NCBI GenBank assembly: GCA_022447225.1
Contig: JAKVAZ010000010.1
Location: 186,001 to 250,000, forward strand
Source: Fuerstiella sp.
Lineage (GTDB): Bacteria; Planctomycetota; Planctomycetia; Planctomycetales; Planctomycetaceae
DNA length: 64,000 nt
Direction: 5' to 3'
The notes under the pieces were generated by a model that made no database searches, was not told where the DNA came from, and saw only the letters and a program-made list of their open reading frames with translations. A program made the translations under genes and the position numbers. This document shows, one piece after another, positions 1 to 64,000 of the stretch (positions are counted from its first letter, which is position 1; every line of letters starts with the position of its first letter).

Positions 1-1185
1 GTGTTCTGGGAGGTCATGCTGCTGCCAATGTATTTTCTGATTGGCATCTGGGGCGGACCTCGCAAAGAGTATGCAGCTATCAAGTTCTTTCTGTTCACGC
101 TGGCCGGTAGTGTGTTGATGCTGATCGCCATGCTGATGCTGTACTTCACTACCGGTGGGCAGCAACACAGTTTTAATCTGATTGAGCTGGCAAAGGTGGC
201 TGCGGGCAACAGCGATTACCTGACCACCGGGCTCACACCGAAGATGCAGATCACAGCCTTCGTGCTGCTGTTTATCGGATTTGCGATCAAGATGCCGGCC
301 GTGCCGTTTCACACATGGCTTCCGGATGCTCATGTTGAAGCACCCACACCAATCAGCATGATTTTGGCCGGGGTGTTGCTGAAAATGGGTGGCTACGGAA
401 TTATCCGTATTGCGTTTCCGTTGTGTCCGTACGGTGCGTACTGGGCCGCGTGGTTTCTGGTGGCAATCGGAGTGATCAGTATCATCTACGGTGCATTCGC
501 GGCCTTGGCACAAACCGACTTCAAGAGACTGGTGGCGTACAGTTCGGTTAGTCACATGGGCTACGTATTAATCGGTATGGCAGTCTGGAAGATTACGGAC
601 GGTCGAACTGTTAATCCTGACATGTGGAACATGGGGATCAATGGGGCGATGTTTCAAATGGTAGCTCATGGAATCAGCTCGACTGGTATGTTCTTTATGG
701 TGGGGGTGATCTATGACCGGGTGCACCACCGAAATCTAAACGAGTTTGGCGGCCTGATGGGCAAAATGCCGGTGTACAGCGGCCTGTCGGTCGCGATCTT
801 TTTCGCGGGACTGGGTTTGCCGGGAATGTGTGGATTCATCGGTGAAGTGTTTGTCGTATTGAGTACCTGGAATTTCAGTCCGGCATTGGCCATTGTGGCG
901 GCCAGTGGAGTGATTCTGACCGCGGGCTATATCCTGTGGGCGCTGCAGCGAGTGTATTTGGGAGCTGAATACCGAGGGCCGCATGAAGAAGAAATCAGAC
1001 CAATTACGCCTCGTGAAGCTTCGGTTGGTTATATTCTGCTGGCTTTGGCAATCTTTCTGGGTGTGTTCCCTGGTCTCATGTTCAGCATCATGAACGGATC
1101 TGTTGCGGAACTCACGGAACATATGCAGGCAGGCTATGATCATGCAGCGGCATACCTGGATCAGCAACTGCAGGCTATGCGTTAA
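1..1185 (+). CDS. nuoM: NADH-quinone oxidoreductase subunit M, 5' end cut by window edge
   Basis: This is the proton-pumping antiporter-like membrane subunit of respiratory complex I. The 394 visible residues are a run of hydrophobic helices with the family signature of a proton-translocation subunit (MPAVPFHTWLPDAHVEAPTP at about residues 98-117, followed by the helix with LLKMGGYG). Usual length is about 500 residues, so roughly 100 N-terminal residues lie before the window; the GTG at position 1 is an internal codon and not a start. It is followed after 62 bases by nuoN on the same strand, the normal order at the end of a nuo operon. Confidence 0.95.
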   Translation: MFWEVMLLPMYFLIGIWGGPRKEYAAIKFFLFTLAGSVLMLIAMLMLYFTTGGQQHSFNLIELAKVAAGNSDYLTTGLTPKMQITAFVLLFIGFAIKMPAVPFHTWLPDAHVEAPTPISMILAGVLLKMGGYGIIRIAFPLCPYGAYWAAWFLVAIGVISIIYGAFAALAQTDFKRLVAYSSVSHMGYVLIGMAVWKITDGRTVNPDMWNMGINGAMFQMVAHGISSTGMFFMVGVIYDRVHHRNLNEFGGLMGKMPVYSGLSVAIFFAGLGLPGMCGFIGEVFVVLSTWNFSPALAIVAASGVILTAGYILWALQRVYLGAEYRGPHEEEIRPITPREASVGYILLALAIFLGVFPGLMFSIMNGSVAELTEHMQAGYDHAAAYLDQQLQAMR

Positions 1186-1247
1186 CTCCCTGGCAGGGAA
1201 CCTGTGGCGTCTTTTGTTAAAACAACTTTCAGTTCGGTGATCAGATC

Positions 1248-2858
1248 GTGTTTTCTCAGCTGATTCAAAACCTGATCGACGACACGCTCGATTATTCGCT
1301 TGGTTACTTTGAAGCAGAATTGTGGCTCTGCGGCACTATTGTGGCATTGCTGCTGTTTCGTTTGCTCTCGATGGACCGGGTGATTCCGACCTCCATTCTT
1401 GCTCTGGCTGGTGCAGTGGCTGCCACGGTTGCGGCTTGGTTTCAGCTGACTGTCACAGATGGGTCGCAGACGTTTTTCACCGGCATGCTGATTCATGATC
1501 AGTTCAGTGTCTATTTTCGTCTTTTTCTGTCACTGTTCCTTGCGCTGACGATAGTGCTGACAATTCTGACCGGGATCCCGGATAACGAAGATTCCCCGGA
1601 CTTCTACACATTACTGCTGGGTGCCACGATCGGCATGATGATCATGGCCAGTGCCAACAACCTGCTGATGCTGTTCATTGGCGTGGAGATGGCCAGTGTT
1701 CCAAGTTACGCCATGGTCGGCTTTCTTAAAGGACGCAGGTCCAGCAGTGAAGCCGCACTCAAGTACGTGGTCTATGGTGCAGGTGCGGCAGGGGTGATGC
1801 TGTATGGTGTCAGCCTGATAGTTGGAATTCTGGGAACCGGTGACATGGGTTTGCTGGCGGATCGTCTGCGGATCGTCGCGGAAAACGGAATGGCCGGGCT
1901 GGGTGATCCGGACGTACGGCTGGTCGCACTGGGTACGATGCTGATCATGGTTGGTCTGGCCTTCAAGCTTTCACTGGTTCCGTTCCATTTCTGGTGTCCG
2001 GATGCGTTCGAAGGAGCGTCGGCAGAAGTTGGGGGATTTCTGTCCGTGGCATCAAAAGCCGGAGCATTTGCGTTACTGGTTAGGTTTTCAGTGGCCTTAT
2101 CTGGTGATCCGTCCGGCGCTGAACTGATGACCGCGTTTGGCATCGGTCTGGGTGTGGTGGCAATCGGCACCATGACCTTTGGTAATCTGGCTGCTTATGG
2201 TCAGTCCAATATTAAACGGATGCTGGCGTATTCCACGATTGCTCACGCCGGATATATGTTGATGGCGGTTTCCGCCATGCTGGTGATGCAAAACAGCAGC
2301 CAGGCCGGTGCGCTTGGTCAGGAAATTAATGCCTGTCTTGGCGGTTTACTTTACTATCTGGCTGTTTATCTGTTTATGAATCTGGGAGCCTTTGCCGTCG
2401 TTGCATTGATACGCAATTACACCTTCAGCGAAGAAATAGACAGCTATGCGGGCTTGATCCGCCAGAGTCCCGCACTGTGTGTGTGTATGGTGTTCTGTAT
2501 GATCAGTCTTGTGGGGATACCACCGTTTGGCGGTTTTTTTGCCAAGTTGATGATCTTTGGTTCAGTCTACAAAGCCGGAGATTTGCACTGGTCGATGTAT
2601 GTCTTGCTGGCCGCGGGGATTGTGAATACTGTTATTAGCCTGTTCTACTATCTGCGTGTGCTGAAAACGATGATCATTGACGAGCGTCCGGCAGACGCGC
2701 GTGCGGTCACGCTGCCAAATCTTGAAAACATATACATTGGTCTGCTTGGGGCATTTGTATTGCTGCTGGGATGTGCGCCAATCATTGCAGACGGGCTCAG
2801 TGTTATCGCAGGAGAAGCGGCCGGTAGCATCTTTTCTGCAATTGTTGCGTCCCCATAG
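1248..2858 (+). CDS. nuoN: NADH-quinone oxidoreductase subunit N
   Basis: This is a membrane-arm subunit of complex I, homologous to NuoL/M and Mrp antiporters, that takes part in proton translocation. The 536 residues form about 14 hydrophobic segments. Family motifs include the central KLSLVPFHFWCPDAFEGA segment, which carries the conserved Lys and His of the channel, and the helix with AAYGQSNIKRMLAYSTIAHA. The start is a GTG at 1248; no better ATG precedes the first hydrophobic helix. It follows nuoM directly and presumably ends the nuo operon, with one small helical protein behind it. Confidence 0.95.
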   Translation: MFSQLIQNLIDDTLDYSLGYFEAELWLCGTIVALLLFRLLSMDRVIPTSILALAGAVAATVAAWFQLTVTDGSQTFFTGMLIHDQFSVYFRLFLSLFLALTIVLTILTGIPDNEDSPDFYTLLLGATIGMMIMASANNLLMLFIGVEMASVPSYAMVGFLKGRRSSSEAALKYVVYGAGAAGVMLYGVSLIVGILGTGDMGLLADRLRIVAENGMAGLGDPDVRLVALGTMLIMVGLAFKLSLVPFHFWCPDAFEGASAEVGGFLSVASKAGAFALLVRFSVALSGDPSGAELMTAFGIGLGVVAIGTMTFGNLAAYGQSNIKRMLAYSTIAHAGYMLMAVSAMLVMQNSSQAGALGQEINACLGGLLYYLAVYLFMNLGAFAVVALIRNYTFSEEIDSYAGLIRQSPALCVCMVFCMISLVGIPPFGGFFAKLMIFGSVYKAGDLHWSMYVLLAAGIVNTVISLFYYLRVLKTMIIDERPADARAVTLPNLENIYIGLLGAFVLLLGCAPIIADGLSVIAGEAAGSIFSAIVASP

Positions 2859-2906
2859 GGTACTTATTCCGGGATGTGATTCTTTAGGTCGTGAAGCTGG
2901 ATCTCC

Positions 2907-3359
2907 ATGACAAATCCGCCGACAGCATCGATAATCAATGAGGCCCTGATTGGCCTGGCGCGCAGTTTTCTGCAGTACGTGGCAGAAAGCTGGCCGTGGG
3001 TTGACGTGTCGCACCAGTCGATTGAGAAGCAACTGCAGCTTTTGGCAGCCCGACAACGAGAGGATGTCAGCGAGCTTGTGCAGCTGTTAATCGATCGTGA
3101 GCTGCCAATAGACATTGGTGTGTTTCCCACGGAATACACTGACCTGCATTTCATTTCGCTGGTAACACTGCTTGACTGGCTGCAGATCGGACAAAGCCGA
3201 ATTTCCGATCGTCTGGCTGCTGCAGCACAGTCTCTGCGGGAATCTGCAGACGAAGACGCTCTTGACCTTATTGAGGCAATTGCCGGCCGCCAGCAGAATC
3301 TGGCTGCCTCGCTGAGGGAACTTCAGCAGGAGCTGGAGAAAATAACAGCCGAGTCCTAG
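2907..3359 (+). CDS. Hypothetical small helical protein downstream of nuoN
   Basis: This 150-residue protein has no membrane segment or signal peptide, and I do not recognise a named family. It is rich in Leu, Glu, Gln and Ala with heptad-like spacing, and the last 45 residues read as a continuous amphipathic helix (EAIAGRQQNLAASLRELQQE), so a helical bundle or coiled coil is likely. The ATG at 2907 lies 48 bases after nuoN and is preceded by a weak GGA, which suggests co-transcription with the nuo genes. A role in complex I assembly would be speculation. Confidence 0.7.
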   Translation: MTNPPTASIINEALIGLARSFLQYVAESWPWVDVSHQSIEKQLQLLAARQREDVSELVQLLIDRELPIDIGVFPTEYTDLHFISLVTLLDWLQIGQSRISDRLAAAAQSLRESADEDALDLIEAIAGRQQNLAASLRELQQELEKITAES

Positions 3360-3367
3360 ACAGGAAT

Positions 3368-3952
3368 TTACGACTGCGTTCCCTGGATCTGAGCGACTAG
3401 GCGGGCTTCCAGATGAGGGTCTCGTCCGCGGGGCAGCCAGCGGGATGGAGCTGCCTGGCCCAGTACCTGATTCAGGTCACGATCAAAGACATCTGATTCA
3501 GAGAATGTGGCACCGCCGGCGTGCGTGGCTGTGGGACCTGGTACGTCTTCAATTTCTTTGTGAACCACCACGGAAACCATCATTTGATCTGAGCCGCTTC
3601 GGCCAAAGGAGATCACGACTCTGCGGCGGATGGACTGCAGCGTACTTTCCATACGATTTTGCAGTCCGACGGAGTCAGGGTGCCATGGCTCCAGAATGTT
3701 GGATCCGGCTCGGTATTCCGTTTCGATGATTCCTTCTAGTTTGCTTTCTCTTGCAATCAGAAAGTGATTGCGATGCAGCACGTCCACCGCACGTTCCCAG
3801 GTGGCGTCAACAGTGTTCGAGGGAATCAAAAGGGCATTTGTTCTCGGAACTCCGCGCCCGGATCCGGTAATACACCCGGTGTTTAGTGCAGTGACCAGCA
3901 GCAAAACAGTCTGGCAGAGCGGTTGAAGTGGGTAAGACAAGGTGTCATCCAT
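3368..3952 (-). CDS. Putative lipoprotein, hypothetical
   Basis: The frame stays open back to 4189. I prefer the ATG at 3952 because the protein then starts with a hydrophobic stretch (LCQTVLLLVTALNTGC) that looks like a lipoprotein signal, although Asn at -3 of the lipobox is atypical. The mature part has an alpha/beta-like pattern (ATWERAVDVLHRNHFLIARE, then EGIIETEYR and VVISFGRSGSDQMMVSVVVH) typical of small planctomycete envelope proteins with one compact domain. The extension before residue 80 is Cys/His/Arg-rich and looks non-coding. It converges with the nuo operon end. Function is unknown. Confidence 0.6.
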   Translation of the reverse strand: MDDTLSYPLQPLCQTVLLLVTALNTGCITGSGRGVPRTNALLIPSNTVDATWERAVDVLHRNHFLIARESKLEGIIETEYRAGSNILEPWHPDSVGLQNRMESTLQSIRRRVVISFGRSGSDQMMVSVVVHKEIEDVPGPTATHAGGATFSESDVFDRDLNQVLGQAAPSRWLPRGRDPHLEARLVAQIQGTQS

Positions 3953-4465
3953 GAATGTGAGACTGCCGCGTTCCTCTGAATGAGAATCGTCGTGGCGTTG
4001 ACTGACGCGGCAATCGGCGGCTTCATACCGCCGTTCGGGAGTGTGTACTCCTGACGGGGGCTGCAGAATTCTGTCCTTTCCGGTCAGATGCCACAAGATG
4101 AGATACAGGCAGAGTTGTGGCATGCACCCCTCAAAGACAGTCAGCCTTGGTGTTTCCGGCGAATTCAGCCCGTCCGCTTTGATTGGCACGGCAGGTGCGT
4201 TGTAGGATGCCGATCTCCGGTCAGATTGATTTGGACCGGTATTCTGCCGCCGGATTTGGCAGAAGTGCTCAACGTGCAGGCAGATACCCTGAGCCGGGAC
4301 TGGTGCACGCAGATTCGTCAGAATTTGTCTGGTTCGAGTACCAGCGTGTGGTACGACTGACTGGATCTGAACAGGGACGGACCTGAGCCGGAACAGGACG
4401 AGCGCAGCACGATTTCATCGTGCACAGCTTGCGGCAGTCCAGATAGCACGGGAGAAGTGAAAAGC
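3953..4465. other. Intergenic region upstream of glutamine synthetase
   Basis: No gene is supported here if the minus-strand lipoprotein starts at 3952. Short open frames on both strands lack recognisable protein character. The stretch should contain the divergent promoters of the lipoprotein and of the glutamine synthetase gene, but I could not pick convincing promoter boxes or an NtrC-type site by eye. Confidence 0.5.
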
Positions 4466-5482
4466 ATGGCGAAATCTAAACTGGAATACATCTGGCTCGA
4501 CGGTTACAAGCCTACTCAGAGCCTGCGCAGCAAGACAATGATCGCAGATGACTTCAGCGGGAAGCTGGAGGATGCCAAGCAGTGGTCGTTTGATGGTTCT
4601 TCCACCGAACAGGCTGAAGGCAATTCCTCAGACTGTCTGCTGCAGCCCGTGGCTGTCTACCCCGACCCTGATCGATTTGGGGGCAATGGCTGGCTGATTA
4701 TGTGCGAAGTGCTTAACGCGGATGGCACAGCACACGTTTCAAACGGCCGGTCAACCATTGCAGACGAAGATAATGATTTTTGGTTTGGTCTGGAGCAGGA
4801 ATACACTCTGATCGACACCGAGACTAATCTGCCTCTTGGATTCCCCAGGAATGGCTATCCGGGCCCGCAGGGACCGTACTACACGTCCGTCGGTGCACGC
4901 AACACCTTTGGTCGGGAAATCATCGACGAGCATCTGCATCTGTGCCTCGAAGCCGGACTGAACGTTGAAGGAATTAACGCGGAAGTGATGGCCGGCCAGT
5001 GGGAGTTTCAAATCTTTAGCAAAGGGGCAGCCGAGTGCGGTGACCAGATTTGGATGGCTCGCTATCTCCTTGAACGCACCTGCGAAAAATATGGTGTGGC
5101 AGTGGACTGGCATCCTAAACCAATTAAAGGAGACTGGAACGGTTCGGGCATGCATGCCAACTTCTCCTGCGGTGCCATGCGAGACCCGGGTGGCGAAGAA
5201 GTTCATACCAAAATCTGCGAGGAGTTCGGCAAAAACATTGAGGAGCACATCGCTGTGTATGGTGCCGACAATGATCAGCGTTTGACCGGAGCACATGAAA
5301 CTCAGTCAATCGACAAATTCAGTTATGGTGTCTCAGACCGCGGAGCATCTATTCGGATTCCCGTGGCCACGATTCAAAATGGCTGGAAAGGCCGCCTGGA
5401 AGACCGGCGACCGGCTTCCAACGGCGATCCCTACAAAATCGCGGCAGTGATCATCAAAACGACAAAGAAAGCACTTGCTTAA
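4466..5482 (+). CDS. glnII: Glutamine synthetase type II (eukaryotic-like)
   Basis: It catalyses ATP-dependent formation of glutamine from glutamate and ammonium in the cytoplasm. At about 338 residues it matches the short GSII family rather than the ~470-residue bacterial GSI. Diagnostic segments are the N-terminal LEYIWLDGYKPTQSLRSK, the metal/glutamate motif FGLEQEYTL, and the ATP/glutamate-binding KPIKGDWNGSGMHANFS. A GTG at 4457 also opens the frame, but the ATG at 4466 sits 9 bases behind GGAGAA (4451-4456), so I chose it. It is monocistronic, with a strong terminator directly downstream. GSII lacks the adenylylation loop of GSI, so regulation is presumably transcriptional or by feedback. 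Confidence 0.95.
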   Translation: MAKSKLEYIWLDGYKPTQSLRSKTMIADDFSGKLEDAKQWSFDGSSTEQAEGNSSDCLLQPVAVYPDPDRFGGNGWLIMCEVLNADGTAHVSNGRSTIADEDNDFWFGLEQEYTLIDTETNLPLGFPRNGYPGPQGPYYTSVGARNTFGREIIDEHLHLCLEAGLNVEGINAEVMAGQWEFQIFSKGAAECGDQIWMARYLLERTCEKYGVAVDWHPKPIKGDWNGSGMHANFSCGAMRDPGGEEVHTKICEEFGKNIEEHIAVYGADNDQRLTGAHETQSIDKFSYGVSDRGASIRIPVATIQNGWKGRLEDRRPASNGDPYKIAAVIIKTTKKALA

Positions 5483-5508
5483 GCCGCAGTGCAAAATTGA
5501 CAGTTTCA

Positions 5509-5546
5509 GTAAGGCCGGCAGCAAAATGTCGGCCTTACTTTTTTCC
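5509..5546 (+). terminator. Rho-independent terminator after glnII
   Basis: A 12-bp stem (GTAAGGCCGGCA, 5509-5520, paired with TGTCGGCCTTAC, 5527-5538, one G-T pair) closes a 6-base loop and is followed by a run of six T residues. It lies 27 bases past the glnII stop. It may also serve the convergent M16 protease gene, as the reverse strand carries A-rich sequence on the other side. Confidence 0.9.
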
Positions 5547-5597
5547 ACAGTCCTGCTGAGACGCTCATTCCGGAAGTCTGAGTGATTCGCGGGGACT

Positions 5598-8330
5598 TTA
5601 CCTGTCGCCTGCTTTTTCAAAATCACCGGCGATCACAGTCTGCAGGCGGGCAGGGGTAATGTGTTTTCGCATGGCGGCGTTCACATCGTCGACCGTCAAC
5701 GTCCGAATTTGATCTTCCAGGTCAGATGCATACTGCATCGTGTATCCGGCACGTGCATATGTGGCCAGGGTCTGAGTAAGTGTTGCATCTTTGGTCCGTT
5801 TCAGTTCGCGGCTCTGAAGCAGGCCGGCTCGCTGTTCGTGCAGTTCTGTTTCCGTAATGCCTTCCTTAAGTAGTTTTTCGAGTTCCTCCTGAATCACTTC
5901 GTGGACGCGATCGGCATTCTGTGGATTTGAAATAGCGTAGATATAGAACACGGTACGAGGATCCAGCGACGACGCCTGAACGGCCGATTGCACACCGTAG
6001 GAAAGTCCTTCTTCTCGTCGGACTCGGTTACCCAGCCGTGACGACAGTGCGCCCCCGCCCAGGATGTAGTTACCCACTATCAGTGCCGGATAGTCCGGGT
6101 GGTCGCTTCGCATCGGAAGTGTAAAAGCTGAAAAATATGTAGCGTTGGCTTTGTCGGGCGTGTTGATCTTTTCGAAGCTGCCCTCAGGGAGACCGGCTGC
6201 CTGACGGGAAATCCGGCTGAATGCCGTTTCTGATGTCCACTGGTCCGTCATTTGCCGAACAGCAGATACCGTTGAGTCTTCATCAAAGTCTCCGACTACG
6301 GTTAGTTCGCCGATTTTACCTTGAATCAGAGACTCGTAAATTTCGCGAACATCGTCAATTGTCAGGGCCTGGATACGCTCGATGGCTTCCTGCAGACTGG
6401 CGTGATAGCGTGGGTCGTCAGCGTCATAAGGGCTGATTTTTCTTTGAACAGTATTCGATGCAATTGACTGTGGCTCCGTGAGACGCTGTTCTGCAGTTGC
6501 CAGTCGTGACTCCTTAATCAAAGCGAGTTCCTCAGCGGGAAGTATCGAGTTGCGCAGGATGTCTTCTGTCAGCGACAGCACGTCCGGTAGGTTGTCGCGC
6601 GATGTCTGCAGACTCACGGTCAGGCGGCCTGCTTCACCCGTCATGCTCAGTTGTGCCCGGCAGCGATCCAGTTCATCCTGGATGTCCTGATGGGTTCGGG
6701 TGGTGGTTCCCCGCATCAGCATTTCGGGAAGAAATGCCGGTGCGGTCGCTTTGCCGCGAAGAGTATCCAGGTTGCCGTACCTGAGGGTCAGTCGCAAATG
6801 GACCGATTCTCCACGGGTTTTCTTTGACAATAGTGTCGTACGGATATCCGAAGGCAGATTGAGCCGTTTGAGCCGTGATTCAATCGCCAGCGGTGACGGG
6901 TCAAAGGCTTCTCCCTGGGCGATCTGCTCTCGACCCTGATAATCACCAATCATCTCAGCAAGGTCCGGGGTCCAGGGAATCGCGGTACGGTCCGGAGATT
7001 CGGATGGTTCGAACAGTCCTGCAGTGCGATTGGTCCGACGCAGGTAAGCAGCGGCTACACGATTAACGTCTGCAGCAGTGACGACTTCCAGCCTGTCGCG
7101 GTGAAGCAGGAACAGGCGCCAGTCACCCTGGGCAGCCCAGTCGCTCAAAGATATTGCGATTCCCTGTGAATTGGCTACGTTCAGTTCGCGGCGTTTGAGT
7201 AGTTCCTGACGAGCCCGTTCCACTTGCTTGTCTGTGAACGGTGATTCGGCCACTGTTTCCAGGGTTTCGACCATTCCCTGAAGCAGATCCGGGCTCTCAA
7301 CACCATTAGCCGCTTCTGCAATAAACATGGCCATTCCGGGATCATGCAGCGCGAAACGAGTCCCATAAACACTGGCTGCCATACCGCGTTTTACCAGCCG
7401 CTCGTAAAGTCGTCCCGACGGTTCGCTTGCCATGGCTGTTGTCATCACATCGACAGCTGCAAAGTCCGGATGACTTCCGGCCGGAATATGATAAATCACA
7501 CCAGCCATGGGAACATCACCGACTCGGCGCATGGTGACAAGGCGTTCTCCGTCCTGAGCCGGTTCTTCGGTCCATGTTTGATTCAATTCGCGTTCCGGAC
7601 GTGGAATTGCACCAAAAAAATCAGTGACCAGTGTTAATGCCTGTTCGGCATCGAACTGCCCCGCGATTACCAGGACTGCGTTGTCCGGCTGATAGAACCG
7701 TCGATAGAATTTGCGCAGGTTTTCTACAGGAACGCGTTCGATGTCGGCGCGGTTTCCGATGGTGGATTTGCCGTAATTGTGCCATTCAAAGGCGGCTCCC
7801 GTCATTCGCTGCATCAGTACTCGGAACGGACTGTTTTCGCCTCTTTCGAATTCGCTCCTCACGACTGTCATTTCAGCATCGAGATCTTCCTTAAGGATGG
7901 AACTGTTGATCATGCGATCCGCTTCCAGCCTGAGTGCGAATTCAAGGTTCTCCTCACTGGCCGGAAGCGTTTCGTAGTAGTTAGTCCGATCCAGCCATGT
8001 GGTTCCGTTGAACTCCGCTCCTCGTTCCTTGAGAAGTCGTGGAATATCGTCATGAGTGGGCGTTCCTCGAAACAGCATGTGTTCCAGCAGATGTGCCATT
8101 CCGGCCTCACCATATCCTTCATGGCGCGATCCCACCAGGATGGTCAGGTTAACAGTAACGGTCGGTCGGGAGACATCCGGAAGCAACAGGACCCTAAGAC
8201 CGTTATCAAGTTGGTATTCAGTAATTCCTTCAATCGAGCGCACCGGGAGTGGCATATCTTCGGCATTCAGAGAATCGATGGCATTTAATAAACAGGAACC
8301 GATCAGACAGGACTGGAAGAACCATTTCAC
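5598..8330 (-). CDS. M16 family zinc peptidase (two-module, secreted)
   Basis: This is an insulinase/pitrilysin-like metalloprotease of 910 residues. An N-terminal hydrophobic stretch (residues 4-22) ending at LNAED suggests export. The inverted zinc motif HLLEH is at residues 80-84, and the downstream Glu is in VVRSEFERGEN (about 155-165). The second half (from about residue 480) repeats the fold without the zinc motif, as is usual for fused two-module M16 proteins (LGNRVRREEGLSYGVQ is the family's C-terminal substrate-binding box). It probably degrades peptides in the periplasm. It converges with glnII. Confidence 0.93.
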   Translation of the reverse strand: MKWFFQSCLIGSCLLNAIDSLNAEDMPLPVRSIEGITEYQLDNGLRVLLLPDVSRPTVTVNLTILVGSRHEGYGEAGMAHLLEHMLFRGTPTHDDIPRLLKERGAEFNGTTWLDRTNYYETLPASEENLEFALRLEADRMINSSILKEDLDAEMTVVRSEFERGENSPFRVLMQRMTGAAFEWHNYGKSTIGNRADIERVPVENLRKFYRRFYQPDNAVLVIAGQFDAEQALTLVTDFFGAIPRPERELNQTWTEEPAQDGERLVTMRRVGDVPMAGVIYHIPAGSHPDFAAVDVMTTAMASEPSGRLYERLVKRGMAASVYGTRFALHDPGMAMFIAEAANGVESPDLLQGMVETLETVAESPFTDKQVERARQELLKRRELNVANSQGIAISLSDWAAQGDWRLFLLHRDRLEVVTAADVNRVAAAYLRRTNRTAGLFEPSESPDRTAIPWTPDLAEMIGDYQGREQIAQGEAFDPSPLAIESRLKRLNLPSDIRTTLLSKKTRGESVHLRLTLRYGNLDTLRGKATAPAFLPEMLMRGTTTRTHQDIQDELDRCRAQLSMTGEAGRLTVSLQTSRDNLPDVLSLTEDILRNSILPAEELALIKESRLATAEQRLTEPQSIASNTVQRKISPYDADDPRYHASLQEAIERIQALTIDDVREIYESLIQGKIGELTVVGDFDEDSTVSAVRQMTDQWTSETAFSRISRQAAGLPEGSFEKINTPDKANATYFSAFTLPMRSDHPDYPALIVGNYILGGGALSSRLGNRVRREEGLSYGVQSAVQASSLDPRTVFYIYAISNPQNADRVHEVIQEELEKLLKEGITETELHEQRAGLLQSRELKRTKDATLTQTLATYARAGYTMQYASDLEDQIRTLTVDDVNAAMRKHITPARLQTVIAGDFEKAGDR

Positions 8331-8521
8331 AGGACAGGACTCCGCTGAACAACAGGACGGAAACTAACGGAAATACTGAGTTCTACGATGCTTGCAGCGA
8401 CTACTGAGCCACGTTTCTGAAACTTTTGTTGGTTGTGTATTCACAACTAATCCTTTGGGACAAAGACGTAGTGTTAACACCCAAATCAGATCGATGTGGA
8501 AACGTACCGAAAGTATCAGCT

Positions 8522-9511
8522 CTATTTGAGAAGACTTTTTTTCAGAACAGCACGCGCTCTTTCAAAGTAGTCCTGCCAGACAATTTCGGGATGTCCGTCT
8601 CGCAGGCAGTCACGCACCTTCCGCAAAGAATTACGTTCCATATGTGGGCAACGATTGCAGGCACATGTCTCACCGGTCGAAGCCATGATCCCGGGTATCG
8701 GAAGAAATGTGTGCTGAGGAGCTGATTTTTGAAACGCGTGAATCATGGTCGCTTCCGTGGCAACCAGAAAAGTTGATGGCTCCGCAATTGCCATCACGTG
8801 ACGCCGCATTTTTTCTGTACCGCCGATGAAGTCACTGAGTTCCAGTATGTTTTGAGGGCATTCAGGGTGAGCAATCACCTGGCTGCCCGGATTGTTTTTG
8901 CGGGCACGGATGAGATCCTGGATACTGAAAACTTCGTGTACCATGCAGGACCCCGGCCAGAGGATCATCTGGCGGCCGGTGACTTCCTGAAGATAGCGGC
9001 CCAGATGCTGGTCGGGCACGAACAGGATTTCCCGATCCTTCGGAACGCGGTCGATGATTTCCCTTGCGTTCCCACTGGTCACAATCCAGTTGCACAGGCT
9101 CTTCACGGCCGCTGACGTATTAATGTAAGCGACTGTGTCGAACTCCCGACCGCTCTCCCTCAGCTGTTCCTGAAATGCTTCGAGCTGATCAGCCGGACAG
9201 CTTTCCGCAAGTGAACAGCCGGCATGCATGTCCGGAATCAGAACCGTCTTTTCCGGATTCAGGATTTTTGCGGATTCAGCCATGAAATGGACACCGCTGA
9301 ACACAATTGTCTCTGTTTCCACACGCGTTGCATCCCGTGCCAGCTGAAGGCTGTCGCCCGTGAAGTCAGCTATGTCCTGGATTTCTCCATCGACATAATA
9401 ATGAGCGAGGATTGCGGCGCCCCTGTCCTTTTTAAGCTGATCGATCTCATCCATAAGATCCAGTGGATCTTCATAATTGTCCGGTGCATCTACGACGATG
9501 GGCAAAGACAT
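8522..9511 (-). CDS. nadA: Quinolinate synthase NadA
   Basis: This [4Fe-4S] enzyme condenses iminoaspartate with dihydroxyacetone phosphate to quinolinate in de novo NAD synthesis. The 329 residues contain the family's three cluster Cys contexts ([33 protein letters not shown]), the N-terminal [20 protein letters not shown] segment and the HPECP motif. Length is normal. No nadB or nadC lies nearby, so the gene is apparently transcribed alone. The start ATG at 9511 has only a weak ribosome-binding site. Confidence 0.95.
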
Positions 9512-9706
9512 TGCTCGGATAACTCACTAAATTCGGAGGGGCTGAACACTGACAGCCGAATGACTGTTTTCATTCACACAATCGAGTACGGTCGATTGGT
9601 TCGGACTAACGTAAATTATTACGTCCTGTACCGCTGGCGTCGACTGGCGAAATACGATTCCTGTCAACTCGCTCCCAGGTAGCACAGCAGGATCACTTCT
9701 GAAGCA

Positions 9707-11452
9707 TCAGTCATCAGGTTCGATTGTCCCGGAGTCGAGTGTCGGTGAAGGATGGATTTTCTGATATTCAGCAGCTACCTGTTTTCCAGGGACGAGTCCA
9801 AACTGATTCCACATGCCGATGTACATCGCGGCCACGAACAGTGTCACTCCCAGACCGATCGGCCTGGCCAGTTTCCATGGCGTTATATCAATGTCGCCGG
9901 AATATTCCTGTTCAAACGGTTTTTTCCAAGGCATCAGAAGCCGAAAGGTGAACATGATCAGCATCAGTATTGCAAAATTGATGCCGGCCAGATGGAGGCT
10001 GTGCATCCTGAAACCATAGAATTCTCCACCAATGATCAGCCCAAGGTTTCCTCCGTTCACGATGCCAAAGACAAACTGAAATATCATGCCTGCGGCCAGT
10101 GCGACATTGACTCCGATGGCAGGCGTCCGTTTGCTGATCAGGGCCACAACCACGATCGCGATCATCGGAATATTGGTCACGGAGGCAAAATCGATCAGCT
10201 TGCCGAACAGTCCCTGGTTTGTGGACGAGTAGAACCTGAAGAAGAGTACCAGGCTAACGCTCAGCGGAATCGTCATTACGGCAAAAATACGTCCGGCGCG
10301 CACAGCCTGTCGGTCTGTCGCTCTGCGATTGATCAACCCTTTGTAGATATCGACCCCGAACAGTGTACTGCCGCTGTTGAGAAAACTGTTGAAGGAACTC
10401 AGGATCGCTCCAAAGATCGTTGCTGCAAAAAAACCGACAGCCCATGGCGGCAGCACAAGTTTGACAAGAAATCCATAAGAACCGTTGGCATTCGGCGGAA
10501 GCGACACGTTTGCCGGAATCTCGTAACGACCGCTGCTGACGATGTGCCATGCGATGAGTCCGGGCAGTACCAGATACACTGGTCCCAGCAGCTTCATGAC
10601 CGCTGCGAAGAGTGTGCCTTTTTGTCCCTGAGCCAGATTCTTTGCAGCAAAGGTTCGCTGAACAATGCCCTGGTTGGTACACCAGTAAAATGTCGTCAGC
10701 AATGTGACCCCGGTGAAGAGTGCATGCCAGGGGATGTTGGCATCTGAATCACCCATCGGGGCCATGCGTTCGGGGTGCTGTTCAATCAGAGTTGATAACC
10801 CTCTCAGGACATTCCCGCCTCCAACAAAACTCAACCCAAAAATTGGTATCAGCAGACCACCCAGGGCCAGTCCGATCCCGTTGACTGTATCTGAAATTGC
10901 AACGGCCCTGAGTCCGCCAATGACGGCATAGCAGCCGCCGACGACTGCCAGCAGACCACTGACTGCAACCAGATTGAACCCGGTGTTGTCGCCGAGGTAT
11001 TCCGGCACATTAAACACCGGAATCATGAATTCGGCTCCGGAGAACAAAATGAACGGGAGCAGAATGAACGTGATCAACACAACGGAGATACACGATGTGA
11101 ACAGTCTTACGCTGCGGTCGAACCGGATTTCCAGAAATTCCGGAACCGTCGTGATGCCACTCTTCAGATACCTTGGCAGAAAGAACAGTGCCATGGCAAC
11201 AATGGACAGCGAAGACCAGACTTCCCACGTCATCAGCAGCATGCCGTGTTGATAACCGCCGCCATTGATGCCCACCAGCTGTTCTGTGGACAGATTTGTC
11301 AGCAGCAGCGAGCCGCCGATCACCGGCCAGGCCAGACTACGTCCCGCAAGGAAATAATCTGTCGCGGTGTCCTTGCGGTCGTCATGTGTCTTCCACCAGG
11401 CAACAACGGCAACCAGGCCGGTAAACAGCAGAAACGAACAAAGAGTGAGCAT
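9707..11452 (-). CDS. Sodium:solute symporter (SSS/SLC5 family)
   Basis: This is an inner-membrane sodium-coupled transporter with about 13-14 hydrophobic segments over 581 residues. The family start pattern DYFLAGRSLAWPVIGGSLLLTN and the conserved TNLSTEQLVG / YWCTNQGIVQRTFAAKNLAQ segments are clear; the latter occurs in SGLT-type sugar carriers. An upstream ATG at 11557 would add 35 unlikely residues. The ATG at 11452 is preceded by GCAGGA at a good distance and begins directly with the first membrane helix, so I chose it. A sugar or polyol substrate is likely but cannot be named. Confidence 0.9.
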   Translation of the reverse strand: MLTLCSFLLFTGLVAVVAWWKTHDDRKDTATDYFLAGRSLAWPVIGGSLLLTNLSTEQLVGINGGGYQHGMLLMTWEVWSSLSIVAMALFFLPRYLKSGITTVPEFLEIRFDRSVRLFTSCISVVLITFILLPFILFSGAEFMIPVFNVPEYLGDNTGFNLVAVSGLLAVVGGCYAVIGGLRAVAISDTVNGIGLALGGLLIPIFGLSFVGGGNVLRGLSTLIEQHPERMAPMGDSDANIPWHALFTGVTLLTTFYWCTNQGIVQRTFAAKNLAQGQKGTLFAAVMKLLGPVYLVLPGLIAWHIVSSGRYEIPANVSLPPNANGSYGFLVKLVLPPWAVGFFAATIFGAILSSFNSFLNSGSTLFGVDIYKGLINRRATDRQAVRAGRIFAVMTIPLSVSLVLFFRFYSSTNQGLFGKLIDFASVTNIPMIAIVVVALISKRTPAIGVNVALAAGMIFQFVFGIVNGGNLGLIIGGEFYGFRMHSLHLAGINFAILMLIMFTFRLLMPWKKPFEQEYSGDIDITPWKLARPIGLGVTLFVAAMYIGMWNQFGLVPGKQVAAEYQKIHPSPTLDSGTIEPDD

Positions 11453-11760
11453 TGACGAATCCTGCCCGGACCATGCAGAACACAGTAGAGTACGGCGCCA
11501 GTTTGCAGACACAAATCCTGTCATGGCGACAGCCGCAATCAGCTGACAGTTGACCATGTTGCATCGCGTCAGAACAGTGCCGCAGTGATCAGCCGCAAAT
11601 ATCCAAAGCGGTGAGAATATCCATTAATAGTGCTCAGCTTATTCGTTCCGCGGGATTCGTTGAAGCGACCAGTCTCCCCTGCCCGAATGGCGAAGGCCTC
11701 GCCGAAAACACGGTCTGTTCCCGGTGGTTTCGGCAGTCGTTCCTGAGGTCATACACACGG

Positions 11761-12528
11761 CTACCTCCAGTGGGGTCTCTGAATTTCCAGGTTTTCGAGA
11801 TGCCCGAGACAGTCCAGACCATCATTCGTGATCCTCGTCCCGGAAACAAAAAGGAGCTTCAGGCGGCTGAGACCCGTGAGGTGTTCCAGTCCGGTGTCGG
11901 TGACTCTCGTGAAAGCGATGTTCAGCAACTCCAGATTCGTGAGCTCCTTGAGGTAATCCAGCCCCGTGTCGGTGGTCTGTGTTCCCGAAAGGTAGAGTTT
12001 TTTCAAACTGGTCAGCGATTCAAGATGTTCCAGACCGGCGTCTGTAACCTGGGTATTCACGATGTTGAGTAGTTCCAGACTGGTAAGACCTTTTAGTTTT
12101 TTCAGACCTTCATCTGTGAGTTGAGTACCCGCTGCGTATAGTTCCTTTAAGTTGGTGAGTTCCCGCAGGGATTCCAGACCGACTTCCGTGATCTGTGCAC
12201 CGCTGAGGTTTAAAGATTCAAGGTGCGAGAGTTTCCCGAGATCCTTCATCTGGTCATCTGTCACATGTGTTTTCGACAGATTGAGCCGACTGGTTCCTGA
12301 AAAAAGTCCACCCGCTGTTTGGATTACTTCTGAGACCTGATTCGTGTTGTTCTGCTGTTCGGGAGCTGTCGATACTTCTGAATCCTTCGGTGTGTCGGGG
12401 GCATTCGGTGTGTCGGCTGCGAAATCACAACCTGTGATACACAGTAATACCAGGGGAAACAGTAGAGGTGCCGATACAGCAATCAGACAAATAGTGCACA
12501 TGTCAAAAAACGTTGAGCGGAGATTCAT
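11761..12528 (-). CDS. Leucine-rich-repeat lipoprotein
   Basis: This is a 255-residue secreted protein. After a hydrophobic segment it has a good lipobox (LLCITGC, Cys at about residue 34), then a Pro/Asp/Thr-rich linker, then about seven tandem 24-residue repeats of the ribonuclease-inhibitor-like type (for example LKELYAAGTQLTDEGLKKLK). Such LRR lipoproteins are common in planctomycetes and presumably bind proteins at the cell surface. The array ends abruptly after LGHLENLEIQRPHW, shorter than many relatives, but the stop is a plain TAG with nothing open behind it. Confidence 0.85.
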   Translation of the reverse strand: MNLRSTFFDMCTICLIAVSAPLLFPLVLLCITGCDFAADTPNAPDTPKDSEVSTAPEQQNNTNQVSEVIQTAGGLFSGTSRLNLSKTHVTDDQMKDLGKLSHLESLNLSGAQITEVGLESLRELTNLKELYAAGTQLTDEGLKKLKGLTSLELLNIVNTQVTDAGLEHLESLTSLKKLYLSGTQTTDTGLDYLKELTNLELLNIAFTRVTDTGLEHLTGLSRLKLLFVSGTRITNDGLDCLGHLENLEIQRPHWR

Positions 12529-12688
12529 CGTTAAGTCCGGTTGCGCAGAAGAAGATGCCAGGAGTTAAAGGACACCCTGGAGACCACCTGCTTGTTTTGA
12601 TAGGGGTTTGCTGATCTGCACGGATTTGAAGAATTAACTGAATTTCAATTCAGGTTCCCGATTCCGGTCGGCCGGAGATGCGATCAAT

Positions 12689-12982
12689 TCACCGACAGCC
12701 GACAGCCGACAGCCGTAATGTTATTGCTTCCAGATCGAAGATCCTCAGATCTCTGTCTTCATTCGCATACGCTGTGACCGTGTTTCCGTTCGCCGAAATC
12801 TTCACCCATTCGGGGTCATTCAGCGCGGCGGCTTCAATCACATCACGGTGTTGCATTTGGTTTTTCAGTACAACGATCCTGTCTGGACATCCTGCGACAC
12901 ACATGCCGAGACAGAACAAACGCACAAACCGACCGTCGAACCTACGGGGCCAACGGTCGGCAGTTTGCGAAATGGCGTACAC
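12689..12982 (-). CDS. Small putative lipoprotein downstream of DUF1559 gene
   Basis: This 97-residue protein has a basic N-terminus, a short hydrophobic stretch and a good lipobox (LGMCVAGC, Cys at about 32), followed by a small domain (SANGNTVTAYANEDRDLRIFDL). It starts 20 bases after the DUF1559 gene on the same strand. In planctomycetes DUF1559 genes are often followed by a tiny lipoprotein, and this fits. The last 8 codons coincide with a 7-bp tandem repeat (12692-12715), so the C-terminus may vary between strains. Function is unknown. Confidence 0.65.
   Translation of the reverse strand: MYAISQTADRWPRRFDGRFVRLFCLGMCVAGCPDRIVVLKNQMQHRDVIEAAALNDPEWVKISANGNTVTAYANEDRDLRIFDLEAITLRLSAVGCR
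12692..12715. repeat. Short tandem repeat, 3 x CCGACAG
   Basis: Three perfect copies of the heptamer CCGACAG are followed by CCG. They cover the last codons of the small lipoprotein gene. Because the unit is not a multiple of three, a change in copy number would shift the reading frame and move the stop. Confidence 0.9.
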
Positions 12983-13002
12983 ATCGGGTGTACGGAACCT
13001 GC

Positions 13003-14253
13003 TTACTGACCTTCGTAGTTCCCCTTTGTGGTCGTTTTCCTCTGTAAAGAAACGCCGAAGAAGACGTCAAAGGAGTCAACCTCACAGATGTTGCTGGTGT
13101 ACCCGTCGGTCTCTTCGTCGAAGCCTGAGGTCACTGGAAATCCGGGATTGAAGTAGCCGTCTCCGTTGATGTCACTCAACGTCTTCACGCTTCCGTCCGC
13201 CATTAGCACATTCGCAATGCCGTTGTGAACAGCGTAGAAGTCACGGGTGTCCTGCAGCACCAGACCAATCGTCGCGTCAGATTGAAATCCAACACCACTG
13301 GCGACCGGTTCTCCACGTTTGGGAAATGCAATGGGATTCAAAGCTGCAACGGGGATTCCACCGGTACCCGCAGCCGCGTCATACGGCAGATCAAAGTTGT
13401 CACTATCCATAATCTCAATGCCATCACCGGTCACGCGTGCAGGACCATCGTTCTGAGTTTCACACAGGCGAACGCCTTGTACGAGGCCTCGATCGGCATC
13501 GATCGTTGCGGAGAGGATTGCTTCACTTGCATCTCCCGGTGATGCATCAGCCAGCAGCGGGATCGAAGACGCAGGGATGTCCGAATTGCTGATCTGCATT
13601 TGTGTCAGCGGGCCCTTTGAACGACCGTAGTCTTTACAGTCCTTACCATCGTAGACCATCCCGTCTGCCGCGGTGAATCCGGTCAACAGGCCACCGCGTC
13701 CCATGTGCCAGCTGGACGCGTAATTCGTGTTCAGTCCCTGCCGGACAGCTGCCTGAGTCAATGACACAAGGTCGCTGTATGCCGTGCCTTCAAAGTCGGC
13801 AGTGCCGCCTGCGGCGATCAAGTTAAACGGGCCGGTGCCAACACGGTTTACGGGTGCATTTGACCCGTTGGATGTTGGTGTTCCGCCGACCATGTCATTC
13901 AGTTTTTCCAGACCTTTCAGTTCGCTGGACGGGCAAAGCATATCAGAGACGAACCCGCCTTTGACCTGCTTGACATTGGCCGCCCAGCTGTAGAGCGACG
14001 GGTCTCCATCCCGCTTCGGGTCAAATGCACCGGAACACAAACGTCTTAGCGGGTCTGTGTCACTCCATGAGTAGAGCGCAATACCGATCTGTCTGAGATT
14101 ATTCTTGCATTGAGCGCTTCGTGCTGCCTCGCGAGCCGACTGGATTGCCGGCAGAATGAGAGCAATCAAAATAGCGATGATGCTGATCACCACCAGAAGT
14201 TCAATTAGGGTGAAACCAGCACGGGAAGGCTTCCGGCCTGTCGTGTTCCTCAC
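13003..14253 (-). CDS. DUF1559 protein with prepilin-type N-terminus
   Basis: This 416-residue protein is of the large planctomycete DUF1559 family. The N-terminus has the type IV prepilin-like cleavage/methylation motif ([19 protein letters not shown], residues 11-29; cleavage expected after Gly13). The C-terminal H-X9-DG motif is at His343 to Gly354, followed by [12 protein letters not shown], a Ca-binding-like loop. Members are exported pseudopilin-like proteins of unknown function and occur in dozens of copies per genome. A small lipoprotein gene follows 20 bases downstream. The promoter should lie in the 284-base region that holds a 34-bp palindrome. Confidence 0.93.
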
Positions 14254-14450
14254 TGTCGTGTTCCTTTTTTTATCTGTGTTGACGAGATGCGAGTCAAACG
14301 GCTCGCAGAAATGGGTATTGGTTCGAACCTTGAAATGAACCGTCCTTCCTTGTGATCAGCCTCCATGACTGATGGCAGGAATTGTGTGGCGAGATATGTA
14401 GATTTCGTTAAGGAACTGTTAGTATTCCAAGTTCGGCTGAGTTGCCGGGA

Positions 14451-14484
14451 AACAGCATCCTGTGAATATTCACAGGATGCTGTT
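14451..14484. repeat. Perfect 34-bp palindrome in divergent intergenic region
   Basis: AACAGCATCCTGTGAAT (14451-14467) is followed immediately by its exact reverse complement (14468-14484), with no spacer. It sits between the divergently transcribed DUF1559 gene (start 14253) and the cobA-hemD fusion (start 14538 or 14562), 54-78 bases before the latter. It could be an operator for a dimeric regulator, a cruciform, or a very strong RNA hairpin in either leader. No T-run follows, so it is not a classical terminator. Confidence 0.95.
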
Positions 14485-14537
14485 GCTAATGTTGCGATGA
14501 ACACGCTGCGTCCGCTGATTTTGGTTCCGCTGACCGC

Positions 14538-16115
14538 ATGGTCATTTTTTCCAAATCGATGAAAACAGTACGGGACAGTAAATCTGTGACCGGGAAAGTC
14601 TTTCTTGTTGGAGCGGGGCCTGGCGATCCGGGTTTGATTACGGTACGCGGTGCCGAGCTTTTGGCTCAGGCGGACGTGGTCTTTTACGACGGACTTGTCA
14701 ATCCGCTGCTGCTGTCAATCACGGCCGGACGTTGTGTGCGTACTGCCCGAACACGATCGGGTAATCAGACGATTTTTCCTCAGGACGCAATTAACCGACA
14801 GCTGATTGAGGAAGCACACGCGGGAAAATGCGTGATTCGCCTGAAGGGTGGTGACCCTTATGTGTTCGGTCGGGGCAGCGAAGAGGTGCGGGCTTTGCTG
14901 GATGCTGAAGTGCCGTTTGAAATTGTCCCCGGTATCACGGCTGCAACGGCAGCCGGGGTTTATGCCGGTTTTTCATATACTCATCGGGATCATTCTTCCG
15001 CAGTTGCTTTTGTCACGGGAACCGAAATTGCCGGCAAAGCCAGCAGCCCTGTGGATTACGTTGCCCTGTCTCAATTTCCCGGGACGCTCGTCTTCTACAT
15101 GGGGCTGGCCCGCGTTCGGTCGATTTGTGACAGACTGATTAACGCAGGTATGGCTGCGGATACGCCATCTGCAGTCGTTTCGCACGCTTCGCTTCCCGAT
15201 CAGCGAGTCGTCACAGCTGAACTGGGGCAGCTGGCGGATGCCGTCAAACAGAAAAATATGCGTGCTCCGTCACTCATTGTCGTAGGAGAATGTGTCAATC
15301 AGCGAGAGACTTTGTCATGGTTCGAAGGCTTACCGCTGTTTGGTCTCAGAATCGGAATTACGCGCGCAGAACATCAGTCAGACGAAGTCGTGCAGGCTGT
15401 CGTGAGAGCCGGTGGACAGCCAGTGCTGTTACCGATGATTGATGTGCTTCCACCGGACCGGCAGCAGCAGCAGGACCTGGAGGAGGCCATCGATGATCTG
15501 CAGTCTTACGACTGGCTGATATTCACCAGCTCCAATGCGGTACGCGAATTCATGACGCTGTTGTGGGCACGTGGACATGATGCACGAAAAATATATTCAG
15601 TTAAGATTGCGGCCGTGGGAGCTTCGACGCAGGCACAACTGGGCCACTGGTCGCTTCGCGCTGACGTTGTTCCGGAACAGTCAGGATCAGAAGCCCTGGC
15701 CGAGGTACTGAAACCGGTTGTTAACGGAAAACGCTGTTTGTGGCCGGCTGCTGATCGCGCGCGTAACAGCCTTCGTGAGTTGCTGACATCCGCTGGTGCG
15801 ACAGTCCGCCAAGTCGTATGTTATCGACATGTGAATGTGAGCGAATCGGATGAACTCCGACAGCGATTTTGTCAGCCACCGCTGGACTGGATCGGTATCA
15901 GCAGCCCGGTCATTGCCGGCCAGGTGGCCACTTTGTTTCCACAGTTGAAACAGAAAGACTGTTCGACGAGGATCGTCTCCATCAGTCAGCTTACGACGGA
16001 TGCGGCCGGGAAAGCCGGAATGACAGTGCATGCTCAGGCAGCAAATGCAAGCTGGTCGGATATGTTGGGAGCTGTCGCAGCAGCCACAGTTTCCGACATG
16101 GCAGACCGGTCGTAA
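14538..16115 (+). CDS. cobA-hemD: Uroporphyrinogen-III C-methyltransferase / uroporphyrinogen-III synthase fusion
   Basis: This bifunctional tetrapyrrole enzyme has 525 residues. Residues ~20-265 are SUMT (CobA), which methylates uroporphyrinogen III to precorrin-2 using SAM: VGAGPGDPGLITVRG, RLKGGDPYVFGRGSEE and VPGITAATAAG are its signature boxes. Residues ~270-520 are uroporphyrinogen-III synthase (HemD), with the ITRAEHQSDEVVQ start and the FTSSNAVREFM motif. Fusing the two steps channels uroporphyrinogen III to siroheme/cobalamin. The ATG at 14538 is used here; an in-frame ATG at 14562 is also possible. No other heme or cobalamin genes are nearby. Confidence 0.93.
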   Translation: MVIFSKSMKTVRDSKSVTGKVFLVGAGPGDPGLITVRGAELLAQADVVFYDGLVNPLLLSITAGRCVRTARTRSGNQTIFPQDAINRQLIEEAHAGKCVIRLKGGDPYVFGRGSEEVRALLDAEVPFEIVPGITAATAAGVYAGFSYTHRDHSSAVAFVTGTEIAGKASSPVDYVALSQFPGTLVFYMGLARVRSICDRLINAGMAADTPSAVVSHASLPDQRVVTAELGQLADAVKQKNMRAPSLIVVGECVNQRETLSWFEGLPLFGLRIGITRAEHQSDEVVQAVVRAGGQPVLLPMIDVLPPDRQQQQDLEEAIDDLQSYDWLIFTSSNAVREFMTLLWARGHDARKIYSVKIAAVGASTQAQLGHWSLRADVVPEQSGSEALAEVLKPVVNGKRCLWPAADRARNSLRELLTSAGATVRQVVCYRHVNVSESDELRQRFCQPPLDWIGISSPVIAGQVATLFPQLKQKDCSTRIVSISQLTTDAAGKAGMTVHAQAANASWSDMLGAVAAATVSDMADRS

Positions 16116-16321
16116 CGGATCACGGGGCCTACGAATGTGGACCGCGAAGTATCAGCCCGCACACAGCCGATGTCGTCGAGTGCGGCGCGGAACAACAGGC
16201 GCACGTCGCTGCTGTCCATTTCAGGTTAGACAGAACGAATTTGAATCTGCACACTAAGTGAATACGCCAAACTGAACACGGTGCGCAGATCGTACAAACA
16301 GTTTGCCGTCGGAGTAAATCG

Positions 16322-18448
16322 ATGCAATTTTCAGGCTGTTCGCTGGCAGCAGGTTGTCTGCTGTGTGGTGTTGTTTTTTCTGAGGACTTCGAATTGACAT
16401 ATCCTGAGACGCGCACTGTGCCGCAGGTGGATAACTTTCACGGGACGGAGATTGCTGATCCGTATCGCTGGCTTGAGGAAGACGTCCGTGAAAATAAAGA
16501 TGTTGCGGCCTGGGTAGCTGCACAGAATGAAGTCACTTTTAGATATCTCAGACAGATTCCCGAACGAAAATCCGTCGAAAATCGCATCACTCAACTTTGG
16601 AACTACGAACGTTTCAGCGTGCCGACTCGAGCGGGAGGCCGGTACTACTACTTTCGAAACGACGGTCTGCAGAATCAGTCGGTTCTGTACATGCAGCAGA
16701 CCCTGGACGATGTCCCGGTCGTCCTGATTGACCCCAATGACTGGTCCGACGACGGTACCGTGGCCCTGGCCGGTGTCGAGTTCAGCGACGACGGTCGTTA
16801 TGTTGCCTACGGTGTCCAGGACGGAGGTTCTGACTGGCGGACGTGGAAAGTGATGGACGTCAGGACTCGTCGGTTATTGCCGGACAAACTCGAATGGGTC
16901 AAATTCAGTAATGTGGCCTGGACTCCTGACGGCCGGGGGTTCTTTTACGCACGTTACGACGTACCGAACGAAGGTGACAAATTTCAGTCTCTGAATCTCA
17001 ACCAAAAGGTCTACTATCACGTTGCGGGGACGACCCAGTCGCAGGATCGACTCATTTATGAGCGTCCCGATCATCCCGACTGGGGATTCGGAATCAATGT
17101 GTCTGAAGACGGGAATTATCTCATCTTGAACGTCTGGAAGGGGACCGACAATCGCTATCGCATTGTTGTTGATGATCTGACCCGACCTGATGAGAAACCC
17201 TATGAGCTGATTGACAATTTTGACTTCGAGTACACGTATGTTGGTAATGAACAGTCGCTGCTTTATTTTCAGACCAGTCGTGACGCCCCGCAGCGTCGTG
17301 TCATTGGCATCGACCTCAGACATCCCGAAGCTGATTCCTGGAAAGAGATTATTGCGCAAACCGCCAACACTTTGACGGGCGTCGATATCGTCGGTGGTCA
17401 GTTCCTGGCGACTTATCTGGAAGATGCAAAGACTCTGGTGCGGCAGTACTCACTGGATGGCAAACACGTGCGCGATGTGGACCTGCCCGGCATTGGTACT
17501 GCCGGCGGATTCCGCGGTGACAGTGACCACTCTGAATCTTTCTATTCATTCAGCAGTTTTGCAACTCCGCCCGGTACGTATCGTTTTGATGTTGAAACGG
17601 GAGAGAGCACCCTGTTGAGACGGTCGGATGTTGACTTTGATCCGGAGGACTACTGTACATCTCAGATATTCTATGAGAGTAAAGACGGTACACAGATCCC
17701 CATGTTTATCACTCATCAAACGGGCCTTGAACTTGACGGTTCAAATCCGGTTCTGCTGTACGGTTACGGCGGGTTCAATATTTCTCTGACACCACGATTC
17801 AGCGTGAGTCGTCTGGCCTGGATGGAGAGGGGCGGCGTATTCGCCATGCCCAATTTGCGCGGCGGGGGAGAGTACGGTGAATCCTGGCACAAAGCCGGCA
17901 CCCGACTCCAGAAGCAAAATGTATTTGATGATTTCATTGCGGCAGCCGAATGGCTGATCGAAAACAAATACACAACGTCACCCCGTCTGGCTATTCAGGG
18001 TGGCAGTAACGGTGGTCTGCTTGTCGGGGCCTGTATGACGCAGAGGCCGGATCTGTACGGAGCCTGTCTGCCGGCGGTGGGAGTGATGGACATGTTACGA
18101 TTTCACCAGTTCACGGCCGGCCGATTTTGGGTTGACGATTACGGCAGTGCAGAGAATCCCGCTGAATTCCAGGCACTTTTGGCTTATTCGCCTCTGCAAA
18201 ACCTGAAACCGGGTGTCAGATATCCTGCGACGCTGGTTACCACCGCGGATACGGATGATCGGGTTGTCCCGGGTCACAGCTTCAAATTTGCAGCGATGCT
18301 GCAGAAATGTCAGGGGGGGGCGAGTCCGGTGCTGATTCGAATTGAAACCCGAGCCGGGCATGGTGCGGGCAAGCCGACTTCCAAACTGATTGAAGAAATC
18401 GCAGACCAGTGGGCATTCCTGATTTGTAACCTTCAAAGGTCGAATTAG
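16322..18448 (+). CDS. Prolyl oligopeptidase family serine peptidase (S9A)
   Basis: This 708-residue peptidase cleaves short peptides after proline. A short hydrophobic N-terminus (residues 4-20, ending near VFSED) suggests export. The order is an N-terminal cap with ADPYRWLEE, a seven-bladed propeller (about 80-420), then the alpha/beta hydrolase domain. The catalytic triad is visible: Ser562 in GGSNGG, Asp in TADTDDRVVPGHS, His in ETRAGHGAGK. Length is normal for the family. It starts 206 bases after the cobA-hemD fusion and appears to be a single gene. Confidence 0.95.
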   Translation: MQFSGCSLAAGCLLCGVVFSEDFELTYPETRTVPQVDNFHGTEIADPYRWLEEDVRENKDVAAWVAAQNEVTFRYLRQIPERKSVENRITQLWNYERFSVPTRAGGRYYYFRNDGLQNQSVLYMQQTLDDVPVVLIDPNDWSDDGTVALAGVEFSDDGRYVAYGVQDGGSDWRTWKVMDVRTRRLLPDKLEWVKFSNVAWTPDGRGFFYARYDVPNEGDKFQSLNLNQKVYYHVAGTTQSQDRLIYERPDHPDWGFGINVSEDGNYLILNVWKGTDNRYRIVVDDLTRPDEKPYELIDNFDFEYTYVGNEQSLLYFQTSRDAPQRRVIGIDLRHPEADSWKEIIAQTANTLTGVDIVGGQFLATYLEDAKTLVRQYSLDGKHVRDVDLPGIGTAGGFRGDSDHSESFYSFSSFATPPGTYRFDVETGESTLLRRSDVDFDPEDYCTSQIFYESKDGTQIPMFITHQTGLELDGSNPVLLYGYGGFNISLTPRFSVSRLAWMERGGVFAMPNLRGGGEYGESWHKAGTRLQKQNVFDDFIAAAEWLIENKYTTSPRLAIQGGSNGGLLVGACMTQRPDLYGACLPAVGVMDMLRFHQFTAGRFWVDDYGSAENPAEFQALLAYSPLQNLKPGVRYPATLVTTADTDDRVVPGHSFKFAAMLQKCQGGASPVLIRIETRAGHGAGKPTSKLIEEIADQWAFLICNLQRSN

Positions 18449-18844
18449 TTTAGTGACCCTCGTGACGCTTGCCGTGGTTGATCCGGTTGTGCGGTTCGTC
18501 CGTCGGTCTCTTTCTTTGGCAGACAGTTCCAGCGCACAGTTCGACGTTTCCTTCTGCACAGGTAAATTTTTCCGTGAATTGTATGTCTGTGGCCTGTTCG
18601 TGCAGCATGGTCCTGCAATTTTGAAAAACAGTTTGCCCCCCGGGTTTCCCGACCTAAGTTTCGGCGTGGTTGGGATGCCATGGCAGTCAGGATGATCGCC
18701 GACGAATTCGTTAACTCCGGAATCGTCGATCAGGGATCACCCACGTGGGTCCGCTCTGCTGTAGCAGAGTGCTTTTCGGCGGATAATTTGTTGTCCGCTG
18801 CAACGTTATGTGCTCGTTACAGGGCAAATATGAGGGATTCTTAA
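18449..18844. other. Leader/intergenic region before flp pilin gene
   Basis: No gene was found. Two inverted repeats lie close together about 75-105 bases before the pilin start: the 12-bp palindrome ACCCACGTGGGT (18739-18750) and a 7-bp hairpin CTCTGCT-GT-AGCAGAG (18754-18769). They may form a structured 5' leader or an operator; this is inference. Confidence 0.5.
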
Positions 18845-19018
18845 ATGACTAAGTTTACAAACAGCATCAAAAAATTTCTGGTTTCTGAAGATGGTCCAAC
18901 TGCAGTTGAATACGCAGTTATGCTGGCATTGATCATCGTCGTGTGTATTGCTGCTATCCAGACTGTAGGCAGCAGTGCCAACAGTAAGTTCGAAGAAGTC
19001 GGCAATTACCTCACGTAG
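18845..19018 (+). CDS. flp: Flp/Fap-type pilin (57 residues)
   Basis: This is the structural subunit of a tight-adherence (Tad) type IVb pilus, too short for common ORF cut-offs. Translation begins MTKFTNSIKKFLVSEDGPTA, followed by VEYAVMLALIIVVCIAAIQTV. The prepilin site is the canonical G-P-T-A-V-E-Y of Flp pilins (cleavage after Gly17, Glu at +5, adjacent Tyr), then a single hydrophobic helix. The ribosome-binding site GAGGG (18832-18836) lies 8 bases before the ATG, and a very strong terminator follows. No tad/cpa assembly genes are in the window, so it is an isolated pilin locus. Confidence 0.93.
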   Translation: MTKFTNSIKKFLVSEDGPTAVEYAVMLALIIVVCIAAIQTVGSSANSKFEEVGNYLT

Positions 19019-19100
19019 TCTGACGGCTGACGTTGTTCAACTGTTGACCTGCAGGAGAGGAGTGTCTGCGCCTGACTGCAACTGTATAGCGAACAAAATC

Positions 19101-19141
19101 AAAACAAGGGCCCTGGGTAATTCATCCAGGGCCCTTGTTTT
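19101..19141 (+). terminator. Strong Rho-independent terminator after flp
   Basis: A perfect 16-bp stem (AAAACAAGGGCCCTGG, 19101-19116, with its complement 19126-19141) closes a 9-base loop and ends in TTTT. It lies 82 bases past the flp stop. The A and T tracts on both sides would let it work in both directions, so it may also terminate the minus-strand DUF1080 gene. Confidence 0.93.
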
Positions 19142-19267
19142 GTGCTGGACAGTGACAGCAGTGAGGAACATCCGATTTTTCAGCATCGTGCGGACCGGGG
19201 CAAACGGTCATCAGGTTTTCCGGTAACGACGTTTTGCCGTTGTCTCTAAGGAAAGTCGGTTTCGCTT

Positions 19268-19909
19268 TCACTGTCCGTTCCCGTCCGGCAGTTTAAGGAC
19301 CTCGACTTTTCTAATGGCAACCCTGCTGTCCGGATCGTGGTGTTGAAAGGCGAAATGTCCCTCTCTAAAGGTCATCATAAAATCCAGGTATTCGTACAGT
19401 TCGTCACCATTAACAGTCACTTTAATCCGTGTATTCTCACGGCCACGCCACACATTGTCGCGGACTTCGATTTCGTAAGTGAACCATGTGTCCGGTGGTA
19501 CCAACTGCCTGTAGACATGATTCATTCCGTAAAGTGAACCCGTGCGGATTGGATCGCGATGATTACTGTCGATTTGAGCTTCATAGCCGTTGGCGAAGCC
19601 TGGTTTCCGGGTAGTGCGGAAGTACAACCCTGAATTTCCACCATCACTGATCTTTACTTCTGCACGGTAACGAAAATTCTGCCACGGGCCGCTGGTGTGA
19701 ACCAGCATTGACGGCTGCCCTGACCCGGCCAGTGCACCGTCTTTGACTTCCCACTTGCTGTTTTCGCTGCCTACGATTTCCCAGCCTTCCATGGTGCTGC
19801 CGTCGAACAGTGAGACCCACGTGACGTCTTCGGCGTTGGCAGAAGACCCCGCGAGCAGAATGAACAACAACAAAGGCAAAGTCCGCGCGGTTACTGATGT
19901 ACCCGTCAT
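19268..19909 (-). CDS. DUF1080 (3-keto-disaccharide hydrolase-like) secreted protein
   Basis: This 213-residue protein is exported: the signal peptide has a core LPLLLFILLAGSSANAED, with cleavage expected after ANA. The mature part is one concanavalin-like DUF1080 domain (SLFDGSTMEGWE, NSGLYFRT, YEAQIDSNH, HFAFQHHDPDSRVAIRKVEV are typical blocks). The family is annotated as 3-keto-disaccharide hydrolase or as a carbohydrate-binding fold, and is expanded in planctomycetes. It is a single gene, convergent with flp. Confidence 0.92.
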   Translation of the reverse strand: MTGTSVTARTLPLLLFILLAGSSANAEDVTWVSLFDGSTMEGWEIVGSENSKWEVKDGALAGSGQPSMLVHTSGPWQNFRYRAEVKISDGGNSGLYFRTTRKPGFANGYEAQIDSNHRDPIRTGSLYGMNHVYRQLVPPDTWFTYEIEVRDNVWRGRENTRIKVTVNGDELYEYLDFMMTFREGHFAFQHHDPDSRVAIRKVEVLKLPDGNGQ

Positions 19910-20182
19910 TTGGATGATTCCGTTGAGTATGAAAATGGAAAGTAGTCTACAGGGATGGACATTAGCCTGTTGCCGTTTCCGGTTGCTGTTTTCTCTGCAG
20001 GATCAGGATGCGTCCGCTGCCGGACTTGGATCTGTTGACGATTCCGTCGGTTAAAAACGCCACGAGCTGGATTGTGCCGGGAGACGAAATACCACTTGAC
20101 AGTTTGTGATCAAATGTTTCGTCGCAGCATTTGTTTGGAATAATCCAGTCCAGGTAGGGCTGTAAATTCACCGCAGGTTTGA

Positions 20183-21664
20183 CTATCCACCGAGATTAAC
20201 TGTGACTGTTTTCAATTCGGTGTAATTTGCCAGTCCGGCTTCGCCAAGTTCCCGTCCCATGCCACTCATCTTGAATCCACCGAAAGGAGCTGCTGCGTCG
20301 AAGACGTCGTAACAGTTCACCCAGACTGTGCCTGCGCGGACACTCCTGGCAATCTTATGAGCTTTCTGCACGTCGCTGGTCCACACAGCCGCTGCCAGTC
20401 CATACGACGTGTTGTTGGCGCGGCTGATGGCTTCGTCCATGTCACTGAATTTAAGAATGCTCATGACCGGACCAAAGATTTCGTCGCGAGCGATGGCCAT
20501 GTCATCACTAACATTTGTGAAAACAGTGGGTTCAATGAAATATCCGCGGTCACCGACTCGGTGTCCCCCGGTGGCACACGTAGCACCATCTTTCGAACCG
20601 CTGTCAATGTAGCCCATGATCTTGTCGAACTGGTCTTTGTCGACCTGAGGTCCCTGTGTCGTTTTGCTGTCGAACGGATTACCGAGCACCCGCTGATTGG
20701 CTCGGGCCACGACACGTTCCACAAACTCTTCGTGGACACTATCTTCAACGAACAGACGACTGCCCGCACAACAGCATTGTCCCTGGTTGAAAAATAATCC
20801 AAATTCGGCGCCGGTGATCGCTGCGTCCAGATCGGCATCGGCGAAAACGATGTTTGGTGACTTGCCGCCCAGTTCGAACGTCAGCCGCTTCAGCGTGGTT
20901 GCGGCATCGGCCATAATCCGCTGTGCCGTTTCTCCGGATCCTGTGAACGCGACCTTGTCGATCAGGGGATGTTTGACAATCGCCGCGCCGGCGGTCGGTC
21001 CGTATCCGGGAACAATGTTGATTACACCTGGCGGGAATCCCGCTTCCAACGCCAGTTCACCCATCCGCAAACAGGACAGTGGTGTCTGTTCTGCAGGCTT
21101 CATTACGATCGTGTTACCGGTGGCGAGAGCCGGGCCCCATTTCCAGGCGACCATCAGAATCGGAAAGTTCCATGGAATGATTTGACCGCAAACCCCAATG
21201 GGTTCGCGACGCGTGTAGCATAAGTAGTCACCACGAACCGGAATCGTGTCACCGTGGATCTTGTCGGACCAGCCTGCATAGTAGCGGAGACAGTCTATCG
21301 CCAGAGGCAGATCAGCTGCTCTTGCATCGCCGATTGGTTTACCGTTGTCCAGTGTCTCAAGTGCCGCCAGTTCTTCCAGATTTTCTTCCATCAGGTCAGC
21401 CAGCTTCAACAGCAGCTGACCTCGGTCTCTAGCGTCCATTTTTGACCATGGACCGGACTCAAATGCAGTACGCGCCGTCTGAGCGGCTTCGTCGATGTCT
21501 GCCTGGTCACCTTCGGCTACTTCACAAATGACTTCTTCCGTAGCCGGATTGATTGTTTGAAACGTTTTACCGCTGACAGCAGGACGCCATTTGTCACCGA
21601 TCAGAATACCCTTCTGGCGAATGACCGGCGCAGCAAACACTTCGGATTCTGTGGCCACTGACAT
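20183..21664 (-). CDS. Aldehyde dehydrogenase (NAD-dependent, ALDH superfamily)
   Basis: This 493-residue cytoplasmic enzyme oxidises aldehydes to acids. Catalytic elements are visible: the NAD-binding [10 protein letters not shown] segment, the [11 protein letters not shown] turn, general base Glu in [17 protein letters not shown], nucleophilic Cys in [13 protein letters not shown], and [13 protein letters not shown] longer frame exists to 21715, but the ATG at 21664 is preceded by CAGGAGA 7 bases upstream and begins with a normal ALDH N-terminus. The class (ALDH1/betaine-aldehyde-like) suggests broad substrate use; the physiological substrate is unknown. Confidence 0.95.
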
Positions 21665-21677
21665 TTGAAATCTCCTG

Positions 21678-22265
21678 TTGAATGATGTGCGGGTCCGTCT
21701 CCTGAACGGAGACACTGAACAAACGATGTTTGCGGGCAGCGATATTCATCGTCTTCACGGGATTTGGAACTCCGCTGATTATGCCATTCCGGGATTTCGA
21801 TTTCGAGCGTCCGGCAATATCTGTAAATTCCGGACGACATCGGCCGACTGGTCAGAGGTGCAGCCGGCCGAATCTGCAAAATGGATTGCTCGCGGACTTA
21901 CCGAACAGGAAACGGTGCTGGCAAAGGAAAAACTGCCTGTGAAATCCGGTATCAAACCTGAATACCTGGATGGGGCGGAACGTAAGGCTGCCGGAACAGT
22001 CGACGAAATACTGAACAAACAGTGTGAAGGGGTTGCTGATCAGCAAAGATGTCTTGTTCGGCTGATGGAAGCGACTTTGTGCGTTGACACGGGAGCCCCC
22101 TCAGATATGGATACGGATGACGTCCACGACTATCTGAAACGGCTTCGCGTTTTGATCGAAGAATCCCTGCCGAACAAGCTCAGCCGATTTCTCGGCTATC
22201 TGAATCGATCATCGGATCAGGGAATCAGTCATTTGCCTTCAATCATATCTTCACTGCGCCTTTGA
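21678..22265 (+). CDS. Hypothetical protein divergent from aldehyde dehydrogenase
   Basis: This frame of up to 195 residues matches no family that I recognise. The second half (from about residue 75) has convincing protein composition, with charged amphipathic segments ([36 protein letters not shown]) suggesting helices. The first 50 residues are less convincing. Start choices are TTG 21678 or ATG 21726. It could be a degenerating gene. There is no signal peptide or membrane segment. Confidence 0.4.
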
Positions 22266-22764
22266 GTTACGTATTGTGTCCTGCCGAATCGGTTTCACCG
22301 CTTTACGGAACCGTTGTGCTGGACGAAGCATTTTGGAAGAGTTCCCCCGTATTATCATCAACGCGCTGCACATCTTTCGGTGCATCCGGTTTTTGTGATA
22401 ACCAACAAGGAAACCGGTTTACTCAAGCAGCGCACACGAAAGGCCATATGTGTTCAACGTCAAAAAAAAGAACCCAGCCTTGTCTCAATCTCCTGGGAAA
22501 CGCTGGTCGAACCCGCGAACCCGCGAACCCGCAGCGACACTGCAGGACTCAGATGAAATCGGTCCGGCTTCCTGTTCAGTGGCCTCGCTTCATGTTGAGT
22601 GAAAAGGTGGGGCAGTCTGCAGTGATTCCTGAGTATGGCTGCACCAGGGTTCCTGCCCTGATTGTGATACAGCGTGACAAACATGGTCGGACAGTGAACC
22701 GATGACTCAACTGGTGTTGTCATGCAGGTCATCAGGGGTGACGCATCGTGGTGGCTGAGTTCCG
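22266..22764. other. Intergenic region with a short tandem repeat
   Basis: No gene is supported. Overlapping short frames on the plus strand (such as 22314-22556) have odd composition. A perfect triple octamer CGAACCCG lies at 22508-22531. Confidence 0.5.
22508..22531. repeat. Short tandem repeat, 3 x CGAACCCG
   Basis: Three perfect copies of the octamer CGAACCCG lie in non-coding sequence, similar in style to the triple heptamer at 12692-12715. Confidence 0.85.
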
Positions 22765-23148
22765 TCACAACTCGGCGACTGCGTCGATCTCTACATGAAC
22801 GCTGGTGACCGGAAATCCGGCACGCACAATTGTGTTGACGGGATAATCGTCACCGAAGAATTCATGAAAAATCTCAACCTGTTCCCCTTCGAAGGGAAAC
22901 CAATCTTCGAAATCAGAGACGAATGTGGTCAACTTGACGATGTCAGTGGCCTTGCCACCTTCGGCAATGACCATTCGAGTGATTCGATCGAGTACGACGC
23001 GCAGTTGCTGCATCGCAGTGCCCTGCTCTGCATCCGAACCGTTTGCCGTGCATCCGGACAGGTACAGTGTGTTGCCTGCCCGCACACCGCGGCTGTAATG
23101 TGGGCCTGATGCGTAGATGTCTTCGAATGAAATTCGTCGCTTGTGCAT
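22765..23148 (-). CDS. RidA/YjgF family enamine/imine deaminase-like protein
   Basis: This 127-residue cytoplasmic trimeric protein belongs to the RidA superfamily, which hydrolyses reactive enamine/imine intermediates. Family blocks seen are YSRGVRAGNTLYLSG near the N-terminus, AEGGKATDIVKLTTFVSD in the middle and the C-terminal RAGFPVTSVHVEIDAVAEL, where the Arg is the usual carboxylate-binding residue. Length is normal. It is a single gene; the NYN-domain gene upstream on the same strand is separated by 146 bases. Confidence 0.92.
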   Translation of the reverse strand: MHKRRISFEDIYASGPHYSRGVRAGNTLYLSGCTANGSDAEQGTAMQQLRVVLDRITRMVIAEGGKATDIVKLTTFVSDFEDWFPFEGEQVEIFHEFFGDDYPVNTIVRAGFPVTSVHVEIDAVAEL

Positions 23149-23294
23149 GGTTTTTCCATATTCTTTGTGGTCGCGGGCTGCGCTGTATTGTAGTGAAGTT
23201 TTGGCTGATCATCCCCGCAGAGAGTCGCGACACCACGGCCCGTGTCGCCCCGTGAAATCGAGATGAAAATTCAGCAGGTTCAGATAAGTTCGGT

Positions 23295-23774
23295 CTAACT
23301 TCGCAGCAGAAGCGGACCCTCGATCGGCACGAAACGGCTGGCGGCCTGAATCAGCGAATTCGCTGTTAATTCCCTTGCCCCGTAAACCTCGACTTCCACG
23401 CCGTGGGTGTCCCGGAGTTTCCTGACGACGAGGTCGAAGTCTCCATCTCCGGATACAAGCACGGCTACGTCAATTTCAGTGGCCAGTTCGATCATGTCGA
23501 GGGTAATGCCGACGTCCCAGTCACCCTTTGCGGAGCCATCGCTTCGCTGGATAAAAGGCTTGAGCTTAACTTCGAAGCCCATTGATTTGAGGACCTGCTG
23601 AAACCTGATCTGTTTCGCGTCCCCACGATCGATAGCATAGGCGAATGCCTGAACGACTTCTCTTCCTGCCGTAACCGAATCCCGGAATGTCCTGTAGTTG
23701 AAATGACATCCGTGAATCTCCCTGACCGTGTAGTAGACGTTCTGAACGTCTACGAAGATCGCGACTTTATCCAC
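23295..23774 (-). CDS. NYN-domain (LabA/DUF88-like) putative nuclease
   Basis: This 159-residue protein of the PIN-like NYN family probably cleaves RNA. The acidic metal-site residues are in place: IFVDVQNVYYT (Asp9) at the start, KGDWDVGITLDMIE in the middle and LVSGDGDFDLVVRKLRD near residue 110. The C-terminal VEVYGARELTANSLIQAASRF is typical. It appears monocistronic; the role is unknown. Confidence 0.92.
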   Translation of the reverse strand: MDKVAIFVDVQNVYYTVREIHGCHFNYRTFRDSVTAGREVVQAFAYAIDRGDAKQIRFQQVLKSMGFEVKLKPFIQRSDGSAKGDWDVGITLDMIELATEIDVAVLVSGDGDFDLVVRKLRDTHGVEVEVYGARELTANSLIQAASRFVPIEGPLLLRS

Positions 23775-24354
23775 AGTGTGGCCCTTCTGTTTCCTTCCCC
23801 GGAACAGGTGTTTGTGTCATCCGTAGACTCCCTGACCTGTTTAAGGTTTTGACACGCAGCCGTTTCGAACAGCGTATCCCAATACGAGACCACCATGCTT
23901 CCGTGTCAACATCAGACACCAGTCGGATGACAGTCACCAAGGACTGCAGGTCAGGTTCGGTCTCTGCTGGATGCAGGTCCGAAAAATCGACCGTTACGGA
24001 TACTAAAGCCAGCCTGTCCGTAGTGTCTGAGGTCTGTCCCTGTCCTTTTTTAACGTTCAAACAACACCGACGTCTGACAGCGCATCCACCTGAAACATCG
24101 CGGACAGGACTGTTAAAGTCCGGAGCCTGTTGAGTAGAACAGGACGCCTGAACAGTCCTTTGGCCAAAGAACCCAATCAATATCGGTGGAGCACTTTTTG
24201 GAATCCAGGTCAGGCCTTCGCCAAATAATACGCTGCGGGGATGTCCTCGTTATCCTTTCCTTACTGTTTGACCACAATCATCTCAAGAAGACGATCGTCA
24301 TCAGGTACATCAAACTTGTTCGGGGGATGAAAAACCTGTCGGACATGCGAAGAG
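23775..24354. other. Intergenic region, no supported gene
   Basis: A minus-strand frame of 137 codons (23767-24180) overlaps the NYN start but has Cys/Arg/Ser-rich composition and no family resemblance. I see no clear hairpin or repeat. Confidence 0.5.
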
Positions 24355-26004
24355 TCACCGGGCTCGGCCGACCAGTTCGATTTCTCCCCAGTTGACAGGT
24401 GTCTGCGGGCTGCGCAGTTCGGCCCAGTCGTAGTAGTAGTCCGTTTCACCTTCTTCCCGATTCAGATCGCGATCGCCGACAATGAAGTCAATCGGAATTC
24501 TCATCCCTACTCGCGGCTCCACACCTAGGTCTCGCCACGGAATTGCCATCTCGGCGCTGTAACCGGAACCTCGTCGCACCACCGCATGGCGGACTTCACT
24601 GTTCCAGGTCTTGTCTTCTCCCGGACCCGAGGCATCACTCATCGTGTTGAGCACATTGAGGGTGTAAATGTAATCATTCTTTTCCAGTCTTTCCGGCCGA
24701 TCACCGTGTGGATCGATATTTACTTCGACACAGTCGTCACTGAAGGTCGAGCCGTCTCGCTGTTTAACCGTGCCGCGAACTTCAGCGTCGTTGACGTCAA
24801 AACCGATATACAGATTTTCTTCGTCCCACAGCACCGCACAGCGGGCCGTATCGGTTCCCCAGTGTGTGAGGATCCGTGGTCTCAGTTTGATGGTCCAGCG
24901 GGCCCGCTGCCAGTCATTCAGATCACCATCGATTGTGATCTTTCCATAGGCCGGCCACGCCTGTTCGCGGAGCTGCCTGGGGTTGGGGTTGGTGATAATA
25001 CTGCCCTGTTCTTCTTCGATATGCAGGGCCTGGCCCTGCAGCAGGCGGATCAGCCGATCGGGATGATGCATGTACTGCCGCCAGTCTTCCGGGTTCCCTC
25101 CCATCCAGCTGGTGTGGGGCTGCTCGCCGGGGATATCGTAGGTGTTGAAGTGGGATGGCAGAACGAATGAGGCATCGGTCGAATTTGCCAGCATCGGACC
25201 TTTGTTCCCTCGCAAATAAGGAATGGGCATGATCAGCAGATCGATATCCCGGAAATCCATGATGTGCGGAAAATCTTTGTGCGGGTCCATCGTGCTCTGA
25301 TCGCCCGTATAGAACACTCTTTCATGGTCCTGATCGATCAGGAAACCGCATGAGTAAGTGGGAGGGCCGTGTACGGCATAGGTCCATTCGATATTCAGGC
25401 CGGCTACCTTTTCCCTGTGTCCCGGCAGGCCTAAATGAATACGGTCCTCGGGGATGCCCACGTCCAGAAATTTTTGTTTCATATCCAGTGGTCCGCAGAA
25501 GTGAGCCGTGGTCTGCCGACCCAGTACATGCAGCGTCTTGGATGCGCCGTGGTCCTCATGCGCATGGCTGACCATGACCACATCACATTTCGGGACTTCG
25601 CGGGCCAGCATCGGCAGTCGAAAACGAAGTGGAACGATCTGCTCGCACTGCCACACCGGCTGCAGCCATTCTCCCGGGCCCTGCTTGCGCCAGCCCATCT
25701 CCGACAGCAGTGGTTCTGAATCCCGGGCCAGTTCAATTACGGGATCGGTCAGAACAATGTTTTCATTCATCTGCACAGCAAACCCGGAGTTCCCCAGCCA
25801 CCACGCAGTGATCCCCTGATGGGACTGAGCTCTCTTCAGTGATTCGACAATCACGTTCGGTGTCGGGCGTCCCTGTGGCACATGCGGGTCAACCGATGGT
25901 ACTGTTGCTGTTGTCTGAGCGTGAACAAGGGGTGCGTCGATCGGATACAATGCCAGTAAAACCGCACAACACATCGTTTGCGCAATGGTAATTCCACACT
26001 TCAC
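24355..26004 (-). CDS. Secreted metallo-beta-lactamase-fold hydrolase fused to a CBM9-like domain
   Basis: This is a 549-residue two-domain protein. The signal peptide ends near VHAQTT (residue 30). The MBL domain carries the canonical metal motif His147-x-His149-x-Asp151-His152 in SHAHEDHG, FYTGDQSTMD later, and a C-terminal His in LPSHFNTYD; it resembles UlaG/YycJ-like or NAPE-PLD-like hydrolases. From about residue 365 a carbohydrate-binding family 9-like domain follows (KITIDGDLNDWQRARW, CAVLWDEENLYIGFDVND, DDCVEVNIDPHGD). The start is a GTG at 26004 preceded by GAGGG. The combination suggests a hydrolase held on extracellular polysaccharide. Confidence 0.9.
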   Translation of the reverse strand: MKCGITIAQTMCCAVLLALYPIDAPLVHAQTTATVPSVDPHVPQGRPTPNVIVESLKRAQSHQGITAWWLGNSGFAVQMNENIVLTDPVIELARDSEPLLSEMGWRKQGPGEWLQPVWQCEQIVPLRFRLPMLAREVPKCDVVMVSHAHEDHGASKTLHVLGRQTTAHFCGPLDMKQKFLDVGIPEDRIHLGLPGHREKVAGLNIEWTYAVHGPPTYSCGFLIDQDHERVFYTGDQSTMDPHKDFPHIMDFRDIDLLIMPIPYLRGNKGPMLANSTDASFVLPSHFNTYDIPGEQPHTSWMGGNPEDWRQYMHHPDRLIRLLQGQALHIEEEQGSIITNPNPRQLREQAWPAYGKITIDGDLNDWQRARWTIKLRPRILTHWGTDTARCAVLWDEENLYIGFDVNDAEVRGTVKQRDGSTFSDDCVEVNIDPHGDRPERLEKNDYIYTLNVLNTMSDASGPGEDKTWNSEVRHAVVRRGSGYSAEMAIPWRDLGVEPRVGMRIPIDFIVGDRDLNREEGETDYYYDWAELRSPQTPVNWGEIELVGRAR

Positions 26005-26694
26005 GAATATAAGTCCCTCAAAAAAAATCCTGCCGAACTGAGCCGTTTGAGGACTGGTAGACGGTTAGTTGGCAGACTCGTAATTTGGCCATCCTAACAC
26101 GGTTAGGATTCTTCTCACAAGGCTGCGATTGCTGCGGATTTGTTATCTGTGAGATGAGTCTGCTGCAGCTGTTGAGGACTCAGTTTTAGTTGGTGAATTT
26201 CAAGTTGTGAATAGCTCCGATGTCGCAACTGTTTCCTTCCTGAACGGCAGTTATCGGTCTATTCACGACAGGGACACTGTAAGGTTCGATGAGCAGTAAC
26301 GTTTGGGGTGTCGACACATCGTTGTCTTTGGCTGACTGTGAAATGCAGACGGCTGAATGCCCTTTGGGTTGCAGATTTCGGTCGTTAGAAAAATCCCCAA
26401 GACCAACAAAACGGGTCCGGACATTCCTCGTCCCTGCGCTCGATCGATCATCGTCAGGAACACGTGTCTGAGTAGATGCTGACAATCAGCTGACTCGAAA
26501 AACGGTCGCGTCCGTGGTCGACTTACTCGTGCAGACTCAATCAGATGCGGTTTTCGGTATCTCTCCTGTACGAAGACGTCTGTCAGAACATTGAAAACAA
26601 AAAAGAACGCGGGTATCCGGATCAACGCTGACAGATGTTATCCATGGAACCCACAACGTTCTGTTTGTGACTCTCTGTGAAGCGTTATCTCATG
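26005..26694. other. Intergenic region, no supported gene
   Basis: Minus-strand frames such as 26263-26625 lack protein character (rich in Arg, Cys, Ser, and no plausible start signal). No repeat, RNA gene or terminator was recognised. Confidence 0.5.
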
Positions 26695-27981
26695 TCAGTA
26701 TTTCAATTCAGCTTCATCTAAGGTGTCACTTCGTTTGAATACAAAAAACACTAAAGAAGCGACTACGGATATACTGCCGATCAACGCGATCACGTATGTC
26801 GTATTTACGAAAAATTCAAGAGGAGGAGTGACGCCTGCACCGAAATTTTTCCACAACAGGATTACTACACTGCTAAGATAGCCCGTCGCGTCGGCAATGT
26901 AGATCAGATAACCAGCATTGGCGGGGCGTTTCATCAGTGCCACGAGTCTTTCGAACAGAATGCTGTGGAACGGTACGTAGGCCAGGTAAAGACCTGTGCC
27001 CACCAGGATGTACCACACAAACCCGTCCAGTATTCCGCAGCGAAAGGCAAGTGTGCTCCCGCCCGCCAGCAGAAAACCAAAGATCAGACACCCATGCAGG
27101 ACGATGACCGACGTCCTGTGACTGCGGATTAACATAATGGCTCCCAATGGAACCAGGACCGCGATTGCCACAGGAATCTCAGAGGTGGCCAGATGCGTCG
27201 CGTCTCCGACGCCGATGCTGCTAAGAATCTCCACCGCGAATTTGTCTCGATAGTCACGCGCGGCCGTTAATGTCATGTGAGCCAGCACCAGCAGACTAAT
27301 TCCCCAGAACATGTGGTGCAGGACAGCGCGGCGATGAGCTCGTTTCATCGGTACGCGAACGGTGCGGCTCAACTGGTCGCTCTGTGTGGGACGAGGAACC
27401 AGGCTAAGTAATTTCGCGCAAACCAGTAACGGAATGAAAAACAGAAGTCCGGTTGTGGCCGGCATCCAGAATTCCGGTACGTCCCAGACGTCCATCGTGT
27501 GTTTGCCGACGGCTTTTACGACTCCCGAAGAGACGATGAAGCTTGCACTCAGTCCAGCCGCCAGGACTTCGGTCGTTTGCCTTCCCTCCAGAAAACTGAA
27601 CACGAGTCCCCAGATCATTCCCAGGGGCAGTCCGTTGAGAAACATGAACAGAAAATTGTATGGCCAGGGAACCAGACCAAAGCCAATCAAAGCAATCTCA
27701 GCCGCCACAATGAGAGCAACCAGCATGGCGAGTCTGCCTCGCCCGGAGATTTCCGCAATGACTCGAATCCCAATGAATTTGGAGAGTGTATAGCCGGCAA
27801 CCTGGGCAATCACCAGGATGATCTTGTAGTCCATCCCCCAAAGCGTCATGTCCGCATATTCGCCCGCCGCAAACGGCTTGCGAAACGCGTACATACAGAA
27901 ATAGGTGCAAAAGGCGGCCAGAGTGGTATAGCAGGTGAACTGGAAACTGTTTGCCCGCTCAAGCCAGCGCCGAACCTTCAT
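26695..27981 (-). CDS. DUF5690 family MFS-like membrane protein
   Basis: This 428-residue inner-membrane protein has about 12 hydrophobic segments, arranged as in the major facilitator superfamily with a cytoplasmic loop near residues 205-225 (PTQSDQLSRTVRVPMKRAHR). The N-terminal FCTYFCMYAFRKPFAAGEY and GYTLSKFIGIRVIAE segments match the DUF5690 family. The substrate is not known. The ATG at 27981 is preceded by AAGGG 5 bases upstream. Confidence 0.88.
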   Translation of the reverse strand: MKVRRWLERANSFQFTCYTTLAAFCTYFCMYAFRKPFAAGEYADMTLWGMDYKIILVIAQVAGYTLSKFIGIRVIAEISGRGRLAMLVALIVAAEIALIGFGLVPWPYNFLFMFLNGLPLGMIWGLVFSFLEGRQTTEVLAAGLSASFIVSSGVVKAVGKHTMDVWDVPEFWMPATTGLLFFIPLLVCAKLLSLVPRPTQSDQLSRTVRVPMKRAHRRAVLHHMFWGISLLVLAHMTLTAARDYRDKFAVEILSSIGVGDATHLATSEIPVAIAVLVPLGAIMLIRSHRTSVIVLHGCLIFGFLLAGGSTLAFRCGILDGFVWYILVGTGLYLAYVPFHSILFERLVALMKRPANAGYLIYIADATGYLSSVVILLWKNFGAGVTPPLEFFVNTTYVIALIGSISVVASLVFFVFKRSDTLDEAELKY

Positions 27982-28537
27982 CTGAACCCTTTCCGCATCG
28001 TCATCATGCTGCGCTTCCGCAGTCGGACGCCGGACGAGGACGTCGTGTACATCATCTGTGTCTGTCTCAAATTAGCGGCAGCGTACCACGGCGACAATGC
28101 AGCTGAGTCGTCAAATGATGTTGTTAATCAAACCGTCATATTTTGACGTCGTCACGAATGACGGGTTAGTTAGCAGCCAAGGACACAGGAGATACAAAGT
28201 ATCCCTCATCGGAAGCTTTCGTTACCTGGTTTCGAACTTAACAACAGGTCAACTGAGGAAAACCCCGTTTATGGCAGTCGATGATGTCGATGATGAATGT
28301 GTAAAAGACATGTCTACGTCAGAATGTTGACTCTAGAACAGCCTACGGAACTGAGTCAGTCAATGCCCCGTCGAATCGGGCCGGGCATCGTGCCCTGAAA
28401 AAACAAAGGCAAATCAAGGCAAGGCGGCATCGGAAGAGAACTATCCGATACTCTCTCTAATTGGCCCGGACGATGTGGTATAGTATTATGAGATGGCTGT
28501 TTTCGTCCGAGTTGCGGAAATCTGAAAGTTCACGGTT
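27982..28537. other. Intergenic region between divergent genes
   Basis: No gene is supported. Two minor hairpins precede the DUF1501 gene: GGGCA-TCG-TGCCC (28383-28395) and ATCGGA/TCCGAT around 28430-28449. Neither has a T-run, so they are not terminators. Confidence 0.5.
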
Positions 28538-30007
28538 ATGTTGACTATTCCCGACGCACCTGCTCGATATTGCGACGGTCTGAACCGACGTGGTTTTATG
28601 CGCATCGGTGGATTGGGTCTGGGAGGGGCATCGCTCACTGACATTCTGCGCGCCGAACAGCATCTGGGGCATTCTGAGCCGCACAAGTCTGTCATCATGA
28701 TTCTTTTGCCAGGTGGCCCGCCTCACCTGGACATGTTCGATATGAAGCCGAACGCACCGACCGAGATTCGCGGTGAGTTCTCACCCATTGCCACCAACGT
28801 TCCCGGTATTCAAATTACAGAGTTGATGCCGCGCACGGCCGCGATGATGGACAAGCTGGTGATTGTCCGGTCGCTGCATGGTGGATTTAATGACCACAAC
28901 CTGCACATCAATCTGACCGGATGGGAAACACATGAACAGCAGGGAGATTCGGTGATGAAGCCGGGTTTCCCGTCTGGTGGATGGCCGTCGATGGGTGCTG
29001 TGATGTCTCGGTTGTACGGACCGGTTCAGCCAGGTATGCCGCCGTTCGTCAGTCTCGCACCGCCCAATGCAGAATCAACTACCCGTGCATCGCTGAACCA
29101 GCCGGGGTATCTGGGGATTGGCCACGCGGGTTTTGAACCCAATCGCAAGAAGCGTCATGACGTCGTCTACAAATCCAATGTTCCAAAATCACAGGTTAAC
29201 AGTGATCAGGAACAAAATGCCGAGATCTCATTGCGGGACATGTCACTGGATCGTTTTAACGACCGTCGTGCGCTACTGCGGTCCTTCGACCGTATGAGAC
29301 GAGATCTCGATGCATCGGGAGTGATGGATGGCATGGATGACATCAACCGACAGGCATTCGGTATTTTGACTTCCAGTCAGCTTGGTGAAGCACTTAATTT
29401 CAAGCTGGAGCCCCATCAACTGCGTCGCGAATATGGTATCAGTGACTCAGCAGTTCCCGCATATGGAGGCCCTGAATTGTTGAAGCAGTTTCTGGTTGCG
29501 CGGCGTCTGGTCCAGTCCGGTTGCCGCTGTGTCACTCTGGCATTTAGCCGATGGCCAATGGATCGAGGCAGTCGCGGAGGTTTTAACTGGGATTTTCACA
29601 AAGATAATTTCCAGGGATGTCGGGAATTTATGCCGATGCTGGATGCCGGTCTGTCGGCACTGATCGGCGATCTTGAGAATCACGATCTGCTGGACAACAC
29701 GTCCATCGTGATGTGGGGTGAATTCGGACGCACCCCGCGGATCAACACTCAGGCAGGCCGCGACCACTGGCCTCAGGCCTCTTCAGTCCTGCTGGCAGGC
29801 GGAGGCATGAAAACCGGACAAACGATTGGTTCAACGAATCGTTACGGCGAAGAACCAGAAGATCGGCCGGTGCATTATCGGGATGTCTTTGCCTCACTCT
29901 ATCGCAACATCGGCATCAACGCGGCACATACTCAACTGACCGACTTAAGCGGTCGCCCGCATCCCCTTGTCGATGGACGAAAGCCGATTCACGAACTGTA
30001 TTCCTGA
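28538..30007 (+). CDS. DUF1501 protein (sulfatase-like fold, Tat-type signal)
   Basis: This 489-residue exported protein of the alkaline-phosphatase/sulfatase-like DUF1501 family is abundant in planctomycetes. The N-terminus has a twin-arginine type signal (NRRGFMRIGGLGLGGASL). Conserved boxes are LPGGPPHLDMFDMKPNAP, VRSLHGGFNDHNLH, MWGEFGRTPRIN and the AGRDHWPQA motif near the C-terminus, which supply metal-site His and Asp residues. It is of the same subtype as the protein at 44438-45847. It stands alone, without the usual DUF1549/DUF1553 partner adjacent. The enzymatic role of the family is not established. Confidence 0.92.
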   Translation: MLTIPDAPARYCDGLNRRGFMRIGGLGLGGASLTDILRAEQHLGHSEPHKSVIMILLPGGPPHLDMFDMKPNAPTEIRGEFSPIATNVPGIQITELMPRTAAMMDKLVIVRSLHGGFNDHNLHINLTGWETHEQQGDSVMKPGFPSGGWPSMGAVMSRLYGPVQPGMPPFVSLAPPNAESTTRASLNQPGYLGIGHAGFEPNRKKRHDVVYKSNVPKSQVNSDQEQNAEISLRDMSLDRFNDRRALLRSFDRMRRDLDASGVMDGMDDINRQAFGILTSSQLGEALNFKLEPHQLRREYGISDSAVPAYGGPELLKQFLVARRLVQSGCRCVTLAFSRWPMDRGSRGGFNWDFHKDNFQGCREFMPMLDAGLSALIGDLENHDLLDNTSIVMWGEFGRTPRINTQAGRDHWPQASSVLLAGGGMKTGQTIGSTNRYGEEPEDRPVHYRDVFASLYRNIGINAAHTQLTDLSGRPHPLVDGRKPIHELYS

Positions 30008-30164
30008 ATCACTCGTGCATCGGCCCTGTTTGTTCTATCGAGTTTTCGCGACACCGATTCACACAGCCATGCGGCAACCTGATCGGAAGACGACACTCAA
30101 TCCGGGCAGGACGACGGACGAACGTCCACGATCGCCTGTTGAATCGTTTCAGTCGTCTCTCTTA

Positions 30165-31571
30165 CTACTGTCCGTTAGATGCCAGATCCAGAAGGTGTTT
30201 GATCAGCCGTTCCCATTCGAATTCGCCATTGGCGGAATCATATGCATTGAAGGCCTCGGTTCGGTCAATGACGAACACCGCACGCTGTTCCCAACCAGCG
30301 TCGTCTTTTTCGTTCGAATTACCATCCAGATCCAGTCCCATGCGGCCACCAATCCGAAAGACACCACTCGCATCCGGCACGGCTTCAAAGTAAGCGGCCG
30401 TCCCATAGGCAATGAAACAGTTACTGGTTGTGGTTGTATTGTTCATGATCTTCGACAGGAACTGATGGCGATGCACCATGTTTGCTGCTGAGCCCACTTT
30501 AGCCTGTCCGAACGCATTGGTGACTGTTTCTATATCGGGATCCTGATGGAAGGCTGTGTCGCCTGGTTCCAGCCAGTGTCGGTTGGTCGTGGCAACATCG
30601 GTCGGTTCACCGAACGCATTATCGATGGGCAGGGTAACATTATCCGCGATATGTGCGGGACGATGCAAACTGCCACGTCGCAGAATCGTATAATCGATTC
30701 CGGTATCTGACGGACTGCCGGTCGCACCTGCCACACCGGTGGTATACGCCAGTGAACGGAATGGGCGGCTGTTCGGTGTGCCTGGAAGCCACATCTGTGC
30801 TGCCACGCCAGTATCGCCGTTGACCGTGTTCACATAGCCGTCACGTTCGTTGATCAGTTCCAGCCAGCGATCGCGGCCTGTCGTCAATCCCGGTGTCGCG
30901 TCGTTTCCATCCGGCGTTGTTGACGTCAGAAATGGTCCGTCCAGGTCACCGTTGCCGTTGGTATCCGTCATCACCGGCAGATTGGCGATGTTCAGATCAT
31001 CCAGCAGGCCGGCGTAGACCTCGCGGAGACGGATCGTATTGAGATTCAGTTTCCCCGGCAGACGCTGCAGATTGATGTAGTTTCCCAGCATGCGGTTGAC
31101 GCGCGAGGGAACCTCAACGAACTGCAGCAGTCGATACCACGCGTTGTCGTCTGCAGTATTAACACCGGCCGCATCGGGTTGCAGGATCATGCCCGCAGCG
31201 CCAGCGATGTTGTCCGGTGAATCCTCTGGTTCGATTGCTGCGTCGCCAGTTATACCCCGTCGATACCGAGCCTGGAGCTGTCCGGCAAACCGCATGCGAT
31301 CGATACTGCGGGTCATTAGCTTCGGCCCCACAAGCGGCAGGTTCAGCAATTCACAGGTGGACGCGAAATCACAATCGAAATGCGCCTGCCACAAACTGAA
31401 GACCCCGCCACACCAGCCGTTCGTATTGGTGTTGATATTACTGCCGATCGTGTTACTGCGTCCGACACCATCGACGTCTTCCCTATTAGGATCGTGACCG
31501 GCGTTGTGTCGACCTCGCCTGGGATTTGCGCTGTTCGGTGCGGTAATTTCCGGTTCCCCGTGTTGGCCCAT
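30165..31571 (-). pseudogene. C-terminal remnant of a giant planctomycete secreted protein
   Basis: This frame of 468 residues is open up to 31682 without a better start. It resembles only the C-terminal part of very large planctomycete proteins: QAHFDCDFASTCELLNLPL, NRMLGNYINLQRLPGKLNLN, HRHQFLSKIMNN and RAVFVIDRTEAFNAYD are the recurring blocks. The KLNLNT-type block recalls type II secretion GspK. In relatives these blocks come after more than a thousand residues; here the region upstream (31683-32194) carries no matching frame and no signal peptide. I therefore call it 5'-truncated. It converges with the DUF1501 gene. Confidence 0.65.
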
Positions 31572-32194
31572 AAACCCGATATTATTAGCATGCGAAACTT
31601 CCTTACGTTCCCAGCTCCTGATTATACCTGTAAATAGCCTGTACCTCGTATCCAGACGATGAAGACGTCGGTCTGAATGACACTAAGATCGTTGACTACG
31701 CTGCAAACGTTTTTTCGTTCATCGAAGCATTAATCCTGGAGAACACGTGTTCCCCGGAATCGGTGTTGAACAGTGTTCTCAATGGCCAACCCATGGCTTT
31801 CCTGTCCGTAAGCGGCAAACGGCAGCAGGCTGGTCAGGATCAGATTCCGTCACTCCAAATGCACAGTTGCCACTGCAGTTGTGGTGTCGTTGGCAGCAGA
31901 CAGCGGAGTGGTCGGGAATCGATTATCATTGACCGATTGCTAAGAGCCGGTAAGCAGCGGAGCGACACCTGCATCGAGAACCAAAGGGTAATATTAATAT
32001 ATGGAGATCGCTCCGGGAGCGATGGTTTCTGTCATCGTGTTCGTTGAGCAGGGTCTTACCACGATGGTCTAAACCTTTGTGTATCTGCCGGAGTACGCTT
32101 GTCTTGTTGAACCTGTTGAAATAGCAATCACGACTCACCATGGTTCTGATGAGTCTGAAACGTGTTTCGAATTCCATCGGAATTACTGACATCA
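31572..32194. other. Intergenic region behind the truncated giant gene
   Basis: The frame of the truncated protein stays open to a TAG at 31683-31685, but without signal peptide or recognisable domain. The rest has no supported gene, RNA or repeat. Confidence 0.5.
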
Positions 32195-32674
32195 ATGTCG
32201 GAAATAATTGCCTACCACGAGGCCGGTCATGCATTCGCTGCTGTCTATTTTGGAGCGAGAGTTTGCTCGGTCACCATTGATCCGGACTGGGATGACGGCC
32301 CCGAACGATTCGGCGACACCCGGATTGAATGGGATCACTCACGATTCACACAACGAGAACTGCATCAAAAAATGGTCTTGGTGGCACTCGCCGGACCGGC
32401 CGCGGAAATGGTGCACAGTGGAGATCCTTACCATCCAGGATTGGTCGCTGAATGGAAAGCTGACTGGGACTTCGCGTGGGAAGCCGCTTTTCAACTGGAA
32501 GCGGAAAAGCAAAAGCGACTGACTCTGCTGGAACAGGTTTCCGTAGAACTGTACCGCCTGTTTTCTCGCGACGACGTCTGGCCTGGGTTGGCGGCAGTCG
32601 TGGATCATCTTCTGGCCTGCGAAACTCTCGAAGGTGATGTTGTCCACGAGATTGTTTCTGTATGGGTCTCGTGA
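32195..32674 (+). CDS. Stand-alone M41-like (FtsH-type) zinc peptidase domain protein
   Basis: This is a small protein of 159 residues from the ATG at 32195 (the frame opens at 32162). It starts MSEIIAYHEAGHAFAAVYFG, with the zincin motif HEAGH at residues 8-12 as in the protease domain of FtsH, followed by VCSVTIDPDWDDGPERFGDT and VLVALAGPAAEMVHSGDPYH, which are family blocks of M41-like planctomycete proteins. There is no AAA ATPase domain and no membrane segment. It may be a genuine soluble peptidase or a regulatory relative; the third metal ligand is not obvious to me. Confidence 0.82.
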   Translation: MSEIIAYHEAGHAFAAVYFGARVCSVTIDPDWDDGPERFGDTRIEWDHSRFTQRELHQKMVLVALAGPAAEMVHSGDPYHPGLVAEWKADWDFAWEAAFQLEAEKQKRLTLLEQVSVELYRLFSRDDVWPGLAAVVDHLLACETLEGDVVHEIVSVWVS

Positions 32675-32950
32675 CCACGCGGAAACGTTTGTTGTGCTGT
32701 TGTGTGTGGAATGGAAGACAGCACCGGAAACGATACTAAAGCCAATAGAAACGGGGTGCGTTGCTCATTCAGATTCCGTATGCAGGTACAAAGACGGTCA
32801 CCGTAAGTCCGGCAGCATTATTCACAGCGTGCAGGAACTACGCGACGTGCAATTACCCTGTAAAAGAGACACCGCCGAGGCTAACATACCGGCCTTACCG
32901 GTTTGATTCCCGCAGAGACAGTCATCACAGAATCATGATTGAGCAATCGC

Positions 32951-33736
32951 ATGGTTGAAAGCATCTCAGAGACATTGCAGCGGCGCTGGATTGAGGATGG
33001 ATACCTCAAAGTGGATGGTTTCCTCAGTGAACGGGAAGTTGCCCATGCCCGTGACTGGGTTGAAGAAATCTCCTCATGGCCGGTCAGCGACGACAAATGG
33101 ATGCACCATCGAGAGCAGACCAGCAGAGGCGATATTCGGTTAGCGCGCACGGAGAATTTCGTTCCCTTCCATTCAGGAATGAAGCATTTGCTCACAGAGG
33201 GAAAACTGTTGGCTGCACTCGGACAACTTATGGGACAGCCTGCCGTTCTGTACAAGGAAAAAATCAATTACAAGTACCCCGGTGGTGGTGGTTATGCGGC
33301 TCACCAGGATGCTCCGGCGTACGAATTCATTAAGCAGCACGTGACCTGCCTGGTGACAATCGATCCGATGTGCGAGGAGAATGGCTGCCTGTTCTTTTCT
33401 CCCGGTCGTCACCAGGAGGGGTTGATTGCACTGGACGACCGCGGGTGCATCCATTCTGAAACGGCGGAGAGTCTGGAATGGGTCCCCGTGCCAACGGAAC
33501 CGGGTGACGTGCTGCTCTTCAGCTCGTATGCACCACATAAGAGTCCTCCGAATGCTACGGATGAACCACGACGAGCCATCTACCTGACCTACAACGCCTT
33601 AGCAGAAGGTGATTTTCGTCAGCAGTATTACGAAGACAAACGTAAGGCATTCGCTATGTATAAGTCGAGTGGTTCGGACAAAGCCCAGCAAATCAGCAAA
33701 ATTGGACATTTTCAAGGCAGGACGGTGACCCAATGA
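32951..33736 (+). CDS. phnY: PhnY-like Fe(II)/2-oxoglutarate dioxygenase (phosphonate catabolism)
   Basis: This PhyH-family oxygenase of 261 residues hydroxylates the alpha carbon of a phosphonate such as 2-aminoethylphosphonate, in the cytoplasm. The iron triad His118-x-Asp120 (YAAHQDAPAYEF) and His196 (YAPHKSPPN) is intact, and Arg207/208 (DEPRRAIYLTYN) fits the 2-oxoglutarate site. The TTG at 32939 would add four residues; I chose the ATG at 32951. Its stop overlaps the start of the next gene by the ATGA arrangement, so the two are translationally coupled. The assignment as PhnY rests mainly on the PhnZ-type partner; other quaternary-amine phosphonates (TmpA-type) are possible substrates. 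Confidence 0.82.
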   Translation: MVESISETLQRRWIEDGYLKVDGFLSEREVAHARDWVEEISSWPVSDDKWMHHREQTSRGDIRLARTENFVPFHSGMKHLLTEGKLLAALGQLMGQPAVLYKEKINYKYPGGGGYAAHQDAPAYEFIKQHVTCLVTIDPMCEENGCLFFSPGRHQEGLIALDDRGCIHSETAESLEWVPVPTEPGDVLLFSSYAPHKSPPNATDEPRRAIYLTYNALAEGDFRQQYYEDKRKAFAMYKSSGSDKAQQISKIGHFQGRTVTQ

Positions 33737-34332
33737 CGATCCACATGCTTGACCAGTCCCTGGCTCATCAGATGCAGGACGCCGATGCGGACGGCAAGGT
33801 AGACGCGCTGTTTGCTTACATAGAGAAAAACGGCGGAACGAACTATGACGATCAGGTCACCCAGCTGGAACATGCTTTGCAGACTGCAGCTCTGGCCAAG
33901 TCGGCCGGAGGTACACACGCCCAGGTGACCAGCGCCCTGCTGCATGATCTGGGCCACCTGTTGGTCAGCGAACACAATACGGAAAATGACTTCCTTGAGG
34001 AGGATCTTGAACACGAAGTGGTTGGGGCAAAATATCTTGAACCGTTCTTTCCGCAGGAGGTCACAGTTCCTATCGGCCTGCATGTGCCGTCGAAACGATA
34101 CCTCTGCACCGTGGATGTCGGTTACTACGACGGCCTGTCTGCTTCTTCGAAGCATAGTTTTGAGGTCCAGGGCGGAAAAATGAGCGATGCCGAACGCACC
34201 GAATTTGAAAAGACTTCACACCTGGAGTTTGCTGTGCAGCTTCGTCGTTGGGATGACGGCGGCAAAGTCGGTGGATGTGAAGTGCCTGGTCTGAAAGCCT
34301 ATCGGGACGACGTGCTGGCCTGCCTGATTTGA
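33733..34332 (+). CDS. phnZ: PhnZ-like HD-domain mixed-valence diiron oxygenase
   Basis: This 199-residue enzyme cleaves the C-P bond of the alpha-hydroxyphosphonate made by the upstream dioxygenase, giving phosphate. Expected diiron ligands are present: His47 (TQLEHALQTA), His71-Asp72 (ALLHDLGHLL), His94 (DLEHEVVGAKYL), His117 (GLHVPSKRYL) and Asp174 (RRWDDGG). The distance between first and last ligand is 127 residues, as I recall for PhnZ. Near the lid the sequence is NYDDQVTQ, so the Glu that holds the substrate amine in PhnZ appears to be Asp or Gln here, hinting at a different amine. It overlaps phnY by 4 bases. Confidence 0.87.
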   Translation: MTIHMLDQSLAHQMQDADADGKVDALFAYIEKNGGTNYDDQVTQLEHALQTAALAKSAGGTHAQVTSALLHDLGHLLVSEHNTENDFLEEDLEHEVVGAKYLEPFFPQEVTVPIGLHVPSKRYLCTVDVGYYDGLSASSKHSFEVQGGKMSDAERTEFEKTSHLEFAVQLRRWDDGGKVGGCEVPGLKAYRDDVLACLI

Positions 34333-34574
34333 GACAAAGACAGGCTGCAGATGAGATCCACGTTTTGTCCCGGTTCGCAGCCGCCACACAAAGCGTCCGC
34401 GTCTGTGCCATCAATGAATCGTGTTTTTGTCCGCTGGTGGCAACGATGTGGCCGTCTTTGTCAGCCGGCACCATGCCGTTGATCTGAGTAGGCCATCACA
34501 GATCGTGCGATCGGGGTCACCTGTCAAACAGGGACCCGAGCATTGAGAATACACGTTCAAAACGCCAGAATTAA

Positions 34575-35048
34575 GTGATCAACACTTGGGTGATTTTAAA
34601 CCGCTGGTACCGCGTGTGCGATACTGGAATTCGTACACCATTGATCGCACGCTGGCCGTCGGTCATTCGGAAACATGGAAAGATGACGTCACAACCAGGG
34701 TACGTGATCGATTTCATGGCAACCTTTCTGGACATCGCAGGAGTGGAATATCCCAGTGAATTCCAAAGCCGAAAGCCGCAACCGCCGGAAGGAAAAAGCC
34801 TGACACCCGTCTTCTGCGGTCAGCAAAGAGAAGGACACGATATTCTCTGCTTCAGCGTGCCGCGGAATGAGGCCATTCGCAAAGGGCAAGGGAAGCTTGT
34901 GAATGCGGAACGTGGTGGAAAGTGGGAGCTCTATGACATGGAAACCGACCCCACCGAGACCACAAATGTTGCTGCACTGTATCCCGAGAAAGTTGCGCAC
35001 ATGGTGACTTCTTTCGAACGCTGGCAATCGCGAGTTGGCGACAATTAG
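34575..35048 (+). pseudogene. C-terminal remnant of a sulfatase
   Basis: The frame encodes only the last part of a type I sulfatase: TGIRTPLIARWPSVI, the VIDFMATFLDIAGVEYP block, and the terminal KWELYDMETDPTETTNVA box. The N-terminal domain with the Cys/Ser-x-Pro-x-Arg formylglycine motif is absent, and 34333-34574 does not contain it. The first ~16 residues, before TGIRTP, look unrelated. An enzyme of about 450-500 residues has therefore lost its first two thirds. Confidence 0.8.
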
Positions 35049-35193
35049 CCGACATGCATTCACTGGCCTGACAGGTGCGATTGGAGTTGCGGTGCCGCAA
35101 AAATCTGCAACTGCGAGGTCAAACGTCACCACCGGCGGTGGTGGATTTGTTCATGTCAAGATCCTCGCTTTGGACGGCATTCGTCGAAGTGGT

Positions 35194-36372
35194 TTACTCT
35201 GTGGTCTCGAATTCCCCTGAAATCGAAGCCGTCGGTGACTGCTGAAGAAGCCAGTCTTCAAGATTGATATGCCGAACGAGCGGCGCCCGTAAAAGTGTGG
35301 CGCGACTAGGCAACAATGACGCCATCCACGGGTGCCGAACCATTCGACCAACTGTGCGCACAGGCCATGACTGCATTTGTCCTGCCACGTTGTCCGAAAT
35401 ACGCCGAAATGTTCCCGGGATGATTTCGGGAGACGGTCCTACGTGGATCACAGTTTCGGTGTTGTTGGCAAGCATGTGTTCGATGCCCTGCCACAGCAGG
35501 ATCGGGTGGTCGATCCAGCGTCCCAGCAGTTCGCGTGAGTTGTAGTCGTTGTAGCTCAGTTCGCCGGTCACGAGCGACAGTACAGGCGGGACTGGTTCAC
35601 TAAATCCACCGGTCATCGTGTGCATCAGTCGGCCGGCACGATCGCTGACGTTACGTTCCCACAGAACAGGAGTGTGGATGGGGGGCCAGCGACGGGAGTC
35701 GCGGTGCAGACGCGTTGATTTCGGCAGGTTTTTCTTGATTTCGTTTTTAAAACGATTCAGTGTGTCCTGCTGACCGATCAGTAAAAATGAGTTGGGTGTG
35801 AGTTGTCCGGAAATACCCATGACGCCATTTCCTTCGGCGTTGATCAGACAGCAAAGTCTCTGCACATCTGCAAACGGAATTTCATGCGTCTGAGAAAACA
35901 GGACGCCGAGTGTCACTTCACGGGACAACTCAACACAATCTTCTGCCAGCAGTAATGGAATCCGCAGTGCTTCATCGAACTCGAACACGCCGCCAGCCAC
36001 CAAAGCTGCAATTTCGCCCAGACTGTAGCCACAGCTCAATTGGGACTTTGTCCAGTCGATGCCGTACAATTCCTGCAGTATTTTCAACTGAGCCAACTCG
36101 ACGGCCATGACAAACGACAAAGCTGCGGAGTAGTTTTCAACGTCGGGATTCTGTCCTTCGCGGACAAATTCTGTCAGGTCAACAGTACTCCCGGCGATCT
36201 CCGAACAGACGGCTGACGCTGTACTTAGTGAACTGTCCAGAACGGCGCGGTAGTCATCATGAGCCCACAGTTCCGCGGTACGGCCCAGATTGGAAACGCC
36301 GAAACCACGAAAAGCCAGAGCCGTTTTCGACCAGTCCAGTGAGTGGAGATCAGGTTCAGGATTCATCATCAT
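35194..36372 (-). CDS. FabD-like acyltransferase-domain protein
   Basis: This 392-residue protein has the fold of malonyl-CoA:ACP transacylases. The nucleophile elbow is CGYSLGEIAAL (Ser117; the usual GHSLG has Tyr in place of His) and the catalytic His is in PPIHTPVLWER (His233). The last ~80 residues (VRTVGRMVRHPWMASLLPSR and on) are an extension beyond FabD. Three consecutive ATG codons start the frame (36372, 36369, 36366), preceded by CAGGT. It may load acyl groups in lipid or polyketide synthesis; no synthase genes are nearby. Confidence 0.83.
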   Translation of the reverse strand: MMMNPEPDLHSLDWSKTALAFRGFGVSNLGRTAELWAHDDYRAVLDSSLSTASAVCSEIAGSTVDLTEFVREGQNPDVENYSAALSFVMAVELAQLKILQELYGIDWTKSQLSCGYSLGEIAALVAGGVFEFDEALRIPLLLAEDCVELSREVTLGVLFSQTHEIPFADVQRLCCLINAEGNGVMGISGQLTPNSFLLIGQQDTLNRFKNEIKKNLPKSTRLHRDSRRWPPIHTPVLWERNVSDRAGRLMHTMTGGFSEPVPPVLSLVTGELSYNDYNSRELLGRWIDHPILLWQGIEHMLANNTETVIHVGPSPEIIPGTFRRISDNVAGQMQSWPVRTVGRMVRHPWMASLLPSRATLLRAPLVRHINLEDWLLQQSPTASISGEFETTE

Positions 36373-36843
36373 TTACCTGCTGTTGTGCAGTCTCACGAAG
36401 TTATATCTGCGTAGTTCGCATAGCGGATAACGAACATTGCAACCCTGTCACCCGGAAAACGGTATGGCCACATCAGTCCAGGGCACAGGTTTTTTTTCAG
36501 AAATTTACCTTCAGCAATCTGTGCGTGACTTTCAATCTGTATCGTCCGGAATGGTACAAAACAACAGAGCACATCGTCAGAATGACGTCGTGGTGCAGCG
36601 TTTGTCCTGCCCGCGTTGTCGACGTACCAAACCTGATACGTCTTCTTTTACCGCCTGCTGCGGTTTGATGACAATCCACTGCTGGCAGTTGGCGTGGCAA
36701 ACATGAGCATCGGGAAGTTTGAAGAAGCCGATGTGATTGAAGTGATGAAAATCGAATAATTTTTCATGGAGGCATCAGGGATAGCGGCGACAGCAATTGT
36801 TCGTTTATACCCTTTTTGCACTTCGCGTCTGACAGGAATCACC
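36373..36843. other. Intergenic region with a coding remnant
   Basis: This region lies between the divergent FabD-like and PQQ-propeller genes. Apart from a short C-terminal-like fragment at 36637-36759 (listed separately) I see no gene, RNA or repeat. Confidence 0.5.
36637..36759 (+). pseudogene. Short C-terminal coding remnant of an unidentified gene
   Basis: After an in-frame TGA, about 40 codons up to the TAA at 36757-36759 have strong protein character (LLRFDDNPLLAVGVANMSIG, then KFEEADVIEVMKIE). Frames upstream are broken by stops. It looks like the tail of a lost gene; I cannot name the family. Confidence 0.4.
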
Positions 36844-38157
36844 GTGACCAGAACGATATCAATTATCCTGACTCTTCTCTGTCTCAGCTCAGCAGACGTC
36901 AAAGCCGCCGACAGGTGGTCTTCGTTCCAGAACGGCGGACGCGTTTCGCAGCCTGCGGATCGAGCGCTGCAGCCCGGTGAGATTTCCTGGGACGTTGAAC
37001 TTCGAGGTTACGGCCAGTCGTCGCCCGTTGTCCGGGATGAACACATCTATGTCACAACGGTCGAAGGGCCGAACAAAGACAACTATCACATCACTGCGTT
37101 CGCTCTGAAAGACGGGAGTCGGTTGTGGCAGCAGTCGGTTGCCAATCCATCACCACAGGAAAATAACACTTATGTTAGTCGATCGGCTCCGTCGCCCGTC
37201 ACAGACGAATCCGGTGTCGTGTGCTTCTTCGAAGGCGGGATCGTCGTGGCGTTTGATCACGAGGGCAACCAACGGTGGAAGCGTGATCTGGTCGCGGATT
37301 ACGGAAGCGTGGCGGCTCGTCACGGTCTTTCTTCCTCACTTGAGCAGGACAAGGATTCCATATTTGTGTGGGTTGAGCGGTCCGAAGATCCGTACGTGCT
37401 GCGATTGAAGAAGGCAGACGGCGAAACGATGTGGAAAGCCGTTGGGGCGGGAGCGACCAGTTGGGCCAGTCCGAGACTCATTCCCGTGGAAGACGGCATT
37501 CAGCTGGTTCTGAGTGCTATTGGTTCACTCACGGGTCTGGATGTGGAAACCGGCAGGCAGCTGTGGAAATTTGAAGACATCAGCGGAAATTCAACACCGA
37601 CTCCAATGCCACTGGGTGACGGTCGGTTTCTGATTGGTGCAACAGTCGGTCGTGGCGAATCGGGTGCCGGCAGGGCCGCAGAAAGCAATGGTGTTATTCA
37701 GATTCAACGTCGTGCAGACGGTCAGTGGCTGGTCGACTACGCGTGGCGGGCTAAACGAGCAACCAGTTCTTTCGGTTCGCCGATCGTTCACAACAACACG
37801 GCCTTGTTTGTCAATCGGGAAGGAGTGCTCTACGGACTGAACGCGAAAGATGGCAAAGAACGGTTCGTTCGCCGCTTGAAGGGCAGTTCCTGGGCGACAC
37901 CCGTAGGCTGCGGCAGTCAGGTGTTCTTCTTTGGAAGGGACGGCAAGGTCGATTCTCTGTCCGAAATGACGGCGTCTGGAACACTAACAACCTGGGACGA
38001 ACTTCCGAAACCTCTACCAACTCCGGCCGCCGAAGGTCGCCGTCCCTCGTTCTTTTCGGGACCCGTTCTTTATGCTGCCGTGTGGTGCGGAGATTCCCTG
38101 CTGCTGCGTCGCGGTGATCATCTGTTCAATGTTGAACTGGAGTCAGTCAATGAGTGA
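36844..38157 (+). CDS. Secreted PQQ-like beta-propeller protein
   Basis: This 438-residue exported protein starts at the GTG at 36844, which follows AGGA by 6 bases and gives a clean signal peptide (TRTISIILTLLCLSSADVKA). The mature part is a beta-propeller of the PQQ-binding-like type, with blades such as DGSRLWQQSVANPSP, EGNQRWKRDLVADYG, ETGRQLWKFEDISGN and KDGKERFVRRLKGSSWATPV. Such propellers are common next to DUF1501/PSD genes in planctomycetes and are usually non-enzymatic scaffolds. The longer frame from 36766 would bury the signal peptide. Confidence 0.9.
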   Translation: MTRTISIILTLLCLSSADVKAADRWSSFQNGGRVSQPADRALQPGEISWDVELRGYGQSSPVVRDEHIYVTTVEGPNKDNYHITAFALKDGSRLWQQSVANPSPQENNTYVSRSAPSPVTDESGVVCFFEGGIVVAFDHEGNQRWKRDLVADYGSVAARHGLSSSLEQDKDSIFVWVERSEDPYVLRLKKADGETMWKAVGAGATSWASPRLIPVEDGIQLVLSAIGSLTGLDVETGRQLWKFEDISGNSTPTPMPLGDGRFLIGATVGRGESGAGRAAESNGVIQIQRRADGQWLVDYAWRAKRATSSFGSPIVHNNTALFVNREGVLYGLNAKDGKERFVRRLKGSSWATPVGCGSQVFFFGRDGKVDSLSEMTASGTLTTWDELPKPLPTPAAEGRRPSFFSGPVLYAAVWCGDSLLLRRGDHLFNVELESVNE

Positions 38158-38623
38158 CACCCAACAACTGGAGATGCGGCGTCAGGCAGTCCGGCGAATA
38201 TTACGAATGCGGGTCTCTTTGATACCGTCGCCGGTTGCCTGCATCGATGTCCCGATCTTGTCCGGGCGGTCCGGGAACTCCTGAATTTCTGGTGTCCGTG
38301 TGATTAGTCCCTTAAGTGACCAAAGCAATTAATACGTATTACTTCGCCCCGGGTGTACTCACTGTTTTTCGAGGGTGAGGACGTATACGCTGGGGGCCGT
38401 GGATGTCACAGTTGATTTGTTTGTTACGTCCATTGTCGGAATAGCGAGTTCTGGTTGGTTTCATCCTGTTTAGAGTTCACAGTTCGGCCGACTTGTTCAC
38501 GTTGGGTCAATTTTTCGGAGCGTCTGACGGGAGGGTTTCCCGGCAGTTGCTTATGCCAGGCTGAGTGATACAGGACTGGATGACACTGATTAGATTTCTC
38601 CTGAAGAAAAAGAGTTGTGAACC
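38158..38623. other. Intergenic region before DUF1501 gene
   Basis: No gene is supported. Small frames at the start of the region overlap the propeller gene's stop and lack family resemblance. No terminator with a T-run was found. Confidence 0.5.
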
Positions 38624-40051
38624 ATGTCTCTGTCCGTGACAGCCGGCCGACGCTGCTTTCTTAAGGAATCGGTACTTGGTCTGGGGACCGTTGCACTTGC
38701 TTCACTCATGGATCGTCGCGGCGCCACGGCAGCGCCGGGGGGGCAGGTAAATCGTTCCCGCACAGTACATGAGTCGCATTTTGTACCCCGTGCCAAAAAT
38801 GTGATTTTCCTGTTCATGGCAGGTGGGCCGAGTCAGCTGGAACTTTTCGATAACAAACCTTCGTTGCGAAAGTATGCCGGCCGTCAAGTTCCGCATTCCG
38901 TACTCGGGAACCAGGAGCTTCCGTTTATCGAACGTGACGCGACGCTGATGCCGTCACCACTTCGCTTTTCACGCTATGGAGAATCGGGTGCCGAGCTTTC
39001 TGAAGCGCTGCCGCGACTGGCCGAAGTTGTTGATGAGATAGCCATTGTGAAAAGCATGCACACGGATGCATTCAATCATGCGCCGGCACAGATTTTTTTG
39101 CATACGGGGCATCTTCAACTCGGTAAGCCGAGTGTGGGCAGCTGGATTTCGTACGGTCTTGGAAGTGAATCATCGGACCTGCCTGCATTCGTTGTGCTTA
39201 CAACGGGACAGGGAGTCAGTGGTGGTGCTTCGTGCTATGGCAATGGCTTCCTCCCCTCTGTCCATCAGGGTGTGACACTGCGACCGGATGGAGACCCCAT
39301 TCTGTTTCTGGGCGATCCGAAAGGGATCGATCGATCGATTCAGCGAAATACGATCGACGCGCTGGGCCGACTGAATCGTCATCGTGTCGACATCGTTGGC
39401 GACCCGGAAATCGAGACACGCATCGCTGCCTGTGAAATGGCGTTCCGGATGCAGACCAGTGCTCCCGATCTGATTGATCTGACGCAGGAAAGCAAAACAA
39501 CACTCGACCTCTACGGAGTGACACCCGGCACGCCTTCGTTTGCCGGGACCTGTCTGCTTGCTCGCCGGCTGGTTGAACGCGGGACCCGATTTGTGGAGCT
39601 CATGTATAAAGGCTGGGACCATCACTCGGATGTGGAAGGGGGAGTCAAAAAGATATGCGGAAGAACAGATCAGGCTGTCGCAGCACTGATCAAAGATCTG
39701 AGGCAGCGCGGACTGCTGGATGAAACGTTGGTGGTCTGGGGAGGCGAGTTTGGTCGGACACCAATGGTCGAAGACAATCCGGCGCTTGGTCGTACGCGTG
39801 GTCGTGATCACCATCCCAATGCTTACACAATGTGGATGGCCGGTGGTGGAATCAATCCCGGGCAGACGATCGGAAAGACGGATGAATTAGGATACCACGT
39901 CACTGAAGATCCGGTGCATATTCACGACTTGCAGGCAACGATCCTGCATCTGCTTGGTATTGAACATACAGAGCTGACGTTTCAGCACCAGGGACGTGAT
40001 TTTCGACTGACCGACGTGGAAGGAGAAGTCGTTGAGAAATTGCTGGGATGA
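38624..40051 (+). CDS. DUF1501 protein, partner of downstream PSD gene
   Basis: This 475-residue exported DUF1501 protein has the N-terminal signal TAGRRCFLKESVLGLGTVAL (twin-arginine-like). It has FLFMAGGPSQLELFDNKP, VKSMHTDAFNHAPAQ, VVWGGEFGRTP and RGRDHHPNAYTMW boxes. It is the subtype that pairs with DUF1549/DUF1553 proteins; the PSD gene follows 150 bases downstream on the same strand. It is closer to the protein at 51091-52593 than to the other two copies in this window. Confidence 0.92.
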   Translation: MSLSVTAGRRCFLKESVLGLGTVALASLMDRRGATAAPGGQVNRSRTVHESHFVPRAKNVIFLFMAGGPSQLELFDNKPSLRKYAGRQVPHSVLGNQELPFIERDATLMPSPLRFSRYGESGAELSEALPRLAEVVDEIAIVKSMHTDAFNHAPAQIFLHTGHLQLGKPSVGSWISYGLGSESSDLPAFVVLTTGQGVSGGASCYGNGFLPSVHQGVTLRPDGDPILFLGDPKGIDRSIQRNTIDALGRLNRHRVDIVGDPEIETRIAACEMAFRMQTSAPDLIDLTQESKTTLDLYGVTPGTPSFAGTCLLARRLVERGTRFVELMYKGWDHHSDVEGGVKKICGRTDQAVAALIKDLRQRGLLDETLVVWGGEFGRTPMVEDNPALGRTRGRDHHPNAYTMWMAGGGINPGQTIGKTDELGYHVTEDPVHIHDLQATILHLLGIEHTELTFQHQGRDFRLTDVEGEVVEKLLG

Positions 40052-40201
40052 TTCGATAAAAGTTTTCGTGCGCCGGCGTGCGTTTACTGAGACGTCGCTG
40101 AACCAACCTGTTCGTCAGCACTGGTACCGGGATCCCGTGTTGTTTGTTTTCTGTGTTGGATTGGTGAACAGCCGGATTCTGTGGTTTCGAGGTCTCTCAC
40201 A

Positions 40202-43012
40202 ATGAATCTCCGATACGCGATTCCAGCCGGCTTGCCGGTTCTGTCGTGGCAGGTGCTGCTGTTGATGGCGGTGCCGTTGGCGACCGCTGATGAGCACTGG
40301 GCTTTTCAGCCACCGGTCAGTCCTGAACTGCCGGTGATTGTCAATGAGAAATGGTACCGGAATCCGATTGATCGCTTCGTTGTTGCGCGACTGCAGGATG
40401 AAGGTCTCGAACCGTCTCCTCGTGCGGACAGGGCCGTACTGCTTCGCCGATTGTGTCTGGATCTGACAGGTCTGCCACCGATGAAAGAGGAAATAGATGC
40501 GTTCATGGCTGACAGTGAACCTGACGCCTGGGAACGCCTCGTAGAGAGGCTTTTGAAGTCGCCTCATTATGGTGAACGCTGGGCTGTGTGGTGGCTCGAC
40601 GGCGCGCGCTACGCCGATACGAACGGTTATGAAGTTGACCGGCCCCGCATGATCTGGGCCTGGCGCGACTGGGTTATCCGGTCCCTCAACAACGACATGC
40701 CGTTTGATCAGTTCACGATGGAGCAGATGGCCGGAGACCTGTTGCCGAATGCAACAACTCAACAGAGAATTGCTACCGGTTTCCACCGTAATACGTTTAT
40801 GAACGAAGAAGGTGCGCATGACTGGGAGCAATTCCGTTACGAATCGATTGTCGATCGAGTGCACACAACCGCGACTGTCTTTATGGGACTCACTCTCGCG
40901 TGCGCACAGTGTCACGACCACAAGTATGATCCGTTCACTCAGGAAGAGTATTTTCAGTTTTTTGCGCTGCTGAACAATGCCGATGAACCGGAACTTGAAG
41001 TTCCCGTCGAAGACCTCCTCGCCCGCCAGGCAGAAATCGATGCCCAGATAGCGGTCATGGAAGCCGACAGGCCACAGCACTTCCCGCTGGACAGCGAGCT
41101 TCAGAATGCCAACGTTGCCGTGACTGATTCAGCACAGAAACAACGCCAGGAACACCTGCAGCAGCGGGTTTTGGAATGGATCGAGCATGAGTCCGCAACA
41201 GCCGTGCGCTGGCAGTTGCTTGATCCCCGTCAAGCGGTTTCGGCTAATAATGCTACCATGACAGTCCTTGAAGATGGTTCTCTGCTGGTCACGGGAGATC
41301 GGCCGGAGCTGGATACGTATGAAATCGTTTGCGATACCGATTTGCCGCAGATTACGGGATTTCGACTGGAAGCAATCCCGGATCCCCGACTTCCGAACCA
41401 CGGCCCAGGGCGGGGCAGCGTTATGAGTGACGGCACTTTCGTCGTCACGGAATTCGACGTGGATGCACAACCGCTCGTGGTTTCTCAGCAGGGTGATTCC
41501 GCGACCGAAATCCGGTCATTGAACTTTGTGCGGGCGGATGCAACGTATCAAAACGAGAGACGCACAGTCGATAAAGCAATCGACGGCAATCGTCTGACGA
41601 GTTGGCATACCAACAATGCGGCACGACGACGACACGTCGCAGTGTTTCAAGTCGATGAACCGTACCTCGCGGAGGGGAGAACCAAGCTGACCATCACGGT
41701 TCTGCAGAATTTTGTTCATCAGCAGACATTGGGACGTTTTCGACTGTTTGTTACCGATGATGAACAAACTCTCAGTGCCAATCTCCGTGATCCGGTGATT
41801 GACTCGATTCTGCGGGCAGATCCGGCGAAACGCAGCCGGCAGCAGATCGAGCAGCTGAAAAAACACTACCTGTCGGTTGCGGAAGAACTGACCGAGTACA
41901 ACAGGACGATTGAAGAACTCCGAGAGACTCGGCCGCAACTGCCCACAACGATGGTCCTGTCGGAACGCGCTGTGCCGCGTCGTACACGCCTGCATGAGCG
42001 AGGTGACTACCGTCGACCTGCGACTGAGGTCGCCGCCGGCGTTCCGGACGTACTGCATCCGCTGAGGGCCGGCGAAACGCCGTCACGTCTGGCTCTGGCA
42101 AACTGGATCGTTGACCGTCGCAATCCGCTGACGGCCCGAGTGATTGTTAACCAAATCTGGCAGCAGTACTTCGGACGGGGCCTGGTCAGTACACCGGAGG
42201 ATTTCGGTTCTCAGGGGGCATTGCCGTCACATCCGGAGTTACTGGACTGGCTGGCTGTGGAATTTATGGAACGGAACTGGAGCCTCAAGGAACTCCATCG
42301 GTTGATTGTCAATTCAGCCACATGGCAGCAGTCATCGCGGACGACAGTACAGCAGCAGAATCGTGATCCGGAAAACATTCTGCTTGATCGGGGACCACGA
42401 CATCGTGTGAACGCCGAAATGGTACGCGACATTCTGCTGGCGGCGAGCGGGCTGCTCAATCGCAGAATAGGTGGTCCCAGTGTGTTTCCTGCTCAGCCGA
42501 ACGGAGCCCTGGCCGGGTTTAGCGGATTCAGGTGGTCGACCAGCGAAGGAGGTGACCAGTATCGCCGCAGCCTGTATACGTTTCGGCAGCGTGCCTCACC
42601 GTATGCAATGTCTTCACTGTTCGACGCACCACCCGGATTGACGTGTACCGTTCGGCGTCGTCGGTCGACGACACCACTTCAGTCGCTCGCCCTGCTGAAT
42701 GACAGTCTGACGATTGAAGCATCCCGTGCGCTGGCAGAAAAGATTCTGGGTGAACGAAGAACATCACAGGACGAAAAACTGATACTGGCTTTCGAGAGAT
42801 GTACCTCCCGGTCTCCGGATTCGCACGAGCTGCAGACAATCCGAGACTTTTATCAGCAGCAAAAAAGTCATCTGACTGATCGGTCTGACGTTACAGCTGC
42901 GTTGACCGCAGGTGAACAGACGGTTGATTCTGTAGCCCCTGCAGAATTCGCGGCGTGGATTGTGACAGTGCGACTTCTGCTGAATCTGCACGAGGTAATT
43001 GTAAAGCAATAA
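40202..43012 (+). CDS. DUF1549/DUF1553 (PSCyt2-PSD1) protein without N-terminal cytochrome domain
   Basis: This 936-residue secreted protein starts at the ATG at 40202, with GAGGT upstream and a signal peptide ending near ATADEH. DUF1549 spans about residues 30-245 (NPIDRFVVARLQ, HYGERWAVWWLDGARYADTN) and contains a heme-type CAQCH motif followed by DHKYDPFTQ. DUF1553 is in the C-terminal third (NPLTARVIVNQIWQQYFGRG, RRSLYTFRQRASPYAMSSLF, STTPLQSLALLND). The PSCyt1 domain present in the paralog at 47947 is missing. The two-gene unit with DUF1501 is a planctomycete hallmark; substrate unknown. Confidence 0.92.
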   Translation: MNLRYAIPAGLPVLSWQVLLLMAVPLATADEHWAFQPPVSPELPVIVNEKWYRNPIDRFVVARLQDEGLEPSPRADRAVLLRRLCLDLTGLPPMKEEIDAFMADSEPDAWERLVERLLKSPHYGERWAVWWLDGARYADTNGYEVDRPRMIWAWRDWVIRSLNNDMPFDQFTMEQMAGDLLPNATTQQRIATGFHRNTFMNEEGAHDWEQFRYESIVDRVHTTATVFMGLTLACAQCHDHKYDPFTQEEYFQFFALLNNADEPELEVPVEDLLARQAEIDAQIAVMEADRPQHFPLDSELQNANVAVTDSAQKQRQEHLQQRVLEWIEHESATAVRWQLLDPRQAVSANNATMTVLEDGSLLVTGDRPELDTYEIVCDTDLPQITGFRLEAIPDPRLPNHGPGRGSVMSDGTFVVTEFDVDAQPLVVSQQGDSATEIRSLNFVRADATYQNERRTVDKAIDGNRLTSWHTNNAARRRHVAVFQVDEPYLAEGRTKLTITVLQNFVHQQTLGRFRLFVTDDEQTLSANLRDPVIDSILRADPAKRSRQQIEQLKKHYLSVAEELTEYNRTIEELRETRPQLPTTMVLSERAVPRRTRLHERGDYRRPATEVAAGVPDVLHPLRAGETPSRLALANWIVDRRNPLTARVIVNQIWQQYFGRGLVSTPEDFGSQGALPSHPELLDWLAVEFMERNWSLKELHRLIVNSATWQQSSRTTVQQQNRDPENILLDRGPRHRVNAEMVRDILLAASGLLNRRIGGPSVFPAQPNGALAGFSGFRWSTSEGGDQYRRSLYTFRQRASPYAMSSLFDAPPGLTCTVRRRRSTTPLQSLALLNDSLTIEASRALAEKILGERRTSQDEKLILAFERCTSRSPDSHELQTIRDFYQQQKSHLTDRSDVTAALTAGEQTVDSVAPAEFAAWIVTVRLLLNLHEVIVKQ

Positions 43013-43157
43013 GCGTGGATTGATCCCGCAGGTTATCTTTGTTGTTTCATTTCATATCCGGATCGGAATCAGTTCCTTTACGAAAGAAGGCCGGTTATGG
43101 ACACTGTCATCACCTTTACGCTGTAACCCAGGTTTTGTTTTTCAGGTAGACACGACC

Positions 43158-44372
43158 ATGTCACGAAGTCATTTCAACCGCCGTCAGGCGATTCATTCAA
43201 TGCTCACCGGGCCCGCTGCACTGCTCAGTCTGGAAGCGTTTAACGCAAAGCGTACGGAGGCCGCAGCAATCGGTCCAAAGGATCAGATCACGGTCACTGC
43301 GATTGACACGTTCGTCCTGAAAAATTCCTGGGTGTTTGTCAGAATCTCTACTGATGCCGGGATTACGGGGTGGGGCGAAATGCTCAAGGACGACGCAAAA
43401 GCCTGTGCCGCAGGCGCCCTTGAGGTTGGGAAGTATCTGATTGGGAAAGATCCTCGCCCGGTGGTTCACCACTGGCAGGCCATTCATCGAGGAGCCTTTT
43501 ATCGTGGTGGGCCGATTAAAACAGCAATTTCGTCCGGGATCGATCAGGCGCTTTGGGATATCACAGGCAAATGCTACGGCGTACCTGTGTACAAACTACT
43601 GGGCGGTCCGACTCGTGATCGAATTCGCGTCTACGGGCGTGTCAGCGAAGAAACCGGGGTGACTGCTATGAAAGTTGGCCCTGGTACGACTCGCAACCCT
43701 TTCAGATATGTCGAAGGACAGAAGTTTGTGGATGAAGTCACTGAACGTTTCAGAGCACTTCGAGACAAATACGGTTCAGGAGTTGATATCGGTATCGATT
43801 TTCACGGAGCGGTACAGCCTCCAACCGCCATGCTGCTGATGAAGGCATTGGAACCGTATCGTCCCTGGTTCTACGAGGAAATTGTCCAGGCGCTCAACGT
43901 CGACGTAATGGCTGAGCTCGCCAGGAAAACCCACATTCCCATTGCCACGGGGGAACGCATCTTTACCAAATGGGGTTTCCGGGAGGTGCTGGAAAAACGG
44001 GCTGCTGTCATCCTGCAGCCGGATGTTTGCTACGCGGGCGGGATTACGGAACTGAAGATCATCGCCGGTATGGCCGAAGCGTACTACACTCCGCTGGCGC
44101 CACATAATCCGCAGGGACCGTGTTCACTCGCTGCCAGTCTTCAGATTGGCGCATCAGTTCCCAACTTCATGGTGCAGGAACGCGGGGACAACGAATACGC
44201 TGATCTTCTTGCCAGGCCACTGCCTCCCGTGCGGAATGGCCACCGTCCGATCCCCACGGAGCCCGGTCTTGGCATCACAATCGACGAGGATAAACTCATG
44301 GCACTGGTCGGTGAGCCTCGTCCTTATCTGACGCAGTATGACCCGGACGACAATTCCGTTGTCGACTGGTAG
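43158..44372 (+). CDS. Enolase-superfamily sugar acid dehydratase (D-galactonate dehydratase-like)
   Basis: This 404-residue enzyme probably dehydrates an aldonic acid to its 2-keto-3-deoxy derivative. The start at 43158 gives a twin-arginine-like signal (FNRRQAIHSMLTGPAALL), suggesting periplasmic location. Metal and catalytic residues fit the DgoD group: Asp214-x-His216 (GIDFHGAVQPP), Glu in FYEEIVQAL, Glu in ATGERIFTKWGF, Asp in LQPDVCYAGG and His in APHNPQGPCS. It follows the PSD gene by 145 bases on the same strand, so it may be co-transcribed in a polysaccharide-use cluster. Confidence 0.88.
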   Translation: MSRSHFNRRQAIHSMLTGPAALLSLEAFNAKRTEAAAIGPKDQITVTAIDTFVLKNSWVFVRISTDAGITGWGEMLKDDAKACAAGALEVGKYLIGKDPRPVVHHWQAIHRGAFYRGGPIKTAISSGIDQALWDITGKCYGVPVYKLLGGPTRDRIRVYGRVSEETGVTAMKVGPGTTRNPFRYVEGQKFVDEVTERFRALRDKYGSGVDIGIDFHGAVQPPTAMLLMKALEPYRPWFYEEIVQALNVDVMAELARKTHIPIATGERIFTKWGFREVLEKRAAVILQPDVCYAGGITELKIIAGMAEAYYTPLAPHNPQGPCSLAASLQIGASVPNFMVQERGDNEYADLLARPLPPVRNGHRPIPTEPGLGITIDEDKLMALVGEPRPYLTQYDPDDNSVVDW

Positions 44373-44374
44373 TT

Positions 44375-44400
44375 CAGTCCCGGTCACCAGGACTGTATTT
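44375..44400 (+). terminator. Weak hairpin between convergent genes
   Basis: CAGTCC (44375-44380) pairs with GGACTG (44390-44395) and is followed by TATTT. It lies directly after the dehydratase stop and before the end of the convergent DUF1501 gene. Six pairs and a poor T-run make it a weak candidate. Confidence 0.35.
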
Positions 44401-44437
44401 GGTTTCCATCGATCAAAGGAAACTTCGATTGATGAGG

Positions 44438-45847
44438 TCAGGCAATCGCTTCGAACACAGGCGAACCCCCGTGCGCGATATGTACGGGGCGCCCCCCCAG
44501 ATCACGGACCGTCATCCGCGAGTCAATCCCCAGTAAATGGTAGATCGTGGCCACCATGTCTCCCGCTGACACGGGCCGTTCTGCGGGATAGGCGGCGTGC
44601 TTGTCGGTCTTTCCTACGACAACTCCTCGCCGACTCCCGCCACCGAACAGAAGTGAGAAACCACATTGAGGCCAGTGATCGCGCCCCGCCGCTTTGTTAA
44701 TGGTCGGAGTGCGTCCCATTTCACCCATGACCACGAACAGGGTTGAGTCCAGCAAATTCCGCTGTTCGAGGTCCGTCACAAAGGCAGCAATTAACTGATC
44801 CAGATTCGGACACTGGATTTTCAGCATTTCAAAACAGTTACCGTGCAGATCCCAGTGGTTCTTACCTTTAGATTCCCAGTGGACCGTGATAAAGGTTGAC
44901 CCGGCTTCTACCAGACGACGGGCGACCAGCAGACTTGACCCCCAAAGATTCCGGCCATAATGGTCGCGCATTGAATCTGATTCGTCCGTGATATCAAACG
45001 CCTTGCGCGTTGCGGAGGAACTCAGCAGATTAAAGGCCTGCTGCCTGAACTCGTCGAGGCGTGAAATCGCACCACTGTTCTCCAGCCGCGCCAGGTCCGT
45101 GTCCAGCTGTTTCAGCAGTGAACCTCGGCCGGAAAATCGACTGGCCGTGATCCCAGGCTGTGCGTCAAGTGAGGGCAGTGTGGGGTGGCCCATCGGAACG
45201 ACCGCATCGTAGTCATGCTTTGGTTCGCGGGCGATTTGCGGATCGCAAACAGTGAACAGCGGGTCGTACTGACTGCCAAGATAGCCGCCATATGGTCCTG
45301 CTCGACGAAGCGCCTGTGTATAGCCTGGAGATGCCGGCATCATGACGTATTGAGGCACATCCTTCGCACCGATGTCGAGATACTGACAGATCGATCCAAT
45401 ACCCGGATGATCCGTCACTTTGGCGAAATAATTATCGCTGTCCTTCCCGCCGTCAAAACCTGTCAGCACATTGTACGGATTGTGACTGTTGTATTTGTGA
45501 GAGTAAGTGCGGATGAGTGTTGCCCGGTCCATCAGTCCGGCCGTTTTGGGCAGTAGCTCGGATATTCGTAAGCCAGGAACAGAGGTCGCAATGGGCTTAA
45601 ACTCTCCGCGCACATTGTCCGGTGCATCCGGCTTAAGATCGAACATGTCCATGTGCGGCGGTCCGCCGAACAAATTCAGCAGAACCACAGATCGTGCTGA
45701 ACCCCCTGATAAATTCCGGGATTGTTCCGCGCGAAGAAGATTTGTCTGCGTCAGTCCGCCGAACAGGGAGAGGCCGCCAACCGTCAGCAGTTTACGTCGC
45801 GTCAGCCCGTTATGTGCTGTCGTCTTTCGTCCAGGAATGCATTGCAT
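44438..45847 (-). CDS. DUF1501 protein
   Basis: This 469-residue DUF1501 family member has a Tat-type signal (LTRRKLLTVGGLSLFGGL). Boxes are LFGGPPHMDMFDLKPDAP, RTYSHKYNSHNPYNVLTG, VMGEMGRTPTINKAAGRDHW and CGFSLLFGGGSRRGVVVGKT. Like the copy at 28538 it has the LLRAEQ segment after the signal and belongs to the same subtype. It is transcribed opposite to the surrounding cluster and has no PSD partner next to it. Start: ATG 45847, with a GGGGA some 12 bases upstream. Confidence 0.92.
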   Translation of the reverse strand: MQCIPGRKTTAHNGLTRRKLLTVGGLSLFGGLTQTNLLRAEQSRNLSGGSARSVVLLNLFGGPPHMDMFDLKPDAPDNVRGEFKPIATSVPGLRISELLPKTAGLMDRATLIRTYSHKYNSHNPYNVLTGFDGGKDSDNYFAKVTDHPGIGSICQYLDIGAKDVPQYVMMPASPGYTQALRRAGPYGGYLGSQYDPLFTVCDPQIAREPKHDYDAVVPMGHPTLPSLDAQPGITASRFSGRGSLLKQLDTDLARLENSGAISRLDEFRQQAFNLLSSSATRKAFDITDESDSMRDHYGRNLWGSSLLVARRLVEAGSTFITVHWESKGKNHWDLHGNCFEMLKIQCPNLDQLIAAFVTDLEQRNLLDSTLFVVMGEMGRTPTINKAAGRDHWPQCGFSLLFGGGSRRGVVVGKTDKHAAYPAERPVSAGDMVATIYHLLGIDSRMTVRDLGGRPVHIAHGGSPVFEAIA

Positions 45848-46327
45848 TTCCGTGTGAGTCCCCTGTAGGTTAACTCAACAATTTACCACTGCGCGAGATC
45901 CTCAAGCTATCAGGACAAGTCTAACGGTTCAACACAAGTCCGATTCCAGTCATGCGTGGCCATGTTGGCTGTCCTCCCCTCCCAATCGGTCCCTGCTGCT
46001 TGTCTGTCGGGTTGTGAGGCTTCTGTACGAAAATACGAAAACGGACTGATCGAATTTTATTGAGTCGAACCTGTTTCACTGTGCTGTGATTCCGAACATA
46101 ATCTGAAGTTGTACAGTGTCAGACATCTGAGTGATGATATCGGTGCCTGTTCGGCGTCTGGTGAAACCCGATCGTTCAGATTGAGCGGCGTGTTTTCGTC
46201 GACTGTATCAGCCGATTCGGACAGCACACGTGCGTCGGATGATGTAACCTGGTGTCCAGGTTTCCTGGCTGTGTATTTGGTGCATATCAACAGACCATTC
46301 AACAACCCAGATAACGGAACTATTCGT
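45848..46327. other. Intergenic region between divergent genes
   Basis: The frame of the downstream LamG-like gene is open back to 46109, but its translated residues have no protein character and the signal peptide starts at 46328. No RNA or repeat was recognised. Confidence 0.5.
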
Positions 46328-46990
46328 ATGTTGCTGAAACGTTCAGCTCGTGTGATCACCCTGACGATCATATTTGCATTTCAAACAGTGCCCTGCGCTG
46401 CATCCAAAGAACTTCCTGTGGTGTTTTCGGAAAACTTTGAGCAGGGGAGTGATCGCTGGGAAATTCTGGATCCAAAAACATGGAAGGTGAGCAGTCGCAA
46501 CAATAATAAGACGATTGAGATTACGGCACGCAAAAGTGAGTACAAGCCCGCAGTTCGAAGTCCGCGTCATGTCGCTCTGATCAAAGACGTAACTGTTTCA
46601 GATTTTGAATTAACATTCAGAGTTCGAAGTACCAAAGACACGGGCGATCATCGTGACTGCTGTATCTTTTTTGGCTGGCAGGATAAGACTCATTTCTACT
46701 ACGCGCACCTTGGCGCCAGACCGGATCCGGCCAGCGGACAGATCATGATTGTGAATGATGCCCCGCGCAGGCCACTGACCAAAAACGAAAAACCCACACC
46801 ATGGAACGACGAATGGCATCAGGTGAAACTGGTACGTTCCACAAAGAGCGGGACAATTGCTGTTTACTTCGACGATATGCAGAAGCCTCACATGCAGGTC
46901 AACGACCCTACATTTGGAAAGGGACGCATTGGAATTGGTTCCTTCGATGATCTGAACGAGTTCGACGACATTGTGCTGCGGGGGCAATAA
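46328..46990 (+). CDS. Secreted LamG/DUF1080-like concanavalin-fold protein
   Basis: This 220-residue exported protein is read from the ATG at 46328, which gives a basic N-terminus and signal core (LLKRSARVITLTIIFAFQTV) ending near CAASKE. The mature part is a beta-sandwich of the concanavalin A-like type: ENFEQGSDRWEILDPKTW, DFELTFRVRSTKDTGDHRDC, FFGWQDKTHFYYAHLG and GRIGIGSFDDLNEFDDIVLR are typical. It probably binds or processes glycans. It is the first gene of a four-gene unit (esterase, PSD, DUF1501). Confidence 0.85.
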   Translation: MLLKRSARVITLTIIFAFQTVPCAASKELPVVFSENFEQGSDRWEILDPKTWKVSSRNNNKTIEITARKSEYKPAVRSPRHVALIKDVTVSDFELTFRVRSTKDTGDHRDCCIFFGWQDKTHFYYAHLGARPDPASGQIMIVNDAPRRPLTKNEKPTPWNDEWHQVKLVRSTKSGTIAVYFDDMQKPHMQVNDPTFGKGRIGIGSFDDLNEFDDIVLRGQ

Positions 46991-47058
46991 CCCGTCGTTT
47001 TCAGTTCAGTCAACGTCCGGCCGCGTCTCCTGGTTGTTTTATGATCACGGTGAGTAGT

Positions 47059-47931
47059 ATGGGTCGAATTGTCGCTCTGCTGTTGGTGATACCCGTTCTG
47101 CCCGCAGGTTTCGGTGCTGACCCTGTGGATGTGTGGCCGGAGCTGGCTCCGGGTGAAACAACGCGCAATATCGGCGAGATTCTGCCGTTTCGACCCGCTG
47201 AGCAGCCACCTGTTACCCGAGTTGTCAAAATTACCCGACCGACATTCACGGTTCACCTGGCGGATGATCCGAATGGTTCGGCGGCCATCATCCTTCCCGG
47301 AGGAGGATTTGGGAAAGTCGTTCCCGACAAGGAAGGAACGGAAGCTGCTGACTGGCTGAACCGGCACGGCGTGTCAGCATTCGTACTGAGTTACCGAACA
47401 AAAGACGATTCTTCAGGTCCGGCATGGGTTGAGCCGCTGCAGGATGCACAACGAACTCTGTCGCGTGTTCGTGCTGATGCTGAATCATGGGGACTGAAAG
47501 AGGATCGCATCGGTCTGGTTGCGTTTTCGGCCGGAGGACAGGTTGCTGCCCGACTGCTCAGCAGACCGATGAAGCGGTCTTACAAACGTATTGATGCCGT
47601 TGATGACGTTTCGTTTTGGCCGGACTTTGCGATTCTGGTTTATCCCTGGAAAATCTACGATGTGCTGAATGATGAACTGGTTTCGGGAGTCAAAGTCACT
47701 GAACTGTCTCCGCCCGTGTTTCTGGCCCACACCGACGACGACCGATCGTCCTCGGTTGGTGCAGCATTGTATTATGCAGGACTTCGGAAACTTCAGATTC
47801 CGGCCGAATTGCACATCTATGTCAACGGTGGACACGGCTACGGTCTGCGGCACGTTGACGGTTCGCAGATTTCGTCCTGGCCGGACCATGCGATTCACTG
47901 GCTGGCGACACAAAGAATACTGAATCACTGA
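47059..47931 (+). CDS. Secreted alpha/beta hydrolase (acetyl xylan esterase-like)
   Basis: This 290-residue esterase is of the BD-FAE/alpha-beta hydrolase group. The ATG at 47059 follows GGTGA and starts a signal peptide (GRIVALLLVIPVLPAGFGAD). Catalytic residues are visible: oxyanion LPGGGFGK, nucleophile Ser157 in AFSAGGQ, Asp in AHTDDDRSS and His259 in NGGHGYGLR. Relatives deacetylate plant or algal polysaccharides. It lies 68 bases after the LamG-like gene and 15 bases before the PSD gene, so an operon is likely. Confidence 0.9.
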   Translation: MGRIVALLLVIPVLPAGFGADPVDVWPELAPGETTRNIGEILPFRPAEQPPVTRVVKITRPTFTVHLADDPNGSAAIILPGGGFGKVVPDKEGTEAADWLNRHGVSAFVLSYRTKDDSSGPAWVEPLQDAQRTLSRVRADAESWGLKEDRIGLVAFSAGGQVAARLLSRPMKRSYKRIDAVDDVSFWPDFAILVYPWKIYDVLNDELVSGVKVTELSPPVFLAHTDDDRSSSVGAALYYAGLRKLQIPAELHIYVNGGHGYGLRHVDGSQISSWPDHAIHWLATQRILNH

Positions 47932-47946
47932 ACTGTGGAATGACAC

Positions 47947-50900
47947 ATGCACAGGACCGGTTGTTTAAACCACTTAATGGCTCTGACATTTGCGTTATGC
48001 GTGCAGCATCATACGCTGAGTGTTGCCAGTGAATCTCCCACGTTCAGTCGTGACATTCAACCACTGCTTGCAAAGCACTGCATCGTTTGCCACGGTCCCA
48101 ACATGGCAGAGGGGGGCCTGCGGCTGGATGTCGCTGAACAGGCCCGGGCAGAGCTTGAGTCAGGGTCACGTGCCGTGATTCCCGGAAACCTGGAATCGAG
48201 TGAGTTGCTGCGTCGAGTCACAGCAGCCGATGCGTCGGAACGGATGCCGCCTGAGGGTGATCCACTGTCTGACGACGACATTGAAAAGCTCCGTCGGTGG
48301 ATTCAGGATGGAGCCGGTTATGAACAGCACTGGGCCTATCAACCGGTCAAACGGACAGTGCCTCCCCAGGTGACGCATCCCGACTGGATTCGCAATCCCG
48401 TTGACCAGTTCGTGCTGGCCCGACTGGAAGCGAACGGAGTGACGCCGTCACCTGAAGCGAAACCGGCGACTTTGATCAGACGATTGTTTTACGACCTGGT
48501 TGGCCTTCCGCCAACACCGGAGGAAGTTGATGCTTTTGTGACAGATGAATCGTCAGACGCATGGGAGGCATTGGTAGACCGGCTGCTGGAATCCGACCAT
48601 TTTGGTGAACGCTGGGGACGACACTGGCTGGATAAAGCCCGATATGCTGATTCAGACGGTTATGAAAAAGATCGCTCCCGACCCAACGCGTGGCGCTATC
48701 GCGACTGGGTGATCGAAGCCATCAATCGAGACATGCCGTTTGATCAGTTTACCATTGAGCAGCTTGCCGGTGACCTTCTGCCGGACGCGACTGCGATGCA
48801 GAAACTGGCCACTGCGTTTCACCGGCAGACACTGACCAACACTGAAGGCGGAACCGACCAGGAACAGTTTCGTATCGAAGCAACATTCGACCGCACAGAA
48901 ACCACCAGTACAGTCTGGATGGCCCTGACAATGACCTGTGCACGCTGCCATACACACAAGTACGATCAAATCACACAGCGAGAATATTATGAGCTGTTCG
49001 CGTTTTTCAACAATGCCGACGAATCCAGCATTGATGTTGGCCGCAGCCATTCTGACATGGCGAAATATCGTCGAGACAAGGCAGCGCACGACCATGAAAT
49101 GTCAGCATTAACCGCACAGTATGAACATGCAAAAGCATCTCTGAAACCGCAAATCGCGAAATGGACTGACGACATATCCGCCCGAATCAAAATGGAATTG
49201 TCGCAAACACCAACCCGTAACCATCTGAATCTGGTGGATGCAAAAACTTCCGGCAGTACAAAACTGGTGCTGCAGGAAGACGGTTCCCTGCTGGCATCCG
49301 GACAGGTACCGGACAAAGACAGGTATACGCTTGTATTTGAACTTCCGGTGGAACCGGTTACCGGGATTCGGGTAGAAACTCTGGTTCATGATTCGCTCCC
49401 GGGAACAGGACCTGGCAGCGCTTCCGACGGAAATTTTGTGCTGAGTCAGCTGCGGGCGTACATTAGTTCAGAGAAAGACTTCAACAGTCGGACAGAGCTG
49501 CAGTTCGCAACGGCCGATTCTGACTTTTCTCAGGATGGATTTTCAGCAGAGTCTTCAGTTTCCTCCGCAGAGAAGTCCGGGTGGGCAGTCTTTCCGCAAA
49601 TCGGCAGTGCTCACCAGATCACCGCGTACACCGTGCAGCCGGTTCGGACCGACGGTGCGAAGTATCTGCAGGTCGTACTGGATCAGCAATATGGCGATCA
49701 GCACGTGATCGGTCGTCTTCGAGTCAGCACGGTCTCGGAATTCAACCCCGTTCGTGCTTTGCCGAGAGCGGTTGCCGACGCCGTCCGGCAAGAATCAGCA
49801 GCCAGAACAGAGCAGCAGCGGAAGGTCATTGCAGCACATGTTGCACTGATTTCTCCGGTTACCGTGCGGGTTGCTGATGCAATTGCAGAGTTGAAAACCC
49901 AAACGCCAAAGGCTCCTCTGTTGCCGGTCCGTGTGATCGCCCCGGCAGCACGTGTAACAAAAACCCTTCATCGAGGGGACTTCCTTCAGCCCGGAGACGA
50001 TGTGACGGCAAACACGTTGTCGGTTATCAGTGGCAGCCATTCGCTTCAGCCTCGAAAATCTGATGATTCCGCTGATCGACTGGATCTGGCCCGGTGGCTT
50101 GTCAGTCCCAACCATCCGCTGACGGCTCGAGTGACGGTCAATCAGATCTGGTCGCATCTGTTCGGTCGCGGCATTGTACCGTCGCAAAATGACTTTGGAG
50201 TTCGTGGTGAGCTGCCAACGCATCCCCAACTGCTTGACTGGCTGGCATGGCATTTTTCACGCGATATGAACTGGAGTCGCAAGACGCTGATCAGAACGAT
50301 ATTGATGAGTTCCACATGGCGGCAATCCTCTCATTATCGAGAGGAACTCCGCAACATCGATCCTGCAAACCGGTTGCTTGCACAGCAAAACCGGTTTCGA
50401 GTGGAAGCCGAAGTTGTTCGTGATCTGCATCTTGCGGTGAGTGGTCTGCTGAGTCCTCAAATTGGTGGTCCCAGCGTCTTTCCGCCACTGCCGTCCGGAG
50501 TGGCAGAGCTGAGTTACGCCAACAGGTTCAAATGGAAAACCAGTGAAGGTAACGACGGCCATCGCCGCGGGATGTATACATTTTTCAAACGAACGGCCCC
50601 GCATCCGACTTTAATCAGTTTCGACTGTCCGGATTCAAACACAAGCCGCCTGCAGCGTGAATCCAGCAATACGCCCCTGCAGGCCCTGATCACTCTGAAC
50701 AATGAAGTTTACGCCGAGGCCGCTCAGGCGCTTGTTCGACGAATTTTCGAGGAGGCGGGTGACGGCGACCGAAAGCAGCTGATGCGGGCCATGAGATTAT
50801 GCATCGCACGTATACCGGAAGATCCCGAACTGGATCGATTTGCAGAATTTCTGTCGACGTCTCGTGAGTATTATCGCGTTCACCTGGATGATGCGAAGTT

Positions 50901-51009
50901 GTTGACAGAAAAGCATCCGGTTAAACAGCTTGAACCTGAAGAAAATGCGGCCTGGGTAGCCACTGTAAGAATGATTTTGAACCTGGACGAATTCATTGTC
51001 AGAGACTGA
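47947..51009 (+). CDS. PSCyt1-DUF1549-DUF1553 'Planctomycete cytochrome' protein
   Basis: This 1020-residue secreted protein has, after a short signal peptide, a PSCyt1 cytochrome c-like domain with CIVCH heme motif (TFSRDIQPLLAKHCIVCHGP) and the Met-containing RMPPEGDPLS box. DUF1549 follows (NPVDQFVLARLEANGV, HFGERWGRHWLDKARYADSD) with a second CxxCH, CARCHTHKYDQIT, and DUF1553 is at the C-terminus (NHPLTARVTVNQIWSHLFGR, SSNTPLQALITLNNEVYAEA). It is probably a periplasmic oxidoreductase-like protein paired with the DUF1501 protein encoded 81 bases downstream. Confidence 0.94.
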   Translation: MHRTGCLNHLMALTFALCVQHHTLSVASESPTFSRDIQPLLAKHCIVCHGPNMAEGGLRLDVAEQARAELESGSRAVIPGNLESSELLRRVTAADASERMPPEGDPLSDDDIEKLRRWIQDGAGYEQHWAYQPVKRTVPPQVTHPDWIRNPVDQFVLARLEANGVTPSPEAKPATLIRRLFYDLVGLPPTPEEVDAFVTDESSDAWEALVDRLLESDHFGERWGRHWLDKARYADSDGYEKDRSRPNAWRYRDWVIEAINRDMPFDQFTIEQLAGDLLPDATAMQKLATAFHRQTLTNTEGGTDQEQFRIEATFDRTETTSTVWMALTMTCARCHTHKYDQITQREYYELFAFFNNADESSIDVGRSHSDMAKYRRDKAAHDHEMSALTAQYEHAKASLKPQIAKWTDDISARIKMELSQTPTRNHLNLVDAKTSGSTKLVLQEDGSLLASGQVPDKDRYTLVFELPVEPVTGIRVETLVHDSLPGTGPGSASDGNFVLSQLRAYISSEKDFNSRTELQFATADSDFSQDGFSAESSVSSAEKSGWAVFPQIGSAHQITAYTVQPVRTDGAKYLQVVLDQQYGDQHVIGRLRVSTVSEFNPVRALPRAVADAVRQESAARTEQQRKVIAAHVALISPVTVRVADAIAELKTQTPKAPLLPVRVIAPAARVTKTLHRGDFLQPGDDVTANTLSVISGSHSLQPRKSDDSADRLDLARWLVSPNHPLTARVTVNQIWSHLFGRGIVPSQNDFGVRGELPTHPQLLDWLAWHFSRDMNWSRKTLIRTILMSSTWRQSSHYREELRNIDPANRLLAQQNRFRVEAEVVRDLHLAVSGLLSPQIGGPSVFPPLPSGVAELSYANRFKWKTSEGNDGHRRGMYTFFKRTAPHPTLISFDCPDSNTSRLQRESSNTPLQALITLNNEVYAEAAQALVRRIFEEAGDGDRKQLMRAMRLCIARIPEDPELDRFAEFLSTSREYYRVHLDDAKLLTEKHPVKQLEPEENAAWVATVRMILNLDEFIVRD

Positions 51010-51090
51010 TCTGGCAGACGTTGTTCGTTGCCCGGCCTGCAGCCTTCGATTTTTCTGCAGCATGTTTCATACGTAACCGACAAAATAATT

Positions 51091-52593
51091 ATGAAGATGC
51101 AACAACAATCCGATCTTGCGAAATACGCGGACAGAACCCGTCGCGAATTTCTTAATACGACGGCAAGCGGTCTGGGGATGGCTGCACTGGGATCCATGCT
51201 GTCGCAGGATGGTCTGATGCCGGCTGCCACTGCGGCGGAGGATGGGAATCCTCTGGCTCCGGCGGAGCCTCATTTCGATGCGAAAGCCAAAGCCTGCATT
51301 TTTATCTTCATGGCCGGCGCACCGTCACAAATCGATTTGTTCGACGACAAACCCGTGTTGCGAAAGCGGCACGCGCAACCGTTGCCGGATTCATTTCTTG
51401 AGAAAGTTCGTTTTGCGTTCATCAAAAAAAAGACCGCACTGTTACAGGGATCCCCTTATCGATTTCATCGGCATGGTGAATGTGGAATGTCACTGAGCGA
51501 ACTGCTTCCGCATGTTGGATCCGTCGCGGATGACCTGCTGCTGATTCGTTCGCTGCATACAGATGAATTCAATCACCATCCAGGCCAGCTGATGATGCAG
51601 TGTGGCCGAGGTACATTCGGACTGCCGTCGATGGGTTCCTGGCTGACTTACGGTCTCGGCAGCGAATCGCAGAACCTGCCAGGATATGTCGTGCTGAACA
51701 GCGGCAGAGGATCTTCCGGCGGTGCCACGCTTTGGCAGTCAGGATTCCTGCCCTCTTCATATGCGGGAGTGCTGTTTCGCAATCAGGGAGAGCCGATTCT
51801 CAACCTGTCCAGCCCTGCCGGTATTCCGTCTCAGCTGCAAAGAAAGGGCATCGATGCACTGCGGGCTGTCAATGAACGACGCTTTGCTGAGGTTCGGGAT
51901 CCGGAGATTGCAGCGAGAATCGCTTCCTATGAACTGGCGTATCGTATGCAGACAGCGGCACCGGAGCTGATCGACCTTGCGGGTGAATCCAAAGCCACGA
52001 TTGATGCCTACGGTGTGGATCGTCCTGAACAGAAAATAGTGAAAGCTCGTGGTAAACAGGGGAATACTTATCAGAGCTTTGCTCGAAACTGTCTGCTGGC
52101 ACGCCGCATGGTCGAACGCGGCGTCCGTTTTATCAACATTATCTACGCTTCATGGGACCATCATACCAACATTCCCAAAGAGCTTCCGTACAACGCGGGC
52201 TGCGTTGACCAGCCCATTGCAGCACTGATCAGTGACCTCAAGCAGCGAGGTATGCTGGATTCCACAATGGTCGTGTGGGGATCCGAATTTGGTCGCACGC
52301 CGTTAGGCGAAAACCGTAAGGGTAAGCGGGATGTTGGTACAGGGAGGGATCATCATCCGTATTCGTTCAGCATGCTGATGGCGGGTGGTGGAATTCAGGG
52401 AGGTCAGGTTTACGGAGCGTCGGATGATATCGGCTGGCACGCCACCGAAAACAGAGTCCATGTCAACGATCTACACGCTACAATGCTGCACCAGTTTGGA
52501 CTGGATCATTTAAAGCTCACTCATCGCTTCCAGGGTCGCGATTTTCGGCTGACCGATGTCGGCGGAGACGTCGTTCAGGACTGGCTCGTGTAA
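51091..52593 (+). CDS. DUF1501 protein, partner of upstream PSD gene
   Basis: This DUF1501 protein has about 500 residues from the ATG at 51091 (51097 also possible). The Tat signal is strong: RTRREFLNTTASGLGMAALG. Boxes are FMAGAPSQIDLFDDKPVL, IRSLHTDEFNHHPGQLMMQ, VVWGSEFGRTPLGEN and TGRDHHPYSFSMLMAGGGIQ. It is the fourth copy in the window and very similar in layout to the one at 38624. The PSD-DUF1501 gene order is reversed here compared with that pair. Confidence 0.93.
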   Translation: MKMQQQSDLAKYADRTRREFLNTTASGLGMAALGSMLSQDGLMPAATAAEDGNPLAPAEPHFDAKAKACIFIFMAGAPSQIDLFDDKPVLRKRHAQPLPDSFLEKVRFAFIKKKTALLQGSPYRFHRHGECGMSLSELLPHVGSVADDLLLIRSLHTDEFNHHPGQLMMQCGRGTFGLPSMGSWLTYGLGSESQNLPGYVVLNSGRGSSGGATLWQSGFLPSSYAGVLFRNQGEPILNLSSPAGIPSQLQRKGIDALRAVNERRFAEVRDPEIAARIASYELAYRMQTAAPELIDLAGESKATIDAYGVDRPEQKIVKARGKQGNTYQSFARNCLLARRMVERGVRFINIIYASWDHHTNIPKELPYNAGCVDQPIAALISDLKQRGMLDSTMVVWGSEFGRTPLGENRKGKRDVGTGRDHHPYSFSMLMAGGGIQGGQVYGASDDIGWHATENRVHVNDLHATMLHQFGLDHLKLTHRFQGRDFRLTDVGGDVVQDWLV

Positions 52594-52690
52594 GGCGGTT
52601 TCCCAAAAAATCCGGCGTCTTCCGTTGCCCGTGCCAATCGGCGTCCATTGTCGATTCTGTTCCCTGAAGTTCATTATCACAACAACTGTC

Positions 52691-54064
52691 TCATCGTGTG
52701 CTGCGAGTCATCATGCGGACAATTGTCGGTTCGGTGTCTGTTGGCTCTGATTCATAGCGGACCATCTCGCCCTTTCGAATTGCCTTCAACGGACTGCGGC
52801 GACCATTCCGCACAATTGATGTGTTGTTGGTCACACGATACTTCTGCGAATTACCAGCGGGCATTCGGAGGGTGATTGTTTCCGCCCTGACGTCAATACG
52901 GGTTACTCTGCCTATCGACATCAATGAACCACGTGTTCCCGATCGTCTGCGGAGACCACTTCGGTTTTTCTGAATTCGTCCCGCATCCGGGTCAGTTTCC
53001 AGACTGATGGTGTACGACTGTCGAATGGCTTTGCACCACGTCTGGTCGTCATCACAGGCGTAATAAAACACATCCAGTTGTATTTCCGTACCGCGTTGTG
53101 CATTTTCGACGGTGATCAGGAATTCACGAGGATCACTGTCTGATTCCACATGGACCTTCGGACCCTTAAGAATCGAAGGTTCCACGTGCGAGTTTTTGGT
53201 TGCGGTGACCGCTACACGCAGAGGTTTCGACAAATTGTTCCAGTGTACGTGATACAGTGGATCGATCAGAAACCCAAGATACATTTGACCGCTGCCGGAA
53301 CGCAGCAGATCGAAATCGGCTTCCGCCCGAAGCTTGGCATAAAAAGGATCCTTTGAAGAATCAACTTCTGCTTTTACAGTTACGGCCTGCATACGGCCGG
53401 GCCGCCGGATTCTCGGTACGACCCCCTGACTGACGTTGCGACCGGTGATGATTTGCGGCAAATTGAGTTCAGATTCCCTGGTTGGTTTTCTGACCGGGCC
53501 AACCAGTTCTGTCAGATCTTTCCGCAGTTGGTCAGGATCGCTCCAGGATCTGCTGCGAACAATGCGTCCTTCGGGGGCGATAACAAACTCTGAATTGGGT
53601 GCGTCGCCAAATTGGTGCTTGGCCACGTTGTCCATGGTGTCGCACAACCAGGTGAAGCCTGACCCCAGGCGATTTTGAGCCTCTTTGACATGCATCAGGC
53701 GCTCTTCTGTCGTGAACGGCCGGACGTAATCGTTAGTCTCCGGGTGGGCGAGTGCTTTATAGATAAAGTAGAAGCGAACTCCTTTTGGGGCAAAATCACG
53801 ATAAACGGTCTCCAGACCGGAAACCTTGCGAAGGAACGGAGGTCAGGTCAGGCAACCAAATACCAGTACGGTGTAGTTGTCTTTTAAACCGCGCAGGTAA
53901 AAGTCATTTCCGTCAGCGTCAAGGATCGTGATGTTTGGTAACGGCTCACCGACCTTGGGTATTTTTCGGTCGAATCGTGCGCCGCCTGTCTGGCACAGTG
54001 CAGTTGAACTGAGGACGAACAGGGCCACAGGTACACATACAGAACTCCTGATTCGTTGTCTCAT
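52691..54064 (-). CDS. Deiodinase-like selenoprotein with DsbD-alpha-like domain (in-frame TGA = Sec74)
   Basis: This is one frame of 457 codons with a single internal TGA at 53843-53845, which I read as selenocysteine. GGTGGAG lies 7 bases before the ATG at 54064. Residues 1-24 are a signal peptide; 35-185 form a thioredoxin fold of the iodothyronine deiodinase type: VFGCLT-U-PPF with CxxU at Cys71-Sec74, YFIYKALAHP (the His of deiodinases) and CDTMDN. Residues ~215-365 resemble the DsbD alpha domain, with Cys337 and Cys344 in FYYACDDDQTWCKAI. Residues ~380-455 form a DUF5666-like beta domain. The conventional alternative, two separate ORFs (53843-54064 and 52691-53695), would leave neither with a complete fold. 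A frame-preserving C-to-U mutation (TGC/TGT to TGA) in a dying gene is the main rival explanation. Confidence 0.82.
53806..53842 (-). promoter_or_regulatory. Candidate bacterial SECIS element
   Basis: Directly 3' of the TGA in the mRNA, two small hairpins can form: CCTT-CGC-AAGG (nt 9-19 after the TGA) and CGGTC-TGGA-GACCG (nt 24-37; 6 pairs if the T-A is also closed). The second has a G in the first two loop bases, and its loop lies about 29-32 nt after the stop codon, within the range expected for bacterial SECIS hairpins. It lies within the coding sequence, as bacterial elements do. Not folded computationally. Confidence 0.5.
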
Positions 54065-54906
54065 GTCCGGACTCCACCGTTCAGGTTATGGGAAACACCG
54101 CCGTTCTGCCGGTTGTTGGCCCATACCTCCCCGACAATGACACGCTGATGTCAGTCTGAACACTTAAGCCGGCCAAAGGTGTCGCCCGGAATTTCCGATT
54201 GATGTAGGTACGGAAAGAGAATGTTTTGTAAGTCCGACTGTGATCTTCTGGTCCGAACCGGATCGTGTCATCTGCAGAATTTGCGCATCGGTTAGTTGTC
54301 TCCACGAGAAACGGCCATGCATCATGCGAACAGAATCCGGGTTCCGTTTATGAATTCAAAAGTCTGTCCGGGTTCAGTTTTCACGTTCTGTACAATGTTG
54401 TCAGTGCCAAACCGGGATTTGTGAACCGACAGTGATGTTTTTCAGAAAATGAACAGGTTGACTTCCGTGTTGAAGTTGAACGTATAACCCGAAGCCACCC
54501 GGGGATTATGACTTTTGTGTGAGAAAATCACTTTGACACTCGATGCCGCCATACGGGCAGTGTTTCAGCAACACAGAAAGAGAGTTGTTCAGCGAACCTG
54601 ATGAACTTGGCGGGAATCTTTTCATCACCTTTGGAGCAAACCGTGGTCCCTCTGCGGTTACCATTTTGAATGGTGATGTTTCGATCAAATCTGATTTACG
54701 TTCTGCCGCATGACTGAGACAGGCCAACATGTGTCGATCCATGCCGGTCAGAAGTCTGTCGGGCGCGTCCAGTGCGTCTGTTAGCACCGGTTGTCATACA
54801 ACGAGATGCGAGGGTGATACTCTGTCTGCAGGAGGTTGACCATCGCCTGCGCTGCGGCGGACGTCATCTGCGGCGGCACTGTCAACTGCAATACGGTTCG
54901 ACAGAA
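54065..54906. other. Intergenic region upstream of the selenoprotein gene
   Basis: This long stretch has no supported gene. A minus-strand frame at 54506-54787 has some protein character but no family resemblance. The promoter of the selenoprotein gene should lie near 54070-54200. No RNA gene was recognised here, in particular nothing resembling tRNA-Sec. Confidence 0.5.
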
Positions 54907-55236
54907 CTAAGAACGTCGTCTGTTTTTTGTGGACGCTTTCTTCGTTTTTCGGTTTGTTGCCGATTTGCGAACCGTGGTTGACTTACCAGACACTGAAGTT
55001 TTTGTAGCTGTTTTCTTTTTGGCAACCTGTTTCTTCGTTCCCGAATGTTTCTTAACGGAAGACCCGGCAGCAGCCTGCTTCTTTTTGGTGGATTTTTTCT
55101 TTGCCGCCTTCTTCTTTCGCGAAGTCGTCCTGGAGGATGTTTTCTTTCCTGTCGTGGGCTTTCCGTCAGAGAAAATTTTATCCCAGCCGGTAACGAATTT
55201 TTTTGAGGCCCCGGTATGAACGGTGTACCCAGTCAT
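54907..55236 (-). CDS. Small lysine-rich, histone H1-like basic protein
   Basis: This is a 109-residue protein from the ATG at 55236 (AAGGA upstream). A short conserved-looking head (MTGYTVHTGASKKFVTGWDK) is followed by about 75 residues made almost only of Lys, Thr, Ser, Ala and Arg (KKKAAKKKSTKKKQAAAGSS), like histone H1 tails or bacterial HC-type nucleoid proteins. It is known in planctomycetes as a small basic protein of uncertain function. DNA or RNA binding is an inference from charge. The longer frame from 55281 adds an unlikely N-terminus. Confidence 0.8.
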   Translation of the reverse strand: MTGYTVHTGASKKFVTGWDKIFSDGKPTTGKKTSSRTTSRKKKAAKKKSTKKKQAAAGSSVKKHSGTKKQVAKKKTATKTSVSGKSTTVRKSATNRKTKKASTKNRRRS

Positions 55237-55874
55237 TCTTTGTGATTCCTTTGTTCGTGAGAAGACGCGGACGGTATCCACTCAAATGGCCGATTCAAGT
55301 GCATACCACTACCGCGGAGAAATTTTTTTAATTCCGGAACGTTTAAGTGTCCTGGAGAAGCAGAAATCGGCTCATCAGGTGGATCCGACGGTAAGTGTCG
55401 TGCCTCCGTCTGCAATTGGAACGAGTTCCACAAAACCCGCCGGGAGTAGTGTGGTCAGTCTCCGGACACCGAATGCTTTCATGGCCAAATCCGGCAGTTT
55501 AAACTGGTTCAGGATGCACACTGAAGGTCCTGGCGGGATTCATCGATCATCTGCAACACAACGTCTGAGATGTTGTGTCTGGAGCCAACTGCCGACTCCG
55601 GGAAAATTTCTCAAAACACTGCGGAACCGGAACTTTTGGGTACGTTTAAAAAAGGAGACCAGGGAAACGGAAGGAAAGTCAGTGCTGACTCCGACAGACT
55701 TGTGTTTCGGTGTTTTGCCTTTTAAACTCCGCAGCCTGTTGACGGTCGAACAGTGGCAACTGTGCGACATTATTCGCCGTGTTGTCAACTGTGAATTCAG
55801 ACGAGACGGACCGGTGTCGTTGTACCAAATCTGTCCTCATGCGGACGTCAGCAAACCTGTGCTGTTAAGCACCT
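55237..55874. other. Intergenic region before tRNA-Asp
   Basis: A plus-strand frame (55223-55897) crosses the whole stretch but runs into the tRNA and has no recognisable domain, so I do not accept it. The tRNA promoter is presumably near 55800-55870. No repeats were seen. Confidence 0.5.
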
Positions 55875-55948
<74 letters not shown>

Positions 55949-56071
55949 ATTTGAACGATCAGTGCCCGGCTGCGGTCGGGAGGGGGAGTTGGAAGGTTAG
56001 TTCTTGCGACTTTGCTCAGTGTACGAGTTACCTGCTGGTGGCCCGCACTTTGTTCATGTTGATTGATTACT

Positions 56072-56110
56072 AAAACAGCCGCCACCCGGGTTACCGGCGG
56101 CGGCTGTTTT
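56072..56110 (+). terminator. Rho-independent terminator downstream of tRNA-Asp
   Basis: A 12-bp stem (AAAACAGCCGCC, 56072-56083, with GGCGGCTGTTTT, 56099-56110) closes a 15-base loop. It is symmetrical with an A-tract before and a T-tract after, so it could work in both directions. It lies 124 bases after the tRNA. Confidence 0.85.
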
Positions 56111-56586
56111 GAGTTTTGCACTGTTGCACGATGACCTTCGACGATGTTGTGTAGTCGGAAGTTTTATCCAGGGTTCGCTGGGTCTTTCACTGATTCGTAA
56201 AAAAATTGGTGACTGTTGAGCGGCGGAATGGACTCGGTAAGTTGCTTCGCTCCGGTTGGTCGTTTGATCTTGACGATGACCCCCACGCTATGATGTGTTT
56301 CCGGACACGAATTATAAAATCTCCGGGCAGCGGGATGCTGTTCACGATTGAGGCAGGTCGCAGGGACTGAAGGTGTTCTCCGACAACGTCTCAGGGCTGG
56401 ATGGCAGGTTGAGACAGGCTTATTTTGACACACACGGGTGCACTGTAAACGGTGAACATATTTTGGACGATTGCCTGATTATGTCTGCCTGGCACAATAT
56501 CGGGCGTGGTGATCATCCATGGTCGGACGATCTGTCTTCACCAGGAGTTTCAGCGTGATGATGTCGTCGGAAGGAAGGCGTGCTTT
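56111..56586. other. Intergenic region before methyltransferase gene
   Basis: No gene is supported. The methyltransferase frame is open back to 56506, but the ribosome-binding site at about 56570-56578 argues for the start at 56587. No attachment-site-like copy of the tRNA end was seen here. Confidence 0.5.
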
Positions 56587-58218
56587 GTGAAGACAGACCG
56601 GCTTATTTTGGGTGACTGTATTCAGACGCTGAACAGCTTGGACGCGGGCTGGGCAGATTTGGCGATTGCAGATCCGCCATACAATATTGGTTACAAATAT
56701 GACGTTTACGTTGACCGACTGGAAGATGACGAGTATCTGGAGTGGACCAGAGCCTGGATTTTGGCGACGGTTCGTTCGCTAAAACCCGACGGCACGTTCT
56801 GGATTGCCATCGGCGATGAGTATGCGGCAGAGGTGAAACGTGTTGCCGAAAGTTGCGGGCTGCATATGCGCAACTGGGTGATCTGGTATTACACATTCGG
56901 CGTTCACTGCACTACGAAGTTCACACGATCGCACACGCACCTCCTGTATTTCGTGAAGGATCCGAAACGTTTCACATTTAACGCTGATGAGATCCGCGTT
57001 CCGTCTGCCCGGCAGCTTGTTTACAACGATAAGCGAGCCAACAGCGTGGGCCGAGTTCCCGACAATACCTGGGTACTGCGGCCACAGGACATTGGCGACG
57101 GCGGATTCCTGCCCGATCATGACACTATGTACGTGCCTCGAATTGCGGGCACATTTAAGGAACGCGCTCAGTTTCATGGTTGCCAGCTTCCGGAGCAGTT
57201 GCTGGGACGAATTGTTCGTGCCTGTTCAGATCCTGAGGAGATCGTCATCGATCCGTTTTCCGGAACCGGCAGTACGCTGGTGACTGCGAAGAAGCTGGGA
57301 CGACACTGGCTTGGTGTAGAGTTGTCGGAGGATTACGGGCAGTTCTCCTGTGATCGGTTAGATGAAGTTCGGACAGGTGACCCGCTGAATGGCGGTGAAG
57401 AGCCAACAACAAGTGCACCACGAACAACAATCGATCGTCAAAAGAATCTCCGGCGACCTCAGGGAATCGACGAGACGACGCTGATCGATGCATTTGTGAA
57501 ATTGAAGGGAAGTCCAACCATTGATCGCATGGTGGCTGATCCGTTTTTGAATGCGGAATTCATTGACAACTGCAGCACGAGACAGATTCCAGGCAGACCC
57601 GCAGACTGGTGCCGCGTTCTGATGAACCTGCGCCGAAGCGGAAACTATCCTGAGCTCAAAAGACAGGGTGGTTCGAGGGACCGCATGGACTGGAAGAATG
57701 CAGACGCATTTGAATTTGCGTGTGAGATGGGTCTGAGAAGAATGCTGGATGAGGGTTATCGGAGTCTGGATGATGTTTTATGTGATCCGGAAGCCGCAAT
57801 GCGATTCGATCGATACTGCCGGGCTGTCTGTCCAGGCCGAACGTCATTTGAGTACCGTTGGGTCGCGATGAAGCTGCGTAAATCGGTTGACCAGTGGGGC
57901 AGTACGTCGGCAGGTGACAGTCCACTCGATCAGGCAGAGTCTCTCGACATAATCCGCTGTCCTCCCGGTCCCTGCGTGTACGTCGTACTTGCCCGGAACG
58001 AATTGCCGGCATTTGTGGGTTTCACTCATAATATGGAAGAGCGTCTGGAGGCAACGAAGCTGGCGCTTGACGGAATTCGTGACTGGATTCCGAACAACGG
58101 TGAATGGCTGATCAGAACATCCGAAGTTCGGCCGGACGAAGGACGTAGCAGGCAACGGGCCTTTGTGAACGACCTTCGACCACGACTGAATTTCCTCGTA
58201 AAAAATTCTTCATCATGA
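56587..58218 (+). CDS. DNA methyltransferase (N4/N6 type) with C-terminal GIY-YIG-like domain
   Basis: This 543-residue protein modifies cytosine N4 or adenine N6 in DNA. Motif IV is DPPY at residues 29-32 (ADPPYNIGYKYD) and the SAM motif DPFSGTGST is at about 222-230, so the order is beta-class. Residues ~285-440 are a helical, Arg-rich region (RPADWCRVLMNLRRSGNYP, possibly DNA-binding). Residues ~459-540 look like a degenerate GIY-YIG fold: GPCVYVV (Tyr465), AFVGFTHNMEERLEA (Arg486) and LRPRLNFL at the end, but the usual catalytic Glu seems replaced. The start GTG 56587 follows GGAAGGAAGG. There is no restriction gene next to it, so it is an orphan. Confidence 0.85.
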   Translation: MKTDRLILGDCIQTLNSLDAGWADLAIADPPYNIGYKYDVYVDRLEDDEYLEWTRAWILATVRSLKPDGTFWIAIGDEYAAEVKRVAESCGLHMRNWVIWYYTFGVHCTTKFTRSHTHLLYFVKDPKRFTFNADEIRVPSARQLVYNDKRANSVGRVPDNTWVLRPQDIGDGGFLPDHDTMYVPRIAGTFKERAQFHGCQLPEQLLGRIVRACSDPEEIVIDPFSGTGSTLVTAKKLGRHWLGVELSEDYGQFSCDRLDEVRTGDPLNGGEEPTTSAPRTTIDRQKNLRRPQGIDETTLIDAFVKLKGSPTIDRMVADPFLNAEFIDNCSTRQIPGRPADWCRVLMNLRRSGNYPELKRQGGSRDRMDWKNADAFEFACEMGLRRMLDEGYRSLDDVLCDPEAAMRFDRYCRAVCPGRTSFEYRWVAMKLRKSVDQWGSTSAGDSPLDQAESLDIIRCPPGPCVYVVLARNELPAFVGFTHNMEERLEATKLALDGIRDWIPNNGEWLIRTSEVRPDEGRSRQRAFVNDLRPRLNFLVKNSSS

Positions 58219-58554
58219 GTTTTGGCGCAGGTCATTCACTCGTGAGTTATCTGCGAATATTCTCGCTTGAGTGTGCTGAGGATGCAGAGTAAGTCGTCGG
58301 GTTGTCAGAACATAGCCCGGCAGCGCGTCTCCTGATCAGGCTTTCATGATTCAGACCATGTTCCAGTACCACAGCGGTCCGGATTCTGGCCCGGGGTGAC
58401 AGGCAGTAACTGCTGCCGTTGTTTGGACCGACTATGCGGTTACCGCAGTGAACGCCACTCGTGATACGTAAAACTTGCTGCTTGAATCACGTACACCCCC
58501 GACGTTAGCATCATTCGCCGACGAGAATTCGACAGCTGCTGAAGAGGGGGACCC
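58219..58554. other. Intergenic region, nothing recognised
   Basis: No supported gene, RNA, repeat or terminator. The end holds the GAGGGGG ribosome-binding site of the next gene. Confidence 0.5.
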
Positions 58555-60444
58555 ATGACGAAGAGTATGAAAGTGACGGGGCGCGTGAGAGTTGCTGCGG
58601 CAGGATTATTGTTGTTCTGTGTTTCTATGCCGTGTTCTATCGCTCAGACCGAAATCCCTGTCATCTCCATGAAAACGACAGCGTTGCCCCCGGAATGGGC
58701 CTTGTTGCAGCAGCATGTGATAGAGCAACTGGAACCGGCAGCGCTGGAGTTTGTCAACAGGTACACAAATGACGATCACACGCTCAAGTGGCGAAAGGAA
58801 TGGCCAGGCTTTGACGGATCAGATGACGGATACGAGAGTTTTTACAATTTTCCACTGTACTATGCGATCGGTGGACCACCTTCGATTGATCGGCTGTCAC
58901 GCGATCTGTGGGAGGGCGTCACACGACAGTTTACTCAGTATGGACAGATTCACGACGAGTTCGATGCGAACTACGACTGGATGCATCATGGTGAGTCCTA
59001 CACCAACTTCTATTTCTTTGGTCTCTCTGATCCGACAAATCAGGCGTTTCGCCAGCGGACGGTCAGGTTTGCGTCGCTGTACCTTGGAGACAACCCGGAC
59101 GCTCCGAATTATGATCCGTTACGCAAACTGATTCGTTCTCCGATCAATGGCAGTCGTGGCCCTCGTTTTGTAAATACGGCGGAGGACTGGGTCACTCATC
59201 GACCGATTCTTGCCAAGTATCCACTGCCGTTCGATGACATACCGAACGTGACGTCGGGTGATGCCTGGAATGATGACGTGCTGTTCCGGAACATTCTGGA
59301 CACCATCAATCAGCGGATGATGCGCGGGGACGTTCCTCTGAATCTGACATCGACCAGCCTGATGCTCCATGCCTATATGTCGACAGGCGAGGAGCGATAC
59401 AGGGACTGGATCCTGGAATATGTTAGCGCCTGGCTCCAGCGTGTTCGTGACAACAATGGTATCCTGCCTGACAACATCGGACTTTCCGGTGAAATTGGAG
59501 AATACAATGACGGCAAGTGGTGGTCCGGATACTACGGATGGAACTGGCCGCATGGTCTTTACAATCAGGTCGAATCAACCGTTATTGGCGGTACCAATGC
59601 CTACATCATCAGTGGCGATCCGGCCTTTCTGGAATTGCCCAGGTCGGTGATTGACCTGGTGACCAGCCTGGGCCGAAAGGAAAACGGTAAGTTGCTGGTA
59701 CCTCACCGGCACGGAAGCAGCGGATGGCATGCGTTCGGCCGGATGGATGTCAGGCACCTGTTCCAGCTGTGGTTTATTTCTCGTGAAGATGAAGACTGGG
59801 ATCGCCTGCAACGGCTGGCAGATCTTTCCGAATTCGATCAACTCAACTACAGCAAGGGCAAAGGGGATTCGAATCACACAGGTTCCTGGGTCGCATTTGT
59901 CCTCGGACGAAATGATGATTACCCACTGCAGATTCTGAATGGTTGTTACGAAGAAACGCTGTCGCGGCTAAGCAGGATTCGCAGAGATGAAACAACGCCC
60001 GATGAGCAGGACGTGCATCACTGGCAGAAACTCAATCCGGTCATTCTGGAAGGTCTGGTGCAATTGATGCACGGAGCTCCGAACCATGTTTATCATGGTG
60101 GACTGCTTCATTCGAGTCTTCGATATTTTGATCCGGATCAGCAGCGATCGGGGTTGCCGTCTCAGGTTGCTGCCATGGTGGATCGTCTGACGCCTGACGG
60201 AGTCCGACTCAATCTGGTGAACCTCAGTGCGACAGAAGAAAAAGAGGTGCTGATTCAGGCGGGAATGTTCCGTGAACACAACATTTCCCGGATTCGTCAG
60301 CTTGAAAACTATCCATTTCAGTTCAATACCGTCAACGGGCCTCACGTCACTGTAAGGCTTGCACCCGCTGCTGTATGTCGCCTGCACATCGGGCTGGAAC
60401 GATTCTCAAATCCGCCATCCTATCGTTTTCCGTGGAGCAAATAG
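58555..60444 (+). CDS. Secreted hypothetical protein, six-hairpin (alpha/alpha) barrel-like
   Basis: This 629-residue exported protein has a signal peptide core (VAAAGLLLFCVSMPCSIAQ) and GAGGGGG upstream of the ATG. There is no family I can name with certainty. Repeated helix-pair patterns with Trp/Tyr/His-rich loops (WKWRKEWPGFDGSDDGYESF-like opening, YNFPLYYAIGG, YDWMHHGESYTNFYFFGLSD, WSGYYGWNWPHGLYNQ) resemble six-hairpin glycosidases and related lyases. The last ~100 residues are a beta domain (VRLNLVNLSATEEKEVLIQ). A glycan-degrading role is inferred only from this pattern. Confidence 0.75.
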   Translation: MTKSMKVTGRVRVAAAGLLLFCVSMPCSIAQTEIPVISMKTTALPPEWALLQQHVIEQLEPAALEFVNRYTNDDHTLKWRKEWPGFDGSDDGYESFYNFPLYYAIGGPPSIDRLSRDLWEGVTRQFTQYGQIHDEFDANYDWMHHGESYTNFYFFGLSDPTNQAFRQRTVRFASLYLGDNPDAPNYDPLRKLIRSPINGSRGPRFVNTAEDWVTHRPILAKYPLPFDDIPNVTSGDAWNDDVLFRNILDTINQRMMRGDVPLNLTSTSLMLHAYMSTGEERYRDWILEYVSAWLQRVRDNNGILPDNIGLSGEIGEYNDGKWWSGYYGWNWPHGLYNQVESTVIGGTNAYIISGDPAFLELPRSVIDLVTSLGRKENGKLLVPHRHGSSGWHAFGRMDVRHLFQLWFISREDEDWDRLQRLADLSEFDQLNYSKGKGDSNHTGSWVAFVLGRNDDYPLQILNGCYEETLSRLSRIRRDETTPDEQDVHHWQKLNPVILEGLVQLMHGAPNHVYHGGLLHSSLRYFDPDQQRSGLPSQVAAMVDRLTPDGVRLNLVNLSATEEKEVLIQAGMFREHNISRIRQLENYPFQFNTVNGPHVTVRLAPAAVCRLHIGLERFSNPPSYRFPWSK

Positions 60445-60820
60445 AAAACTCTGCACGATGAAGGGACTCGCCGATGGCTCATCCTTTCCTTGCAGGGTTG
60501 CGGATAGCGAACAGGAAAAGGCACAAACGTTCAGAGAGATTTTAAATCCGGATCAAGTCAGACAGCGGGCTCCCTTGGCTGTCAACCGACCCTTTTTGTC
60601 AAAGGGGTAATTGATGGGGAGTCTTCCGAATTCTCGCAGCGTTATTGATTCGGACCGTATCACTTTGCCTCAATTGATCAATAAGACAGACGTCAATCGC
60701 CTGCGGGCGTGTTTGCTCTGATAAAGTCATGCACCGGCGTTTCGTGCCTGTTGTACCGAAAACGAATCGCTGTGTGCACAGGATTTCAAGTTCAGTCGCT
60801 GTGAGGACCGTGCGAATACA
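60445..60820. other. Intergenic region, no supported gene
   Basis: Short frames only. A loose inverted stretch near 60588-60607 (ACCCTTTTTGTCAAAGGGGT) could be a weak terminator of the preceding gene but lacks a T-run. Confidence 0.45.
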
Positions 60821-61972
60821 ATGTCGACATCGAAGTCACTGCCAAAATTATTCCTGGGCGCCAGTGCGATGTTATTCGCCGGCGCGGGGTTGCAGATCGT
60901 ATTTGACGGCGGCAAGCAGGATTTCCTGCTGGCCGCCTGGGTTGTCGGCGGTATGGGATGTCTGGCGATTGCCGCGAATCGGCACGCCAAGTTCCGGGGA
61001 TTCGCCTTCAGCCTGTGGGTCATGACGCTGGTTGCTGCGGCGATGTTCCGTCCCGAACTGTTTCAAAAATGGGGCACGTTCGATCAGAAAACTCTCATCG
61101 TCCCGCTGATTCAGATCATTATGTTCGGGATGGGGGCAACACTGTGTGTTGCGGATTTTACCCGGGTGCTGACAGTTCCACGTGCGGTGGGTATCGGCAT
61201 GCTGCTTCAGTTCACCATTATGCCGCTTACAGGTGCCGGTCTTGCTATGGTGTTCGGGTTTCCGCCCGAGGTTGCAGCCGGCGTCGTATTGATCGGTTCC
61301 TGCCCGGGTGGTGTGGCATCCAACGTCATGGTTTATCTTTCTCGTGGTGATGTTGCACTTTCCGTGACCATGACGGCATGCTCCACACTGGTGTCTCCGG
61401 TTCTGACCCCGCTGGCGATGAAACTGCTGGCTGGCCAGTACATCGAGATCGAATTCACAACCATGTTGGTGGCAATCCTGAAAATGATTATTGCACCAAT
61501 CGTTTTGGGCCTGATTGCCAACAAGCTGTTGACTCGTTATTCGCTTCTTGGACCAAAGATGGAACGGACGCTGTCGCTGATTGCCATGGTCTCAATCTGC
61601 TACATCATTGCGATTATTACGTCTATCTCCCGTGAGCAGCTGATGAGCGTTGGATTGCTGCTGATTGTCGTGGCTGTAGCACACAATGCCATTGGATATC
61701 TTCTCGGATACTGGTGTGCATACTTCACCGGTCTGGATGAAACGACTCGCCGAACCGTGGCAATTGAGGTGGGGCTGCAAAATGGTGGCATGGCGTCAGG
61801 ACTGGCAGTTAATGTACTTAAGAGCAGCAATGCCGCACTGGCATCGGCGATCTTTGGTCCGTGGATGAATATATCGGGTTCCATTTTAGCATCCTGGTGG
61901 AGAGGTCGGCCGGTTAAAGACAACCGTCCATCCGAGGTAGAAACGCTGCCACCAAAACATCAGCATGACTGA
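60821..61972 (+). CDS. Bile acid:sodium symporter (BASS) family transporter
   Basis: This 383-residue inner-membrane protein has about 10-11 hydrophobic segments; two extra helices precede the BASS core. Signature regions are IIMFGMGATLCVADFTRVL, VVLIGSCPGGVASNVMVYL (the sodium-site crossover helix) and VEVGLQNGGMASGLAV-like AIEVGLQNGGMASGLAVNVL. The family carries bile acids, pantoate, pyruvate and other organic anions with sodium; the substrate here is unknown. It appears to be a single gene. Confidence 0.93.
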   Translation: MSTSKSLPKLFLGASAMLFAGAGLQIVFDGGKQDFLLAAWVVGGMGCLAIAANRHAKFRGFAFSLWVMTLVAAAMFRPELFQKWGTFDQKTLIVPLIQIIMFGMGATLCVADFTRVLTVPRAVGIGMLLQFTIMPLTGAGLAMVFGFPPEVAAGVVLIGSCPGGVASNVMVYLSRGDVALSVTMTACSTLVSPVLTPLAMKLLAGQYIEIEFTTMLVAILKMIIAPIVLGLIANKLLTRYSLLGPKMERTLSLIAMVSICYIIAIITSISREQLMSVGLLLIVVAVAHNAIGYLLGYWCAYFTGLDETTRRTVAIEVGLQNGGMASGLAVNVLKSSNAALASAIFGPWMNISGSILASWWRGRPVKDNRPSEVETLPPKHQHD

Positions 61973-62268
61973 AAAGACCAGATCGGTGTGTGTGAAATGA
62001 GTGGACGTTCGCAGGCTGAAAAAATTTTTCCGGGTTCATGGAGCCGGAAAACAATGGTTACGGGGCAGAAGTTTTTCAATAGCAGGAAGATCTGGTTGTG
62101 CTGTCAGCTGTTCACGCGGTGAAAGTTTTTTGATCCGGTTCTCAAGATCGTGCGTTAGCCGGGCTGTGGCGAAAGTCTGCTCCGATTGATCCACATAGCA
62201 CCATATGTACATCCGGCTAAACTACACTTGGCCGGGGAGAATTCCTGATTCGATCGAGGAGATCATCG

Positions 62269-63378
62269 ATGGGACTGTTTGACAAACTTCGCGCTGAATT
62301 GATTGATATCGTCGAATGGGTAGACGATTCCCGGCATACACTGGTCTGGAGATTTCCCCGATATAACAACCAGATTAAGAATGGAGCGCAGCTGATTGTT
62401 CGTCCAGGACAGATCGCGGTTTTTGTACATCGTGGCGAAATTGCCGATGTCTTCGAACCGGGGCACTACGAACTTATAACAGACAACCTGCCGATTCTGA
62501 GTACGCTGGCCGGCTGGAAGTATGGTTTTGACAGCCCTTTTAAGGCAGAGGTCTACTTTGTCAGTACCAGACAAATCACGGATCTCAAATGGGGCACGCC
62601 CAACCCCATCATGCTGCGAGATCCTGAATTTGGACCGATTCGAATTCGCGCATTTGGAACCTATGCACTGAAGGCCGTTGATGCACGTGCACTCCTTAAA
62701 GAACTTGTTGGAACCGATAGCGCTGTTGACACGGACGAAGTCACCGAATTGCTGAGGTCCATGATTATCAGTACGTTCGCAGAACAGATTGGATCCTCTA
62801 ATATTGCTGCGCTGGACCTGGCAAGTAAGTATCAGGAATTCGGTGAAACACTCCGCCAGGCCGTTCAGGAAAAGGTCGATGACGAATACGGTCTGGAGAT
62901 TCCTCAACTGTTCGTCGTCAATATTTCTCTGCCGGAGGCAGTGGAAAAAGCACTGGATACACGAACGAGCATGGGAGTGATTGGTGACATGAATCAGTTC
63001 CAGCAGTACCAAATGGGACAGGCTATGACGGCTGCTGCTGAAAACCCTTCGGGTGGTGGTGCTGCCGAAGGTATGGGGCTGGGCCTTGGGTTTGCGATGG
63101 CCGGACGGATGATGCAGCCAGGTATGTCAGGCACTGCTCCGGGAATGGCTCCTCCTCTTCCTCCGGCTGCAGCTCTCTGGCATGTTGCTGTGGATGGCCA
63201 GACTCGCGGACCGTTTTCCATACAGCAAATGGGAGCCGGAATGTCATCGGGTGAGATCACTGCGGAGACGTTGGTCTGGTCAGACGGCATGACCGGGTGG
63301 CAACCGGCTGGAAATGTGCCGCAGTTGTCGACCTCGTTCCAGGCTTCTCCCCCGCCCCCTCCTCCTGCGAGTTCTTAG
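62269..63378 (+). CDS. SPFH-domain protein with C-terminal GYF_2 domain
   Basis: This 369-residue protein is of the virion-core/YdjI-like SPFH group. Residues ~30-230 are the SPFH domain (NGAQLIVRPGQIAVFVHRGE, IRIRAFGTYALKAVDARALL, EYGLEIPQLFVVNISLPEAV). A Gly/Met-rich linker follows (about 255-295), then a GYF_2 domain (WHVAVDGQTRGPFSIQQM ... GWQPAGNVP) at ~300-350 and a proline-rich tail. It probably assembles at membranes as an oligomeric scaffold, with the GYF_2 domain binding proline-rich partners. The ATG at 62269 follows CGAGGAG by 8 bases. Confidence 0.92.
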   Translation: MGLFDKLRAELIDIVEWVDDSRHTLVWRFPRYNNQIKNGAQLIVRPGQIAVFVHRGEIADVFEPGHYELITDNLPILSTLAGWKYGFDSPFKAEVYFVSTRQITDLKWGTPNPIMLRDPEFGPIRIRAFGTYALKAVDARALLKELVGTDSAVDTDEVTELLRSMIISTFAEQIGSSNIAALDLASKYQEFGETLRQAVQEKVDDEYGLEIPQLFVVNISLPEAVEKALDTRTSMGVIGDMNQFQQYQMGQAMTAAAENPSGGGAAEGMGLGLGFAMAGRMMQPGMSGTAPGMAPPLPPAAALWHVAVDGQTRGPFSIQQMGAGMSSGEITAETLVWSDGMTGWQPAGNVPQLSTSFQASPPPPPPASS

Positions 63379-64000
63379 TGCTGCCGGCCGTTCCTGCAGA
63401 TTTAAAGTCAGGTCCGGCCAGTCGAATGTGGTCGCGTTTCCATACAGTCACTTGAATCGTTTGTGTGACTACTTCGTTAGAAACTATTTCAAAGATGTTT
63501 CGATCATTCTGCCGGCACGAGCAAATGTCGGCATCCAGTGTTTCAGTCCGCAAAATTCCGCAGATCCGCATTGGGGCGACGGTTGGTCGGGCCTGTGAAG
63601 ATACCGAAACTCTGAGACCGTTGATTCTCGCGGATGTTGATGCTTTTCGGCTCAACTTTCCCCACGGAGACTGTGACTGACCGAGCAGGGTTCACATGAT
63701 TTCTGATGATCTGTACCTACGCTGGTCGCACCGACTGACTCGGTGAAGACCAGGATCTGATGATCATGCAACAGGAAGTCTCCTGGGATCCAGACCCGTT
63801 TCGTGAATCGCTGCACAGGACCATTGTGTGGTCGGCGTGTTCTCCGGGAATCCAGCCCTGTATTCAGTTGCGACGGCTTTCCTGCAGAACAGGGTTCTTG
63901 ATTAGATTGGTGGATCTGGGACAGCTGTAAACCGGGCAGTGGAATTATTCCTGTAAACCATGGATAATGATGTGAACAAATCTGTCGTTTGGCACTCAGG
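63379..64000. other. 3' end of the window, no supported complete gene
   Basis: The short frames have no protein character. An ATG at 63960 (reading MDNDVNKSVVWHS) stays open to the window end and could be the start of the next gene, but 13 codons cannot prove it. Confidence 0.45.

Follow-up and report, generated by a model that had tools for sequence, protein, structure and literature searches.

We found that the 64,000-nucleotide stretch of Fuerstiella sp. DNA analyzed here (the window) carries a minus-strand gene in which an in-frame TGA, codon 74, is almost certainly decoded as Sec, judging from comparison of its homologs. The product is probably an exported CxxU oxidoreductase that receives electrons via a fused DsbD-alpha-like domain. 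The positions of its parts are collected in Table 1.

TABLE 1 Features of the selenoprotein gene and its product, in window coordinates
Feature	Position	Strand	Basis or remark
Shine-Dalgarno-like GGTGGAG	54072..54078	(-)	Direct reading; 7 nt ahead of ATG
Whole selenoprotein gene	52691..54064	(-)	457 aa with Sec74; closed by ordinary TGA stop
Putative N-terminal export signal, hydrophobic, residues 1-25	53990..54064	(-)	Predicted from sequence
Thioredoxin/deiodinase-like domain, residues 33-193	53486..53968	(-)	AlphaFold model, Pfam
CxxU redox motif C71-L-T-U74	53843..53854	(-)	Sec codon TGA 53843-53845
bSECIS region, UGA + 48 nt	53795..53845	(-)	Covariation, RNAalifold, model R1
bSECIS hairpin GGUUUCCG-GUC-UGGAGACC	53807-53825	(-)	Covariation; same hairpin in RNAalifold
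His107, counterpart of deiodinase His202	53744..53746	(-)	Alignment with 4tr3
DsbD-alpha-like beta-sandwich domain, residues 224-358	52991..53395	(-)	PF11412 in relatives, Foldseek
Second invariant Cys pair C337-x6-C344	53033..53056	(-)	C-x(4-6)-C in homologs read
Small C-terminal beta domain, residues 380-441	52742..52927	(-)	Model, alignment, Pfam

The reading frame runs from the ATG at 54064 to a TGA stop at 52691 with a single internal TGA, codon 74 (53845-53843), followed by 49 codons before the next ATG at 53695; these coordinates are exactly those given by an earlier reading of the same DNA from its sequence alone (the sequence-only reading). A plain open reading frame finder breaks the gene at this TGA and gives a 334-amino-acid frame begun at ATG 53695. 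The nearest homolog (L010) also has a TGA stop, near the same place as the end of the window gene. In the homolog alignment, invariant columns are numerous on either side of codon 74, and the differences from homologs at the first, second, and third codon positions are 0.348, 0.298, and 0.660 upstream of the TGA and 0.250, 0.166, and 0.627 downstream of it. Differences that fall mostly at third positions on both sides indicate coding constraint, in agreement with the earlier claim that the gene is coding to either side of the TGA. Export, which had also been suggested, is likely, since residues 1 to 25 are hydrophobic and the homologs have similar N-termini, many with A-x-A preceding a Gln.

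Among 59 relatives, full-length homologs (E < 1e-99) carry the TGA in 10 genomes; in two others the frame is uninterrupted, with TGC or TGT at this codon (TGC in L019). All 10 genomes with the TGA form are among the 29 of the 59 with selA above the cut-off, a co-occurrence with P = 3e-4 under random placement with kinship ignored. From 84,980 species genomes scanned, 80 loci were kept, and the codon at the Sec site is TGA in 76 of them (75 found by motif, plus L096), TGT in three, and a frameshifted TGC in one. The 80 loci include some contigs from the 59-relative set, so the two counts are not additive, and one of the two scan patterns, FGCLTCPP, could favor Cys forms only. The hosts, under labels that may be wrong for some bins, are Planctomycetota, Verrucomicrobiota, Kiritimatiellia, and one Acidobacteria bin. 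The sequence-only reading had proposed an inspection of the TGA column and had expected Cys versions in planctomycetes; the TGC and TGT homologs are such versions. In the tree, the Cys forms make up one clade (support, 100/96) nested inside the Sec forms, a pattern that would reflect a single Sec-to-Cys change with signal decay if the root lies outside the Cys clade. On a Verrucomicrobiales contig (L134:461-512, plus strand), TGC and one extra base replace the TGA with the hairpin intact, which is probably a frameshift or sequencing error.

As in other bacterial SECIS elements (bSECIS), the UGA is followed by a hairpin with a G in its small apical loop. In the Sec forms, this hairpin starts 17 nt after the UGA and has a stem of at most 8 pairs and a 3-nt loop, GUN, in which the GU is invariant; 7 or 8 of the pairs are kept in 72 of 73 distinct Sec-form sequences, and only 3 to 5 of the 8 are left in the Cys forms. 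Across 49 sequences, 91.1% of cells are paired, compared to 84.8% after shuffling, and both partners vary in four of the pairs. The covariation score, 0.330 compared to 0.195 for shuffled data (0 of 500 shuffles), beats every slid version. Pair 21-39 is seen as C-G, U-A, and G-C, both arms are altered in L086 with the hairpin retained, and most members have a C-A mismatch at one inner pair. RNAalifold recovers the same hairpin unprompted. Model R1 scores 65.5 bits at the window bSECIS, with 11.6 bits for the next best site in the window and 11.8 to 27 bits for the Cys forms; a search for further copies in the source genome gave next-best scores of 18.8 bits or lower, with five next-best sites that look chance-like.

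The source genome of the window (5.43 Mb in 33 contigs, 97% complete) contains a tRNA-Sec (70.8 bits, cut-off of 47; anticodon tca in ARAGORN) and selB, selA, and selD, each above its curated cut-off; these are all the genes that the earlier reading had named for a search. The selB, selA, and selD genes lie side by side on contig C1 (L138:2671-8300, plus strand), where a 752-amino-acid protein has SelD as its C-terminal half and an N-terminal half that looks NADH-dehydrogenase-like in our reading. We also found a second Sec gene on contig C21 (L151:1846-3198, minus strand), which was first picked up as a weak FdhA match containing a TGA and which encodes formylmethanofuran dehydrogenase subunit B (FmdB), with 498 bits on TIGR03129 when read through the TGA (cut-off, 327.8). 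FdhA itself, sought as a further Sec protein, has no match above the cut-off in this genome, the weakest match being FmdB. The TGA of the FmdB gene reads SLUHGP, the UHxP site given for the FmdB selenoprotein (PMC13188914), and a planctomycete FmdB selenoprotein has been reported (PMC4807772). Its hairpin, GCCGCCCAGTTGGGTGGC, begins 18 nt past the TGA, with the same layout as that of the window gene and a similar loop. Since the FmdB gene carries a TGA at UHGP and a like hairpin, the Sec trait is used in this genome independently of the window gene. The neighbors of the FmdB gene are fmdA-like and formyltransferase-like genes.

On this comparative evidence (TGA loci, bSECIS, and Sec machinery), the proposal of a true Sec protein is very strongly supported, and none of the findings listed beforehand as speaking against it (a genome without Sec-insertion genes, TGC or TGT in the reads at 53843-53845, or homologs with ordinary stops and decayed downstream frames) was encountered. 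The alternative that the TGA is a real stop, produced by a pseudogene, an assembly error, or regulated truncation, would explain why a plain open reading frame finder splits the gene, but it has virtually no chance of being correct given TGA at 76 of 80 loci, coding constraint on either side, the conserved bSECIS, and the Sec machinery of the genome. A pseudogene or sequencing error is ruled out by the 76 conserved TGA loci. A general change of the genetic code was also rejected: of the 32 long open frames in the window, 14 end in TGA, so that UGA is not generally reassigned.

The Sec domain was compared to known structures with an AlphaFold model (mean pLDDT, 78). The best match is mouse Dio2 (Z 18.1, rmsd 3.0, 156 aligned residues), followed by Dio3 (Z 17.0, rmsd 3.0, 157 aligned), SdbA and DsbE- and ResA-like proteins (Z 16.3 to 16.5), and AhpE/Prx structures (Z 15 to 16). 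The lead in Z over the ResA/DsbE-like proteins is ~1.6 for Dio2 and 0.5, equivalent to a tie, for Dio3. By sequence, the window protein is closest to Dio3 among PDB entries (E = 5.7e-5), and in Pfam the top match is AhpC-TSA (31.4 bits), with a marginal match to T4_deiodinase (PF00837; 29.3 bits, cut-off of 27). The invariant positions of the first alignment are C71, L72, T73, Sec/Cys74, P75, P76, H107, and P108; L72 is replaced by Met in a few further homologs, and the motif is C(L/M)TU in 75 loci and C(L/M)TC in 3. The LAHP motif that contains His107 is kept in 78 of 78 homologs. The CxxU center suggested from the sequence is thus borne out, with invariant Cys71 and Thr73 next to Sec74.

The Sec site of Dio3 is organized by Glu200, Ser167, Thr169, Tyr197, and His202 (PMC7506546; see also PMC11592359); replacement of Glu200 by Ala inactivates Dio1-3, and Dio activity is lost or greatly reduced when Ser167, Glu200, or Thr169 is mutated (PMC7506546). 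In a sequence alignment, the counterparts of these five residues in the window protein are Leu105, Cys71, Thr73, Tyr102, and His107, respectively, so that the SCTU motif of deiodinases is replaced by CLTU, with the Thr kept and the Ser changed to Cys. Leu occupies the Glu200 position in 78 of 78 homologs checked, and thus the window protein is deiodinase-like in fold with a defining catalytic feature missing. A gapped sequence alignment gave no counterpart of the omega-loop residue Trp207 or of His219 in the stretch HPETNDYVRPFTTEERL. The earlier description of the protein as deiodinase-like therefore stands for the thioredoxin/deiodinase fold, which the proposed structure comparison recovered, and for the Thr, Sec, and His residues; it fails at Glu200 and Ser167, and the marginal PF00837 score and the lack of a visible Trp207 or His219 counterpart count against a deiodinase reading. 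Shorter Sec paralogs in relatives (L027:1366-2052 and L032:1384-2055, both plus strand) have YIREAHP with the Glu kept and score 107 to 111 bits on T4_deiodinase (for L032, E = 3e-23 to Dio3); on sequence grounds, this short protein is more likely than the window protein to be a deiodinase-type enzyme.

The sequence-only reading had described neither the bSECIS nor the C-terminal beta domain, nor the DsbD-alpha-like domain and its invariant Cys pair. When modeled alone, residues 224 to 358 are all-beta (pLDDT, 90.5). Of 32 members, 17 have a PF11412 (DsbD_N) match (best E = 4.7e-6); the window protein itself is at 18.0 bits, below the Pfam cut-off of 25. The top Foldseek matches are E. coli DsbD-alpha chains (E = 5.6e-3). 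In VIA-align, DsbD-alpha (Z 7.4) is tied with unrelated adaptin-ear beta-sandwiches, and PDB sequence searches with this domain gave no match. A WNN block is also invariant in the domain. These data weakly suggest a domain that is DsbD-alpha-like rather than DsbD-alpha proper. The C-terminal beta domain is absent or replaced by EF-hands in other members; L016, L017, L018, L019, and L020 have the EF-hands, some with N-terminal EF-hands too, and in such members calcium may regulate or position the enzyme.

We propose that SelB and Sec-tRNA decode UGA74 as Sec because of the bSECIS hairpin downstream. After export, the Sec selenolate, held in a deiodinase/TlpA-like thioredoxin fold and assisted by Thr73 and His107, would attack a substrate that is most likely an oxidized molecule such as a disulfide or a peroxide, and not iodothyronine. 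The oxidized Sec would be resolved by Cys71, giving a C71-U74 selenenylsulfide; re-reduction would come from the Cys337/Cys344 dithiol in the fused domain, a dithiol that the membrane DsbD of the genome would in turn recharge. In DsbD, it is the alpha domain that hands electrons on to Trx-fold partners in the periplasm. A single DsbD_TM protein was found in the source genome (contig C3; L137:694-3270, minus strand); it has two tandem DsbD_N domains, a TM domain, and a Trx domain. We give the internal relay through the DsbD-alpha-like domain a slightly better than even chance, and a thiol- or peroxide-type redox role, instead of dehalogenation, appears quite likely.

Among ~80 loci with flanks, we found no recurrent neighbor that would name a substrate, and the commonest neighboring families are generic. 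In the window, positions 54907-55281 (minus strand) encode a small protein, very rich in Lys and Thr, whose tail resembles histone H1, and 47947-52593 (plus strand) hold two planctomycete genes resembling a DUF1549/DUF1553 cytochrome and DUF1501 pair, which are convergent with the selenoprotein gene in an arrangement that is not conserved in relatives.

Two other enzymatic roles were weighed against this one. The first, a genuine deiodinase or reductive dehalogenase of bacteria, in which Sec attacks the halogen of an aromatic compound as in Dio1-3, would account for Dio2 and Dio3 as top structural matches by Z, for Dio3 as top PDB sequence match, and for the retained counterparts of Thr169, Sec170, and His202. 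We regard it as quite improbable, since the residues required for Dio activity include Ser167 and Glu200 (PMC7506546), which are Cys here and Leu in every homolog checked, counterparts of Trp207 and His219 were not seen in the alignment, and the lead in Z over ResA/DsbE-like proteins is as given above. We consider it very improbable that the chain with CxxU and a DsbD-alpha-like donor acts, in Planctomycetota and Verrucomicrobiota, as a self-recharging periplasmic selenoenzyme for the reductive dehalogenation of aromatic halides; if real, such an enzyme would be a bacterial counterpart of the deiodinases with a different proton-supply system. A peroxiredoxin-like peroxidase with a peroxidatic Sec and Cys71 as resolving residue, which would fit the AhpC-TSA match and the Z values of the AhpE/Prx structures, is unlikely, as the signature P-x3-T/S-x2-C is missing, with Cys71 at position -3 from Sec and Leu67 at position -7.

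No NCBIfam model covers this Planctomycetota/Verrucomicrobiota selenoprotein subfamily, and since it goes unnamed in those models, its genes have probably been split into two in public genomes. With 76 Sec loci from one scan the subfamily is widespread, and it would provide a clean example of a Sec-to-Cys change with SECIS decay. Our literature search found deiodinase, DsbD, and selenoprotein together only in a review (PMC13188914). The NCBIfam family NF038285 (deiodinase family protein) has a related domain, but its planctomycete members have EF-hands and a Cys (FGNFTCGPF), and the window protein scores 49.2 bits on this model (54.6 to 81.8 for other members), compared to a cut-off of 250. 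TlpA, ResA, and DsbE share an exported Trx fold with a redox pair two residues apart (Z ~16.4), but this pair is CxxC in those proteins and CxxU in the window protein, which has Sec second, PPF next, and a fused second domain with a Cys pair. The alpha domain of E. coli DsbD (1l6p, 1vrs) is likewise a beta-sandwich with a redox pair, of the C-x5-C type, that reduces Trx-fold partners, whereas the domain described here has low similarity to it, has C-x(4-6)-C, and shares a chain with its putative partner rather than with a membrane domain.

Dio2 and Dio3 (9h48, 4tr3) have in common with the window protein the fold, xxTUPPF, AHP, and DTMxN; they differ from it at Ser167 and Glu200, in the omega-loop Trp207 and His219, for which no counterpart was seen, and in the extra domains of the window protein. 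In 2005, bacterial selenoproteins resembling deiodinases were reported from the Sargasso Sea, and a redox role was put forward for them (PMC1088965); a 2026 listing gives them as predicted, with unclear function (PMC13188914). These proteins (PMC1088965; PF00837) share with the window protein the Sec, the deiodinase-like Trx fold, a bSECIS, and Cys forms. The window protein is longer, has the DsbD-alpha-like domain added, and has CLTU-PPF in place of the UxxC listed for the known family (PMC13188914); the 2005 sequences were compared by description, and the two sets may overlap. Since a deiodinase-like fold and a DsbD-alpha-like Cys-pair domain are present in one chain, the question of function, open since 2005, becomes directly testable.
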